Assembly: GCA_945881875.1 (NCBI GenBank)
Contig: CAMCVH010000003.1
Span: 62,001 to 126,000, forward strand
Reading direction: 5' to 3'
Length of the DNA stretch: 64,000 bases
DNA from: Polynucleobacter meluiroseus
Lineage (GTDB): Bacteria > Pseudomonadota > Gammaproteobacteria > Burkholderiales > Burkholderiaceae
How positions within the stretch are numbered: the stretch's first letter is position 1; each line of letters opens with the position of its first letter. The notes below the pieces were generated by a model. It ran no database searches. It saw only the letters and a program-made list of their open reading frames with translations, and was not told where the DNA came from. The position numbers were made by a program, and so were the translations under genes. This document shows positions 1 through 64,000 of this stretch, in pieces.

Positions 1-58
1 AGGGAATCTCTGCGCATCCCTGCTGTTCATTTGCGCAGAAAATAAGAGGGAGCAAAGC

Positions 59-385
59 ATGAATTTAAAAATTACTAGTCATCATCTAGAAATCACACCC
101 GCTATGCGATCGCATCTTGAGGATAAATTGCAGCGTATCAAAAATCATTTTGATCAAGTTATGACTATTTCAGTAATTCTTTCAATTAATAATGAAAAAG
201 AGAAGAATCTTCGAAATCATGCAGAAATCACGATCCACCTTAAAGGAAAAGATCTTTTTGCTGAGGCCCATCATGAAGACATGTACCACGCCATGGACCT
301 CGTTGTAGATAAATTAGATAGGCAAGTGATCAAACATAAAGAAAAAGTACAAGATCATCACCATCAAACTCTTAAAAACTCTTGA
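59..385 (+). CDS. hpf: Ribosome hibernation promoting factor, short HPF/RaiA family
   Basis: MNLKITSHHLEITPAMRSHLEDKLQRIKNHF motif; GGGAGCAAAG RBS upstream; located before ptsN as usual in the rpoN-hpf-ptsN order. Confidence 0.93.
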   Translation: MNLKITSHHLEITPAMRSHLEDKLQRIKNHFDQVMTISVILSINNEKEKNLRNHAEITIHLKGKDLFAEAHHEDMYHAMDLVVDKLDRQVIKHKEKVQDHHHQTLKNS

Positions 386-423
386 TTAAATAGGCCAAGG
401 CAATCTTATAATGCACTGCACAT

Positions 424-879
424 ATGAATGCTTTGGCCGAACTTATCACCCCAAACAATATCGCCCTCGATATTGATGCATCAACACAAAAAGAATTATT
501 TGCCTTTATTGGTGATCTTTTTGAAAAAAACATTGGTATTTCAGCTAAGGTTGTTCAAACCTGTCTAGAGGCAAGAGAATCTCTTGGCTCTACTGGCCTT
601 GGGCAAGGTATTGCAATCCCTCATGGTCGCGTGAAGGATCTACCAGAAGCTCACCTTGGGTTTGTTCGCTTAACAAATGGCATTGACTTTAATGCCCCAG
701 ATGGAAAACTGGTAAAGACCCTCGTTATCATGCTTGTACCAGAACAAGCAACCCAGATACACCTAGAAATATTGTCTCAAGTTGCCCAAATTCTCTCAGA
801 TACCAGCACAAAAAAATTATTACTGACAGAAACAGACCCTGATAATATTTACCAGTTGCTAACTGCTTGGAATAAATAA
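424..879 (+). CDS. ptsN: PTS IIA-like nitrogen regulatory protein PtsN
   Basis: [22 protein letters not shown]-Ntr active-site motif; neighbours hpf and hprK. Confidence 0.93.
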
Positions 880-880
880 T

Positions 881-1864
881 ATGACCCAGTCCATCAATTT
901 AGCGGGCGTAACCGCTCAATCTTTATTTGATGCGAATTTATCAGAGCTAAAACTAAGCTGGATCGCCGGTTTGGAGGGCTCAGATAAAAGTTTTGATGCT
1001 GATGCAGTCAAATTGGCTTCATCATCCTCAGACTTGGTTGGACACTTAAACTTAATCCATCCGGATCGAATGCAAGTATTTGGCGTTCCAGAGGTGAATT
1101 ATTATGAAAAGCTGGATGTTGATAATCGTAAGAAAGAATTAGCTGCACTTATTTCTCTCAATCCACCATGTTTAATCATTGCGGATGGTTGCGAAGCACA
1201 TGAAGATATCGTTCTCTATTGCCAAAGATCTTCAACTCCCCTTTTTAAAAGTACAGTTTCTGCCGCCGAAGTTATTGACCACCTTCGCTCATACCTGACA
1301 AAAGTAGGCGCCCCTCGTGTAACGATGCATGGCGTCTTCATGGATATTCTTGGGATGGGTGTTCTGATCACTGGTGATTCAGGACTTGGTAAAAGTGAGT
1401 TAGGGCTAGAATTAATTTCACGTGGGCATGGTTTAGTAGCAGATGATGCCGTTGATTTTGCTCGGCTAGGAACTGACTATATTGAAGGCAGGTGTCCGCC
1501 CATACTCAGAGATTTACTAGAAGTTCGCGGCTTAGGTCTTTTAGATATTAGAACTATCTTTGGTGAAACAGCTGTTCGCCGAAAAATGAAACTTAAATTG
1601 ATTGTGCAACTTGTTCGTCGTACTGATGGCGAATTCGAACGTTTACCTATCGATGGTCAATCAATCGATGTTTTGGGTTTGCAAATACGTAGTGTAAAAA
1701 TTCAAGTGGCAGCGGGACGTAACTTAGCGGTACTAGTTGAAGCAGCGGTTCGCAACACTATTCTTCAATTACGCGGTATAGATACATTAAAAGAATTCAT
1801 GGAGCGTCAGCGTAAATTAATGAATACTGATGACAGCAATAAATTACAAAGTCGCTTAATATAA
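881..1864 (+). CDS. hprK: HPr kinase/phosphorylase
   Basis: Walker [16 protein letters not shown] and [15 protein letters not shown] signature. Confidence 0.95.
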
Positions 1865-1866
1865 CC

Positions 1867-2763
1867 ATGCGCATATTCATCATTACCGGTATTTCAGGAT
1901 CAGGCAAATCAGTTGCTCTCAATGCATTAGAAGATGCTGGGTATGACTGCGTTGACAACTTACCAGTCGACTTTATTCAAGATTTAGTTGAGTCCCTTAG
2001 CTCCCAAGGTCGAGAGAAGTTGGCGATTGCTGTCGATGCTAGGCGTGGGCTCTCTATTAAAGAATTACCTGAAACTATTGTGCAACTAAAAAAAGAAAAT
2101 GACGTTCGAGTTTTATTTCTTAATGCCAACACCGAAACATTAGTCCAGCGTTATTCAGAAACGCGCCGCAGACATCCACTTTCCAAAAGTGATGACAATA
2201 GAACACCGCAAGTTGCTTTAATCGATGCCATAGAAAAAGATCGTGCGCTTCTCTCAGAGCTAGCAGAAACTGCTCACAACATTGATACAAGTCATATCAA
2301 AGCACATACATTGAGATCATGGATTCAAGACCTTTTAAAAGATGAGCGCCCTGGCTTAACGATGCTTTTTGAATCCTTTGGATTTAAGCATGGGGTTCCT
2401 AGAGATGCTGACTTAGTTTTTGATGTGCGCTGCCTTCCAAATCCTCATTACGATCCCTTGTTAAGACCAATGACTGGTAATGATCCTGAAGTAGCTAATT
2501 TTTTAAGAGATCATCCAGAAGTTCAAGCAATGGGTGATGATATTCGTCGCTTTATAGAAACTTGGCTGCCCAAATACCAAGCCGATAGGCGCAGCTACTT
2601 AACTGTTGCTATTGGCTGTACCGGCGGCCAACATCGTTCCGTTTATTTATCTAATTGTCTTTATGATTACTTTTTGAAGCGAACTGAAGCTTCTGGTGAT
2701 ACTGCACTTCATCTTCTCAAGCGCCATCGTGAGCTTGAATCAAATCCTTCAAAAATGATTTAA
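1867..2763 (+). CDS. rapZ: RNase adapter protein RapZ
   Basis: [57 protein letters not shown]. Confidence 0.95.
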
Positions 2764-3790
2764 CAGGGGTTGGTAAACCTAAGTTGCTAAGCTCTGAAAA
2801 AGCAACCCAAGAAAAATTATCGTTTATCTTAGAAAGATTCTTTTTAAGCACCACTTTTTTCGGTTGAATATTCAATCTTCGATGGGTCAAAACATGTTTA
2901 ATAGGCGACAAATCTATTTGCTGCACATTTTTTGGTAAAGAAATCTCTTCGGGAAAACTCCAAAGTCCTGCCCAGATGCCCTGTTCAGCTCTTTTTTCTA
3001 AAAGAACTTGCCCATCATGAATGACAATCCACCATTTCATATCAACTTTTAGTACTTTTACTTTTTTAACTTTGAGCGGGATCTTTTGAATGAGATTTGA
3101 TTTTTTAGCCACACAAATATTCATAAAAGGGCAAGTCATTGAACTAGTTCGTAAACACGCAGGGTTCGATTGAGTGCAACAAGTTGCTCCAAAATCCATC
3201 AAACCCTGGGTATACGTAACTAGATCAGCTGATGTTTGTGGCAAAAGAGTTTCAGCATGCCCCCAAAGTTTTTTTATAGCAGCACCTTTACTAAGGTCTT
3301 CTTCTATACCCCAGACTCTGGCAAGTACTCGTTTAACATTACCATCCAAAATAGCAGCAGGTTGGCCATATGCAAATACTGCAATAGCTGCAGCAGTTGA
3401 TCTGCCTATGCCAGGCAGATCTTCTAATTTTTTAGGGTCTTTAGGAAATACGCCATCAAATTGATCGACTACAGTTTGCGCGCACTTATGAAGGTTACGC
3501 GCTCGAGTGTAATAACCCATGCCGCTCCACTCAGCCAAAACATGATCAATACTGGCCCGATCTAAATGTTGAATTGTTGGAAAACGCTTTAAAAATGCTT
3601 GATAGCGCTCAATGACAGTGTTAACTTGAGTTTGCTGCAACATCACTTCAGACAACCAAACGCGATAAGCAGTTCGGTTTTCTTGCCAAGGCAAATGATG
3701 TCGTCCTTGTTTTTTTTGCCAAGCAATCAATTGCTCTGTGAAGTTCTTTATTTCTATAAAGTTCATTATCTCTTTTGGCACTTTTGACAA
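2717..3790 (-). CDS. mutY: A/G-specific adenine glycosylase MutY
   Basis: [36 protein letters not shown] HhH-GPD, C-terminal NUDIX-like domain; converges on and overlaps the rapZ 3' end. Confidence 0.93.
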
Positions 3791-4602
3791 AAATATGTTG
3801 ACCTCTGGCCCTGCACAATTTGTTTGATAGGCGTCTCACAAACTCGACAGGGCAAGTTAGCACGATCATAAACTTTGGTTTGCAACATGAAGTGGCCAGG
3901 GTCTCCATGGCTATTTACAAAATCTTTAAGGCTGCTCCCGCCTGCTTTGATTGCTTTACTTAACGTTTCTTTAACTGCTGATGCAAGTTTTTTTGCTCGA
4001 GGTAATGTTAATTTACCAGCAGGCATTTCAGGGTGAATTCCTGCTGAAAATAAACTTTCAGAACAGTAGATGTTACCAACACCAACTACTGCTTGCCCCG
4101 CAAGAAGCCATTGCTTGATAGCAATCTGGCGCCCCTTGGCATGTTGATGTAAGTGCTGGCCAGCGCAAGCGTCACTAAAGTCATCAGAAAAAGGTTCAAC
4201 GCCTAATTTGGCAATTAGTGGATGTTTTTCAATTTCACCACTTTCATCGCTAACCCATAGCACTGCCCCAAACTTTCTTGGGTCATGAAGGCGCAAAACC
4301 TGTTTGCCAAAAAAAATTTCAATACGATCATGTTTTTTCAGCTCATCGCTAGACTTTATAAGTCGTAAAACACCTGTCATTCCTAAATGAATAATTAAGT
4401 GACCATCATCCATCCTAAAGAGCAAATACTTTCCTCGACGCTTAATCTGAGAAACTTTTTGGCCTAAAAGTATTTTTTCAAGATTTTTAGGAATAGGCCA
4501 CCTCAAGCGTCCGTCATGAATAATAACGCCCGTAACGGCTTTACCCTGAATAAAGGGCTCTATCCCCTGTTTAGTGACTTCAACTTCTGGTAGTTCTGGC
4601 AT
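3766..4602 (-). CDS. mutM: Bifunctional DNA-formamidopyrimidine glycosylase/AP lyase
   Basis: MPELPEVEVTKQGIEP N-terminus and C-terminal zinc finger [26 protein letters not shown]. Confidence 0.96.
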   Translation of the reverse strand: MPELPEVEVTKQGIEPFIQGKAVTGVIIHDGRLRWPIPKNLEKILLGQKVSQIKRRGKYLLFRMDDGHLIIHLGMTGVLRLIKSSDELKKHDRIEIFFGKQVLRLHDPRKFGAVLWVSDESGEIEKHPLIAKLGVEPFSDDFSDACAGQHLHQHAKGRQIAIKQWLLAGQAVVGVGNIYCSESLFSAGIHPEMPAGKLTLPRAKKLASAVKETLSKAIKAGGSSLKDFVNSHGDPGHFMLQTKVYDRANLPCRVCETPIKQIVQGQRSTYFCQKCQKR

Positions 4603-4631
4603 ATCCTAATTGTAGGCTGTGAGATTAGAAT

Positions 4632-6104
4632 GTGCTTATGACAAATAAATTCAAATTTTGGTTAATTACTGTTCTTTTATCAGTAAGTACCCCAATCATG
4701 GCTAATAAGGCAGGTGATGCCAATGGCTTATCTGCGGAACAAGTATTTCAAATCTTAGCCTCTGAAATTGGTCTACAACGTGGCGAGGCGGGTATCGCTT
4801 ACCAAACATATATTGGTATGGCGAGGAATAGTAAAGATGGCCGCCTTGCTCAAAGAGCAATGGAGATTGCTATTGCAGCCAACTCACCTAATCTAGCTTT
4901 AGAAGCAGCTAGACTTTGGGATGAGATAGACCCTAAAGAAGCTAAAAATATATTCGGTACGCTTCTCATGATCAATCAACGCTGGTCTGAGAGTATTGTG
5001 CCCGCTCAAGTACAGTTAAAGAATACTAAAGGTTTAAGTGAAAAAGAAAAACTTATTAATTCTTGGCGTCCGCTGATCGCAAGAGCTCAAGATGAAGATG
5101 CTGGTTTAATTGCTTTTTATGAGATCACACGCACCACAATTCAGCAAATCAACAATGAAGATATCCTTTATTTTTTCTCTTTGGCAGCCGAAAAATCAAA
5201 GCAGTTTAATGAAATGGAGCAAACATTAAAACGTTTGATTAAAAAAAATCCAAATAACTCTAGTGCATTGAATGCGCTAGGCTACTCATATGCTGATAGA
5301 GGCATTAAATTAAACGAAGCAGCAGCATTGCTAGAAAAAGCACAAAAGCTGGCGCCAAAAGATATGTTAATCCTCGATAGCGTAGCTTGGGCCAACTATA
5401 AACTGGGTAAAAAAGAATTAGCCATAGAGCAACTTCAACAGGCATTTGAATCACAACCAGAGGCTGAGATTGGGGCCCACCTTGGTGAGGTTTTGTGGGT
5501 GTCATCAAATAAAGAAGCCGCCGATATTACTTGGCGTAAAGCAGAATCAATTGACGCTAACAATAAAACCTTAAGAGAAACTCTTGAGCGACTTTGGCCC
5601 ATGCGAGTGCCTAGCCCAAAAATAGTTGGTCATCAACAATTGTGGGATGGTCGTTTTGGAGTTAAGGTAACAGGTCAAAAATCAAACAATGGTGGTAGCG
5701 GAGGTTTTAGCTTATCGCATGATGGCCAAACAGATATTCTTGATATTAGAAATCCTCTCGGTAGTTCTTTAGCCAAAATAACAATAACTGCATCTGGTGC
5801 AAAGTTAGAAGATGGCGATAAAGTATTTGAAGCGCATGATGCTGACGCACTACTTCAAAATTATCTAGGACTACCTCTTCCGGCAAGGGGGCTGTCTTAT
5901 TGGTTAAATGGCCAAGCTAGAATTGGCTCCTCCGCCAAAATTGAAAGAGATCCAGCTAATAGAACATTAAAAATGATTCAGGATGGTTGGTTAATGAATT
6001 TTTCTTGGAATGAAAAACACCAACTTGAAAAAATGGATTTAGAGCGCCAAACACCAGATGGCCCTATTGTTATTAAGCTACTTTTCGAGCCTGTCGATAA
6101 TTAA
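4632..6104 (+). CDS. Fusion of a TPR-repeat exported protein and a C-terminal LolB-like domain
   Basis: N-terminal signal peptide, TPR-like region (NALGYSYADRGIKLNEAAALLEKAQKLAPKD), then a LolB-like segment (WDGRFGVKVTG...GLSYWLNGQA...GWLMNFSWNEKHQLEKMDLER). Sits directly before ispE, where lolB is typical. Confidence 0.75.
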   Translation: MLMTNKFKFWLITVLLSVSTPIMANKAGDANGLSAEQVFQILASEIGLQRGEAGIAYQTYIGMARNSKDGRLAQRAMEIAIAANSPNLALEAARLWDEIDPKEAKNIFGTLLMINQRWSESIVPAQVQLKNTKGLSEKEKLINSWRPLIARAQDEDAGLIAFYEITRTTIQQINNEDILYFFSLAAEKSKQFNEMEQTLKRLIKKNPNNSSALNALGYSYADRGIKLNEAAALLEKAQKLAPKDMLILDSVAWANYKLGKKELAIEQLQQAFESQPEAEIGAHLGEVLWVSSNKEAADITWRKAESIDANNKTLRETLERLWPMRVPSPKIVGHQQLWDGRFGVKVTGQKSNNGGSGGFSLSHDGQTDILDIRNPLGSSLAKITITASGAKLEDGDKVFEAHDADALLQNYLGLPLPARGLSYWLNGQARIGSSAKIERDPANRTLKMIQDGWLMNFSWNEKHQLEKMDLERQTPDGPIVIKLLFEPVDN

Positions 6105-6107
6105 TCC

Positions 6108-6968
6108 ATGGCAGCAAAAATCCATATTCTTGCACCTGCAAAAGTTAACCTTTTTCTGCATATAACCGGTAAGAGATCTGATGGTTATCACTTGCTACAG
6201 ACGATTTTTCAGTTAATCGATCTATGTGATGAAATCACCATAAAAAAAACAGAGGATGGGCTGATTACTAGATTAAATGGTGCTCAAAATGTCTCTGCGG
6301 AGCAAGATTTAGTCGTCAAAGCTGCCAAACTAATTCAAAGTAAGACCCAAACTAAATTGGGCTGTGAGATTTCATTAAAAAAAAATATTCCAATAGGTGC
6401 CGGTCTTGGAGGGGGCTCCTCAGATGCTGCTAGCGTTTTATGGGGACTAAACGAATTATGGGAAACTGGGCTAAAACGTAAAGATCTTATGCTCCTGGGT
6501 TTAGAGCTTGGGGCCGATGTACCCTTCTTTCTACTAGGAAAAAATGCCTTTGCAGAGGGTGTGGGAGAGGTTTTATATCCTATAGACCTTCCTAAAAAAA
6601 CAATTTTCATTATTTATCCAAACCTCCATATCTCGACTGAAGAGGTCTTTAAATCTTCAAATTTGACGAGGAATCACCCAACCGTTACAATCTCAGACTT
6701 TATTGAAGCTCCTCTTCAGGATCAATTTGGCTGTAACGATTGTGAAAAAGTGGTGGTTCAAAAGTATCGGGCGGTTGCTGATGCGATTGAATGGTTAGTC
6801 CAAAAGGCTCCTTTATCGAGTCCCAGGATGTCAGGGTCAGGTAGTTGTGTTTTTACGGTTGTTGATCATGATTTAGCCTCACAGTTGTTGAGACAACTAC
6901 CTAATCAGTGGCTAGGATTTGTAGCTCAGGGGCTTTCACAGCACCCGTCCTACGGTTCAAGTTCATAG
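6108..6968 (+). CDS. ispE: 4-(cytidine 5'-diphospho)-2-C-methyl-D-erythritol kinase
   Basis: APAKVNLFLHITGKRSDGYHLL; IPIGAGLGGGSSDAASVL GHMP motif. Confidence 0.96.
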   Translation: MAAKIHILAPAKVNLFLHITGKRSDGYHLLQTIFQLIDLCDEITIKKTEDGLITRLNGAQNVSAEQDLVVKAAKLIQSKTQTKLGCEISLKKNIPIGAGLGGGSSDAASVLWGLNELWETGLKRKDLMLLGLELGADVPFFLLGKNAFAEGVGEVLYPIDLPKKTIFIIYPNLHISTEEVFKSSNLTRNHPTVTISDFIEAPLQDQFGCNDCEKVVVQKYRAVADAIEWLVQKAPLSSPRMSGSGSCVFTVVDHDLASQLLRQLPNQWLGFVAQGLSQHPSYGSSS

Positions 6969-6981
6969 GAGTAGATGCGAG

Positions 6982-7058
6982 AGGGGAGTCGCCAAGTTGG
7001 TTAAGGCACCGGATTTTGATTCCGGCATGCGAAGGTTCGAGTCCTTCTTCCCCTGCCA
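6982..7058 (+). tRNA. tRNA-Gln (anticodon TTG), CCA encoded
   Basis: AGGGGAGTCGCCAAGTTGGTTAAGGCACCGGATTTTGATTCCGGCATGCGAAGGTTCGAGTCCTTCTTCCCCTGCCA folds as a cloverleaf: anticodon loop TTTTGAT, T-loop GGTTCGAGTCC, encoded CCA. Confidence 0.95.
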
Positions 7059-7104
7059 ACACTCAGATGTCGCATAATCTAAATACTCATTCAAAATATC
7101 AAAT

Positions 7105-8076
7105 ATGACACGAGGCTCCATGCATCCTGAGACTATGATGGTTTTTACTGGCAACGCCAACCCCACGCTAGCACAAGCTGTGGCAGATCATCTTCAACTT
7201 CCACTTGGTAAGGCCGAAGTTGGTAGATTTTCTGACGGAGAGATCCAGGTAGAAATTCAAGAGAACGTTCGTGGAAAGCATGTTGTCGTGATCCAATCGA
7301 CATGTGCGCCAGCTAACGATAACCTCATGGAACTCATGATCATGGTAGATGCTCTAAAACGTTCATCAGCCGAGAGAATTACAGCAGTAATCCCTTATTT
7401 TGGTTATGCACGCCAGGACAGAAGACCTCGTTCAGCACGTGTTGCTATTTCAGCAAGGCTTGTAGCCAATATGCTTCAGCAAGTTGCAGGAGTTGATCGC
7501 GTTTTAACGATGGATCTGCATGCCGATCAAATCCAGGGATTCTTTGACATTCCTGTAGATAATATTTATGCATCACCCATTCTTTTGACAGACCTTCAGT
7601 CTAAAAAAGGGCCTGATTTACTAGTAGTCTCTCCAGACGTTGGTGGCGTTGTAAGAGCTAGAGCGCTTGCTAAACAACTGGATTGCGATCTTGCTATTAT
7701 TGATAAGCGACGTCCAAAGGCTAACGTTTCTGAAGTGATGCACGTGATTGGTGAAGTAGATGGTCGTCACTGTGTGATTATGGATGACATGATTGACACC
7801 GGAGGCACTCTTTGCAAAGCAGCTCAAGTACTTAAGGAGCGTGGCGCTAAAAGCGTCGTTGCTTACTGTACCCACCCAGTTTTATCAGGTGGTGCTGTAG
7901 GCAGAATTGCTGAATCTGCTCTTGATGAGGTAGTTGTTACAGACACCATTCCACTTAATGATGAAGCTAAAAAATGTAGCAAAATCAGAGTCTTATCAAC
8001 AGCACCATTGCTTGCTGAGACCCTTTCTCGCATCAGCACAGGTGACTCAGTGATGTCATTGTTCACCGATTCTTAA
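7105..8076 (+). CDS. prs: Ribose-phosphate pyrophosphokinase
   Basis: [55 protein letters not shown]. The true start may be slightly downstream. Confidence 0.96.
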
Positions 8077-8173
8077 TAATTTGTAGTTTTTAAAGCTAAT
8101 TAAGCTAAAATATAAGGCTTTCCTGGATGGTCGCGATTGGGAAATCTTTTAAATTATCTATATTGGAGTTCAC

Positions 8174-8812
8174 ATGAAAGTTGTCGCTTACGAACGTAGC
8201 GTACAGGGAACTGGTGCGAGCCGCCGCCTGCGCATCACTGGCAAAACGCCTGGTGTTATTTATGGTGGTACACAAACCCCTCAAGCTATTGAGTTAGATC
8301 ACAATGCACTCTTCCACGCATTGCGTAAAGAAGCATTTCACTCATCAATTTTGGATATTGAAATTGCTGGTAAGAGCCAAAAAGCTCTTCTCCGTGATTA
8401 TCAAATGCATCCATTTAAGCCGTTGGTTCTTCACATCGACTTCCAACGTGTTGATGCTAAACAAAAAATTCACGTTAAAGTTCCTTTGCACTTTGTTAAC
8501 GCTGAAATCGCACCTGCAGTCAAATTAGGTGGCGCATTAGTAAGTCACATTGCAACTGAAATGGAAGTGACCTGTCTACCAGCTGACTTGCCAGAATTCA
8601 TTCAAGTTGACTTGAGTAAGATTGAAGTTGGTCATTCTGTGCACGTTAAGGATATTCCTTTGCCAAAAGGTGTAGCACTTGTGTCTCACCTTGAACAAGA
8701 AAATCCAGTAGTTGCTAACGCTCGTATACCTTCTGTTAAAGCTGAAGTTGAAACTGCAGCTCCTGCAGCAGCAGCGGTTGCAGCTCCTGTAGCTAAAGAA
8801 GAGAAGAAGTGA
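8174..8812 (+). CDS. rplY: 50S ribosomal protein L25/general stress protein Ctc
   Basis: [16 protein letters not shown]; Ala/Lys-rich C-terminus typical of long L25. Confidence 0.95.
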
Positions 8813-8827
8813 TTTTTTAGCGCCTAC

Positions 8828-8856
8828 AAAAACCCGCGCATGCGCGGGTTTTTTTT
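8828..8856 (+). terminator. Rho-independent terminator after rplY
   Basis: AACCCGCGCATGCGCGGGTT stem followed by a T tract. Confidence 0.9.
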
Positions 8857-8884
8857 CGAACCAAATTTAGTCTAAAGTAGCGCT

Positions 8885-10246
<1,362 letters not shown>

Positions 10247-10290
10247 TTAATAGTTTTATCTATTTTTTAATTAAGTACTATTTTGCTAGT

Positions 10291-10890
10291 TTATATCGGT
10301 TTAGGTGCTAAAAGACTGCCTATTGCTATTCCTGAGCGGATGGTACGTTGAATTCCCCAGAATTTTCCATATTCAGGGGCCTCTAGCAATATTCTCTCTG
10401 GATCAATAGTTTTAGGATGCTCAATGTATATAAACGAGTTTTTATTATTTTTAGTAATTCTGATAGCTATGTTTAATGCCTTTGAAAATAAGCCCTCATC
10501 TGCAAAAGGTGGGTCAATAAAAGTAATATCTACCGATTTATCCGATATCTTTTGCCCGAAGTTAATGGCATCTACTTTAAAAATATCAATCAGACCTAAA
10601 TGATGAGTATTGCCAAGATTTTCTTTATTTTTCTTTAAAACTTCTACAGCCTTGGCTGATAACTCCAGCATTTGCACCGTTTTAGCTCCCCGAGAAATAG
10701 CCTCAAAACCTAAAGCTCCTGTTCCGGCAAACATATCTAAACAAACAAGATCATCTAAACGTTGATCTAAACAATTAAAGAGCGTTTCGCGGGTCCTATC
10801 AGCTGTCGGTCTTAAACCAGGTAAGTCGGCAACTTGTAAGAGCCTCCCTCGCCACTCGCCACCAATAATCCTTACCATACCTACACTCAT
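10291..10890 (-). CDS. rsmD: 16S rRNA (guanine(966)-N(2))-methyltransferase RsmD
   Basis: RIIGGEWRGRLL, LRPTADRTRETLFNCL, FIDPPF. Confidence 0.94.
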   Translation of the reverse strand: MSVGMVRIIGGEWRGRLLQVADLPGLRPTADRTRETLFNCLDQRLDDLVCLDMFAGTGALGFEAISRGAKTVQMLELSAKAVEVLKKNKENLGNTHHLGLIDIFKVDAINFGQKISDKSVDITFIDPPFADEGLFSKALNIAIRITKNNKNSFIYIEHPKTIDPERILLEAPEYGKFWGIQRTIRSGIAIGSLLAPKPI

Positions 10891-12206
10891 GGAGCTCCAA
10901 CAACAACCGTCACCAATTTATCAACATCCAAATTCTTCTTAAAAGCAGCTATAACTTGCTCACGAGTTACCGCCCGCATTTGATTTGTCCATGTGTCTAA
11001 AGTATCTAACGGCAAATCATTCCATGCAATGCTTGCAACGTTGTCTAAGATCTTTCTATTACTATCAATACGCAGAGGAAAACCATTAATTAAATTACTC
11101 TTTGCAGCAATCATTTCAGCCTCTGTTGGACCAGCCTCAACAAACTCAGAAATTGTTTTACGCATAACGTCAACCGCTAAATCTGCTTGCTCTTTTTTAG
11201 TTTGCATACCGGCGACAAAAGGGCCAACCTGTCTTCCTGGCGCCACATAGCTAGAGATACTGTAAGCCAAACTTCTTTTTTCACGAACCTCAGTTGCTAG
11301 CCGAGATACGAAGCCACCCCCACCTAAAATATAGTTTCCCAATAACATTGGAAAGTAATCAGGATCTTTTCGAGAAATAGTTGGCATGCCTATTGATATA
11401 TGAGCCTGCTGAGCAGCATGTGGGATTTTTATTACTTTTTGTTCTGTTGATTTTTTTTCAAATAATTTAACTTCAGGAGCTTTAGTTAGTATCTTAGCTT
11501 TTATAGGTAAGGTCGACATTAAACGGCTAATGATTAAATCTGCTTCTTGTCGATTAATATCCCCAACAATAGTCACTTTGGCATCCTGTACCGCATATCT
11601 AGATTTGTAAAAATCAATCATGTCAGCACTTGTGATTGACTGAATCGTGTTGACTGTTGGCATCTTGCCGAATGGATGATCGCCGTATATTTGACGATTA
11701 AACTCTTTACTTAAAATAAACTCAGGCTTTAAATTTGATTCCTTGATTGCAGAAATCACTCTGGCTTTTTCCCGCATCACAATTTTTTGATCGAATGTTG
11801 GCTCTTTCAGAATATCTGCAGCCAATCTAACAAGCTCATTTCGACGTTTTTCATCGCTTAAAGTTCTTAAACGCATACTGGCTTTTTCAGCACCTGCACC
11901 AAAGCTTAAACTGGCGCCTAAGTTAGCTAAATAATCAGATGTTTCTGACTCAAGAATAACTCGCTGACCTACCTTTGAGCCCTTATCAATGAGTGATGCA
12001 GTCATTGATGCCAAACCTAATTTGTTGATTGGATCTCCCACAGAGCCAGCAGACCAATCAACTTGTATATCCAACATAGGAATTGTTTTTGCTTCTACTA
12101 GGTATATCTGAGATCCATTTGAGTGAGTCCACTGTTGAATTGGAATTCCAGCAAAGACCGGCAACGCTAAAAGATTCAAGAAAATTAAGGATAAATATTT
12201 TTTCAT
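10887..12206 (-). CDS. M16 family peptidase-like protein, probably the non-catalytic partner
   Basis: M16 fold sequence; lacks the HxxEH zinc motif; signal peptide; adjacent to the catalytic paralogue. Confidence 0.85.
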   Translation of the reverse strand: MKKYLSLIFLNLLALPVFAGIPIQQWTHSNGSQIYLVEAKTIPMLDIQVDWSAGSVGDPINKLGLASMTASLIDKGSKVGQRVILESETSDYLANLGASLSFGAGAEKASMRLRTLSDEKRRNELVRLAADILKEPTFDQKIVMREKARVISAIKESNLKPEFILSKEFNRQIYGDHPFGKMPTVNTIQSITSADMIDFYKSRYAVQDAKVTIVGDINRQEADLIISRLMSTLPIKAKILTKAPEVKLFEKKSTEQKVIKIPHAAQQAHISIGMPTISRKDPDYFPMLLGNYILGGGGFVSRLATEVREKRSLAYSISSYVAPGRQVGPFVAGMQTKKEQADLAVDVMRKTISEFVEAGPTEAEMIAAKSNLINGFPLRIDSNRKILDNVASIAWNDLPLDTLDTWTNQMRAVTREQVIAAFKKNLDVDKLVTVVVGAP

Positions 12207-12207
12207 A

Positions 12208-13614
12208 TCAATGTCTCATTCCAGAAATCCCAGGCTTGCTGGGTGCTTGAGCGCTTAATGGTTGCGGGTCAAGAATAGCTATTGTCAAATGATCATCAAT
12301 TAAATATTTTTGAATGACGTTCTGAATATCCTTTGAGTTTACTTTTTGAACATTGGCAATGACCTTATCCAAGTCTCTCCAGGAGAATCCCTCCATTTCA
12401 GACATTCCAATCTCCATAGCTTGTGCAAATATCGAATCTCTTTTATAAATTTGAGACGATAACAATTGCGATTTCACTCTATTTAATTCAATATCAGTGA
12501 CACCCTTCTCCTTAACTTCGAGAAGAATTTTTCTTATATTTTTTTCTAAGGTATCAATACCTGTATTTTTTGTTGGGGTGGCACTGATCGAAAATAATTG
12601 TGGGCCACGACCATTCAAATCATAGGATGAGCTAACGCTATTTGCAATTCTCTGATCCCTAACCAGTTTTCTATTTAACCTTGAGTTCGAGTGACCATCT
12701 AATATCGCTGATAAAACACTTAATGCATAAGGCTCCATATATTCAAGATCTTTAGGCTCTAATTTAGGTACCTTCCACGCCATATGTATATCAACATTCT
12801 CTGCTGGTACCTTGACATTAATTTTCTTAAACCCAATTTGTTGAATTTCGTTTTGAGGCTTACGCTCTTGTATTTTTTTAGAAGGTATATTTTCGTAGTG
12901 TTTTTTAGCTAAAGCTAAAACTTCTTCGGGGACAACGTCACCCACCACGATTAAGACAGCGTTATTTGGTGCATACCAATTCTGATACCAATCTAATGCA
13001 TCCTGATAAGTTAAGCTTTTTAAATCATCCATCCATCCAACAATTGGATTCCTGTATGGCGAGCTAACATATGCCGCTGCCATTAACTGCTCATAGACCA
13101 GGGCTTGGGAGTTATCATCAGTTCTTAGTCGGCGCTCTTCCATCACCACCTGAATTTCTTTAGCGAACTCCTCTGGTGAAATTCTAAGATTTTCCATTCG
13201 ATCGGCCTCTAAAGCCATCATCTTTGATAAGTGACTTTTTTCAATTTGCTGGAAATAGGCTGTGTAGTCTTTACTGGTGAATGCATTATCCCTACCACCA
13301 ACCTCTGCTACTTTTTTTGAAAACTCACCAGGCTTTAAATTTTTCGTTCCCTTAAACATCATATGTTCTAAAACGTGTGCCACTCCGGTCTTTCCATTAA
13401 CTTCGTCAATAGAGCCCGCCTTATACCAAACCATATGTGCAACTGTTGGTGCTCGATGATCTTCTTTAATAATGACTCTCAAGCCATTTTTTAGAAGATA
13501 CTCATGTGTATCTTGTTGCTTTTGTTTTTGTGCAAAAGCTGATGTATTAAGGGAAATAATCACCGCCACTATAAAAAGTGGAAGTCGAGACGTCAGGGTT
13601 GTTAATATGTTCAT
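12208..13614 (-). CDS. M16 family zinc peptidase, catalytic paralogue
   Basis: GVAHVLEHMMFKGT (HxxEH) motif; signal peptide. Confidence 0.9.
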   Translation of the reverse strand: MNILTTLTSRLPLFIVAVIISLNTSAFAQKQKQQDTHEYLLKNGLRVIIKEDHRAPTVAHMVWYKAGSIDEVNGKTGVAHVLEHMMFKGTKNLKPGEFSKKVAEVGGRDNAFTSKDYTAYFQQIEKSHLSKMMALEADRMENLRISPEEFAKEIQVVMEERRLRTDDNSQALVYEQLMAAAYVSSPYRNPIVGWMDDLKSLTYQDALDWYQNWYAPNNAVLIVVGDVVPEEVLALAKKHYENIPSKKIQERKPQNEIQQIGFKKINVKVPAENVDIHMAWKVPKLEPKDLEYMEPYALSVLSAILDGHSNSRLNRKLVRDQRIANSVSSSYDLNGRGPQLFSISATPTKNTGIDTLEKNIRKILLEVKEKGVTDIELNRVKSQLLSSQIYKRDSIFAQAMEIGMSEMEGFSWRDLDKVIANVQKVNSKDIQNVIQKYLIDDHLTIAILDPQPLSAQAPSKPGISGMRH

Positions 13615-13635
13615 AATTATTTAATTGTATCGGTC

Positions 13636-14526
13636 ATGTTCGGATTACGTAAAACCCTATCAAGCTTATTCTCTTGGCAAAAAGTTGATGAAGAATGGTA
13701 TGAATCCCTAGAGGAAGCTCTTCTTTTGGGCGATGTTGGTATGCATGCAACTCAAAAACTCATAAAACAATTAAGGGTTGAGGCTAAAAAGCATAAAACT
13801 GAATCTGTTGAGGATCTTAAGGTCATCCTCGCTAACCTTGTAGAAACTCTTCTAGCAAGGCTTGAACGTCCCTCAAATCCACTCAGCACAGTTTCACATA
13901 AAACAGATATTCCTGCAGTCTGGCTCATCGTAGGAGTTAATGGCGCCGGTAAAACAACCAGTATCGGTAAAATTTGCCACCTCTTCCAAGGTCAGGGTAA
14001 AAAAGTACTACTTGGTGCAGGCGACACCTTTCGAGCTGCAGCCAAGGAGCAACTGATTGCTTGGGGTGACAAAAATCACGTAGCCGTTATCACTCAAGAG
14101 AGTGGGGATGCAGGTGCTGTAGCGCATGATGCTGTTCAGGCTGGAAATTCGCGCCAAATGGATATCGTGATCATTGATACAGCAGGTAGGCTTTCTACTC
14201 AAGCCCACTTGATGGATGAGCTTAAAAAGGTAAAGCGCGTTATTACAAAAGCTCAAGCAGATGCTCCACACGAAACTGTTCTAGTCATTGATGGAAACAC
14301 GGGACAGAATGGTTTATCTCAAGTCAAGGCCTTCCACGATGCATTAGGTCTGACTGCAATCATTGTTACCAAGCTTGACGGAACGGCTAAAGGCGGAATT
14401 CTATGTGCAATTGCTGAAGAAATTCCTGAAAATACCCCAAGCGTATTGGCTATTGGATTGGGTGAAAAATTGTCTGATTTAAAGCCTTTTAATGCCGCAG
14501 AATTTGCTAAATCATTGATTCCTTAA
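13636..14526 (+). CDS. ftsY: Signal recognition particle receptor FtsY (short form without an acidic A domain)
   Basis: GVNGAGKTTSIGKI, DTFRAAAKEQL, DTAGRLSTQ, TKLDGTAKGG. Confidence 0.95.
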   Translation: MFGLRKTLSSLFSWQKVDEEWYESLEEALLLGDVGMHATQKLIKQLRVEAKKHKTESVEDLKVILANLVETLLARLERPSNPLSTVSHKTDIPAVWLIVGVNGAGKTTSIGKICHLFQGQGKKVLLGAGDTFRAAAKEQLIAWGDKNHVAVITQESGDAGAVAHDAVQAGNSRQMDIVIIDTAGRLSTQAHLMDELKKVKRVITKAQADAPHETVLVIDGNTGQNGLSQVKAFHDALGLTAIIVTKLDGTAKGGILCAIAEEIPENTPSVLAIGLGEKLSDLKPFNAAEFAKSLIP

Positions 14527-14564
14527 ATCTATAAACCCATAATAATCATAGGTTTATATCTAAA

Positions 14565-14591
14565 TTAGCACTCTAAATAGATGAGTGCTAA
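14565..14591. promoter_or_regulatory. CIRCE element (HrcA operator) upstream of rpoH
   Basis: TTAGCACTC-TAAATAGAT-GAGTGCTAA: exact 9-N9-9 inverted repeat ending 9 nt before the rpoH ATG. Confidence 0.93.
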
Positions 14592-14600
14592 TATATAACT

Positions 14601-15464
14601 ATGACTAACCTAAATGCCGTGATTCCAATGCAATTAAATGTGGGCAGTATTGATGCCTACATTTCAAGCATCAATCGACTTCCAATGCTTAGTGCGGCGG
14701 AAGAAGTGCGGCTTGCGCGCGAATATCGCGATCAAGAAAACTTAGATGCTGCTAAAACTTTAGTCATGTCTCACCTAAGATTAGTAGCCTCTATAGCTCG
14801 CCAATATTTAGGTTATGGCTTGCCTCATGCTGATTTGATCCAAGAGGGCAATATTGGTTTGATGAAAGCTGTTAAACGCTATGACCCTGAGCAAGGCACT
14901 CGTTTAGTAACTTACTCGATCCATTGGATCAAAGCAGAAATACATGAATACATTCTCAAAAACTGGAGAATGGTGAAAATCGCTACAACTAAAGCTCACA
15001 GAAAACTATTCTTCAACTTAAGAAGTAATAAACCAAGTTTAAATGCCCTATCTTCAACAGAAATTGATCATCTTGCAAAAGCTTTAGACGTTCGTCAGGA
15101 AGATGTAAGGGAAATGGAAAAACGTTTGGCAGGTGGCGATGTAGCTATCGAAGCTAACGACTCATCTGATGAAGACAGTTTTGCACCTATCAACTGGTTA
15201 TCAGATGATCGTTATGAACCGTCACAGGTACTTGCTAAACAGGCTCAGGATGAGCTTCAAGGCCCCGGTATTGAAAGAGCACTTTCCTCCCTTGACGAGC
15301 GCAGCAGAAGAATTATTTCAGCACGCTGGTTAAATGTCTCAGATGATGGCTCTGGCGCAAGTACTTTGCATGAACTTGCAGCTGAATTGAATGTTTCCGC
15401 AGAGCGCATCAGACAAATTGAGACTGCTGCTCTCAAAAAGATGAAATTAGCCTTAACTAATTAA
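14601..15464 (+). CDS. rpoH: RNA polymerase sigma-32 factor RpoH
   Basis: YISSINRLPMLSAAEEVRLAREY; HLRLVASIARQYLGYGLPHADLIQEGNIGLMKAV; RpoH box-like RSNKPSLN region. Confidence 0.96.
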   Translation: MTNLNAVIPMQLNVGSIDAYISSINRLPMLSAAEEVRLAREYRDQENLDAAKTLVMSHLRLVASIARQYLGYGLPHADLIQEGNIGLMKAVKRYDPEQGTRLVTYSIHWIKAEIHEYILKNWRMVKIATTKAHRKLFFNLRSNKPSLNALSSTEIDHLAKALDVRQEDVREMEKRLAGGDVAIEANDSSDEDSFAPINWLSDDRYEPSQVLAKQAQDELQGPGIERALSSLDERSRRIISARWLNVSDDGSGASTLHELAAELNVSAERIRQIETAALKKMKLALTN

Positions 15465-15499
15465 CTATTAGACTTAAACATCAGCCTAAGTCAAAAAAA

Positions 15500-16111
15500 T
15501 TACTTCAATAATTTAGCTAAATCTTCGGCAATCGGCTGAGGCCCTTGTTGATGCTTCAAAAACAAGCGCAAGGTTCCTTTCGTGTCGAAAACGTAACTAC
15601 CAGCCGTATGGTCAATGGTGTAACTTGTTGCAGATTTTCCAGGAACCTTCTTATAGAAAATTTTGAAATCTTTTGTTACCTTTTCTAAATCTTCCATGCT
15701 CACTGGTCTCATACCTAAAAATCTCGAATCAAATGCTGGCACGTATTGAGATAGTAATTCTTGAGTATCTCTCTCCGGATCAACTGTCACAAATACAACC
15801 TGAACACGATCAGCATCTTTACCAAGTAGGGTCATAACACCTTGCATCTCAGTCATAGTTGTTGGACAAACATCAGGGCATTGCGTGAAGCCGTAGAACA
15901 TGACCAACAACTTACCTTTGAAGTCTGATAATTGTCTTTGCTGACCATTGTGATCAGTTAACGAAAAGTCAGTTCCAAACGCTTTACTTCCAGTAATGTC
16001 AATATTATTAAATTTGATCGCACTCTCAGAACAGCCTATGAGAGTAGCTATCAATAATAGAGATCCTAAAGATTTAAAAAATTTTGAAGAGAGTAATGTA
16101 TTTGTATTCAT
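15500..16111 (-). CDS. SCO1/SenC family copper chaperone (lipoprotein)
   Basis: [18 protein letters not shown] CxxxC motif; lipobox-like LIGC; next to ctaB. Confidence 0.92.
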
Positions 16112-17004
16112 AGGTAATGATCGATTAATAAAGCTGCAAATAAAAGGGATAAATAGATAATTGAAAATCTAAAAGTTTTTTTAGCCAACTCATCACTATA
16201 GTTTTTATATAAAGCAATTGAATAGGCTAAGAAAATAAATCCTAAAACCAAAGCGCTCACCAAATAAAAATAACCGCTCATTTGGTAGATAAATGGCAAT
16301 ATTGTTGCTGCAATAAGAATCAATGTGTACAAAAGAATATGTAACAAAGTAAATCTCTCGCCATGCGTCACTGGCAACATTGGCAAACCTGACTGTTTGT
16401 AGTCTTCTCTTCGATAAAGTGCAAGGGCCCAAAAATGCGGAGGAGTCCAAGTAAAAATAATCAACACTAGCAACCACGCTTCAGCAGGAAAGCTATTAGA
16501 AACTGCCGCCCAACCTAAAGCTGGAGGCATAGCTCCAGATAACCCACCAATAACAATATTTTGAGGTGTCGCAGGCTTTAACAAAAGTGTGTAAATAATT
16601 GCATAACCAATAAATGTTGCAGCAGTTGCCCACATAGTTAGCGGGTTAGCAAAAAACCAAAGCAAAACCATACCAGTGGCACCCATCACTACTGCAAAAA
16701 TAATAATCTTTAAAGCACTAAGCTCACCAGTTGCTGATGGTCTCCAAGCTGTTCTGCGCATCTTGGCATCTACTTTTTGCTCTACTAAACAGTTCACTGC
16801 AAATGCAGCTCCTGCTAATAGCCAAATACCAATTGAGCCGCCTATAAGTACCTTCCATGGAACCATGCCAGGGGTCGATAAAAACATACCTATAATTGCA
16901 CAAAACACAGCTAACTGGGTGACACGTGGTTTTGTTAAAGCCCAGTATTGACGCCATTTGGGCATTACGTGAGCTTCTTGATTAGACAAGCGAAAACTCC
17001 TCAT
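16108..17004 (-). CDS. ctaB: Protohaem IX farnesyltransferase (haem O synthase)
   Basis: UbiA family; [39 protein letters not shown]. Confidence 0.94.
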
Positions 17005-18106
17005 GTCTAAGAGTGAGTATTCTGACTAAAACGACTACCAATCCTGCCGCCCCACCTGTATGAAGAAGTGCAGCCACTAGTGGCCAATCTAAAATAATAT
17101 TACTCATGCCCGTGATTAGCTGTAAAAAAGATAAGCTGAGCAAAGCAAAAGACCATATTCTTAACTCCGAGCTACCGATAATTGAAGCAACTTTTAAATT
17201 CTTAAAACCCACCCACAATAAAACTGCAAGCGCAAATATTGCTCCTACTCTGTGAGTCCAGTGAATAGCTCTCAATGCATCAATAGTTAGCAGGGTTCCA
17301 TCTGCAGTTTTACCTAACTCTCTCCAAAGAACAAAACCTTCGTTAAAGTTCATTTCGGGAATTAGTTTTCCATGGCAAAGTGGAAAGTCATCACAAGCAA
17401 GAACCGCATAATTGGTACTCACCCAGGCCCCAAGAAATACTTGGACAATTAATATGATTAGCGCAAACCAAACCCAGTTTCTTGCAGTCCTTGCCTGTTT
17501 GGTCAGATACGCAGACTCAGTGAATGTGTGCCCTATGCTCACACTTAAACTGGATAGGTAGGTTAAAGACGCAAGCAGTCCTAAAGCCAGCATCAAGTGC
17601 ATAGATACTATGAGAGGCTGCAATTTAAGAGTTACAGTCCATGCTCCAAATGCACCTTGAACGCAAACCAGAAATAAAATAAAAATTGATGTAATGGCAA
17701 TTTTTGTTCCAATGATCTGCCTTTTTGACCAAGACCATACAGTTAAAATAATGATTAAAAATCCAACGCCCATCGCAAAATAACGATGCAACATTTCAAT
17801 CCAAGCTTTGCTGACGGTTACTGGGCCTGTAGGCATCAACGCTTCAGCAGCACGAATTTGGTCCATCGCCGCAAAAGGATTTGATGTGCCATAGCATCCT
17901 GGCCAATCAGGACAACCTAAACCAGAATCAGATAAGCGAGTAAAGGCACCAAATAAAATCAAATCAAATGTAAAAAATACTGTCAACAATACCAATCGAT
18001 GGAAAGTAAAAGATTTACTGCGCCACCATAAAATTAATAGCAGTACGCCTCCAATAGCTAAACCAATTAAGAAAAGTTGAATCCATGCGATCAGCGTCAT
18101 GATCAA
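16982..18106 (-). CDS. ctaA: Haem A synthase CtaA/Cox15
   Basis: [35 protein letters not shown]. Confidence 0.94.
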
Positions 18107-18744
18107 CTAGCCTTTCCGGTGACGTTCCACTTCAAAAGCTTTATCAAGTCCTTTGAAAACTTTTTAAATTCTGGTGCTCCGCGACTAGTATCAAAACGCA
18201 TCATCCGATCTGTATGTGGATCTAAAAGATGAATGGCTGAACCAGCTCCATCTAAATTGAGCCACTGATTTAGTTGTTCACGTTTCTTTAAATCCTTAGG
18301 CATTCTGATAGTTCTAAATCCAGATGACTCCATGTCATATGCTTTTTCTACCTCTGGATGTATCGGACTTTGGTCGGTTATCAGCCAAATCAACTGAACT
18401 CTTTGACTTTCTTTTCCAGTTGAAATCTTTACTTGGCGCATCAATCGGAGAAGTGAAACACACTCATCATCTGGCAGCTGGCAACTTGCTGCTGGTCTTG
18501 CAACTATTAAAGTCCACTTTCCCTGAAGGCTAGGCTCTATGATGTCTGACGGTAAAGTTTGAACTGGTTTAACAAATTGTCCAATATTTGGTTTTCCACC
18601 TTCAGGTTTAATTACATAGAATGTGAAATAAGACGCAATAACTGGTGATGCGCAAATAAGAAGTAAAAGAATCATCTGTATGCGACCTCTTTTGGTCGCA
18701 GCATCAATTTTTTTACTTCCAGCTGCAGGAATCAAAGGATCCAT
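18103..18744 (-). CDS. Single-TM hypothetical protein of the cytochrome oxidase cluster
   Basis: MDPLIPAAGSKKIDAATKRGRIQMILLLLICASPVIASYFTFYVIKPEG; between SURF1 and ctaA. Start trimmed from the ORF track's 18828. Confidence 0.75.
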   Translation of the reverse strand: MDPLIPAAGSKKIDAATKRGRIQMILLLLICASPVIASYFTFYVIKPEGGKPNIGQFVKPVQTLPSDIIEPSLQGKWTLIVARPAASCQLPDDECVSLLRLMRQVKISTGKESQRVQLIWLITDQSPIHPEVEKAYDMESSGFRTIRMPKDLKKREQLNQWLNLDGAGSAIHLLDPHTDRMMRFDTSRGAPEFKKFSKDLIKLLKWNVTGKAS

Positions 18745-18758
18745 GTTTTTATTCTCTA

Positions 18759-19502
18759 TCAAGTCTTTTTCCTCAATACACCACTGACTAGCCAAAATAC
18801 AAAAGCTAATGTTGCTAATGAAAACCACTGAAATGCATAACCCTGATGCTTCTCAACTCCTGTTGTCAAAGGAGCCCAATCGCGGGACATGCCATCTTTT
18901 GAATCAGATAACTCTCTCAAAATAAAAGGTAGGTGCGCAATTCCTAGATAAGCCTCTTGATTTGCAATACTGAGATTTTGCTGAATTTTTCTCTTTTCCG
19001 CTTTAAGGTCTTCATTACCCACACTCATAACGCGGGCGGGATGTTCAAAAACAACCCCCTCTACCTCTATCAGCGCTTCTGGAGTTACTAGTAGCGGTAA
19101 TTTTTCACGATCTAGACCGTCTCTGGGAACCCATCCTCGATTGACCCACAAAATTTTCTTTGAACCACTTAATAACATTGGTGTCATCACATAAAAACCA
19201 ACAGTAATGCCAGTCTTAGGATCTCTCCCCATTGGATGAGGTCTATTTTCGAGCCAGATTGTTTTATCCGCTAAGTATGTACCTTTAGCAATCATCCGAT
19301 GATGTAATGCTTCATCAACAGTCCATTGCTTTGCGTTGGCATATAAAGGCTGACTGGTTTCTTTTTTGGCGACCTCACTTGCGAGCTTTAATTTTTGCTC
19401 CATTCGTTGGATCTGCCAAAAACCTAAGGCAACGCCAGTTATGCACACTATTAAAGCCGCAATGGTTGCTGCTGGTCGCAATAAAATTAATTGTCTAAAC
19501 AT
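18759..19502 (-). CDS. SURF1 family protein
   Basis: GFWQIQRMEQKLKL; TIWLENRPHPMGRDPKTGITVGFYVMTPM; VNRGWVPRD; cox cluster context. Confidence 0.92.
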   Translation of the reverse strand: MFRQLILLRPAATIAALIVCITGVALGFWQIQRMEQKLKLASEVAKKETSQPLYANAKQWTVDEALHHRMIAKGTYLADKTIWLENRPHPMGRDPKTGITVGFYVMTPMLLSGSKKILWVNRGWVPRDGLDREKLPLLVTPEALIEVEGVVFEHPARVMSVGNEDLKAEKRKIQQNLSIANQEAYLGIAHLPFILRELSDSKDGMSRDWAPLTTGVEKHQGYAFQWFSLATLAFVFWLVSGVLRKKT

Positions 19503-19526
19503 AAAGCAATGATACGATGCATATCT

Positions 19527-19736
19527 ATGAATTGGATTATCCCTATAGCTTTTTTATTAATTTTAGGCAGCCTTGGCTCAGCATTGTTTTATATGATGCG
19601 AGATAAAGGAAAAAGTTCTAAAACTGTTCATTCCTTGATGCTCAGAATCGGATTATCAGTTGCGCTCTTCATAGGCATTTGGATCGCTCATTCACTGGGA
19701 TATATCCAAAGTACCGGTATTAGAGTTCCTGGCTAA
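19527..19736 (+). CDS. Twin transmembrane protein (DUF2909-like)
   Basis: MNWIIPIAFLLILGSLGSALFYMMRDKGKSSKTVHSLMLRIGLSVALFIGIWIAHSLGYI; two TM helices. Start trimmed. Confidence 0.75.
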   Translation: MNWIIPIAFLLILGSLGSALFYMMRDKGKSSKTVHSLMLRIGLSVALFIGIWIAHSLGYIQSTGIRVPG

Positions 19737-19798
19737 ATTTTTCTTTTAACAAGCAACGAATTAACTAAAACACTTCCTAATTAAAGTATTACTTAATT

Positions 19799-19826
19799 AA
19801 AAAACGCCGCTACAGCGGCGTTTTTT
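19799..19826. terminator. Bidirectional rho-independent terminator
   Basis: AAAAAACGCCGC-TACA-GCGGCGTTTTTT between convergent genes. Confidence 0.9.
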
Positions 19827-19839
19827 AACGTGTTGGAAT

Positions 19840-20700
19840 TTACATCCAATAAACCACGACATATAAACCTAACCATACAACGTCTACAAAGTGCCAGTAC
19901 CATGCAGCACCCTCAAATGCAAAGTGATTATCTGCAGTGAAATGCCCCTTCATCACCCGCACTAAAACAACTGCGAGCATGATGGCACCCATTGTCACGT
20001 GAAAACCGTGGAATCCAGTCAACATGTAAAAAGTCGAGCCATAAACGCCTGAACTTAGTTTTAAATTGAGGTCGTTATACGCATGGATGTATTCGTAAAC
20101 CTGAAAGCCCATGAAAATAGCACCTAAAGCAACCGTAGCAGCTAAACCCTGAATGACTTGCTTGCGATGGCCTTCACGCATGGCGTGATGAGCCCATGTG
20201 ACCGTTAAGCCTGATGCTAGAAGCAAAGCCGTGTTAATTGTTGGAATTGGCCACGGGCCTACTGTTTTGAAACTCTCAACCAATCCAGCAGGGCCAGCGT
20301 GAGGCCATGAAGCAGCAAAGTCAGGCCACAATAATTTGTTATCAATATCACCCAACCACGGCATGGCAATACTTCTTGCATAGAAAAGCGCAGAAAAGAA
20401 TGCTCCAAAGAACATGATCTCTGAAAAGATGAACCATGCCATTGACCATCTATATGAAACATCCACGTTGACGCTATTCATGCCACGCTGAGATTCTCCA
20501 ATAGCATCCCCAAACCAGATGTACACGGAAACAATTGTCCAGACAAGGCCCGCAAGACATAAGAACATGCCTGCAGTGCTTCCATTAACCCATAGAGATG
20601 CACCCCAACCTACGCCAAGCAATCCTAGGCTAGTAACAATAGGGTGACGCGTTGGACCCGGCACATAATAATAAGGGGCTTTAGTAACACTGGAAGACAT
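19840..20700 (-). CDS. ctaE: Cytochrome c oxidase subunit III
   Basis: YYVPGPTRHPIVTSLGLLGVG; TGFHGFHVTMGAIMLAVV; WYWHFVDVVWLGLY. Confidence 0.96.
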   Translation of the reverse strand: MSSSVTKAPYYYVPGPTRHPIVTSLGLLGVGWGASLWVNGSTAGMFLCLAGLVWTIVSVYIWFGDAIGESQRGMNSVNVDVSYRWSMAWFIFSEIMFFGAFFSALFYARSIAMPWLGDIDNKLLWPDFAASWPHAGPAGLVESFKTVGPWPIPTINTALLLASGLTVTWAHHAMREGHRKQVIQGLAATVALGAIFMGFQVYEYIHAYNDLNLKLSSGVYGSTFYMLTGFHGFHVTMGAIMLAVVLVRVMKGHFTADNHFAFEGAAWYWHFVDVVWLGLYVVVYWM

Positions 20701-20715
20701 TCTCTCTCCTAAAAA

Positions 20716-20982
20716 TTAACTTGATACAACCGCTTTAACAATCAACAACAAAATTGTCATAAAAATAACTGTGCCTAAAAGAGCAGCCAGCACAATATGG
20801 ACAAAACTGATCGATGCCATATCTGCATCTTGACCAGAACGTTTACGAACCCCCAAGAATCCCCACATAACGGCTCTCATCGAGATAAGAAACATCTTGA
20901 AAGAGCTTGGCTTAGACTTTTGCATATTAAATCTTTGATGCCTTGCTATTGTGCTGACCTGGTACAACTTTTTGAGTACCAT
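20716..20982 (-). CDS. DUF2970 family protein
   Basis: SFKMFLISMRAVMWGFLGVRKRSGQDADMA; cox cluster context. True start is probably MQKSKPSSF. Confidence 0.8.
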   Translation of the reverse strand: MVLKKLYQVSTIARHQRFNMQKSKPSSFKMFLISMRAVMWGFLGVRKRSGQDADMASISFVHIVLAALLGTVIFMTILLLIVKAVVSS

Positions 20983-21520
20983 TTATTTCAAAAAAAGTAT
21001 ATGACAAAGTTATATTTTTTATATCTTTTGGTAAGGCTGGATCAATTATAAATACCACCGGCATCTCACGAGACTCATTTGGCTTTAATGTTTGCTCAGC
21101 AAAACAAAAACATTCTAATTTTGTAAAGTGTTGTGTAGATTGTTTTGGGGCATAGCTTGGAATTGCTTGAGCTGATACCGACCTACCTTGTGTATTAACT
21201 ACTTCATATATAACTTGAACCATTTCGCCAGGATGAACCTGCATGGAGCTTTTAATTGAACGAAAACGGAAAGGACCTTGAGTGTTGGAATCAAATTCAA
21301 CTGTAATTAAGCGACTCTCATCAACTTGCGTATTTTTTTCAACTGCATGAACAGCTCTTGTACCGTAGTTATTCTTGCTAGTAACTACGTTGATTCCGGT
21401 AACTTCACATAAAACGCGATACATTGGAATGAGTGCATAACCGAAAGCAAACATCGCTAAGCTAATCACAATTAGCTTTAAAAACATTTGTCGATTGTAT
21501 TGAGCGATATTGAACGCCAT
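20927..21520 (-). CDS. ctaG: Cytochrome c oxidase assembly protein CtaG/Cox11
   Basis: ALIPMYRVLCEVTGIN; KLECFCFAEQTLKPNESREMPVVFIIDP. Confidence 0.94.
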   Translation of the reverse strand: MAFNIAQYNRQMFLKLIVISLAMFAFGYALIPMYRVLCEVTGINVVTSKNNYGTRAVHAVEKNTQVDESRLITVEFDSNTQGPFRFRSIKSSMQVHPGEMVQVIYEVVNTQGRSVSAQAIPSYAPKQSTQHFTKLECFCFAEQTLKPNESREMPVVFIIDPALPKDIKNITLSYTFFEINGTQKVVPGQHNSKASKI

Positions 21521-21522
21521 GA

Positions 21523-21648
21523 TTAACCGAACATCAATTTCTTAGTAAAGATTCCAAGAAAGAAAACTAAAGCTACCGTAAATAAAACTAAGCCCAAGCG
21601 ACGATTACTTGTGCTTGAGTTAGTTTTATTTTGATTAGATTGCGTCAT
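21523..21648 (-). CDS. Small (41 aa) single-TM protein, probable cytochrome oxidase small assembly protein
   Basis: My translation: MTQSNQNKTNSSTSNRRLGLVLFTVALVFFLGIFTKKLMFG; fills the ctaG-ctaD gap; below the supplied ORF track's length cutoff. Confidence 0.75.
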   Translation of the reverse strand: MTQSNQNKTNSSTSNRRLGLVLFTVALVFFLGIFTKKLMFG

Positions 21649-21673
21649 GAAATTCCGATGAGTTTTTAACTGA

Positions 21674-23263
21674 TTACTTCACTGTTGGAGGAGTTTCAAA
21701 AGTATGGAATGGGGCTGGAGATGGGAGTGTCCACTCTAGACCTTCGGCACCTTCCCATGCTTTTGCTTCAGCTTTTTGACCACCACGGTAAGCAGGCAAT
21801 ACAACCCAAATCAAGAAGTACACTTGCATCAATCCAAAACCTAAGCCGCCAATCGAAGCAATCGCATTGAAATCAGCAAATTGCACTGGATAATCAGCAT
21901 AACGACGAGGCATTCCGGCAAGACCCAAGAAGTGCATTGGGAAGAATGTTAAGTTAAAGAAAATCATTGAACCCCAAAAGTGTACTTTCCCACGGAATTC
22001 ATTCACCATGAATCCAGTCCACTTTGGCGCCCAGAAGTAGAAGCCCGCATATAGTGCAAACAATGAACCAGCTACTAACACATAGTGGAAGTGCGCTACT
22101 ACGTAATAAGTATCTTGAACCATGATGTCAATTGGAGCAACTGCAAGAATCAAACCAGTGAAACCACCCAATGTAAATACAAAGATGAAACCAATTGCCC
22201 ATAGCATTGGAGTTTCAAAGGTCATTGAACCTTTCCACATTGTTGCAATCCAGTTAAAGATTTTTACGCCTGTTGGAACGGCGATCAACATCGTTGCATA
22301 CATGAAGAATAGTTGTCCCGTTACTGGCATACCTGTTGCAAACATGTGGTGAGCCCAAACGATGAATGACAGGATTGCAATTGATCCTGTTGCATAAACC
22401 ATTGAGCTATAACCAAACAAACGCTTACGAGAGAATGTAGGAATCACTTCACTAACGATGCCAAACGCTGGCAAGATCATGATGTAAACCTCTGGATGAC
22501 CAAAGAACCAGAAAATATGTTGATACATCACTGGGTCACCACCGCCAGCTGCTGAGAAGAAGCTCGTACCAAAGTGACGATCTGTCAGAACCATCGTGAT
22601 CGCACCAGCTAAAACTGGCATCACAGCAATCAATAAGTAAGCAGTAATTAACCATGTCCAGCAAAACATTGGCATTTTCATCAATGTCATACCAGGAGCA
22701 CGCATGTTAAGAATAGTTACGATGATGTTGATTGAGCCCATGATTGATGAGGCACCCATCAAATGAAGTGCAAAAATTGCCATATCCATACCAGGACCCA
22801 TTTGCACAGATAAAGGCGCATACAAGGTCCACCCTGCGGCAGTTGCACCACCTGGGACAAAGAATGAAGACAATAACAATGATGCCGCTACTGGCATGAT
22901 CCAGAAGCTGAAGTTATTCATTCGAGCAAATGCCATATCAGAGGCACCCACCTGCATCGGAATCATGAGGTTAGCAAAGCCCACGAAGGCCGGCATGATC
23001 GCACCGAAAACCATCACCAGGCCGTGCATCGTCGTTAACTGATTAAAGAGTTCAGGACGAATAAACTGTAAACCCGGTTGGAACAATTCCAAACGAATTA
23101 AAAGTGCCATCACACCACCGGCTAACAAGCTGACGAAAGCAAAGATCAGGTATAGCGTACCAATATCTTTATGGTTTGTTGCGTATAACCAACGACGCCA
23201 TCCGTGCGGGGTGTCATGTGCGTGATCATCATGATGATCGTGTGCGTGGCTTACTGTGCTCAT
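21674..23263 (-). CDS. ctaD: Cytochrome c oxidase subunit I
   Basis: WLYATNHKDIGTLYLIFAFVSLLAGG; FWFFGHPEVYIMILPAFG; YYVVAHFHYVL. Confidence 0.97.
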   Translation of the reverse strand: MSTVSHAHDHHDDHAHDTPHGWRRWLYATNHKDIGTLYLIFAFVSLLAGGVMALLIRLELFQPGLQFIRPELFNQLTTMHGLVMVFGAIMPAFVGFANLMIPMQVGASDMAFARMNNFSFWIMPVAASLLLSSFFVPGGATAAGWTLYAPLSVQMGPGMDMAIFALHLMGASSIMGSINIIVTILNMRAPGMTLMKMPMFCWTWLITAYLLIAVMPVLAGAITMVLTDRHFGTSFFSAAGGGDPVMYQHIFWFFGHPEVYIMILPAFGIVSEVIPTFSRKRLFGYSSMVYATGSIAILSFIVWAHHMFATGMPVTGQLFFMYATMLIAVPTGVKIFNWIATMWKGSMTFETPMLWAIGFIFVFTLGGFTGLILAVAPIDIMVQDTYYVVAHFHYVLVAGSLFALYAGFYFWAPKWTGFMVNEFRGKVHFWGSMIFFNLTFFPMHFLGLAGMPRRYADYPVQFADFNAIASIGGLGFGLMQVYFLIWVVLPAYRGGQKAEAKAWEGAEGLEWTLPSPAPFHTFETPPTVK

Positions 23264-23299
23264 ATTTGCTCCGATGACTAGTATGTATTAGTTACTTAA

Positions 23300-24454
23300 T
23301 TATTTTGCTGCGCGTGCAGTTGTGAAATCTGTAGGTTGAATCAACTCACCAGTTTTATTACCCCACGCATTGCGTGTGTAAGTCATTACAGATGCCAATT
23401 CAACATCGTTCAAATGGGCCCATTTAGGCATTGCATTTTTGCCGTTCAAAAGCATTTTGTATTGAACATCTTTAGGACCAACCACTACTTTTGAACCAAC
23501 TAAGCCTGGGAAAGCACCAGCTCCTTGACCGTTAGGTTGGTGACAAGCTGCACAGTTTGCTGCATACACTTTTTCACCACGTTGTTTCAATTCATCCATT
23601 GTGTAAGTCTTTGTTGGATCATCAGCCAAAGCTGCCATCTGTAACTTCTTCTCGGCAGCCCATGCTGTGTACTCTGCATCAGTCACAACTTTTACAACGA
23701 TCGGCATAAATGCATGCTCTTTGCCACACAACTCAGAACACTGACCACGATAGGTTCCAAGTTTTTCAGCGCGGAACCATGTATCACGAACAAAACCTGG
23801 AATCGCATCTTGCTTAACGCCGAATGCTGGAATTGTCCATGAATGAATAACGTCGTTAGCTGTTGTCACCATACGAATCTTTTTGCCAACAGGAACAACC
23901 ATCTCATTGTCTACTTCCATCAAATAAGTGTCGCTCTTAGTTGCTTGGTTGTTAATCTGCTCGCGAGTCGTTGTTAAGGTTTGCATGAAAGCGATGCCTT
24001 CACCTTCACCCTTGATGTAGTCGTATCCCCACTTCCATTGGTAGCCGGTAACTTTGATTGTTAAATCAGCATTAGTTGTATCTTTCATGGCAACAACAGT
24101 TTTAGTTGCTGGTAAAGCCATACCAATAACAATTAACAATGGAACAACCGTCCAAATAATTTCAACTGTCGTGCTTTCGTGAAAGCTTGCTGATTTGTGA
24201 CCTAATGATTTGCGGTGTTTATAAATTGAATAAAACATCACACCAAAAACAGCAACAAAAATAACTAAACAAATTGCTAGCATCATCCAATGTAAAACAG
24301 CTACTTCTTCAGCTACTTTTGTTGCAGGCGACTGAAGATTTAGCTGGTAGCGTGCTGGACCACCTGGCATGTCATTGATTGCTAATACTAAGTTGCTGTG
24401 CAGCAAACCAATAAATCCGAGTGCCAAACCGGCTAATGATGTGACTTGTTTCAT
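23300..24454 (-). CDS. ctaC: Cytochrome c oxidase subunit II with C-terminal cytochrome c domain (caa3-like)
   Basis: YRGQCSELCGKEHAFM CuA site; haem motif CAACH. Confidence 0.95.
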   Translation of the reverse strand: MKQVTSLAGLALGFIGLLHSNLVLAINDMPGGPARYQLNLQSPATKVAEEVAVLHWMMLAICLVIFVAVFGVMFYSIYKHRKSLGHKSASFHESTTVEIIWTVVPLLIVIGMALPATKTVVAMKDTTNADLTIKVTGYQWKWGYDYIKGEGEGIAFMQTLTTTREQINNQATKSDTYLMEVDNEMVVPVGKKIRMVTTANDVIHSWTIPAFGVKQDAIPGFVRDTWFRAEKLGTYRGQCSELCGKEHAFMPIVVKVVTDAEYTAWAAEKKLQMAALADDPTKTYTMDELKQRGEKVYAANCAACHQPNGQGAGAFPGLVGSKVVVGPKDVQYKMLLNGKNAMPKWAHLNDVELASVMTYTRNAWGNKTGELIQPTDFTTARAAK

Positions 24455-24616
24455 CTTATTTTCCGTTAATTAAATTCTTGTAACTTAATGCAAAAAAGCA
24501 TGCACTAAACCTTACGATTATATTTGGTGATTTTGGTCTAACGCAATAATTTACTGACTTTGGGGTTACTTAATAGTTAACAAATTATATAACATTGTAT
24601 GTGAGCGCTCGCTCAC

Positions 24617-25381
24617 CTAGTTTTTTTGCCTTATGATTTGATCAATTTCAATGGTGGCCACACCCATGTTTGACTTTGATAAGCGTCGCTTTGGCACCCA
24701 AGCATGTCCGTAAACAAGCTCTAAGGTTAGTTGGAACGGTTCCTTGAACTCATAAATCTTCTCTTTGTCTATTGATCCATTGTCACTTAAACCTAACTCA
24801 ATCATATCTTTGATCAATAACTCATGATTGTCATATTTGAGAGTGATGTATTCCATATCCATGACAGGCTCTGCAAATCCCGACTTAGCTAAGGCATCAC
24901 CTACGTCATGCATATCCCAGCTACTGGCAAGCGAAGGTTCAAGCCCCATTATTTGACGTAATTCTTTTCCAGTATCTGGGCCCAAGTAACTGAACATTAA
25001 AAGAGCCTCGGGCTTGAGCAACTGTTCCCACACTGCAATAAGACTCTCTGGGTTTGAATGATTTTGTAGCTCTAAGTTAGACCAAACCAAATCCATCGAA
25101 TGTCGTAAGGTTTCATCAGCTGGCAAGACCAATTTTAATAAGGGCTGCTTACTCAGCTTAAGAAATAATTTTCTAAAAATCGATTGTCTAAATTTCACAT
25201 CAGAACAATAGTTGATTGCCTTTGGATAACGCTGAAAAATAATCTTAGGTTGAATGCAACCTGATTGAAAAATATGTTGAGGATTTAATTTAATAATTGA
25301 TAACTTCTCCTCCATTCTTTTGGCGATCTCAAGAGATAACCAATGCGGAATTGAGGATGTCATTGTTGGCAAGGTGGGCAT
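24617..25381 (-). CDS. BioC-like SAM-dependent methyltransferase
   Basis: DLVWSNLELQNHSNPESLIAVWEQLLKPEALLMFSYLGPDT; C-terminal EIYGHAW-like LELVYGHAWVPK. Divergent from comF. Confidence 0.72.
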   Translation of the reverse strand: MPTLPTMTSSIPHWLSLEIAKRMEEKLSIIKLNPQHIFQSGCIQPKIIFQRYPKAINYCSDVKFRQSIFRKLFLKLSKQPLLKLVLPADETLRHSMDLVWSNLELQNHSNPESLIAVWEQLLKPEALLMFSYLGPDTGKELRQIMGLEPSLASSWDMHDVGDALAKSGFAEPVMDMEYITLKYDNHELLIKDMIELGLSDNGSIDKEKIYEFKEPFQLTLELVYGHAWVPKRRLSKSNMGVATIEIDQIIRQKN

Positions 25382-25406
25382 AGGGGCTCAGTATACTCAG
25401 CATCCC

Positions 25407-26096
25407 ATGAATTTTCTTCTTCCTACCTCATGTATTGGTTGCAAGAAATTTCAAGCAAATAGCATTTGCGATAAATGCTTAAATATCCTTAAATGTAATC
25501 AAGTTCATCGTTGCCAACAATGTGCGATTCCTTGTCTGAATAAACAGAATATTTGTCTTTCTTGTCAATGTAACCCTCCCGCATTCGATAGCACTTTATG
25601 TCTAGATAGCTATGGTGGTCTTCTGACAGAGTCATTACATGATTACAAGTACCATGGGAAGATTGCTTTAGCTAGATGCTTTGCTAATACTTGGCAAGCA
25701 GTTTTTAATCATGAGCCATCTTTACAAACTAATATTGAATGGATGATTCCTGTTCCGTTAAGTATTAAGAAGCTTCATCACAGAGGATTTAATCAAGCTT
25801 GGGAGTTATGCAAAATAATGTCTATGCGTTTAAACATAGATTCGGATCCATTTGTACTTGGGCGCAACCATATGGACGGAGACCAAGCACACGCCAGTAG
25901 AGAACAACGTCTAACTAGACTTATTAATACATTTAGAGTAAATCCTAAAAGGTTAGATCGCATTGCTAATCAAAACATATTAATCATTGATGATGTTATG
26001 ACTACCGGAGCCACTCTTGATGTCATGGCAAAAGTATTAAAAGATTTTGGTGCCCAAAGTGTTCATAATTGGGTCATTCTTAGAACCCCTTTATAA
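25407..26096 (+). CDS. ComF family phosphoribosyltransferase
   Basis: Zn-ribbon CIGCKKF...CDKCL...CQQC; PRPP loop [15 protein letters not shown]. Start trimmed to MNFLLP. Confidence 0.88.
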
Positions 26097-26101
26097 ACTT
26101 T

Positions 26102-26572
26102 ATGATTAACATTGTTCTTGTTGAACCTGAAATCCCGCCCAATACCGGCAACATCATTCGCTTGTGCGCCAATACCGGTGCACAGCTTCACCTAGTAGAG
26201 CCTTTAGGATTCCCTTTAGAAGACGCTCGGATGAGGCGTGCTGGTTTGGACTATCACGAATATGCTCATATGAAATTACATAAGAACTGGGAAGCATTTT
26301 TAGAATCTGAGAACCCATCGAAAGAACGCATGTTTGCCATCACCACTAAAGGAAAAGCAAAGTTAGCGAATTGCCAGTTTTTAGAAAACGATTATTTAGT
26401 TTTTGGATCAGAATCTAAGGGGCTTGCTCAGAACGTTAGAGATTATTTTTTACCAGAACGTGCTTTGCGTTTGCCGATGAGAGCCGATAGCCGAAGTCTT
26501 AATTTATCGAACGCTGTTGCTGTAATGGTTTATGAAGCTTGGCGACAACTGGACTTCAAAGGTGGAGACTAA
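26102..26572 (+). CDS. trmL: tRNA (cytidine(34)-2'-O)-methyltransferase TrmL
   Basis: [41 protein letters not shown] knot [19 protein letters not shown]. Confidence 0.95.
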
Positions 26573-26573
26573 T

Positions 26574-27605
26574 TTAATAGTCAATTTCAGGTTGAGCGTC
26601 TCGACCCATCAGTAATTTGACTGCTTCAGGTAAATTTAAATGTTCAAATAAAACCTGACAGACCATTTGTGTAATTGGCATTTCAACTTTTTTTGCAATT
26701 GCCAAATCATTGACTGCTTGTGCGCAGCGTACTCCCTCTGCAACATGACCAAGAGAAGCTAATACATCTGATAGTTTTTTGCCGGCTGCTAATTGCAATC
26801 CAACTTGTCGATTGCGTGATAAGTCCCCTGTCGAAGTCAATATTAAATCTCCGACGCCAGTGAGCCCCATTGCAGTTTCAGGCTTACCACCCATTGCAGT
26901 AATTAAGCGCATCATCTCGTTGAGACCTCTTGTTAAAAGAGCTGCACGTGCGTTTAAACCAAGGCCTAAACCATCACTGATACCAGTTGCAATAGCTAAT
27001 ACATTTTTAATGGCACCGCCCAACTCGACACCTACGATGTCATCACTTCCATAAATTCTCATGTTGCCATAATGAAATATGCGTTGAACATACGCTACCA
27101 ATTGTTTTGAATTACTTGCAACAGTCAAAGCGCAAGGCATTCCCTTTGCTACCTCACTTGCAAAGCTTGGTCCTGAAAGCACTGCTAACTGAATGTTTTT
27201 ATATTCTGACTTGCTTAAACTTAATTCACGCTCAATGACTTGATGTGGCATTAAAGAGGTTTCTGACTCTAAACCTTTGCAAAGCCATACCCAATTTTTG
27301 GGGCAGCTGGGTAAAGCCAATAAAGAATGTACGATATCTTTTAAACCTGAAACGGGTGTTGAAATAACCACCAAATCTGATTCGGCAACGTTGGTAAATA
27401 ACTCGCTCCAGTTACTTGATACTTTTAGTTCATCAGGTAACTGAGTGTCCTTTAAGTATTTCTGATTGAGTTTGGTTTTTTGCATCTGCTCAGCAAGTTC
27501 AGCAGAGCGACTCCACAAATTAACATTTGCCTGAAGTGGGTTCTTGGAGGCGTGCATCGCCATGGCTGTACCCCATGCACCGGCTCCAAGAAAAATAACT
27601 TTCAT
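26574..27605 (-). CDS. gpsA: Glycerol-3-phosphate dehydrogenase [NAD(P)+]
   Basis: FLGAGAWGTAMAMHAS; ELGGAIKNVLAIATGISDGLGLG; GVGDLILTSTGDLSRNRQVG. Confidence 0.96.
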   Translation of the reverse strand: MKVIFLGAGAWGTAMAMHASKNPLQANVNLWSRSAELAEQMQKTKLNQKYLKDTQLPDELKVSSNWSELFTNVAESDLVVISTPVSGLKDIVHSLLALPSCPKNWVWLCKGLESETSLMPHQVIERELSLSKSEYKNIQLAVLSGPSFASEVAKGMPCALTVASNSKQLVAYVQRIFHYGNMRIYGSDDIVGVELGGAIKNVLAIATGISDGLGLGLNARAALLTRGLNEMMRLITAMGGKPETAMGLTGVGDLILTSTGDLSRNRQVGLQLAAGKKLSDVLASLGHVAEGVRCAQAVNDLAIAKKVEMPITQMVCQVLFEHLNLPEAVKLLMGRDAQPEIDY

Positions 27606-27606
27606 A

Positions 27607-28101
27607 TTAGTTAGGCAGAATAATTCCGCTATCGTTTGATGCTGGTGTACCGGATGCTTGCGCTAAACGCTGTTCATAAAGCGCATGAAAATTAATCTCT
27701 GCCAAATGAACAGGCTGAAAACCAGCACGACTAATCATGTCAGCAATGTTTGCCCGTAAATAAGGAAATAAAATGGTTGGGCATGCAATACCTAACATTG
27801 GATCAATTTGCTCAGCTGGCATATTCCGCATCTCAAAAATGCCTGATTGATGGGCTTCTACCAAAAAGAGGACTTTATCCTCAATACGAGTTGTCACTGA
27901 TCCAACAACGGTCACATGAAAATTATTTTCATCCAATTGATTAGCCTGGATATCAACCTGAACTTCAAGCTTAGGTTCCGCTTGAACTAGAAGAATTTCT
28001 GGAGCATTCGGCTGCTCCAAAGAGATATCTTTGAGATAAACGCGCTGAATCTGAAAACTTGGTGCGCTATCTTGTGCACTGTTAGCTAAATCTTCTGTCA
28101 T
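27607..28101 (-). CDS. secB: Protein-export chaperone SecB
   Basis: [47 protein letters not shown]. Confidence 0.97.
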
Positions 28102-28113
28102 GATTTTTCCTGT

Positions 28114-28371
28114 TTATTTTCCTAATAAAGGGTCTAACTTACCTGCACGATCAAGTGCGGAAAGGTCATCGAATCCACCTACGTGGGTTTCATTGATAAA
28201 GATTTGTGGAACGGTTCTTCTACCAGTTTTGGCAATCATTTCATCTCTGAGCGTGGGATCTTTGTCCACCAGAATTTTTTCAGTAATAGCAGCCCCTTTG
28301 GAAGTTAGCAGCCTCTCTGCCATGACGCAGTATGGGCAAACTTGAGTGCTGTACATAGTTATTTTTGTCAT
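28114..28371 (-). CDS. grxC: Glutaredoxin 3
   Basis: MYSTQVCPYCVMAERLL; TVPQIFINETHVGGFDDL. Confidence 0.95.
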   Translation of the reverse strand: MTKITMYSTQVCPYCVMAERLLTSKGAAITEKILVDKDPTLRDEMIAKTGRRTVPQIFINETHVGGFDDLSALDRAGKLDPLLGK

Positions 28372-28399
28372 CTTTTACTCCTAAAAACGATGCTTTGAC

Positions 28400-28811
28400 C
28401 TATTTGATCAGAGGCAAGCTGGCCTGGTTCCAGGCAGTAATTCCGCCCTCCATGCAAGCAACCTCATCAAATCCAGCTTTTTTAAACTTTCCAGCAGCGT
28501 TATTTGCTCTAGATCCGCTTAAACAAACTAAAATAATAGGCTTACGGGCGTCTAAACGGAGTTTTGAGATCCCATCCAGCTCTTTCAGGGGAAGGTGCTT
28601 AGAGTTAGCAATATGTCCAGTCTTGTACTCTTCGACTGAACGTACGTCAACAATTTGCGCGTTTCTCTGGTTGACCCACTGAATGGCAGTGTGTACGCTA
28701 ATAAGCTCTTTATTAATACGGCCCATGATCTGGGGTAAGGCTAAAGCGAGACCTGAAGTCAACAAGGTGGCTAAAAGCAGAAGGTTATTTGTATTTGAAA
28801 TGAAGTCCATT
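28400..28811 (-). CDS. Rhodanese-like domain protein with N-terminal TM segment
   Basis: QIVDVRSVEEYKTGHIANSKHLPLKEL...LVCLSGSRANNAA. Start trimmed to MDFISNTN to avoid overlap with gpmA. Confidence 0.88.
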
Positions 28812-28832
28812 TGTAAATTATAGAATGTGAAT

Positions 28833-29525
28833 ATGAAACAACTTGTACTTATTCGCCATGGCGAATCCCAATGGAACCTAGAAAACCGCTTTACAGGCTG
28901 GGTAGACGTTGATTTAACACCAACCGGCATCCAACAAGCAAAGCAAGCTGGAGAGAGTTTAAAGGCTGCCGGCTATGATTTTGACATTGCTTACACATCT
29001 GTGCTTAAAAGAGCTATCAGAACGCTTTGGCACACCCAAGAAGCTATGGATAGACTTTGGCTGCCGGTAGTTCACAGCTGGCGCCTCAATGAACGCCACT
29101 ATGGAGCCCTTGCAGGCCTCAATAAAGCTGAAACTGCAGCAAAATACGGCGACGATCAGGTTCATACTTGGAGAAGGTCTTACGATATTAGGCCCCCTTT
29201 GTTGGAGCCAACCGATCCACGAGCATCTTTTGATGACCCACGTTACGCCAAGCTTAAACGTGAAGAAATCCCACTTGGAGAATGCTTAAAAGACAATGTG
29301 GAAAGAGTAATTCCTCTTTGGGAAGAGTCAATTGCACCAGCACTTCGAGCTGGAAAACGGGTTCTGATCGCAGCGCACGGAAACAGTATCCGTTCTTTAG
29401 TAAAGTATTTGGATGATGTGTCAGATGCAGATATCATGGAAATTAATATTCCTAATGGCATTCCCCTTATTTACGAACTTGATGACAATCTCAAACCAAT
29501 CAAACATTTTTACTTGGAAAAATAA
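28833..29525 (+). CDS. gpmA: 2,3-bisphosphoglycerate-dependent phosphoglycerate mutase
   Basis: [42 protein letters not shown]. Confidence 0.96.
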
Positions 29526-29528
29526 ACT

Positions 29529-30965
29529 ATGTATCGCTCACTAAAGAGTATTGCCCTAGTTTGTACTGGTCTCATTGCTGGAGTTGCTTTAACTCTTCAA
29601 CTCTCTGCAACTGCTCAGCAAGGTTCATCAAATCTCCCACTTGATGAACTTAGAAGCTTGTCGAATGTTTTCGGCCAAATCAAGCGAGACTACGTTGAGC
29701 CTGTTGAAGATAAAAGATTGCTGACGGATGCCATTAAAGGAATGGTGAGTGGTTTAGATCCTCACTCATCTTATTTAGACAAAAAAGACTTTGCTGAAAT
29801 GCAGGAGCATACACAGGGTAAGTTTGCAGGTCTTGGTATTGAAATCACAGCTGAGGATGGGCTTGTCAAAGTTTTAAACCCAATCGAAGATACGCCTGCT
29901 GCCAGAGCTGGCATCCAACCAGGTGACTTGATAACTCGATTGGATGATAAGCCTGTTCGTGGCATGACATTAGATCAATCAGTTCGTCGTATGCGCGGAG
30001 AACCTGGAACAAAAATTACAATTACTATTTTTAGAAAAAGTGAAGATCGCACCTTTCCAGTAACAATTACCCGCGCTGAAATCAAAGTTCAATCAGTTAA
30101 GGCTAGGTTATTAGATGATGGCATCGCATATGTTCGAATTACAAGTTTTCAGGAACGAACTATTCCTGACTTAGCTAAGAAACTCAATGAGCTTTACGCT
30201 AAGACACCACAAATTAAAGGTGTTGTACTTGATCTGAGAAATAATGGCGGTGGATTATTGCAAGGGGCAGTGGGTGTATCTGCAGCGTTCTTACAAAATG
30301 ATGCTTTAGTTGTATCAACTAAAGGGCAAGCTGAAGACGCTAAACAACTTTTTAAAGCAACCTTTAGTAATTACAAACTTTCAGAAAGTAAAGACGCACT
30401 AGCGGAGCTTGCTCCTATTTTCAAAAAAGTCCCAATGGTTGTTATGGTCAATGCGTTCTCTGCATCAGCATCTGAAATTGTTGCGGGGGCATTACAAGAC
30501 CACAAACGCGCCACGATTATCGGTAAGACAACGTTTGGTAAAGGCTCAGTGCAAACTGTCAGGCCATTAACCAATGACTCTGCATTGAAGCTAACAACTG
30601 CTTACTACTACACACCCACTGGTAAATCTATCCAAGCTTTCGGAGTGAAGCCAGACATTCCGGTTGATCAAAATGCTGAGGGTGATCCTGATGATGTTTT
30701 GATAACGCGTGAAATTGATAGCGAGAAACATTTAAAAAATAAGCAGTCATCAGAAGAAAAACTCATTAAAGATCGTGAAAAACGTCGTCTAGAAGAGTTG
30801 CAGCGTATTGAAGAAATCAATGCTAAAAAAACTACTGAAGAAAAAGATAAAGATCGCAAAAAACGTCCACCTGAATTTGGAACAGCTGAAGACTTTATGC
30901 TGACTCAAGCTGCGGCTTATTTGAAAGGTCAACCGGTTAAACGTTCTAAATCTCGCCTTGAGTAA
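29529..30965 (+). CDS. S41 family C-terminal processing peptidase
   Basis: PDZ domain GIEITAEDGLVKVLNPIEDTPAARAGIQPGD; catalytic region NAFSASASEIVAGALQDHKRATIIGKTTFGKGSVQ. Confidence 0.94.
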   Translation: MYRSLKSIALVCTGLIAGVALTLQLSATAQQGSSNLPLDELRSLSNVFGQIKRDYVEPVEDKRLLTDAIKGMVSGLDPHSSYLDKKDFAEMQEHTQGKFAGLGIEITAEDGLVKVLNPIEDTPAARAGIQPGDLITRLDDKPVRGMTLDQSVRRMRGEPGTKITITIFRKSEDRTFPVTITRAEIKVQSVKARLLDDGIAYVRITSFQERTIPDLAKKLNELYAKTPQIKGVVLDLRNNGGGLLQGAVGVSAAFLQNDALVVSTKGQAEDAKQLFKATFSNYKLSESKDALAELAPIFKKVPMVVMVNAFSASASEIVAGALQDHKRATIIGKTTFGKGSVQTVRPLTNDSALKLTTAYYYTPTGKSIQAFGVKPDIPVDQNAEGDPDDVLITREIDSEKHLKNKQSSEEKLIKDREKRRLEELQRIEEINAKKTTEEKDKDRKKRPPEFGTAEDFMLTQAAAYLKGQPVKRSKSRLE

Positions 30966-30979
30966 TTTAAGATTAGCGT

Positions 30980-31732
30980 ATGAATGATCAGGATCTTCTT
31001 CGCTACTCACGTCATATTCTTTTAGATGACATAGGCATTGAGGGTCAAGAACAAATCTTAGCTGCTCACGTTGTTATTATTGGCGCTGGTGGTTTAGGCT
31101 CTGCAGCTGCCCCATATTTGGCTGCAGCAGGCGTCCAAAATATAACCCTGATCGATCATGACAAAGTTGACTTGACCAACCTTCAACGTCAAATCATGCA
31201 TCAACATGATTCTATCGGCCTAGCTAAAGTTGTATCTGGGAAAAAAATGCTGGAAAAGCTAAACCCCGGATTAATTGTTAAAGCTATAGAAAAAAAAGCT
31301 GACGAGCTATTACTCAACGAACTTGCCCCAACCGCAACAGTTGTCTTAGATTGTAGTGATAATTTTTCTACTAGGCAGTTAGTTAACAGAGTATGCGTAA
31401 AACATAGCACTCCATTAGTCAGTGGCTCTGCCATTAAATTTGACGGTCAGATAACTGTTCTAGATTCTCGTCAATCTAATGCGCCATGCTATGCATGCTT
31501 ATTCCCACCTGAGCAAAGTTTTGATGAAATTCAGTGCTCAACTATGGGCGTATTTTCGCCATTAGTTGGCATAATCGGTGCTATGCAAGTAGCTCAAGCA
31601 TTACAACTAATTATGGGTATTGGTCATACGCTAATAGGAAGATTGCTTTTGTGGGATGCTCGCTCAACCGAAGTACAAGTAATTCAAATTTCTAAACGAG
31701 AAGGCTGTTCTGTTTGCTCTACAAAGAGTTAA
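30980..31732 (+). CDS. HesA/MoeB/ThiF family adenylyltransferase
   Basis: RYSRHILLDDIGIEGQEQILAAHVVIIGAGGLGSAAAPYLAAAGV; Zn Cys motifs CYAC and CSVC. Confidence 0.93.
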   Translation: MNDQDLLRYSRHILLDDIGIEGQEQILAAHVVIIGAGGLGSAAAPYLAAAGVQNITLIDHDKVDLTNLQRQIMHQHDSIGLAKVVSGKKMLEKLNPGLIVKAIEKKADELLLNELAPTATVVLDCSDNFSTRQLVNRVCVKHSTPLVSGSAIKFDGQITVLDSRQSNAPCYACLFPPEQSFDEIQCSTMGVFSPLVGIIGAMQVAQALQLIMGIGHTLIGRLLLWDARSTEVQVIQISKREGCSVCSTKS

Positions 31733-33479
31733 CTTTATTTAGTGCGATATGTAAGTCATCAGGCTCTACCGCGGATAATAATTGATCAACAGCTATCTTT
31801 AAGCTACCAATATCAGCCCGTAATATTTCTTTCTTCACTGATAGAAGCTGATTAAAGTGTAAAGAAAAATCCGTTAGTCCCATGCCTAGCAAAACCCTTG
31901 TCATTGAGGGCTCACCAGCCATTTCACCACAAACAGAAACAGGCATATTGACAGCCTTGGCATCACGGATCACGCCTGCTATTAAACGTAATACTGCTGG
32001 ATGCATTGGGTCATACAAATGTGCAACTGCATTATCTGCACGATCAATCGCCAAGGTATATTGAATCAAATCATTGGTACCAATTGAAAGATAATCTAAG
32101 CGCTTAATAAAAAGTGGTAACGCAAGTGCAGCCGCAGGAATTTCAATCATCGCTCCAACTTTGATATTTGGATCAAATGAAAGATTTTGTGTTTCTAATT
32201 GTTTTTTTGCAATTTCAATTAAAGCCAAGGTTTGATCAATCTCTTGAGCATGGGCTAGCATTGGAATTAAGATTTTCATCTGACCAAATACTGATGCCCT
32301 CAAGATAGCTCGAATCTGAATTAAGAACATATCCGGCTCGGATAGAGACCATCGAATAGCTCTCAGACCCAGTGGCGATAAATAAACTGACCGGCCATCT
32401 TCATCAACATCCAATGGTTTATCTGCACCAATATCAATCGTTCTAATCGTGACTGGCAACCCCTTCATGGCTTCGACAGTTTTTTTGTATGCCAAAAACT
32501 GCTCTTCCTCATCTGGCATTTTTCCTTTTCGATTCATGAAAAGGAATTCTGATCTAAAAAGGCCAATACCAACTGCGCCAGAATCAAGCGCTAATTTAGC
32601 ATCATCAGGCATCTCAACGTTAGCCATTAAATCAACGGGAATACCATCTAAAGTTACAGTGGGCGTGTGCTTTAAACGTAAAAGTTTTTTCTTCTCTAAC
32701 TTTCTTTGAGACTGAAGGTGGCGATACTCTTCAAGTATTAATGGGCTAGGATCAACGATGACGATTCCACGATCACCATCAATAATTAGCCAATCATCCT
32801 GATGAATCAGCTCACTGGCACGGCGAACTCCAACAGCAGCGGGTATATCTAAACTTCTTGCAACGATTGCCGTATGAGATGTTCGACCACCAAGATCAGT
32901 AATAAAACCACCAAATGCAACATCTTTAAAACGCATCATATCTGGTGGCGCTATATCATGAGCAACAACGATGACATCAGTTAGGCGATCAGCATCAGAA
33001 ATACTTTTATAAAAGGAGTGGAATGTTTGATGATCTTCACCATGATGAAGAACCTTCATTACACGCTCTACAACCTGCCTGATGTCGGTAGCTCGCTCCC
33101 TTAAATACTCATCTTCAATTTCTGCAAATTGCTCGAGTAAATCCTCTAATTGAGTGGCGAGAGCCCACTCAGCGTTATATCTTCTGTGTCTAATTAACTC
33201 TAACGGTTCTTGCGTCAAAGTTGGATCGGCCAAAATCATGGCATGAACATCTAAGAATGCTGCCATTTCTTCAGGAGCAGCTTCAGGAAGACTGGCTCTA
33301 ATTGCCTTTAATTCAACTCTAACAACTTCTAATGCGCTCAGAAGTCTTTTTTCTTCACTACTTTCAGATCCCTCTGGCACCAAGTAATGCTTGACGTCCA
33401 TCGCAGAGGGAGCAATGCGTAAGGCTTTACCGATAGCTATGCCATTGGTTACTGGTACGCCATGAAGTGTGAATGACAA
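31719..33479 (-). CDS. ptsI: Phosphoenolpyruvate-protein phosphotransferase (PTS enzyme I)
   Basis: GGRTSHTAIVARSLDIPAAVGV phosphohistidine loop; CGEMAGEP. Confidence 0.96.
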   Translation of the reverse strand: MSFTLHGVPVTNGIAIGKALRIAPSAMDVKHYLVPEGSESSEEKRLLSALEVVRVELKAIRASLPEAAPEEMAAFLDVHAMILADPTLTQEPLELIRHRRYNAEWALATQLEDLLEQFAEIEDEYLRERATDIRQVVERVMKVLHHGEDHQTFHSFYKSISDADRLTDVIVVAHDIAPPDMMRFKDVAFGGFITDLGGRTSHTAIVARSLDIPAAVGVRRASELIHQDDWLIIDGDRGIVIVDPSPLILEEYRHLQSQRKLEKKKLLRLKHTPTVTLDGIPVDLMANVEMPDDAKLALDSGAVGIGLFRSEFLFMNRKGKMPDEEEQFLAYKKTVEAMKGLPVTIRTIDIGADKPLDVDEDGRSVYLSPLGLRAIRWSLSEPDMFLIQIRAILRASVFGQMKILIPMLAHAQEIDQTLALIEIAKKQLETQNLSFDPNIKVGAMIEIPAAALALPLFIKRLDYLSIGTNDLIQYTLAIDRADNAVAHLYDPMHPAVLRLIAGVIRDAKAVNMPVSVCGEMAGEPSMTRVLLGMGLTDFSLHFNQLLSVKKEILRADIGSLKIAVDQLLSAVEPDDLHIALNKVNSL

Positions 33480-33749
33480 TTACTGTCCCTCACCAAATTT
33501 GTCATTTATAAGATTTTTTATAGCATCAAATGCTTCTTGATCTTTTTCACCTGAAGTCTCTAGCGTAACGGTACTTCCAATACCGGCAGCCAGCATCATG
33601 ACACCCATAATACTTTTTGCATTTACACGGCGACCACTTTTGGATATAAAAATTTCACAGGGGTATTCACCCGCTAACTGCGTTAACTTTGCTGATGCGC
33701 GTGCATGTAAACCTAATTTATTAATAATTTTAATTTCTTCAAGTGGCAT
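33480..33749 (-). CDS. ptsH: HPr phosphocarrier protein
   Basis: IINKLGLHARASAKL (His15 motif) and KSIMGVMMLAAGIGS (Ser46 region). Confidence 0.95.
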   Translation of the reverse strand: MPLEEIKIINKLGLHARASAKLTQLAGEYPCEIFISKSGRRVNAKSIMGVMMLAAGIGSTVTLETSGEKDQEAFDAIKNLINDKFGEGQ

Positions 33750-33751
33750 TT

Positions 33752-34201
33752 TTAATCCTTACTTGCCAATGGTTCAGTGAGTTGCCCGTCTAAAGCCACT
33801 TCTATGTGACCAATAGGGATGATGCCCTGCTGGCCACCATGCATCGCTTTTTGCATGACTGAATCAATCAATTCTGATCTATAAGAAATAGCGCGCATGA
33901 GCATAGGTAAATTAACGCCAGCCAACACTCTTACCCGCCCCTTAAATTCTGGAAGATGAGCCAAACGACTTGCTACGTTAGCAGGCGTTGCACCCATAAT
34001 GTCAGTGAGTATTAGAAGACCATTCTCAGAACTTATATTCTTAGCGACCTGTATTGCTTTATCTAGAGTTAACTTTGAATCTTCATGTGCCATCACATCC
34101 AGCGCGGCCAAGCGATCGGGGACATCGCCATAAACATGTCGAACAAATTCCTTAAGCGCTGAAGCTAGAGGTGCATGGGCAATAATTAAAATTCCAGCCA
34201 T
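33752..34201 (-). CDS. PTS mannose-family IIA component
   Basis: AGILIIAHAPLASALKEF; TDIMGATPANVASRL; clustered with ptsH-ptsI. Confidence 0.93.
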   Translation of the reverse strand: MAGILIIAHAPLASALKEFVRHVYGDVPDRLAALDVMAHEDSKLTLDKAIQVAKNISSENGLLILTDIMGATPANVASRLAHLPEFKGRVRVLAGVNLPMLMRAISYRSELIDSVMQKAMHGGQQGIIPIGHIEVALDGQLTEPLASKD

Positions 34202-34204
34202 TTT

Positions 34205-35146
34205 TTATTTCAAAGTATTTTCTAAGTTTTGTAGCCACTGCTTGGCTACATCATGACCTGTTTGCTCTGTAATTTCAACAAAACAAGTAGGACTCGTCAC
34301 ATTTATCTCAGTTAGGTATCCACCGATAAAATCTAACCCTACAAGATGTAATCCTCGCTTGGCTAATATAGGCCCAAGCTGACTAGCAATCTCAAATTCT
34401 TTTACGGTCAATTTTTGAGCAACCCCTTTGCCACCAGCTGCCAAGTTACCCCTCACCTCTCCAGCTTGGGGGATTCTTGCAAGTGAAAAAGGAACTGGTT
34501 CGCCACCAATTAACAAAACTCGCTTATCCCCATCAGCAATCTCAGGAATAAACTTTTGTACCATGAGGGCTCGCTCACCATGATTGCCAAGCGTTTCAAC
34601 AATGCTGGCAATATTTAGACCATCAGCTTTGACTCTAAAGATACCCCTCCCACCCATACCATCCAGTGGTTTGATGATGATGTCCTGATGTTGCTGATGA
34701 AATGTCTTCATGTCTGTCAAACTATGACTGATGATTGTTGGTGGGGCAAATTCCATAAACTCAAGAAGTGCCAATTTTTCAGAATGGTTTCTAAGGGCTT
34801 CTGGTGCATTAAAAACTCTAGCGCCCTGACGAACTGCCTCTGATAAAAACCATGTTGCTGTGACATAACTCATATCAAAAGGAGGATCTTTTCTCATAAT
34901 GACAAAGTCAAAATGAGTTAATTCATGAAGCTCAGAACTTAAAACCTCATACCAAACTGATTCACCACGTTTGATACTTAAATTTTGACAATTACTTGTA
35001 ATTAACCCCTGAATACTTTTTAAGTCTTCAATATGGCAGTGCCATACTTGATGCCCTGCTTTGTGCGTGACATCCATCATAGCCAAAGTTGTTTCTTTTT
35101 TTACAGAAAATCCTTGAAGCGGATCTGCGATAAAAAGAAATTTCAT
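34205..35146 (-). CDS. gshB: Glutathione synthase
   Basis: MKFLFIADPLQGFSVKKETTLAMM; IIKPLDGMGGRGIFRV; LDFIGGYLTEINVTSPTCF. Confidence 0.96.
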   Translation of the reverse strand: MKFLFIADPLQGFSVKKETTLAMMDVTHKAGHQVWHCHIEDLKSIQGLITSNCQNLSIKRGESVWYEVLSSELHELTHFDFVIMRKDPPFDMSYVTATWFLSEAVRQGARVFNAPEALRNHSEKLALLEFMEFAPPTIISHSLTDMKTFHQQHQDIIIKPLDGMGGRGIFRVKADGLNIASIVETLGNHGERALMVQKFIPEIADGDKRVLLIGGEPVPFSLARIPQAGEVRGNLAAGGKGVAQKLTVKEFEIASQLGPILAKRGLHLVGLDFIGGYLTEINVTSPTCFVEITEQTGHDVAKQWLQNLENTLK

Positions 35147-35148
35147 AA

Positions 35149-36444
35149 TTAACTTTCTGCTTCTGGATCAGTTCTTTCCAGTTCCAATGATGCAGCTAAT
35201 AATGCCAATCTTGCAACAACACCATACAAGTAAAAACGGTTAGGTACTGCAACACCCGGCTTCGCACCTAAATCAGGGATGGCGTTGTGATCAAAAGCAA
35301 GAGGGACAAAATGCATGCCTGGAGAGTTAAGGTTTTCATCAACGCCTCTTCCCGTATGAACACGATAGAAGCCGCCAACAACATAACGATCCACCATGTA
35401 AACCACTGGCTCTGAAACAGCCTCATTGATTTTTTCAAAGGTGTAAACACCCTCTTGAACTAAAACATCAGAGACTTGTAGACCTTCTTTAATAACGCTC
35501 ATCTTGTTTCGCTCTTTACGATTCAGATCTTTCACTTCACTAGCGTCTTTAACGGTCATGATTCCCATGCCATAGGTACCAGCGTCAGCCTTCACAATGA
35601 CATAAGGTTTTTCTTTGATGCCATATTCACGATATTTTCGAGCTGTTTTCTTTAAAATACTGTCAACTGCTTCTTGCAAATCTTGCTCACCAACTCTTTC
35701 ATGGAAATTAATTCCAGAACATTTTGTAAAGAACGGGTTAATCATCCATGGATCTATATCAATTACTTTTGCAAATTTTTTCGCCACATCATCATAAGCA
35801 TCAAAGTGATTAGACTTACGACGAACACCCCATCCTGAATGAAGTGGCGGCAATACATATTGCTCATGTAAGTTCTCTAAGATAGCAGGGACGCCACTTG
35901 AAAGATCATTGTTCAAAAGAATCGTGCACGGATCAAAATCTTTTAAACCTAAACGGCGACCTTTAATACCAAGCCTAACTAAAGGCTCCAAGATAAGTCG
36001 CTGTCCATCTGGCAAATCAATAGGTGTTGGCTTAGTGATATCTTCCGACAATGAACCCAAACGAACATTTAAACCTGACTGTCTCATAATAGATGAGAGG
36101 CGTGCAATATTTTGCAAATAAAAAACATTTCGCGTATGACGCTCAGGTATCAATAATAAATTTTTAGCATCAGGGCAGATTTTCTCAATCGCAGCCATTG
36201 CAGCCTGAACGGCTAACGGGAGCATTTCTGGGGATAAATTATTAAATCCCCCAGGAAATAGATTGGTATCTACCGGAGCAAGCTTAAATCCCGCATTGCG
36301 TAAATCAACTGAACAGTAAAAAGGTGGCGTATGCTCCTGCCACTCCATTCTGAACCATCTTTCGATGGTAGGTGTGGCTTCTAAAACCTTACGCTCTAGT
36401 TCAAGCAAAGGACCATTAAGGGCTGTTATCAAATGAGGTACCAT
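35149..36444 (-). CDS. gshA: Glutamate-cysteine ligase, proteobacterial alternative type
   Basis: FRMEWQEHTPPFYCSVDLRNAGFKLAPVDTNLFPGGFNNL; adjacent to gshB. Confidence 0.93.
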   Translation of the reverse strand: MVPHLITALNGPLLELERKVLEATPTIERWFRMEWQEHTPPFYCSVDLRNAGFKLAPVDTNLFPGGFNNLSPEMLPLAVQAAMAAIEKICPDAKNLLLIPERHTRNVFYLQNIARLSSIMRQSGLNVRLGSLSEDITKPTPIDLPDGQRLILEPLVRLGIKGRRLGLKDFDPCTILLNNDLSSGVPAILENLHEQYVLPPLHSGWGVRRKSNHFDAYDDVAKKFAKVIDIDPWMINPFFTKCSGINFHERVGEQDLQEAVDSILKKTARKYREYGIKEKPYVIVKADAGTYGMGIMTVKDASEVKDLNRKERNKMSVIKEGLQVSDVLVQEGVYTFEKINEAVSEPVVYMVDRYVVGGFYRVHTGRGVDENLNSPGMHFVPLAFDHNAIPDLGAKPGVAVPNRFYLYGVVARLALLAASLELERTDPEAES

Positions 36445-36463
36445 GCCCCATTTTAAGACAGAT

Positions 36464-36497
36464 AAAAAAAGAGCGGGCTCTTATTCAGAATCCGCTC
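36464..36497 (-). terminator. Rho-independent terminator after amtB
   Basis: On the minus strand GAGCGG...CCGCTC stem (extended, imperfect) followed by TTTTTTT. Confidence 0.7.
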
Positions 36498-36573
36498 CTC
36501 AAACCCCCTAAACTTCTCAGTATTAGGGGTTATTCCACATTACATTTCACATAGATTTACAAAGAACCCTTTA

Positions 36574-38067
36574 TTAACCCTCGTATGCAGTTTCACCATG
36601 AGATGAGATGTCTAAACCCTCACGCTCTTCGTCTTCTGGCACACGTAAGCCAATCACTAAATCTACTAGTTTATAAGCTATGAATGAAACAACGCCTGAC
36701 CAAACAACCGTAGTTAGCACTGCTTTAGCTTGGATCCAAACTTGTCCTACGATTGAGTAATCAGCTGCAACTGCGTTAGCTACATAGTCATAAACGCCAG
36801 TTCCACCTAAAGCTGGGGCCGCAAATACACCAGTTAATAGAGCACCAACGATACCGCCAACACCGTGAACACCAAACACGTCCAAGCTGTCATCTGCACC
36901 AAGCATACGCTTCAAACCAGTAACACCCCACAAGCATAAGAAGCCAGAGATCAAACCAATCACGATGGCGCCCATTGGGCCTACAAAACCTGCAGCTGGA
37001 GTAATTGCTACCAAGCCGGCTACTGCACCTGAAGCTGCTCCCAACATGGAAGGTTTACCTTTACCAATCCATTCACCTAAACTCCAAGTAAGAACAGCCG
37101 CGGAAGTTGCCAAGAATGTATTAGCAAAACCCATTGCTGCCCCGCCTGATGCCTCAAGTGCCGAACCAGCGTTAAAGCCAAACCAACCAAACCACAATAG
37201 TGAAGCGCCAACCATGGTCAAAGTTAAGCTATGAGGTTTCATGGCTTCTTTACCAAAACCAATACGCTTACCAATAACAAATGCACCAACTAAACCAGCC
37301 ACCGCAGCGTTAATGTGAACCACTGTACCGCCAGCAAAGTCTAATGCACCCATTTGGAACAACCAACCTGAAGCTGCTGTTGCTGCCTCTGCTGCCGCTG
37401 CATCTGTGTAAGCATCAGGACCAGGCCAGAACCACACCATGTGAGCAATTGGAAGATAACTAAATGTGAACCAAAGAACAATAAACAACAATATTGCAGA
37501 GAACTTAGCACGCTCAGCGAATGCGCCAATAATCAAACAACAAGTAATTGTTGCAAATGCACCTTGGAATGAGAAGAATGCAAATTCCGGGATTACAACT
37601 CCTTTACTGAAAGTAGCAGCCATTGATTCAGGTGTTAATCCAGCTAAGAAGAGACGATCAAATCCACCAAAAAATGCACTACCTGGTGTGAACGCAATAC
37701 TGTAGCCATAAACCGCCCACAATACTGATATCAATGAAAAGATCACCATACATTGCATCAACACTGACAACATGTTTTTGCTACGAACTAAACCACCATA
37801 GAAAAGACCTAAACCTGGAAGTGTCATGATGATGACTAAAGCAGTACAAATCATGATCCAAGCAGTGTCACCTTTGTTTGCAACGGGTGCAGGAGCTGCG
37901 GGAGCTACTGGTGCAGCACTTGCTGCAGCTGCTGCAGGAGCAGTTACTGCTGGCTTAGCTTCTTCAGCAGCAAAAGCTGGTGAAGAGACGGCCATAGTAA
38001 ATGAACCTAAAGCTAAAGCTGTGGCGCTTGCTGCGAGTAGACGTTTAATCCAATGTGTCATTTTCAA
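36574..38067 (-). CDS. amtB: Ammonium transporter AmtB
   Basis: WIMICTALVIIMTLPGLGLFYGGLVRSKNMLSVL; Ala/Pro-rich segment after the signal peptide; next to glnK. Confidence 0.96.
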   Translation of the reverse strand: MKMTHWIKRLLAASATALALGSFTMAVSSPAFAAEEAKPAVTAPAAAAASAAPVAPAAPAPVANKGDTAWIMICTALVIIMTLPGLGLFYGGLVRSKNMLSVLMQCMVIFSLISVLWAVYGYSIAFTPGSAFFGGFDRLFLAGLTPESMAATFSKGVVIPEFAFFSFQGAFATITCCLIIGAFAERAKFSAILLFIVLWFTFSYLPIAHMVWFWPGPDAYTDAAAAEAATAASGWLFQMGALDFAGGTVVHINAAVAGLVGAFVIGKRIGFGKEAMKPHSLTLTMVGASLLWFGWFGFNAGSALEASGGAAMGFANTFLATSAAVLTWSLGEWIGKGKPSMLGAASGAVAGLVAITPAAGFVGPMGAIVIGLISGFLCLWGVTGLKRMLGADDSLDVFGVHGVGGIVGALLTGVFAAPALGGTGVYDYVANAVAADYSIVGQVWIQAKAVLTTVVWSGVVSFIAYKLVDLVIGLRVPEDEEREGLDISSHGETAYEG

Positions 38068-38073
38068 CCTCGC

Positions 38074-39236
<1,163 letters not shown>

Positions 39237-39286
39237 TTAGTGCACTCCTAATAAACAATCCAAGGAAAATTCCTTGTTGTTATATA

Positions 39287-39303
39287 AGCAAAAGCCGTGC
39301 CAA
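39287..39303 (-). promoter_or_regulatory. Sigma54 (-24/-12) promoter for the porin-glnK-amtB operon
   Basis: Minus strand TTGGCACGGCTTTTGCT matches YTGGCACG-N4-TTGCW. Confidence 0.87.
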
Positions 39304-39395
39304 TTATTATTTTATATATAAATCATGTATTTATTGATGTTAAATATTAAGATCTGTGTGTTTCAATGATCTGCATTAAAGTAAAGAATCATTTA

Positions 39396-39430
39396 TGCAC
39401 CAAAATAAGGCACATAATTGGTGCGTGCCT
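39396..39430. promoter_or_regulatory. Putative NtrC-type enhancer sites
   Basis: GGCACATAATTGGTGCG (GCAC-N7-GTGC) plus the adjacent half site TGCACCAAAAT; about 95-130 bp upstream of the -24 element. Confidence 0.7.
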
Positions 39431-39481
39431 TATTGATAACTTTGGTACAAACTAGTTATTGAAGATTTATCCGGAGAAAAT

Positions 39482-39733
39482 ATGAACCCGCAAGACATCA
39501 TGCAAAAAGTACAAAGCATTGCTAATGACATGCAAAGCAAAGTGGAAGAGGCAATTCGCCAATCTCCCGCCAAAGACTTAGAAAAAAATGTACGAAGTCT
39601 GATGACTCAGGGATTCCAGAAAATGGATCTGGTAACTCGTGAGGAATTCGATTTACAAACTCAGGTGCTAGCAAAAACAAGAGCTAAATTAGAAGAATTA
39701 GAAGCAAAGGTTACAGTTCTAGAAAAGAAATAG
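39482..39733 (+). CDS. ubiK: Accessory factor UbiK family (BMFP)
   Basis: DLEKNVRSLMTQGFQKMDLVTREEFDLQTQVLAKTRAKLEELEAKVTVLEKK. Confidence 0.9.
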   Translation: MNPQDIMQKVQSIANDMQSKVEEAIRQSPAKDLEKNVRSLMTQGFQKMDLVTREEFDLQTQVLAKTRAKLEELEAKVTVLEKK

Positions 39734-39766
39734 TAATTCTTAGATTTAGATTAGCTAGTTTGTAGG

Positions 39767-39799
39767 CGCGGGGTTGATGTATTTAAACCTCGCGTTTTT
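39767..39799 (+). terminator. Putative terminator between ubiK and the MFS gene
   Basis: CGCGGGGTT...AACCTCGCG followed by TTTTTCTTT. Confidence 0.6.
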
Positions 39800-39801
39800 C
39801 T

Positions 39802-41064
39802 TTATAAAGTAGCTAAGTGATGCTTGAGTGGTTTTGGGTAAAACAAAAACCATACATATGCAATTAATTGAATACCCAAGAAAATTAAGAACACTTGTTT
39901 AAATGCATTTACTTTTTCAATGCCTAATGAAACGGATAGGTCAATACCCCAACCAATACCCCATTGAAAAATAAATGCGCCAACAAATATTAATAAGTTG
40001 TAACTTGTGGCTGCAACTCCTGCATTACTAGATGGGAATGCTGTAATGACAGTACTCTGACCCAAAATATGACCTGTTGCGGTAATTGCAACGATGATCC
40101 ATAAAATCCAACTAAATGTTGAATCAATTGAGATAGCTAATAACTGACTAAGTAGACCAATTGCTAGTAACCACTTTACATAGTTGAGTGTTTTGAAACC
40201 ATTAGCATTCGCTCTCGGTAATAGCCAAGCATTGAGTGCGTACCCCAATAGCATCACCCCATTAAACAAAAATAATATTTGCGCCGTAAAAATTGAATCA
40301 AAGCCTAAAACTTCAATCATCCATGGTCCAAGCCATAAAGTCTGTAAAGCTAGAAAGCCGCCATGATTAACAATTCCAATAGGTAGCATTCTTAAAAAGA
40401 ATGGGTGAAAAATAATTTCTTTAAAACCAAAAGACGCTTCACCATCTTTAACTTTTTTAGCCTGCGGATAATCGTCAAATTTAGGTATACCTAATTTGAT
40501 ACCAATAAAAGCAATCGCTACCAAAATAGCCATGATCCAAAAGGATCCCCGCCAACCAATGATTGGTAAAGCTAGTTGAATAGGAATTGTTGTTAGCAAA
40601 GCTCCAGCAGTTCCAAAAACCAACATCCCCGAAGCAAGTTGGCTTTGCTGCTCGACACTAAACCAACGGCGATACGCAGTGAAGGAAGCCATTAGGCAAG
40701 CTGATACGCCAATACCAATTAATAAGCGCCCTAAAGTGAGTCCCCATAAACTATCTGCATAAGCAAATATGGATGCTCCGCATAAGGCAAACAATAATAA
40801 AAAACTTTCTGTTCGTCTTGCACCATAGCGATCTAAAGCGATGCCTAGAGGAATTTGCATGACAGCGAATCCAACAAAATATGCTGAAGATAAAAGACCC
40901 AACTCTGAATGGCTAATATTGAGATCGGCCATCAACTCAGGCGCTATAACTGCATTTACTGCTCTAAACGCATATGACAAGAGATAAGCAAACGCAAAGC
41001 ATAAGAAGACTCGAATAGCCCAAGTTCCACGCATTGGGATAGTTGGAACATGGCTCTGACTCAT
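39802..41064 (-). CDS. MFS transporter
   Basis: 12-TM hydrophobic pattern; GIALDRYGARRTESFLLL; GRLLIGIGVSACLMASFTAYRRWF. Confidence 0.88.
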   Translation of the reverse strand: MSQSHVPTIPMRGTWAIRVFLCFAFAYLLSYAFRAVNAVIAPELMADLNISHSELGLLSSAYFVGFAVMQIPLGIALDRYGARRTESFLLLFALCGASIFAYADSLWGLTLGRLLIGIGVSACLMASFTAYRRWFSVEQQSQLASGMLVFGTAGALLTTIPIQLALPIIGWRGSFWIMAILVAIAFIGIKLGIPKFDDYPQAKKVKDGEASFGFKEIIFHPFFLRMLPIGIVNHGGFLALQTLWLGPWMIEVLGFDSIFTAQILFLFNGVMLLGYALNAWLLPRANANGFKTLNYVKWLLAIGLLSQLLAISIDSTFSWILWIIVAITATGHILGQSTVITAFPSSNAGVAATSYNLLIFVGAFIFQWGIGWGIDLSVSLGIEKVNAFKQVFLIFLGIQLIAYVWFLFYPKPLKHHLATL

Positions 41065-41065
41065 A

Positions 41066-41665
41066 TTAGTAGGGTTTAAATCCAGTCAAAAACATACTGT
41101 GCTCATCAGAATTCAATATCTTCTCAATGGATTGATCACTATTGAGAGTTTGCAAAATACTCTGCTGATAAATTTGCACTAAACCATCAGGAAAATTTCT
41201 TTGCAACAAACGAAGCCTCATTAAACGCCGTTGTTGATCTGGTCCAATACCGTCAATCACCCATTCACTCGCCGACAGCATTTCACCCTGATAAGTTTTG
41301 ATCTTTATGGGTTTTGGAGAATTTACTTCATTGGTTTTTAAGTTACTTAACATACCATTCTGTACAAATGACATCAAGCTATTAGTTGAGTCAATGGATC
41401 TTAGTTCTGGCGGTACTTGAATAACCCCAACTGCATATAAACCATCTTTAACTTTCACAGCTTCCATTGTCATCGATAGTTTTTGACCTTGGAAAGACAT
41501 TACCTTTTCAGCTCGACTGGGCTTACCAGGATATAAAGCCTCGTACAACAAGTCATCTAAACGTACTATTCGCCAATCATAAGTAGGCGTACAACCTGAA
41601 ATACTGATGAAAAGGGTGATGGCAATTAAAAGTCGTTTTATCAACATAAAGATAATATTTTGCAT
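41066..41665 (-). CDS. Hypothetical lipoprotein
   Basis: N-terminal ITLFISISGCTPTYDWR lipobox; no recognised domain. Confidence 0.75.
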   Translation of the reverse strand: MQNIIFMLIKRLLIAITLFISISGCTPTYDWRIVRLDDLLYEALYPGKPSRAEKVMSFQGQKLSMTMEAVKVKDGLYAVGVIQVPPELRSIDSTNSLMSFVQNGMLSNLKTNEVNSPKPIKIKTYQGEMLSASEWVIDGIGPDQQRRLMRLRLLQRNFPDGLVQIYQQSILQTLNSDQSIEKILNSDEHSMFLTGFKPY

Positions 41666-41676
41666 AAAATACGATT

Positions 41677-42201
41677 ATGCCTATTCAAACAACATTGAGT
41701 TTATTTAGTAGATCTAAGCGCCTTCTTTCTTTAGGAGGCTTAGTTTTCTTGGTTGGTCTGTCAGCTTGCTCCTCGGATACGCAGCAATCGATGCCAAACT
41801 TCAAACTTTCTGAAATCTCTGGAAAAGTACTAACCCAAGATGATTTTAAAAATAAAGTGACGATCATTAACTTCTGGGCTACTAGTTGCGTAACTTGCAT
41901 AAAAGAAATGCCGCAATTAATCGAGACCTATGAAAAATTTAAGGGTGATGGCGCCGACTTAATGGCAGTGGCAATGTCTTATGACCCACCCATGTATGTT
42001 GTTAACTATGCTCAAACAAGAAAGCTACCTTTTAAAGTAGCTCTTGATTCTGATGGAAGCGTTGCAAAAGCTTTCGGTAAAATTCAATTAACGCCAACAA
42101 CCTTGGTCATTAATAAAAAAGGCAAAATTATTAAGCGTTATGTTGGTGAGCCAGACTGGGATGCTTTCCATCAATTAATTCAAAAATCTTTAGCTGAATA
42201 A
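41677..42201 (+). CDS. TlpA/ResA-family thioredoxin-like lipoprotein
   Basis: Lipobox VGLSACSS; INFWATSCVTCIKEMP CxxC; LTPTTLVINKKG cis-Pro. Confidence 0.9.
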   Translation: MPIQTTLSLFSRSKRLLSLGGLVFLVGLSACSSDTQQSMPNFKLSEISGKVLTQDDFKNKVTIINFWATSCVTCIKEMPQLIETYEKFKGDGADLMAVAMSYDPPMYVVNYAQTRKLPFKVALDSDGSVAKAFGKIQLTPTTLVINKKGKIIKRYVGEPDWDAFHQLIQKSLAE

Positions 42202-42252
42202 AAAAGTTCTAATCAAAAACTAAAGTTTTTTCAATCACATGACTAAATCAAC

Positions 42253-43209
42253 TCAGACAGCTCCTGCTTTTTGAGCTTGCTCATCCGCATGGTAGCTAGA
42301 CCGTACCATTGCTCCAACAGCGGCATGTGTAAAGCCCATTGCATTAGCTTCTCTTTCAAACATTGCAAAAGTATCAGGGTGCACATAACGACGAACAGGT
42401 AAATGGTGTCCTGAAGGAGCTAAATACTGGCCAATCGTCAGCATATCAATATTGTGCTCACGCATATCACGCATGACCTCTAAAATTTCTTCATCTGTCT
42501 CACCTAAACCCACCATCAAACCACTTTTAGTTGAGACATCAGGATAAAGCGCCTTGAAATCTTTTAATAACTTGAGAGAATGCATGTAATCCGAACCTGG
42601 GCGCGCCTCTTTATATAAACGAGGCACAGTTTCTAAATTGTGATTCATAACGTGCGGCAAACCTGCTGCGAAAATCTCTAAAGCCTTTTCTAAGCGCCCT
42701 CGGAAGTCTGGCACCAATACCTCAATGCTTGTATTGGGAGAAAGCTCAATAGTCTTAGTAATGCAATCCACAAAATGTTGCGCACCACCATCACGCAAGT
42801 CATCACGATCTACGCTAGTGATAACTACATAGGATAATTTAAGTGCTGCAATTGTTTTAGCCAAATTCATCGGCTCATCAAGATCTAGTGGGTCTGGTCT
42901 ACCGTGACCCACATCGCAAAATGGACAGCGGCGCGTACACTTATCACCCATGATCATGAAGGTTGCAGTACCCTTTCCAAAGCACTCACCAATATTGGGG
43001 CAGCTTGCCTCCTCACAAACTGTTACAAGCTGATTCTCGCGTAATATTTTTTTAATCTCATGAAAACGAGAATTACCAGATGCGGCTTTAACACGAATCC
43101 AATCAGGTTTTTTTAAAACCTCACCAATCGGTACGATCTTGATAGGTATACGTGAAGTTTTTTCAGCAGATTTTTGTTTCTGACTTGGATCGTAGGTCTT
43201 GGTCATCAC
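42253..43209 (-). CDS. lipA: Lipoyl synthase
   Basis: [41 protein letters not shown]. Confidence 0.97.
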
Positions 43210-43853
43210 TGCACCTCTAGTTGTTGAGATAAATGACTCAATAAGTATTGAGTCACGATATCGCTATTGTCGCTTACTCCCAATGAGTTAAGGTCAACTG
43301 TCTTTAAACCCTCGTAACCACAGGGGTTGATTGCTAAAAAAGGGCTTAAGTCCATATTTACATTGAGCGCTAATCCATGATAACTACATTGTTTAGTAAT
43401 TTTTAGCCCTAATGCTGCAATTTTCGCACCAACATATTCCTTAGGAATAGACGTCTGTTCAGCTAAGTAGATGCCTGGAGCCCCCGAGCGACGCTCGCCA
43501 TTCAAACCTAAATCAAATAAAGTATTAATAATAGATTGCTCTATTCGAGCCACTAGATCTCTTACAAATAAATGCCGGCGACGCAAGTCTAGTAGAAGAT
43601 ACACAATTATTTGACCAGGTCCGTGATAGGTAATTTGACCACCTCGATCAATTGGTATCAATGGAATATCTTCATTTGGCTTAAGTAAATGAGAAGGGTC
43701 GCCAGCTTGTCCTAAGGTATAAATTGGAGGGTGCTCCAAAACCCAAATTTCATCTGGCGTCTCATTTGTACGCTGAGCTGAAAACTTTTTCATCGCCTCA
43801 TAAGTGGGCAAATAATCTTGCCTACCCAAATGTCGAAAAATAATATCAGTCAT
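43206..43853 (-). CDS. lipB: Octanoyltransferase
   Basis: [51 protein letters not shown]. Confidence 0.96.
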
Positions 43854-44168
43854 TTATAAAACAACACTCACCATAGGGTGTGTAGATAGAGTTCGATATA
43901 GCTCATCCAATTGGTCTCTACTTGTTACTCTGACCGTTAAAGTTAGGCCTAAATAGTTTCCATTTTTAGATGGTCTGCGCTCAACAGTTTTGACATCAAA
44001 TTGAGGATCGAAGTTTAAGATAACTCGCTCAATTGCCACTTGGTAACCCTCTACAGATTTACCCATCACTTTAATTGGAAAATCGCATGGATACTTAATT
44101 AATGATTCTTCTTTTGATATGTCCAAACTACTCTCCTCGGCTTGGATCAGGTTGACCATGCCATGCAC
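43854..44168 (-). CDS. DUF493 (YbeD-like) family protein
   Basis: IKYPCDFPIKVMGKSVEGYQ...RPSKNGNYLGLTLTVRVTSRDQLDELYRTLSTHPMV; upstream of lipB. Start uncertain. Confidence 0.88.
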   Translation of the reverse strand: MHGMVNLIQAEESSLDISKEESLIKYPCDFPIKVMGKSVEGYQVAIERVILNFDPQFDVKTVERRPSKNGNYLGLTLTVRVTSRDQLDELYRTLSTHPMVSVVL

Positions 44169-44847
44169 TCAAAATTAAATCTCGGATGCAATGAAGCTTG
44201 CGATGAAAAAAATGATCGGCCCCTGGTATGACCTGAACAGTTAATTCTTGGGGTCTAGCCCAGTCAATCACACTATTCAAAGGAATAACATCATCCACCT
44301 CACCATGAATCACAATTGTATTTTTTGGTACATGTGCAACATCCCACTTAGATGTTGCAGAACCAACCATGATCAAGCGCTCTGGAGCAGAACCTATATC
44401 AGTCAAATTTTTAACTACATGACTGCTGACGTAACTACCAAAAGAAAATCCTGCAATAGCCAAAGGAAGCTCCCCAACTAGCGTGGGCCAAGCATGACCT
44501 TCTAGTTCCGGGACATTTTCCCAATTAAACGTATCACGCATCCAAGCTATTACTGCAATTAAATCTTGAGCTTCACCCTGGCCATCATCGTGGGCACCTT
44601 CACTAGATCCAACACCTCTAAAGTTTGGCCTTAAGGTGATGTAACCCAGTTGGGCAAATGTTCTGGCTAGCGTTTGAGCGACCTTGTTATCCATTGTGCC
44701 ACCAAGCAAAGGGTGGGGGTGAGCTACTAAAGCAATGCCTCTTGGACGATAGCTTGCTGGCTGATGTTTAATATCTTCTGGCAAATCAAGAGAAGCCTCA
44801 ATCAAACCTGCGGGTCCTTGAAGATGTAACTTGATCGTACGGTTCAC
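44128..44847 (-). CDS. Alpha/beta hydrolase
   Basis: ALVAHPHPLLGGTMDNKVAQTLARTF; RPNFRGVGSSEG; GFSFGSYV nucleophile region. Confidence 0.9.
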   Translation of the reverse strand: MNRTIKLHLQGPAGLIEASLDLPEDIKHQPASYRPRGIALVAHPHPLLGGTMDNKVAQTLARTFAQLGYITLRPNFRGVGSSEGAHDDGQGEAQDLIAVIAWMRDTFNWENVPELEGHAWPTLVGELPLAIAGFSFGSYVSSHVVKNLTDIGSAPERLIMVGSATSKWDVAHVPKNTIVIHGEVDDVIPLNSVIDWARPQELTVQVIPGADHFFHRKLHCIRDLILSAWHGQPDPSRGE

Positions 44848-45165
44848 TTACTCAATCCTCAAACGATCAACCGCTTGACCTTTAATAAAGTGCTCACTAA
44901 TGATTTCATCAATATCGCTCTTATCTACTGCGGTATACCAAATAGCTTCTGGATAAACCACCATTGCAGGTCCATGCGCGCAACGGTCTAAACATCCAGC
45001 CTTATTAATTCGAACCTGACCCTCGCCAGATAAGCCTAACTCTTTGCAGCGAGTCTTAGCGTATTCAAATAGATCGTTGGCACCATGTTGTGCGCAACAA
45101 TCTTTGCCGTTTTCACGTTGATTTAAACAAAAGAATAAGTGGTATTTAAAGTAGCTCATGAACAA
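44848..45165 (-). CDS. (2Fe-2S) thioredoxin-like ferredoxin
   Basis: HLFFCLNQRENGKDCCAQHG...INKAGCLDRCAHGPAMVVYPEAIWY. Confidence 0.9.
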   Translation of the reverse strand: MFMSYFKYHLFFCLNQRENGKDCCAQHGANDLFEYAKTRCKELGLSGEGQVRINKAGCLDRCAHGPAMVVYPEAIWYTAVDKSDIDEIISEHFIKGQAVDRLRIE

Positions 45166-45167
45166 AA

Positions 45168-46262
45168 TTATATAGACTTAGGTCGCTTTAAACCCTTGAT
45201 CATTGATAAGGCAGCTCCAATTGGCCAAATCCAAGCAAGCCATGCCATTAAATGGTTGAAATGGATCAAGCGTCCATGCCGCCATTCTTGAATAGTAGCT
45301 GTGTAATACGGGTTTTTAGGAAAAATATTAAGTAAGAGAATCATTCCCACCAAACTTAAAACAGCAACTAAATATAACCATTGAACTCTTAATTGTAAAA
45401 AAGCTATCAAAATCAAGCTTGAGAAAATCATCCCCCAAATTGCTGAAGGCGTTAACCATAAGAAACTTTTATTAATTCCAAATTGCATTCCAGAAAATAA
45501 TGCTTTTAAGGCGATTGTAAAAATTAAGAGAGTGAATAAAATTCTTACTTTTGGCGCCCTTGAACGCATAGTAAGAGCTAAGGCACAACCAGCGGCAAGC
45601 CAAGCTAACATCGTTGTAGCAATTTCTAAGCCAGCAAAATTGAAAGTACCCTTCCAAATAGTTTGGTTAATAACCAACCCTCCCCAATCACCCATCGCTA
45701 ACCAAGCAGCTTGTGGGTAAATCTGAGCAAATGGAAAGGCTAAGAACAAAATAATCCCGCTGGTTCTTAAACCAAACCACTCAATTCGTCGATGCTGAAA
45801 TCCACTACCGGAGAGCCACTTTGGATCCAATGGTATCGCCAATAGCGCTCCTAAAGTAGCTCCACCCATATTGGCCCACCAATCTAAATTACTTGGAATG
45901 CGTGTTGTTAACCAAGTTTGCAAAGACTCTAGAGATCCCGAAAGAATGCCACCTAAAATAAGCGCAAAAACTAAGGCTTTATATGCCTTCAAACGCGGAT
46001 AAACTGCAAAAACAGTCAAAAATCCCAAAGGGAGATAGCCTAGAATATTAGTAAACACATCAAAAGAAGTGATGTATTTAGGAATTGGGGCATCTACCCA
46101 ATCTAATGCTGCCGAGCCGACCTCAAAATTAAAATTAAATGGGTAAAGGCTGGCATAAATAATTAACAACATATAGACCAGCAAGGCTATCCTTGCGGTT
46201 GGCATTGGTAAATCCGGCCAAGATAGTCGTTGAGGACGTTTAAAATTATCAGACATATGCAC
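45168..46262 (-). CDS. VanZ family membrane protein
   Basis: Polytopic; LLIIYASLYPFNF...DVFTNILGYLPLGFLTVF; SLESLQTWLTTRIPSNLDWWANMGGATLGAL. Confidence 0.87.
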   Translation of the reverse strand: MHMSDNFKRPQRLSWPDLPMPTARIALLVYMLLIIYASLYPFNFNFEVGSAALDWVDAPIPKYITSFDVFTNILGYLPLGFLTVFAVYPRLKAYKALVFALILGGILSGSLESLQTWLTTRIPSNLDWWANMGGATLGALLAIPLDPKWLSGSGFQHRRIEWFGLRTSGIILFLAFPFAQIYPQAAWLAMGDWGGLVINQTIWKGTFNFAGLEIATTMLAWLAAGCALALTMRSRAPKVRILFTLLIFTIALKALFSGMQFGINKSFLWLTPSAIWGMIFSSLILIAFLQLRVQWLYLVAVLSLVGMILLLNIFPKNPYYTATIQEWRHGRLIHFNHLMAWLAWIWPIGAALSMIKGLKRPKSI

Positions 46263-46282
46263 ATAGTACCTACAATATTGAA

Positions 46283-47065
46283 ATGGCTATAAATTGGATT
46301 CTTGAACGAGTTGAAGAGAGCATCTCCACCAACGAAGACTTAATGTCTCGCTGGAGGACCAATAACCTTTTGGATCCTGTTGCTCGTTTAGCTCAAAAAC
46401 AAACTGCTGGCAAAGGCAGAATGGGAAGGTCTTGGATCAGCTCCCCCAATCAAACATTGACCTTCTCAATTGCTTACCCATTTAAAAAGACCGTTCAAGA
46501 GCTATCCGGATTAAGTTTAGCGATTGGGTTAGCTGTTATTAAAAGTATTAGTCATACAACCAATATTTCCCTAGAAGAGCTTCATCAAAAAGGCTTAGGA
46601 CTAAAGTGGCCCAATGATGTTTTACTCAAAAATAATAAGCTTGCAGGGGTGCTGATTGAAGGTGGGCAATTAAAGCCCGGCGACCCCACTTGGCTCATTA
46701 TCGGAGTGGGTATTAATTTAAATAAGAGTCCTGATCTTGAAAATCAGATCGGAAGAAAAGCATCCTGTTTAAATGATATTGTGGACTCGCAAGTATTGAA
46801 TCCCGACATTATTTGGCTAGAAATGCTAAAAGAATTAGGATCAGTTATCGAAGAGTTTGAAAAATCATCTTTTCAAACATTTCAAAACCTATGGAATCAC
46901 TGGGATACTTATCAAAATAAAGTATGTCAAATACACCAAGAAGATCAACTCCAATTAGAAGGTATTGAAAAAGGTGTAGATGAGAATGGCGTTCTATTAA
47001 TTGAAACCTCAGCAGGCATTAAAAAAGTAGTTAGTGGAGATGTATCTCTTAGGGTAATCGCATGA
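46283..47065 (+). CDS. birA: Biotin-[acetyl-CoA-carboxylase] ligase
   Basis: ISTNEDLM; AQKQTAGKGRMGRSWISSPNQTLTFS; GLKWPNDVLLKNNKLAGVLIE. Confidence 0.93.
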   Translation: MAINWILERVEESISTNEDLMSRWRTNNLLDPVARLAQKQTAGKGRMGRSWISSPNQTLTFSIAYPFKKTVQELSGLSLAIGLAVIKSISHTTNISLEELHQKGLGLKWPNDVLLKNNKLAGVLIEGGQLKPGDPTWLIIGVGINLNKSPDLENQIGRKASCLNDIVDSQVLNPDIIWLEMLKELGSVIEEFEKSSFQTFQNLWNHWDTYQNKVCQIHQEDQLQLEGIEKGVDENGVLLIETSAGIKKVVSGDVSLRVIA

Positions 47066-47850
47066 GTATTTTATTAATTGATGTTGGTAATACACGTATG
47101 AAATGGGCTTTAGTTGAAGGCCAAAAAATTATCAGTCAAATGCTATTTATTTCTGAAGGCAGTTTTTCTAAGAATCTCTCTTCTTCTATGATTGAGCTAT
47201 GTTTAAAAAATTCATGGGAGATTGAACAAATCATTTGCTCAAGCGTGATTTCTATAGAGCAAACAAATTCACTGCAAACAGCATTTAAAGAAATTTATCC
47301 AAAAACTATTTGGAAACAAATAAGTGGCCTAGCTTTAATAGAAAAGATTAGCACCTCTTATCTCAGTCCAGCTCAACTAGGCAGCGATCGAAGAGCCATG
47401 ATTATTGCCGCTCAAAATCTTTATCCTCAAAAAAATATTTTAATTGTGAGTGCTGGCACTGCAACAACCTTAGATATGATCACTGCCCAAGCACACCACT
47501 TAGGTGGCTGGATTTTGCCAGGCGTTTCTTTAATGAAGGATTCTCTAATGCAGGGAACAGGTAGGTTGGCTATGGAGAGTTCATTTACTGAAAATGAATT
47601 TCCTATTGAAATTGGTATAGATACCCAATCTTCAATCAATCAAGGGATTTTGGCCAGCCAACTCGGTGCAATAGAAATTGCTAAACGCTATGCTGAGAGA
47701 AAAAATATTCAACTAGATTTGATTCTCTTGAGTGGTGGTAATGGAAAACAACTCCTTAATCATCAAGATCATAGCGATCAAAATATCAAGTCTCATTATG
47801 AAGACAACCTTGTACTAAAAGGTTTAATGGTTTGGTATCAAAATAATTAA
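47062..47850 (+). CDS. coaX: Type III pantothenate kinase
   Basis: LLIDVGNTRMKWAL; QLGSDRRAMIIAA; VSAGTATTLDMI. Confidence 0.95.
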   Translation: MSILLIDVGNTRMKWALVEGQKIISQMLFISEGSFSKNLSSSMIELCLKNSWEIEQIICSSVISIEQTNSLQTAFKEIYPKTIWKQISGLALIEKISTSYLSPAQLGSDRRAMIIAAQNLYPQKNILIVSAGTATTLDMITAQAHHLGGWILPGVSLMKDSLMQGTGRLAMESSFTENEFPIEIGIDTQSSINQGILASQLGAIEIAKRYAERKNIQLDLILLSGGNGKQLLNHQDHSDQNIKSHYEDNLVLKGLMVWYQNN

Positions 47851-47896
47851 CCCAAATTCAACGCCACCAGATCTTAAGATCACTGGACCAAAAAAC

Positions 47897-48400
47897 TCAA
47901 GATCTAATTTTTTTCAATAAAGCTGTAGTTGATAGATCATGTATGAACGGAATAGCGTAGGCTTTTCCACCCCATGATTTGACTAATGCTGTTTCAGCAA
48001 GAGTATTAATCTCATAATCTCCACCCTTAACATAAATATCTGGCTTAATTTTAGCTATTAACTCAACCGGGGTTGGCTCGGTAAATAGCATAACCAAATC
48101 TACTGATTCAAGGGCTGCCAACAATGCCAAACGATCAGACTCAACATTAAGGGGGCGATCATCGCCTTTACCTAAAAGGCGAACAGACGCATCTGTATTA
48201 ACTCCAATGACCAAGCTTTTACCTAAGATTTTTGCTTGCGCAAGATAGCTAACATGCCCCCTATGCAATAAGTCAAACACCCCATTTGTGAAAACAACAG
48301 GTTTAGGTAAGGCACTTAATTTTTCTTCTAGATTGTTTAGCGTGCAAATTTTTTCCTCAAAATTTGGCGCCACTAATTTTGGTAGTTCGGTATTCGTCAT
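47897..48400 (-). CDS. rfaE2: D-glycero-beta-D-manno-heptose 1-phosphate adenylyltransferase
   Basis: VFTNGVFDLLHRGHVSYLAQAKILG; VNTDASVRLLGKGDDRPLN; KGGDYE. Confidence 0.93.
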   Translation of the reverse strand: MTNTELPKLVAPNFEEKICTLNNLEEKLSALPKPVVFTNGVFDLLHRGHVSYLAQAKILGKSLVIGVNTDASVRLLGKGDDRPLNVESDRLALLAALESVDLVMLFTEPTPVELIAKIKPDIYVKGGDYEINTLAETALVKSWGGKAYAIPFIHDLSTTALLKKIRS

Positions 48401-48418
48401 ATTTAAGATATTACCTGA

Positions 48419-49945
48419 CTAGATGGCTTCGAGATCATTGAGGATTTTTTTAGCATGTTTGGCAATTAAAGCTTGGTCTCCGGCTGCTATCTTTTTAAGA
48501 TTAACAACCATGAGCTTTGTTCGTGGATTTTTCTCAAAAGATGCCTGGTGCTTCAGCAAAAAGTTCCAGTAAAGAGTTGTCATAGGACAGGCCTCTTCAC
48601 CATAACGAACGTCGCTCTTATAGCTGCATGACTGGCAATAATTACTCATTCTTTTGACATAAGCGCCACTTGCAACATAAGGTTTACTTGTAAACCTGCC
48701 ACCATTGGCAAATAGCGCCATTCCTGCAGTGTTCGGTAACGAAACCCATTCAATAGCATCGACATATACTGCCAAATACCAAGCGCTGACTTCTTGCGGA
48801 AGTATTTCTGCTAACAAGGCAAAATTTCCAGTAATCATTAATCTCTGTATGTGGTGAGCATATCCATGTTCTAACGTTTGACCAATAGCGTCTTTCATAC
48901 ATGCCATTTTGGTATTGCCCGTCCAATACCAACTCGGTAAATTTCGCTGATGGTTGTAGTGGTTATCAATAGCCATTTTTGGCATATCTAAATAATAAAT
49001 TCCACGAATAAACTCTCGCCAACCAAGGATCTGTCTAATAAATCCCTCTACTGAACTTAACAGACTTGGATCCCCATGCCATTTTTTGAGAGCAGCAGCC
49101 ACAACTTCTCTTGGGTTGATAAGCTTTAAATTAAGTGCACAAGATATGATTGAGTGCCAACCAAATGGCGTATTTGTCCACATCGCATCTTGATGTACTC
49201 CAAAAAAATCTAATCTGTGCTCAATAAAGTGATCTAAAGCTAACAAGGCATTACTACGTGTAACCGGCCATTTAAAATGCTCCAAACTGCCAGGATGACC
49301 TACATATTCTTTTTGAACAAACTTAATAACATCTTTAGTAATTGAATCCTGCTCAAACCAGAGTGGCTCAATGATTAAACCCGGTCCCTTTTTTGAGTAA
49401 GGTTTTCTGTTTTCTTGATCAAAATTCCAACAGTCGCCTTCAGGCTCACCATTTTTCTGCATCAATACCTGATGCTTTTTTCTCATATAACGATAGAAAT
49501 ACTCCAGACGTAATTCTTTTTTATCACCAACCCATTGGGCAAACTCTTGTGGTGTGCTATAAAAATGAGTATCTGTCCTGAGCTCCAAGCCGATGCTTAA
49601 CTCATGAGCTAAATCCATCAGCGCATCTCTTAAACGAACCTCTCCAGGCTCTACACAAATTAATTGTGTAATTGAGTTTTTTTTAATGTGCTGAATTAAG
49701 ACATCAATAATTGAACGTTTATCCTCTTTGTAATAGCTAAGAGGAAAGCCTTTTTTCTTTAGGCTTTCTGCAAAATGTCTCATTGCAGATAAAAATATAG
49801 CAATTCTCGCTTTATGTGACAAAACATAATTTGCTTCTGATGATGACTCGATCATGATTATTTCGTCATGATCAAGGTCGAATCCTTTTAAAGCAGAGCT
49901 ATCCTCTTGAAGTTGATCTCCAAGAATTAGAATTAATTTTTTCAA
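48419..49945 (-). CDS. Cryptochrome/photolyase-related protein, FeS-BCP/CryPro class ((6-4) photolyase-like)
   Basis: LILILGDQLQEDSSALKGFD; GWREFIRGIYYLDMP; Fe-S ligand pattern CQSC-x12-C (CQSCSYKSDVRYGEEAC) plus an upstream Cys. Confidence 0.92.
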   Translation of the reverse strand: MKKLILILGDQLQEDSSALKGFDLDHDEIIMIESSSEANYVLSHKARIAIFLSAMRHFAESLKKKGFPLSYYKEDKRSIIDVLIQHIKKNSITQLICVEPGEVRLRDALMDLAHELSIGLELRTDTHFYSTPQEFAQWVGDKKELRLEYFYRYMRKKHQVLMQKNGEPEGDCWNFDQENRKPYSKKGPGLIIEPLWFEQDSITKDVIKFVQKEYVGHPGSLEHFKWPVTRSNALLALDHFIEHRLDFFGVHQDAMWTNTPFGWHSIISCALNLKLINPREVVAAALKKWHGDPSLLSSVEGFIRQILGWREFIRGIYYLDMPKMAIDNHYNHQRNLPSWYWTGNTKMACMKDAIGQTLEHGYAHHIQRLMITGNFALLAEILPQEVSAWYLAVYVDAIEWVSLPNTAGMALFANGGRFTSKPYVASGAYVKRMSNYCQSCSYKSDVRYGEEACPMTTLYWNFLLKHQASFEKNPRTKLMVVNLKKIAAGDQALIAKHAKKILNDLEAI

Positions 49946-50913
49946 TTGATTACTCTATTTTTTTGTTGATCTCGCCACGCTTTGACACTTCCATAAATAT
50001 CATGAAGTGTCGTTAAAATTTTTATATTTTCCGGTGGTCGTTTTCTAAGAGCTTGATTATCTCCACCAGCCCAAATCTCCACTTCAGGACCCAATTTTGA
50101 TTGCAAGTCTTTCAATCCATCAATTGCATGGTTATGGTTAATTTGTGAAGAAAATGATAGGGCAACAATATCTACTTTTTGCGCTCTTGCTGCTTGAGCA
50201 ATTTCTAAAATTGGAGTTTGAGTGCCAAGCGAAATACAAATGCAACCCTCCAAAGCCATGAGCGCCTCACCCATCAGTAAACCAATACCATGCTTTTCTT
50301 GAGGAAATGTAGTTAACAATACCCTTGGTCTGGCTAAGTCCTCATGTTGACCCATATGGCCTTTGGGAACAAAGTTGATAGCAGTTCTTAGTGAATGTTT
50401 AATCTGCTCCGTAAATAGGTGCTCTTCATGAATCTCAATTTTTCCATCTGCCCAATACTCTCCAATGTTTTTTATCAGTGGGGCAACTAACTCAATAACG
50501 AAGCGATCTAAACCAATTTTGATCATGGTTGTTGAAAGTTCTAGGCGAAGTGCTTCAGTTTGATGAGATCTAAGCAAATTGAGATATCGCATCATTTCAT
50601 CTTGTGAAATGGAAGATCCCCCAGAATAACTCTCGTTTTCTAGAATTGGTTTTGAATTTAGTTGACGAAGCTCCTCAATGGGGAGTTGGACAACGCTACC
50701 TGGGCGATGCCCTTGATCTAATAAGCGCTTTAAAAATCTTAATTTTTCAACCTGATCAACAGGATAGGCACGATCATCATGCGCATCTCTAAGAGGCTTT
50801 GGAAAGTTGTAACGTCGCTCCCAAACTCTTAGTGTGTCTTTAGCAATGCCCGTCTCTCGCTCTACGGCAGCAATACTGAGCGTATTATGCAAATTATCAA
50901 TTATTGTGGTCAT
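49942..50913 (-). CDS. MerR-type regulator with C-terminal cobalamin-binding domain (LitR/CarH-like photoreceptor)
   Basis: MerR HTH (LSIAAVERETGIAKDTLRVWERRYNFPKP); W-x9-EH motif (WADGKIEIHEEH); ExHxxG lower-ligand motif (EKHGIG). ATG start trimmed from TTG at 50925. Confidence 0.92.
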   Translation of the reverse strand: MTTIIDNLHNTLSIAAVERETGIAKDTLRVWERRYNFPKPLRDAHDDRAYPVDQVEKLRFLKRLLDQGHRPGSVVQLPIEELRQLNSKPILENESYSGGSSISQDEMMRYLNLLRSHQTEALRLELSTTMIKIGLDRFVIELVAPLIKNIGEYWADGKIEIHEEHLFTEQIKHSLRTAINFVPKGHMGQHEDLARPRVLLTTFPQEKHGIGLLMGEALMALEGCICISLGTQTPILEIAQAARAQKVDIVALSFSSQINHNHAIDGLKDLQSKLGPEVEIWAGGDNQALRKRPPENIKILTTLHDIYGSVKAWRDQQKNRVIN

Positions 50914-50973
50914 TGTTGAGTCCAACGCTTATCGCCAAGTTAATACTTGGTATCGATAAATTGATTTTACTCT

Positions 50974-51066
50974 GTCCTAGACAATAATTGCATTAATTTT
51001 GAATATTGCTTAAAATCCGTTGGTATATACTTTTTGCCCTAGACAAATACCATTTTTGTCCAAGGG
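50974..51066. promoter_or_regulatory. Putative repeated operator sites in the divergent litR/gpx intergenic region
   Basis: GTCCTAGACAAT (50974-50985), CCCTAGACAAA (51037-51047) and opposite-orientation TTTGTCCAAGGG (51055-51066). Confidence 0.5.
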
Positions 51067-51105
51067 TTATTAATGCACAAAAATTGGGTAAGGAGACACC
51101 AAAAC

Positions 51106-51738
51106 ATGCAAGTAGTTAACTACGTAGTCAAGCTCCCCCAATTACGAAAAAATAAGTCTTGGTCAACTTTTTCTCTAACAAGCTTTTTTTCAACAATAGT
51201 ATTCATAATATTGTGTCTTTCATGGCCAAAGGAATCATCAGCTATGTCATGTCCTAAATTATTGTCACAGCAATTTTTACGTCTTCAAGACGAAGCGCCT
51301 CAAGATCTATGCCAGTACAGTGGCAAAGTTATCCTAGTCGTTAACACAGCGAGTTACTGCGGATTTACAAGTCAATATGACGATCTAGAAAAGATTTATG
51401 CCAAATATAAAGATCAAGGCTTTGTTGTCTTGGGCTTTCCAACAAATGATTTTGGTAAACAAGAACCGGGTAATAACAAAGAAATCGCAGAGTTTTGCCA
51501 TAATACATATGGTGTTAAATTTCCAATGTTTGCAAAAACAACACTATCGGGCCCAGATTCAAATCCATTATTTAAGAACTTGATTGAGAAAACAGGCACT
51601 AAGCCGCGCTGGAATTTTTATAAATATATGATTGATAGGCAGGGCAATCCTGTTGATTCATTTAGTAGTATGACATCACCTAGCAACAAGAAAATAACGA
51701 CTTTGATTGAGAAGTTACTTAAGGAGAAGCAACAATGA
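51106..51738 (+). CDS. Glutathione peroxidase with N-terminal export/anchor segment
   Basis: VILVVNTASYCGFTSQYDDLEKIY; FPTNDFGKQEPGNNKEI; hydrophobic N-terminus TFSLTSFFSTIVFIILCLS; AAGGAGA RBS at 51090-51096 supports ATG at 51106. Confidence 0.9.
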   Translation: MQVVNYVVKLPQLRKNKSWSTFSLTSFFSTIVFIILCLSWPKESSAMSCPKLLSQQFLRLQDEAPQDLCQYSGKVILVVNTASYCGFTSQYDDLEKIYAKYKDQGFVVLGFPTNDFGKQEPGNNKEIAEFCHNTYGVKFPMFAKTTLSGPDSNPLFKNLIEKTGTKPRWNFYKYMIDRQGNPVDSFSSMTSPSNKKITTLIEKLLKEKQQ

Positions 51739-52538
51739 ACGCCCCAGAAAATATTTGCTTACCTGACATTCAAGCTAGCCTTGATGAACGGAAAATTGTT
51801 ATCCAAAAAGTTGGGGTGAAATCAATTAGACATCCTGTAACTTTAAAAACAACAAGTGGCACTCAGGGTAGCGTAGCGATGATTGATATGACAGTCATGC
51901 TGCCAGCGCACCTGAAGGGCACTCACATGTCCCGTTTTTTAGAAATCTTACAGTCAAATCATGAGCCAATTAGTTTCGATAGCATGCATGATTTACTTAA
52001 AAATATGCTCTTACGCTTAGAGGCAACTGAAGGGCATATTGATATGAGAATGCCACTCTTTATTAATAAAGTTGCTCCGATTTCTAAAGTTGAAAGTCTC
52101 CTTGACTATGATGTAACTATCAAGGCAAGCTCCGAAAAAGGAATCATTCGTTACATACTTGGGGTGCAAGTTCCAGTAACAAGCCTTTGCCCTTGCTCGA
52201 AGAAGATTTCTGAGTATGGGGCTCATAATCAACGCTCCCACATCATCATCTCGGCAGAGTTAACGCAAGATTTAGCCGTTGAAGATCTAATTAAAATTGC
52301 AGAACAAGCGGCATCATGTGAGCTTTGGGGACTACTCAAGCGTCCTGATGAAAAATATGTCACTGAACGCGCTTATGACAATCCTAAATTTGTAGAGGAC
52401 TTAGTCAGAGATATTGCTGTTGCTCTTCATCAAGAAAAAAATATTATTGCTTATGAAGTATCTTCAGAAAATTTTGAATCAATTCATAACCATTCTGCTT
52501 ACGCCTGGCTTGCAAACGATAAAAGATTGGCTCAATAA
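51735..52538 (+). CDS. folE2: GTP cyclohydrolase FolE2
   Basis: KVGVKSIRHPVTLK; LPAHLKGTHMSRF; VPVTSLCPCSKKISEYGAHNQRSHI. Confidence 0.95.
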   Translation: MNAPENICLPDIQASLDERKIVIQKVGVKSIRHPVTLKTTSGTQGSVAMIDMTVMLPAHLKGTHMSRFLEILQSNHEPISFDSMHDLLKNMLLRLEATEGHIDMRMPLFINKVAPISKVESLLDYDVTIKASSEKGIIRYILGVQVPVTSLCPCSKKISEYGAHNQRSHIIISAELTQDLAVEDLIKIAEQAASCELWGLLKRPDEKYVTERAYDNPKFVEDLVRDIAVALHQEKNIIAYEVSSENFESIHNHSAYAWLANDKRLAQ

Positions 52539-52545
52539 CCTTTTT

Positions 52546-52615
52546 AATCATAAGACACAAAACTTTGAGTAGTATTTATCTCTCCGATGCTATTACTCAA
52601 GTTTATCTTGTGATT
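52546..52615. repeat. Long imperfect inverted repeat between folE2 and the FAD-oxidoreductase gene
   Basis: Left arm AATCATAAGACACAAAACTTTGAGTAGTA; reverse complement of right arm AATCACAAGATAAACTTGAGTAATA; 16-17 nt loop. Confidence 0.65.
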
Positions 52616-52633
52616 TCCTCATACGGTCCCTAA

Positions 52634-53977
52634 ATGAAAATAGCAATTATTGGCGCAGGCATTTCAGGACTTGGTTGCGCTCATGCTCTGAGCAAAATCC
52701 CTGAAATTGATTTAACTATTTATGAGGGCGGCTCTCATATTGGTGGCCATAGCAACACGGTAGACATCACTGTTGATACAGCAACTGGACCCATTACTCA
52801 TGGTATTGACACTGGGTTTTTAGTATTCAATGAACGAACATACCCTCGATTAATTAGATTATTTGATGAATTGAATGTTCCAGTATCAAAGTCAGATATG
52901 TCATTTTCGGCATCCATTCCACAAATGGGTAAAAGAAATATTGAGTGGGCGGGGACAAGTATTGATTCACTATTTGCCCAAAGAAAAAATCTACTCAAAC
53001 CTTCTTTCTTAAAAATGGTTGCAGATGTTGTTCGCTTTAATAAATTATGTACAAAAGTAGCCGTAGAAAATGAAACTGATGAATTAGAACTCTCCGTTGG
53101 TGAGTTTATTCAGAAATACCAATTTAGTGAAGCATTTAGAGATTGGTATTTCCTACCAATGGTAGGTGCAATTTGGTCATGCTCAGTATCTCAAATGCTG
53201 TCTTTTCCAATTTCAACAATGATCAGGTTTTGCTATAATCATGGCCTTATTCAAATTACCGATAGGCCACAATGGTTAACAGTCAATGGCGGATCAAGAG
53301 AATATGTGAATCGAATAGTTGATTCGATTAGTTCAAGCGGTGGTCAATTCATTAGAGAATCAGTTGCAACTGTTTCAAGAAAAAATAACGAAATACAAAT
53401 AAGTTCAAACATCGCAACACGAAATTTCGACCATGTTATTTTTGCAACGCATAGTGATCAAGCTCTCAAACTAATAAGTGATATTCATGAGCAAGAGCAT
53501 GGCATATTGAGTTCCATAAAATATCAAAGTAATACAGTTATTCTTCATACTGATGAAAAATTTCTGCCTGAAAATAAAAAATGTTGGGCCGCCTGGAACT
53601 ACACTTGTTCTTTAGCAGATAGTTCGAACGCTCAACAAGTTTGTGTTAACTACTTGATTAATAAACTTCAACCACTACCAGCGGCATTGAATGAGCATGC
53701 AATTATTGTGAGCTTAAATCCAGTTATGGAACCTGCAAAAAATACAATTCACGCTGAAATTGAATACGCTCACCCAATTTTTGACCAAGCTGCAGTGGAA
53801 GCACAAGCAAACCTATCCTTGATACAGGGTCAAAGAAATACCTGGTTTTGTGGAGCATGGACAGGCTATGGCTTCCATGAAGATGGCTTACGTTCTGGAG
53901 AGCTAGTTGCAGAAGCTATTTCTGAAATCATCCACCGTCCCGTACATAACAATTTAAAGCCATATGAGCTTAGCTAA
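52634..53977 (+). CDS. FAD-dependent oxidoreductase (amine oxidase-like)
   Basis: IAIIGAGISGLGCAHALSKIPEIDLTIYEGGSHIGGHSNTVDI; GAWTGYGFHEDGLRSGELVAEAI. Confidence 0.92.
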   Translation: MKIAIIGAGISGLGCAHALSKIPEIDLTIYEGGSHIGGHSNTVDITVDTATGPITHGIDTGFLVFNERTYPRLIRLFDELNVPVSKSDMSFSASIPQMGKRNIEWAGTSIDSLFAQRKNLLKPSFLKMVADVVRFNKLCTKVAVENETDELELSVGEFIQKYQFSEAFRDWYFLPMVGAIWSCSVSQMLSFPISTMIRFCYNHGLIQITDRPQWLTVNGGSREYVNRIVDSISSSGGQFIRESVATVSRKNNEIQISSNIATRNFDHVIFATHSDQALKLISDIHEQEHGILSSIKYQSNTVILHTDEKFLPENKKCWAAWNYTCSLADSSNAQQVCVNYLINKLQPLPAALNEHAIIVSLNPVMEPAKNTIHAEIEYAHPIFDQAAVEAQANLSLIQGQRNTWFCGAWTGYGFHEDGLRSGELVAEAISEIIHRPVHNNLKPYELS

Positions 53978-54740
53978 GTTATGCTTTGGTGAGGTTAGGC
54001 ACACCCGAGTAAAACCAGCTAAAAACTCATTTAGCTACTCAGTTTTTTCATTGCGCATTCCCATGCGTGCCCGCAAAGAAGCAAAAGATGGTATTTCACA
54101 ATGGGGTTTAGGTGACAACTCCGCATCACTACTATCTTTTTACGATAAGGATCATGGTAGAGGCAGCGAGGACTCATTAAGCTGGGCTAATGAAATCATT
54201 GAGAGTTTTGGTATCAAAGATACAAATGGGGAAATATGGCTTCATACCTTCCCAAGAGTACTTGGCTACGTGTTCAATCCAGTCAGTTTTTGGTTTTTTG
54301 AAAATGAAAATGGTGATTTAAGAGCTGTTCTTGCTGAAGTGAACAATACATTTAGCGAGAGGCATTGTTATCTTTTAAATAATGAAGATGGTAGCCATCT
54401 CAATTGGGGCCAAACCCTTAAATCCACAAAAATATTCCATGTTTCACCTTTTTGCGATACCAAAGGCACCTACTTATTTAGGTTTTTTAGCCATAAATCA
54501 ACACCATCACAACACGTTGCTCGAATTGAATACCACCTTGATGGCCCGGTTTTAATTACTAGTATTAATGGAATTGAAAAAAACATTACACTAGGCACCA
54601 TAATTTGGTCAGCAATTCGTTATCCAGCTATGAGTTTTGGAGTAATTTTCAGAATTCATTGGCAAGCAATTAAATTATGGTTTAAAGGTGTTCCCTTTCA
54701 TGCAAAACCGATACCACCAGCTTCAGAAGTGAGCAAATGA
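53964..54740 (+). CDS. DUF1365 family protein
   Basis: GEVRHTRVKPAKNSFSYSVF; RVLGYVFNPVSFWFFENENGDLRAVLAEVNNTFSERHCYLL. Confidence 0.93.
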   Translation: MSLAKLCFGEVRHTRVKPAKNSFSYSVFSLRIPMRARKEAKDGISQWGLGDNSASLLSFYDKDHGRGSEDSLSWANEIIESFGIKDTNGEIWLHTFPRVLGYVFNPVSFWFFENENGDLRAVLAEVNNTFSERHCYLLNNEDGSHLNWGQTLKSTKIFHVSPFCDTKGTYLFRFFSHKSTPSQHVARIEYHLDGPVLITSINGIEKNITLGTIIWSAIRYPAMSFGVIFRIHWQAIKLWFKGVPFHAKPIPPASEVSK

Positions 54741-55957
54741 ATACCCAAGCAAATACATTGAGTGCACAAAATGAAAGTTATCCATGGCATGCTAGAGCCA
54801 TACTTCAACTTTTGAGCAAATTACAGGCAGGCCAACTAACTCTTGTAACGCCGTCTGGTAAAAAACTTATTTTTAACAGTAATAACGATGGGGTTGCTGC
54901 TGAGATAATTATTCATGATTGGGCAGTTTGTAAGGCCTGTCTTAAATCTGGTGATATTGGTCTGGCAGAAACATATATTAGTGGTTATTGGGACTCTCCT
55001 GACGTTGAGTCTTTACTGCGACTTTTTTTAATCAACCGCCAAGTCATTGATAAAGCTATTTACGGAAGCTGGTTAGGAAAGCTTGGTTATCGTATCAAGC
55101 ATTGGCTGCATAAAAACTCCAAAGAAGGTAGTAAAAAAAATATTCATGCCCACTATGACATAGGAAATTCATTTTATTCTTTGTGGCTTGATCCCAGTAT
55201 GACTTATTCAAGCGCTGTCTTTGACCATCAAAATTTATCTTTGCAAGATGCTCAAAAAGCCAAGTATGAAAAAATAATCACTTCCACGGGTGTTATCGCT
55301 GGAGAGCAATTACTTGAAATTGGTTGTGGTTGGGGTGGTCTCATGGAAACAGCTAAATCGAATAATATTGATATTGATTGTTTAACCATTTCCCAAGAAC
55401 AAGCCTCTTATGCTCAAGAGAGATCAAAAAATCTTGATGCCACTTGTTCGAGTAAATCAAATATCCTTCTAAAAGATTATCGAGATCACGCCAAACAATA
55501 TGATGGTGTGGCCTCAATTGAGATGTTTGAAGCTGTTGGCCAATCATATTGGCCAAGCTACTTTGAAATGATCTATAGGTGTCTTAAGCCCGGTAAAAAG
55601 GCTTGTATACAAAGTATTGTGATAGCAGAAGATCTATTTGATAAGTATCAAAGAAGTTCGGATTTTATTCAGCAATATGTGTTCCCAGGTGGAATGCTAC
55701 CAACAACCTCACTATTCAAGGAATCTGCTGAAAAAGCTGGATTGATTGTTGAGTCTGTTTATTCATTTGGAGCAGACTATCAAAAAACTCTTCGGATGTG
55801 GCATGAAAAATTTAACGCCTCTCTTGATCAAATTAAATTACAGGGTTTTGATGATAGGTTCATCAGATTATGGAATCTTTATTTAATGTATAGTGCCGCA
55901 GGCTTTGCTGAAAAGAGTACAGACGTTATTCAGTTCACTTTAAGAAGGCCCTCTTAA
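54737..55957 (+). CDS. Cyclopropane-fatty-acyl-phospholipid synthase-like methyltransferase
   Basis: AHYDIGNSFYSLWLDPSMTYSSAVF; LLEIGCGWGGLMETA; YVFPGGMLPTTSLF. Confidence 0.94.
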   Translation: MNTQANTLSAQNESYPWHARAILQLLSKLQAGQLTLVTPSGKKLIFNSNNDGVAAEIIIHDWAVCKACLKSGDIGLAETYISGYWDSPDVESLLRLFLINRQVIDKAIYGSWLGKLGYRIKHWLHKNSKEGSKKNIHAHYDIGNSFYSLWLDPSMTYSSAVFDHQNLSLQDAQKAKYEKIITSTGVIAGEQLLEIGCGWGGLMETAKSNNIDIDCLTISQEQASYAQERSKNLDATCSSKSNILLKDYRDHAKQYDGVASIEMFEAVGQSYWPSYFEMIYRCLKPGKKACIQSIVIAEDLFDKYQRSSDFIQQYVFPGGMLPTTSLFKESAEKAGLIVESVYSFGADYQKTLRMWHEKFNASLDQIKLQGFDDRFIRLWNLYLMYSAAGFAEKSTDVIQFTLRRPS

Positions 55958-55958
55958 T

Positions 55959-56738
55959 ATGTCACTCAATCAAAAAATCAACAGCTTCCTTGGTAAAAAA
56001 GTTTGGGTTATTGGAGCCTCTAGCGGCATTGGTCAAGCAACCGCTCACGCACTTTTAAAGTTAGGTGCAAAAGTAGCACTTAGCTCAAGGCGTACTTCGT
56101 CATTAGAAGAAATAAAGGCCGGTTATCCCAAACAAAATTCATTAGTCATTGGCTGCGATGTTTTAGATGAGGCTTCTTTAAAGAACGCCTATAAAACTAT
56201 TAAAGATAGTTGGGGTGAACTTGATCTTCTTCTCTACGTTGCTGGTGTTTATGAACCGCTAAGAGCTGATGAATTTAGCTTAGAGAAAGCCAAAACAATT
56301 ATTGCTACCAATGTCATTGGGCCTATGTCAGCATGCTCTGTTGTTTTACCTGATTTAATCCGTCAAAGAAATGGTGGGATTGGTATTGTTGGAAGTGTCG
56401 CTGGATATAGTGGACTTCCTAAAGCTCTAGCTTATGGCCCCAGCAAAGCGGCGATGATTAATTTTTGTGAAAACCTCTATTATGATTTAGCGCCTTTAGG
56501 TATCAATGTTTATATGATTAATCCGGGGTTTGTAGCTACTGAAGCAACTGCTAAAAATGATTTTCACATGCCAGCTCTTATTACAAGTGATGTGGCTGCA
56601 AAACATATTATTGATGGCATGATTGCCGGTGATTTTGATATTCATTTCCCTAAGCAGTTTTCTTTATTTCTAAAATTCTTAAGAATATTGCCCTATTCTA
56701 TTTATTTCTTTTTATTAAAGAAATTTGTAAAAATCTAA
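55959..56738 (+). CDS. Short-chain dehydrogenase/reductase
   Basis: VWVIGASSGIGQATAHALLKLGAKVALSSRR; Ser...YGPSK catalytic motif. Confidence 0.92.
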   Translation: MSLNQKINSFLGKKVWVIGASSGIGQATAHALLKLGAKVALSSRRTSSLEEIKAGYPKQNSLVIGCDVLDEASLKNAYKTIKDSWGELDLLLYVAGVYEPLRADEFSLEKAKTIIATNVIGPMSACSVVLPDLIRQRNGGIGIVGSVAGYSGLPKALAYGPSKAAMINFCENLYYDLAPLGINVYMINPGFVATEATAKNDFHMPALITSDVAAKHIIDGMIAGDFDIHFPKQFSLFLKFLRILPYSIYFFLLKKFVKI

Positions 56739-57167
56739 ATGTTAGACAGTCCACTCATTAAAGAAATTATTAAACGTTTTGAGGGACTGAGTCTCGAGAC
56801 AGTCGATCACTTAATTGATCTTTATTCTACTGATGCCTTTTTTAAAGATCCCTTTAATGAAGTAAGTGGACGGCGCGACATCAAAAAAATATTTGTTCAT
56901 ATGTTTGAGCAGGTAGATCAACCAAAATTTATTGTATTAACTGAGATCTCTAATTTAAATCAGGCATGTCTTACTTGGGAATTTCGCTTCAGATTCAAAA
57001 ATGAATCTCATCAACAAGTAATTCGTGGCTGCTCATGGCTTACCATCAGCCATAACTTAATCACAGAGCACAGAGATTACTGGGATGCGGCTGAAGAGCT
57101 CTATGAAAAGCTTCCTTTAATAGGCTCACTCATGCGCTTCTTAAAAAAGAAACTCCGCGCCAATTAA
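56739..57167 (+). CDS. NTF2-like/SnoaL-like family protein
   Basis: DLYSTDAFFKDPFNEVSGRRDIKKIFVHMFEQVDQPKF; last gene of the tightly packed operon. Confidence 0.85.
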   Translation: MLDSPLIKEIIKRFEGLSLETVDHLIDLYSTDAFFKDPFNEVSGRRDIKKIFVHMFEQVDQPKFIVLTEISNLNQACLTWEFRFRFKNESHQQVIRGCSWLTISHNLITEHRDYWDAAEELYEKLPLIGSLMRFLKKKLRAN

Positions 57168-57181
57168 ATCAGAGCGGAGTT
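57143..57181 (-). terminator. Putative terminator for the dsbA operon, overlapping the 3' end of the NTF2-like gene
   Basis: AACTCCGC-N15-GCGGAGTT; on the minus strand the stem is followed by a T-rich run (TTTCTTTTTTAA). Confidence 0.5.
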
Positions 57182-57214
57182 ATTAATACTTAATGGCTAT
57201 GGGCTAAATTCTAT

Positions 57215-57862
57215 TTATCGCTGCTCTTTTCGGGCCTTACTTACCAAGTGATCCATCGCTTCAATTGCTCTAGCTTTTGAACCAGCAGTAATAGATGGTG
57301 AAGTTATATATTTTCCCTGTATAGCGACAGTTGGAACACCATCTATTCTATAAGCTTGTGCAATCTGGTTAGCTGCTCTAGCTTTAGATGTTACGGTAAA
57401 TGATTTAAATGCTTTTAAGAAGGTTTCTCTTTCAATGCCCTGAGAAACAGCCCAATCAGCTATTTCAGGTTCCGTAAGGAGCTTTCTTTTACCAACATGC
57501 ATAGTTTCCATGACCTTAGCATGCAGATTTGATTTACCTAAACTCTCTAATGCATAAAAAAGCTGACTGTGCGGTAGTAAATCATCTCTAAAGGCCACTG
57601 GCACCTTTTTAACAGACACATCTTTTGCCTGGCGCTTAACCCAAGCGTCTAACTGTGGCTCGAAGTCATGACAATGAGGGCAGCCGTACCAAAAAAATTC
57701 AACCACCTCAATTTTCCCTTTAGCCTCTACAGCTTGTGAGATAGGTAAAACACGGTAATCAAAACCCTCTTCTATAGGTCTTGTTTGGGCAGAAACTGCA
57801 CCGATCAAACTAAAAAAAAATAGACTGAAGCTAATTTTTTTTATCGTGGCGTATAAATTCAT
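57215..57862 (-). CDS. dsbA: Thiol:disulfide interchange protein DsbA/DsbL
   Basis: VVEFFWYGCPHCHDFEPQLDAW; VDGVPTVAIQGKY-like cis-Pro loop. Start trimmed to MNLYATIKK. Confidence 0.93.
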   Translation of the reverse strand: MNLYATIKKISFSLFFFSLIGAVSAQTRPIEEGFDYRVLPISQAVEAKGKIEVVEFFWYGCPHCHDFEPQLDAWVKRQAKDVSVKKVPVAFRDDLLPHSQLFYALESLGKSNLHAKVMETMHVGKRKLLTEPEIADWAVSQGIERETFLKAFKSFTVTSKARAANQIAQAYRIDGVPTVAIQGKYITSPSITAGSKARAIEAMDHLVSKARKEQR

Positions 57863-57863
57863 T

Positions 57864-58427
57864 TTAGTTGGCCTTATTAATACGAATAACAGTTGAATTA
57901 ATTCCTGCGCCTTGCAACCTTGCCCTAATTTCACGAACCTCTACCTGTCCAATGTAAGGCCCCACTCTCACCCTCCAAAGAGTTGCACCCTCGACTTCAC
58001 GTTCGGATATCAGGGCTTCTAAACCTTGCATGGCTAAGCTTGCTTTTTGTCTTTGAGCCTCATCTTGATTTCTATAGGCTCCAGTTTGTAACCAATATTC
58101 AGGCCCTTGGGTTGCCTCTGCAATATTTGCTATTGGATCTTTTTTAGCAGACTCACTTGACAGCGGCACCTTGCTTTGAATGGCTCTATTCAAATTAGGA
58201 CGATCCTCTACTTGAATCTCGCCTTCTTCAATAGCTTCAACGGCAACTGGCTTATTGGCTGACTCAGGAGCCCTTAAATTAAGCTTAGGCTCAGGAGCTC
58301 CTTTTTTTAAAACAACGGCAACCCCCACCGCTATCGCTAACCCCAATAAGAGACCAAGTACAAAGCCCATTAGTGTTCCACCAGAGCTCTTGTTATGAAG
58401 TTGAATGTTTTGTCTGTTTTTTTCCAT
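57864..58427 (-). CDS. SPOR domain-containing protein
   Basis: N-terminal TM; YWLQTGAYRNQDEAQRQKASLAMQGLEALISEREVEGATLWRVRVGPY. Confidence 0.9.
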   Translation of the reverse strand: MEKNRQNIQLHNKSSGGTLMGFVLGLLLGLAIAVGVAVVLKKGAPEPKLNLRAPESANKPVAVEAIEEGEIQVEDRPNLNRAIQSKVPLSSESAKKDPIANIAEATQGPEYWLQTGAYRNQDEAQRQKASLAMQGLEALISEREVEGATLWRVRVGPYIGQVEVREIRARLQGAGINSTVIRINKAN

Positions 58428-58444
58428 AAAGCTTATATTACCTC

Positions 58445-60205
58445 TTACATCTTATTAGGTGCAGAAACTCCTAAAATACCCAAGCCATTAGCAATGACTT
58501 GTTTGGTTGCAAAAAGCAAAGCCAACCTTGCCAAACGTATTTCTTCATCATCAACTAAAACTCGATCTGCATTATAAAAACTATGAAATTCGCTCGCTAG
58601 GTCTCGTAAATAGAAGGCTACCGCATGTGGAGCCATATCTTTTGATGCATCAGTTAATAGGTCAGGATATTCAGCTAAACGGCGCAACAAAGAATCAGAT
58701 GCCACACTGGTCAAACAAGTTAATGAAGCTTTTGCCAACGCTTTCTCGTCACCCGCCCACTGTCGTAGTATTGAACAAATCCTGGCATGTGCATATTGCA
58801 CGTAAAAAACTGGGTTTTCTTCATTTTGTTTGAGTGCAAGATCGACATCAAATACAAATTCAGTATCTGCCTTGCGAGAAATCAAGAAAAATCTAACTGC
58901 GTCACGTCCTCTTCGGATAGCATCAGCAAGTTCAGTCTCTGGAGTCGTTTGAGTGACGCCACCAGACCATTCAATTAAATCTCTTACGGTGACATAAGAG
59001 CCAGCGCGTTTTGAAATTTTGACCTCTTCACCACCCTTCATAACGGTAACCATTTTATGAAGTATGTACTGCGGGTAATCATTGGGAATATTCCACTGTC
59101 GTTTAGCAGCGACTCCTTGAATACCTGATCTCACGCGTGCAATAGTGCCATGATGATCGCTTCCCTGAATATTAATGACATGCGTAAATCCTCGAGACCA
59201 TTTACTTGCGTGATAAGCAACATCAGGGACGAAGTATGTATAGCTGCCATCTGACTTACGCATCACCCGATCTTTATCATCCCCATCGTCTGTCGTCCTA
59301 AGCCAAAGAGCACCTTCAGACTCATAAGTTTTACCAACATCTCTAAGGTCAGAAACTACCGAGTCAACACCGCCGTCAGTATATAAAGATGATTCTAGGT
59401 AGTAACAATCAAATTTAACTCCAAATGATTGCAAGTCCATATCTTGTTCACGTCTTAAGTAAGCAACAGCAAAGCGTTGAATAGCTTCCATATTTTCAAC
59501 ATCGCCATCACCTACTACTGGCTGCCCATCTGCAGCCGCAACAGTTAATTTTGATTGGTAATCTCTAGCAATTTCTGCGATGTACTCACCGTTATATGCA
59601 AGTACAGGCCATTCTGCATCACCGGGCTTCAATCCTTTAGCTCTGGCTTGAACAGAAATAGCTAAATTCTGAATCTGAACGCCAGCATCGTTGTAATAAA
59701 ACTCCCGATGAACTTGCAAACCCTGAGTTTGGAGTAAGCTCGATAAAACATCTCCCAATGCCGCCTGACGTCCATGCCCAACATGCAATGGCCCCGTAGG
59801 ATTTGCAGATACAAACTCCACTAAAACTTTTTTATCATTGACTGGCTGCCGACCAAAACTTTCTGCTTCTGTAAAAATTGAATTAATAACATTAGTCTTT
59901 GCAACTTGCGTTAAGCGTAGATTAATAAATCCAGGGCCAGCAACTTCAGCGGAAGCAAGTAAAGTTGAATAGTTATGTTGGGTTGCTAATTTAGCAACAA
60001 ACTCTTGAGCCAAATCACGAGGATTAACCTTCCAAGCCTTAGACAACTGCATGGCAATATTTGTTGCAATATCGCCGTGCTCTGCAACTTTAGGGCGTTC
60101 TAAATGAGCCAGAGGCAGAGGCTCTGAGATACCTCGCTCACTAGCAAGCTCGCTCAGCGCCCCTTGCATTAAGTTAATAATTTGTTTTTTTAAGGCGGGA
60201 AGCAT
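58445..60205 (-). CDS. argS: Arginyl-tRNA synthetase
   Basis: [48 protein letters not shown]. Confidence 0.97.
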
Positions 60206-60249
60206 AAATGATATCTATTTAGTTATTGTTTTAATGTTAATCTAGAAAA

Positions 60250-60573
60250 ATGCTATATAAATTTCAATGTAAAAATTCTGCTGATGTTCTGATGTTGAGT
60301 GATCTTACCCAACTGATATTTAACGCTATTGAGAGACCTTTAGAAAGTAAAGGTGTTTTTTTAGTTGAGCAATTAGAACCAGCAATTAAAAAGTTAGAAG
60401 CTACTATTGCACGCGATCTTGAACTTCGTAAGGTGCTTGAATCACAAGATTTAAAAGATGATCCAGAAATTAATGCTCTAAAAGCGGATCGCTTTGGACA
60501 AAGAGCATTTCCATTTATCCAATTACTCAAAGCTGCACTCGCTCACGAAGAAATGGTTATTTGGGGCGTTTAG
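60250..60573 (+). CDS. DUF1840 family protein
   Basis: [52 protein letters not shown]. Confidence 0.85.
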
Positions 60574-63253
60574 CAAAATCTTCCTTTTGATCATCGCCAA
60601 TGCGGCCAACATCAAAATATTGAGCATTTTTATTGGCTATATAGAATCCACTTACGCTTGACGCTGGAAGCATAGCCATTGACTCGGTTAGAGTCATATT
60701 AATTTCACTTGCTCTCAAAACATCAAACATATCTTTTTTGACTAAATGATCAGGGCAAGCTGGATAACCTGGCGCCGGACGAATACCTTGATAAGCCTCG
60801 TCAATCATTTCTGCATTTGTTAAAACTTCATCAGATGCATATCCCCAAAATTCTTTTCTTACTCGCTCATGCATTTTTTCTGCAAAAGCTTCTGCGAATC
60901 TATCCGCTAAAGCTTTTAGCATGATCGCACTATAGTCATCATGCTTAGATTCAAATTCTTTTAATTTCTTTTCAATCGAATGTCCTGCTGTCACAGCAAA
61001 CATACCCACATAATCAGTAACACCTGATGATTTAGAGGCAACAAAATCTGCCAAACAACGGTTAGGTTTTTTTACGCCATCAACAACTGGCCGCTCTGAC
61101 TGCTGCCTATAGTTTTTCCAAGTAAGAACTACATCTTGACGGGATTCATCACTATAAAGCTCAATATCATCATCAACGCTATTTGCCGGGTAAAAGGCAA
61201 CGATCGCATCAGCTTGTATCCAGCGACCTTGAATGATCTTTAACAACATATCTTGAGCATCTTGGTAGACTTTTGTAGCGGAATCGCCAACAACCTCATC
61301 ATCCAATATTTGAGGGAACTTACCAGCCAAATCCCAAGTTTGGAAAAATGGGGTCCAATCAATACATTTTGCAATTTCTGCTAAGTCGTAATTTTTGAAA
61401 ACTCTTCGTCCAATAAACATAGGCTTAGTTATAAGCTCTTTTTCCCAATCAATTACTTGCTTATTCGCCCTGGCTAATTCAATGCTAATTAATGGCGTTT
61501 GCTTTTTATTAGCATGTTGCTGACGTATTCTTTCGTAATCAACAACCAAACTATCAATGAACTTTTTGGAGCCTTCATCAGAGAGTAAGCTCGATGCGAC
61601 AGATACAGCTCTTGATGCGTCCGGGACGTAAACGACCGGGCCATCATAAAATGGGGCAATTTTGACGGCAGTATGCACGCGTGACGTTGTGGCTCCACCA
61701 ATCATTAGAGGCATTTTTTTGTCGCGGAAGTATTCATCACGTTGCATCTCTTCAGCCACATAAGCCATCTCTTCTAGAGACGGCGTTATAAGACCTGATA
61801 AGCCGATAATGTCTGCTTTTTCTTCTTTGGCTTTTTCTAGAATCTGATTACAAGGAACCATTACACCCATATTTACAACGTCAAAGTTATTGCATTGCAA
61901 TACAACCGTAACAATATTTTTTCCAATATCGTGAACATCGCCCTTCACAGTGGCCATGATAATTTTTCCACGAGACTTGACATCTCCACCGCTCTTTAAA
62001 ATTTGTCTTTTTTCTTCTTCAATGAACGGAATTAAATGTGCTACGGCCTGCTTCATTACCCGAGCACTTTTGACAACTTGAGGCAAAAACATTTTTCCAT
62101 CACCAAACAAATCACCGACCACATTCATACCATCCATCAACGGACCTTCGATTACTTCGATAGGTCGTCCATTGGCATTAGAAATTTCTAAACGCATCTC
62201 CTCAGTGTCCTCAACGATATGAGAAGTGATGCCATGAACTAGGGCGTGCGTTAATCGATCTCGTACAGTGTTCTCACGCCAAGCCAAAGTCTCTTCAGCC
62301 TTTGCGCCACCGCCTTTGTACTCATCTGCGATATCTAATAAGCGCTCAGTTGGAGTTTTGCCTTCTTTTTCTGCAAAACGGTTAAGTACGATGTCTTCTA
62401 CACGTTCTTTTAATTTCTCATCCAAATCTGCGTAAACGCCCAATTGTCCAGCATTAACAATTCCCATGTCCAATCCGGCACGGATGGCGTGATATAAGAA
62501 AACTGTATGAATAGCTTCACGTACAACATCGTTTCCACGGAATGAAAAACTAACGTTTGAAACACCACCACTTACCTTAGCGCCAGGTAAATTCTTTTTA
62601 ATCCAGGCTGTGGCATTGATGAAGTCGTTAGCATAGTTATCGTGTTCCTCGATACCAGTTGCAATCGCAAAAATATTAGGGTCAAAAATAATATCTTCGG
62701 CAGGAAATCGGAGTTCATTGACTAAAATTTTATAACTACGCTCACAAATTTCTATTTTTCTTTGATAAGTATCTGCCTGCCCCTTTTCATCAAAGGCCAT
62801 AACAACTGCTGCAGCACCATAGCGACGAATAAGTTTTGCTTGCTGCCTAAATCCGTCCTCTCCCTCTTTCATGGAGATCGAATTAACAATGGCTTTACCT
62901 TGAACGCACTGAAGACCTGCCTCAATGACGCTCCACTTTGACGAGTCGATCATCAAAGGAACTCTAGAGATATCAGGCTCTGATGCAATCAAGTTTAGGA
63001 AGCGAACCATAGCTGCTTTTGAATCCAACATGGCTTCATCCATATTGATATCAATTATTTGTGCGCCATTTTCAACTTGTTGACGAGCTACAGATAAAGC
63101 CTCATCGTATTGCCCATTAAGAATCATGCGAGAAAATGCTTTTGATCCAGTAACGTTAGTTCTTTCTCCAACGTTTACGAAGCGGATAAGCGGGCTTATA
63201 TTGCATGGCTCCAAACCAGCAAGACGCATTGGAGGAAGCTTTAATTCAGTCAT
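60557..63253 (-). CDS. metH: Cobalamin-dependent methionine synthase, pterin/B12/activation-domain polypeptide
   Basis: [17 protein letters not shown]12-binding [11 protein letters not shown]; activation domain [12 protein letters not shown]. Start trimmed to MTELKLPP, which overlaps the upstream stop as ATGA. Confidence 0.95.
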
Positions 63254-64000
63254 CACGCAGACTCCTTGTATGCATCCCAATGACGTGTAGTTCTCTTCGC
63301 AACAGCATCTACAATTGCCTTAATATGAGCTGGTGTAGTTCCACAACAGCCACCAACAAGATTAACTAATCCATCACGTGAAAATTCATCAAGCAACTTA
63401 GATGTCATCTCAGGAGTTTCATCAAATCCCGTATCACTCATAGGGTTTGGTAGGCCGGCATTAGGATAGCAAGAAACTGCAACATCACAAACTTTAGCAA
63501 GCTCGGCTATATAAGGGCGCATCAGCGCTGCACCAAGAGCACAATTTAATCCAAATGTTAAAGGCTTAGCATGGCGCAAACTATTCCAAAAAGCTTCGAC
63601 AGTTTGGCCAGAAAGTATGCGTCCGGAAGCATCGGTCACTGTTCCAGAAATCATTATTGGAATACGAACGCCTTTTTCTTCAAAAAACTCGTCAATAGCA
63701 AATAAAGCCGCTTTTGCATTCAAAGTATCGAAAATAGTCTCAACTAAAAATACGTCTGAACCACCCTCGTAAAGAGCTTCTACCTGATCTCTGTATGCAG
63801 CTCGCAATTGTTCAAATGTGACATTTCTTGCACCTGGATCATTGACATCAGGAGAGATACTTGCTGTCTTGGGCGTTGGACCAACAGCCCCAGCGACAAA
63901 CCGAGGCTTTTCTGGTGTTGAAAATTCGTCACACGCCTGCTTCGCCAGTTTTGCAGCGGCTAAATTCATTTCCCTTGCAAGCTCAGGCATTTTGTAATCA
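63253..64000 (-). CDS. Homocysteine S-methyltransferase domain polypeptide of split MetH; 5' end lies outside the window
   Basis: [54 protein letters not shown]. The frame stays open to the window edge (DYK-MPEL), so this is a partial CDS. Confidence 0.92.

Follow-up and report, generated by a model that had tools for sequence, protein, structure and literature searches.

The window analysed here (a 64,000-nucleotide stretch of the Polynucleobacter meluiroseus contig CAMCVH010000003.1) carries a gene in which a TPR protein and a LolB domain are encoded together, in the gene order mutM (divergent), fusion, ispE, tRNA and prs. The original prediction had read a TPR protein and a LolB-like domain in a single ORF and had implied this gene order, and both held up: the frame is continuous from 4632 to 6104 on the plus strand, it has the expected Pfam matches and it is conserved genus-wide. 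The features discussed below are as follows.

4626..4631, plus strand: probable −10 box TAGAAT, 6 nt before ATG 4638 (a consensus reading of TTAGAATG, not an experimental one)
4638..6104, plus strand: fusion gene for an LbcA-like TPR protein and a predicted unlipidated LolB, 488 aa with no cysteine (ORF and translation, Pfam, genus-wide conservation)
4638..4706, plus strand: signal sequence of the cleavable type without cysteine, residues 1–23 (sequence inspection; relatives have AxA-like ends and no conserved lipobox)
4725..5597, plus strand: LbcA-like TPR part, residues about 30–320, with an N-terminal adaptor-like region and C-terminal TPRs (PDB profile match, alignment, model)
5598..5636, plus strand: short linker, residues 321–333, at the site that holds the lolB signal peptide and lipobox in other genera
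5637..6089, plus strand: LolB domain, residues 334–484 (PF03550; Foldseek to 1iwm)
5757..5759, plus strand: codon for Leu374, which aligns with Leu68 of E. coli LolB in the membrane-inserting loop (alignment to 1iwm NPLGST)
6108..6968, plus strand: ispE (ipk), an ORF 3 nt downstream of the fusion
29529..30965, plus strand: CtpA-type S41 protease (PF03572; ORF), the presumed partner of the TPR half

ORF calling gave 490 aa when the frame was read from GTG 4632 and 488 aa when it was read from ATG 4638. The 490-aa frame first described is therefore a real continuous frame, but the start is probably ATG 4638 and not GTG 4632, and hence the protein would be 488 aa long. An upstream motif, TTAGAATGTGCTTATG, is kept in nearly all of the relatives compared, and nearly all of 28 sequences from the genus have TTAGAATG a few bases ahead of the ATG. 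Because the motif is conserved so close upstream of the ATG, the fusion mRNA is probably leaderless. The gene mutM, on the minus strand, and the fusion diverge across a 35-bp gap (4603–4637) that holds two probable −10 boxes; TACAAT at 4609–4614 is the probable −10 box of mutM, lying 6 nt before the mutM ATG, and both messages may be leaderless. This divergent promoter layout is kept across most of the genus. On the other side, ispE and the fusion probably belong to one operon; in P. aeruginosa, lbcA-lolB-ipk form a single operon (PMC6050968).

Several Pfam TPR models matched residues 182–275 of the fusion, albeit weakly, and the TPR half is all-helical in the predicted model. When a genus profile was compared with the PDB, the best solved relative of this half was LbcA (PA4667) of P. 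aeruginosa (E 2.1e-56), with a weak match over the stretch 27–138, which is the N-terminal adaptor region (25.9 bits), and a strong match over the stretch 131–327, which covers the C-terminal TPRs (172.7 bits). On the strength of this profile match, a generic TPR protein as the identity of this half was replaced by an LbcA homolog. We conclude that, as judged from sequence, this half is homologous to LbcA but shorter, a likeness that the original prediction had missed. In P. aeruginosa the outer-membrane lipoprotein LbcA recruits the CtpA protease and activates it (PMC6050968, PMC11021448), and several known substrates of CtpA are themselves predicted to be outer-membrane lipoproteins (PMC6050968).

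Alignment with other genera of the family showed that about 230 central residues are absent from the TPR half, and we therefore use the name LbcA-like rather than LbcA. The full LbcA superhelix of 11 TPRs is not present, and the missing central TPRs are a possible substrate-binding part of LbcA. Likewise, the LbcA residues Gly46 and Phe48, for which bonds to CtpA have been reported, are not obviously kept. The window also encodes a CtpA homolog, which is the single PF03572 match in the genome and has P. aeruginosa CtpA (7rpq, E 3.7e-109) as its closest PDB sequence. The fusion probably serves as a CtpA adaptor as well, although this role is less certain than that of the LolB domain, given the weak adaptor match and the missing central TPRs. 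In the family at large, LbcA homologs (L135–L152) mostly have no lipobox, unlike LbcA of P. aeruginosa.

In the other half of the protein, PF03550 (LolB) matched residues 337–460 with 77.4 bits against a Pfam cut-off of 23.7, and all 41 of the aligned members were matched by the same model. The NCBIfam lolB model TIGR00548 gave a score of 43.1, below its equivalog cut-off of 59.6, and for this reason we describe the domain as a divergent LolB. In an AlphaFold model of the fusion (mean pLDDT 85) the LolB half is predicted to take the LolB fold, as had been proposed at the outset: Foldseek comparisons gave target-normalised TM scores of 0.70–0.74 (1iwm and 8orn, 0.74; 8cm1, 0.70), with an rmsd of 3.3 against E. 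coli LolB (1iwm), and the sequence similarity to the solved LolBs is low, at about 20% by structure alignment. In 41/41 sequences a hydrophobic residue (L, M, I, V or F) occupies the position aligned with E. coli Leu68, and at the tip of the loop Leu374 is flanked by P373 and G375, which are invariant in the 41 sequences. Leu68 is described for E. coli LolB as being required for membrane insertion (PMC11885536). A LolB search of the window's genome, which is 97% complete, gave this single match and no second lolB, nor was a second match seen in any same-genus genome searched.

The same genome encodes LolA, in a single and ordinary-looking copy, a LolF-LolD pair, LspA, and BamD with a lipobox; the cell therefore makes outer-membrane lipoproteins that have to be delivered. 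The lipid anchor of LolB is thought to steer lipoproteins towards the outer membrane rather than letting them return to the inner one (PMC11784454). In E. coli, LolB is functional when its lipid anchor is absent (Tsukahara 2009, cited in PMC11885536); in F. johnsoniae the unlipidated LolB1 C17G complements fully (PMC11885536). Since engineered lipid-free LolB works in both E. coli and Flavobacterium, a natural unlipidated insertase is plausible.

A potential explanation that would not need to invoke insertase activity is that the LolB domain has become a module for binding membranes or lipoproteins by which the LbcA-like adaptor docks at the outer membrane, with a bifunctional LolA completing the delivery of lipoproteins. 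A LolA that is both chaperone and insertase is described for LolB-lacking bacteria such as Caulobacter (PMC11784454), and with most LbcA homologs of the family having no lipobox, some other link to the membrane could be useful. However, the loop residue is hydrophobic in every aligned sequence, the model has the LolB fold, LolA gives no sign of being other than single and ordinary, and the LolB domain is retained in 117/117 well-sequenced genomes of the genus. We regard docking as unlikely and prefer to view the domain as an insertase.

It is also conceivable that the protein is made as one chain and then cut in the periplasm to release soluble LbcA and soluble LolB, in which case the fusion would be a matter of co-expression only. 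The linker is short and variable, its residues 321–330 have a lower mean model confidence of 67, and the two halves are encoded by adjacent genes elsewhere, all of which would fit such processing. On the other hand, no conserved cleavage motif was seen in the linker, and the spacing from the end of the TPR match to the start of the LolB match is 9–14 residues in 80/80 loci, a near constancy that cutting would not need. Processing of this kind seems to us quite improbable, and we continue to treat the two halves as one working protein.

We found no cysteine anywhere in the 488-aa translation of the window protein and hence no lipobox, in line with the original prediction, whose further description of the signal as cleavable-type fits with inspection of the sequence and with the AxA-like ends in relatives. 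With no lipobox cysteine, the window protein is not a canonical LolB lipoprotein, and we claim membership of LolB for the domain only. We infer that the fusion product would be soluble or TPR-tethered in the periplasm. The signal might alternatively stay uncleaved, or be lipidated in some species, and so provide an inner-membrane anchor: the AxA site of the window protein is imperfect (IMA), and some Polynucleobacter relatives have a cysteine inside the signal core. Among 80 named loci, lipobox patterns were found in the signal sequence in few cases, strict in one and loose in four. Against an anchor of this kind, the window protein has no cysteine at all, most relatives have typical AxA signal ends, and the positions of the cysteines are not conserved; we therefore give it little credence and retain an unanchored periplasmic protein as the preferred reading. 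The strict pattern, LVAC, lies within the signal sequence of the fusion of a Polynucleobacter MAG (L206), and this particular fusion might be lipidated.

Across the genus, one LolB match was present in 144/151 genomes, including all 117 that are well sequenced. The frame ran for 455–546 aa without a stop in 140 of the 144 and was cut by contig ends in the other four. At loci from named Polynucleobacter records the frame was fused and open in 80/80 cases, P. necessarius included, and the nearest named record, a P. meluiroseus MAG, was 93% identical. Both halves are under purifying selection, with dN/dS of about 0.1 or lower where dS was measurable and of about 0.1 for each half in the closest pair. 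A missed stop or frameshift in the assembly, an alternative already raised by the original prediction, has a negligible chance of being correct, because the same continuous frame is conserved in all species examined, single-contig genomes among them, and sequencing error, a lost stop and chance are thereby ruled out.

The original prediction had also stated that the TPR protein and lolB are separate in relatives. This holds for loci from 16 further genera of the family, where lolB is a frame of its own with a cysteine at the lipobox position, but not for Polynucleobacter itself, where every uncut frame examined is fused. Where lbcA is present in other genera it ends just upstream of lolB, and this point carries a stop followed by a fresh start and a lipobox; in one genus (g2) the lbcA stop overlaps the lolB frame, which then encodes a signal peptide ending in LTSC. 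Elsewhere in the order, no fusion was seen in about 400 genomes among the matches listed for the window protein as query, nor in the 17 order members with long frames that were checked; at the level of the class, none was seen in 369 genomes among the matches listed for profile A1. Both surveys are samples. In genus g8, two relatives with small genomes of 1.1–1.2 Mb (L073 and L079) have a lipidated lolB, and no adjacent lbcA was detected, for which reason LolB looks to be the less dispensable half.

A shortened lbcA of about 335 aa is also found in f18, a family of the same order with small genomes (L122–L132 without L127). LolB is not recognised at Pfam level in these genomes, although two of them have, after lbcA, divergent LolB-like frames with a lipobox. 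In a quick tree the TPR part of the fusion grouped with the short lbcA of f18 (SH-aLRT 95). This grouping could reflect shared ancestry, transfer or parallel loss and is suggestive only; the LolB tree gave no resolved placement, and we therefore make no claim of origin by transfer.

With LolB (PF03550; E. coli 1iwm, V. cholerae 8cm1, X. campestris 8orn) the fusion has in common the fold and the hydrophobic-tipped loop, as well as being the sole copy, lying before ispE and occurring with the remaining Lol pathway; it differs in that its domain lacks a separate signal peptide and lipobox, would have no lipid anchor and is joined to a TPR protein. With LbcA (PA4667) it shares a gene position before lolB and ipk (here the LolB region and ispE), the N-terminal adaptor region, the C-terminal TPRs and a CtpA homolog, whereas the lipobox and about 230 central residues are missing and a C-terminal LolB domain is added. 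Engineered soluble mLolB and LolB1 C17G are likewise LolB without a lipid anchor, but the Polynucleobacter version is natural, fixed in the genus and fused to an adaptor. The bifunctional LolA of Caulobacter also represents outer-membrane insertion without lipidated LolB; there, however, both steps fall to LolA and no LolB exists, whereas Polynucleobacter keeps a LolB domain beside LolA. We found no paper describing a LolB-LbcA fusion in the literature searched.

Taken as a whole, the explanation that we consider probable is that the sole detectable LolB forms the tail of an LbcA-type adaptor, and that the protein is a periplasmic, unanchored insertase which also binds CtpA; export, cleavage, the absence of any anchor, insertase activity and CtpA binding are each inferred. 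The fusion would have been born in or before the Polynucleobacter ancestor, when lbcA lost its stop and lolB lost its start, its signal peptide and its lipobox. A cleavable signal sequence would export the protein, which would then act, free of any lipid anchor, in the periplasm; the LolB domain would accept lipoproteins from LolA and place them in the outer membrane, with the conserved hydrophobic loop as its membrane contact, while the N-terminal adaptor region would bind and activate CtpA and so control peptidoglycan hydrolases, as does Pseudomonas LbcA.

One unanchored Polynucleobacter protein thus probably combines two envelope functions that are divided between proteins elsewhere, and a genus apparently without a LolB anchor offers a natural test of the anchor's importance. 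The lbcA and lolB genes are neighbours in distant proteobacteria, and the fusion points to a connection between the delivery of lipoproteins and the control of cell-wall hydrolases by LbcA-CtpA. It is a more doubtful proposal that lipoprotein peptidoglycan hydrolases delivered by the LolB domain pass straight to the adaptor joined to it and to CtpA; if this were true, outer-membrane insertion and proteolytic control would take place at one site.
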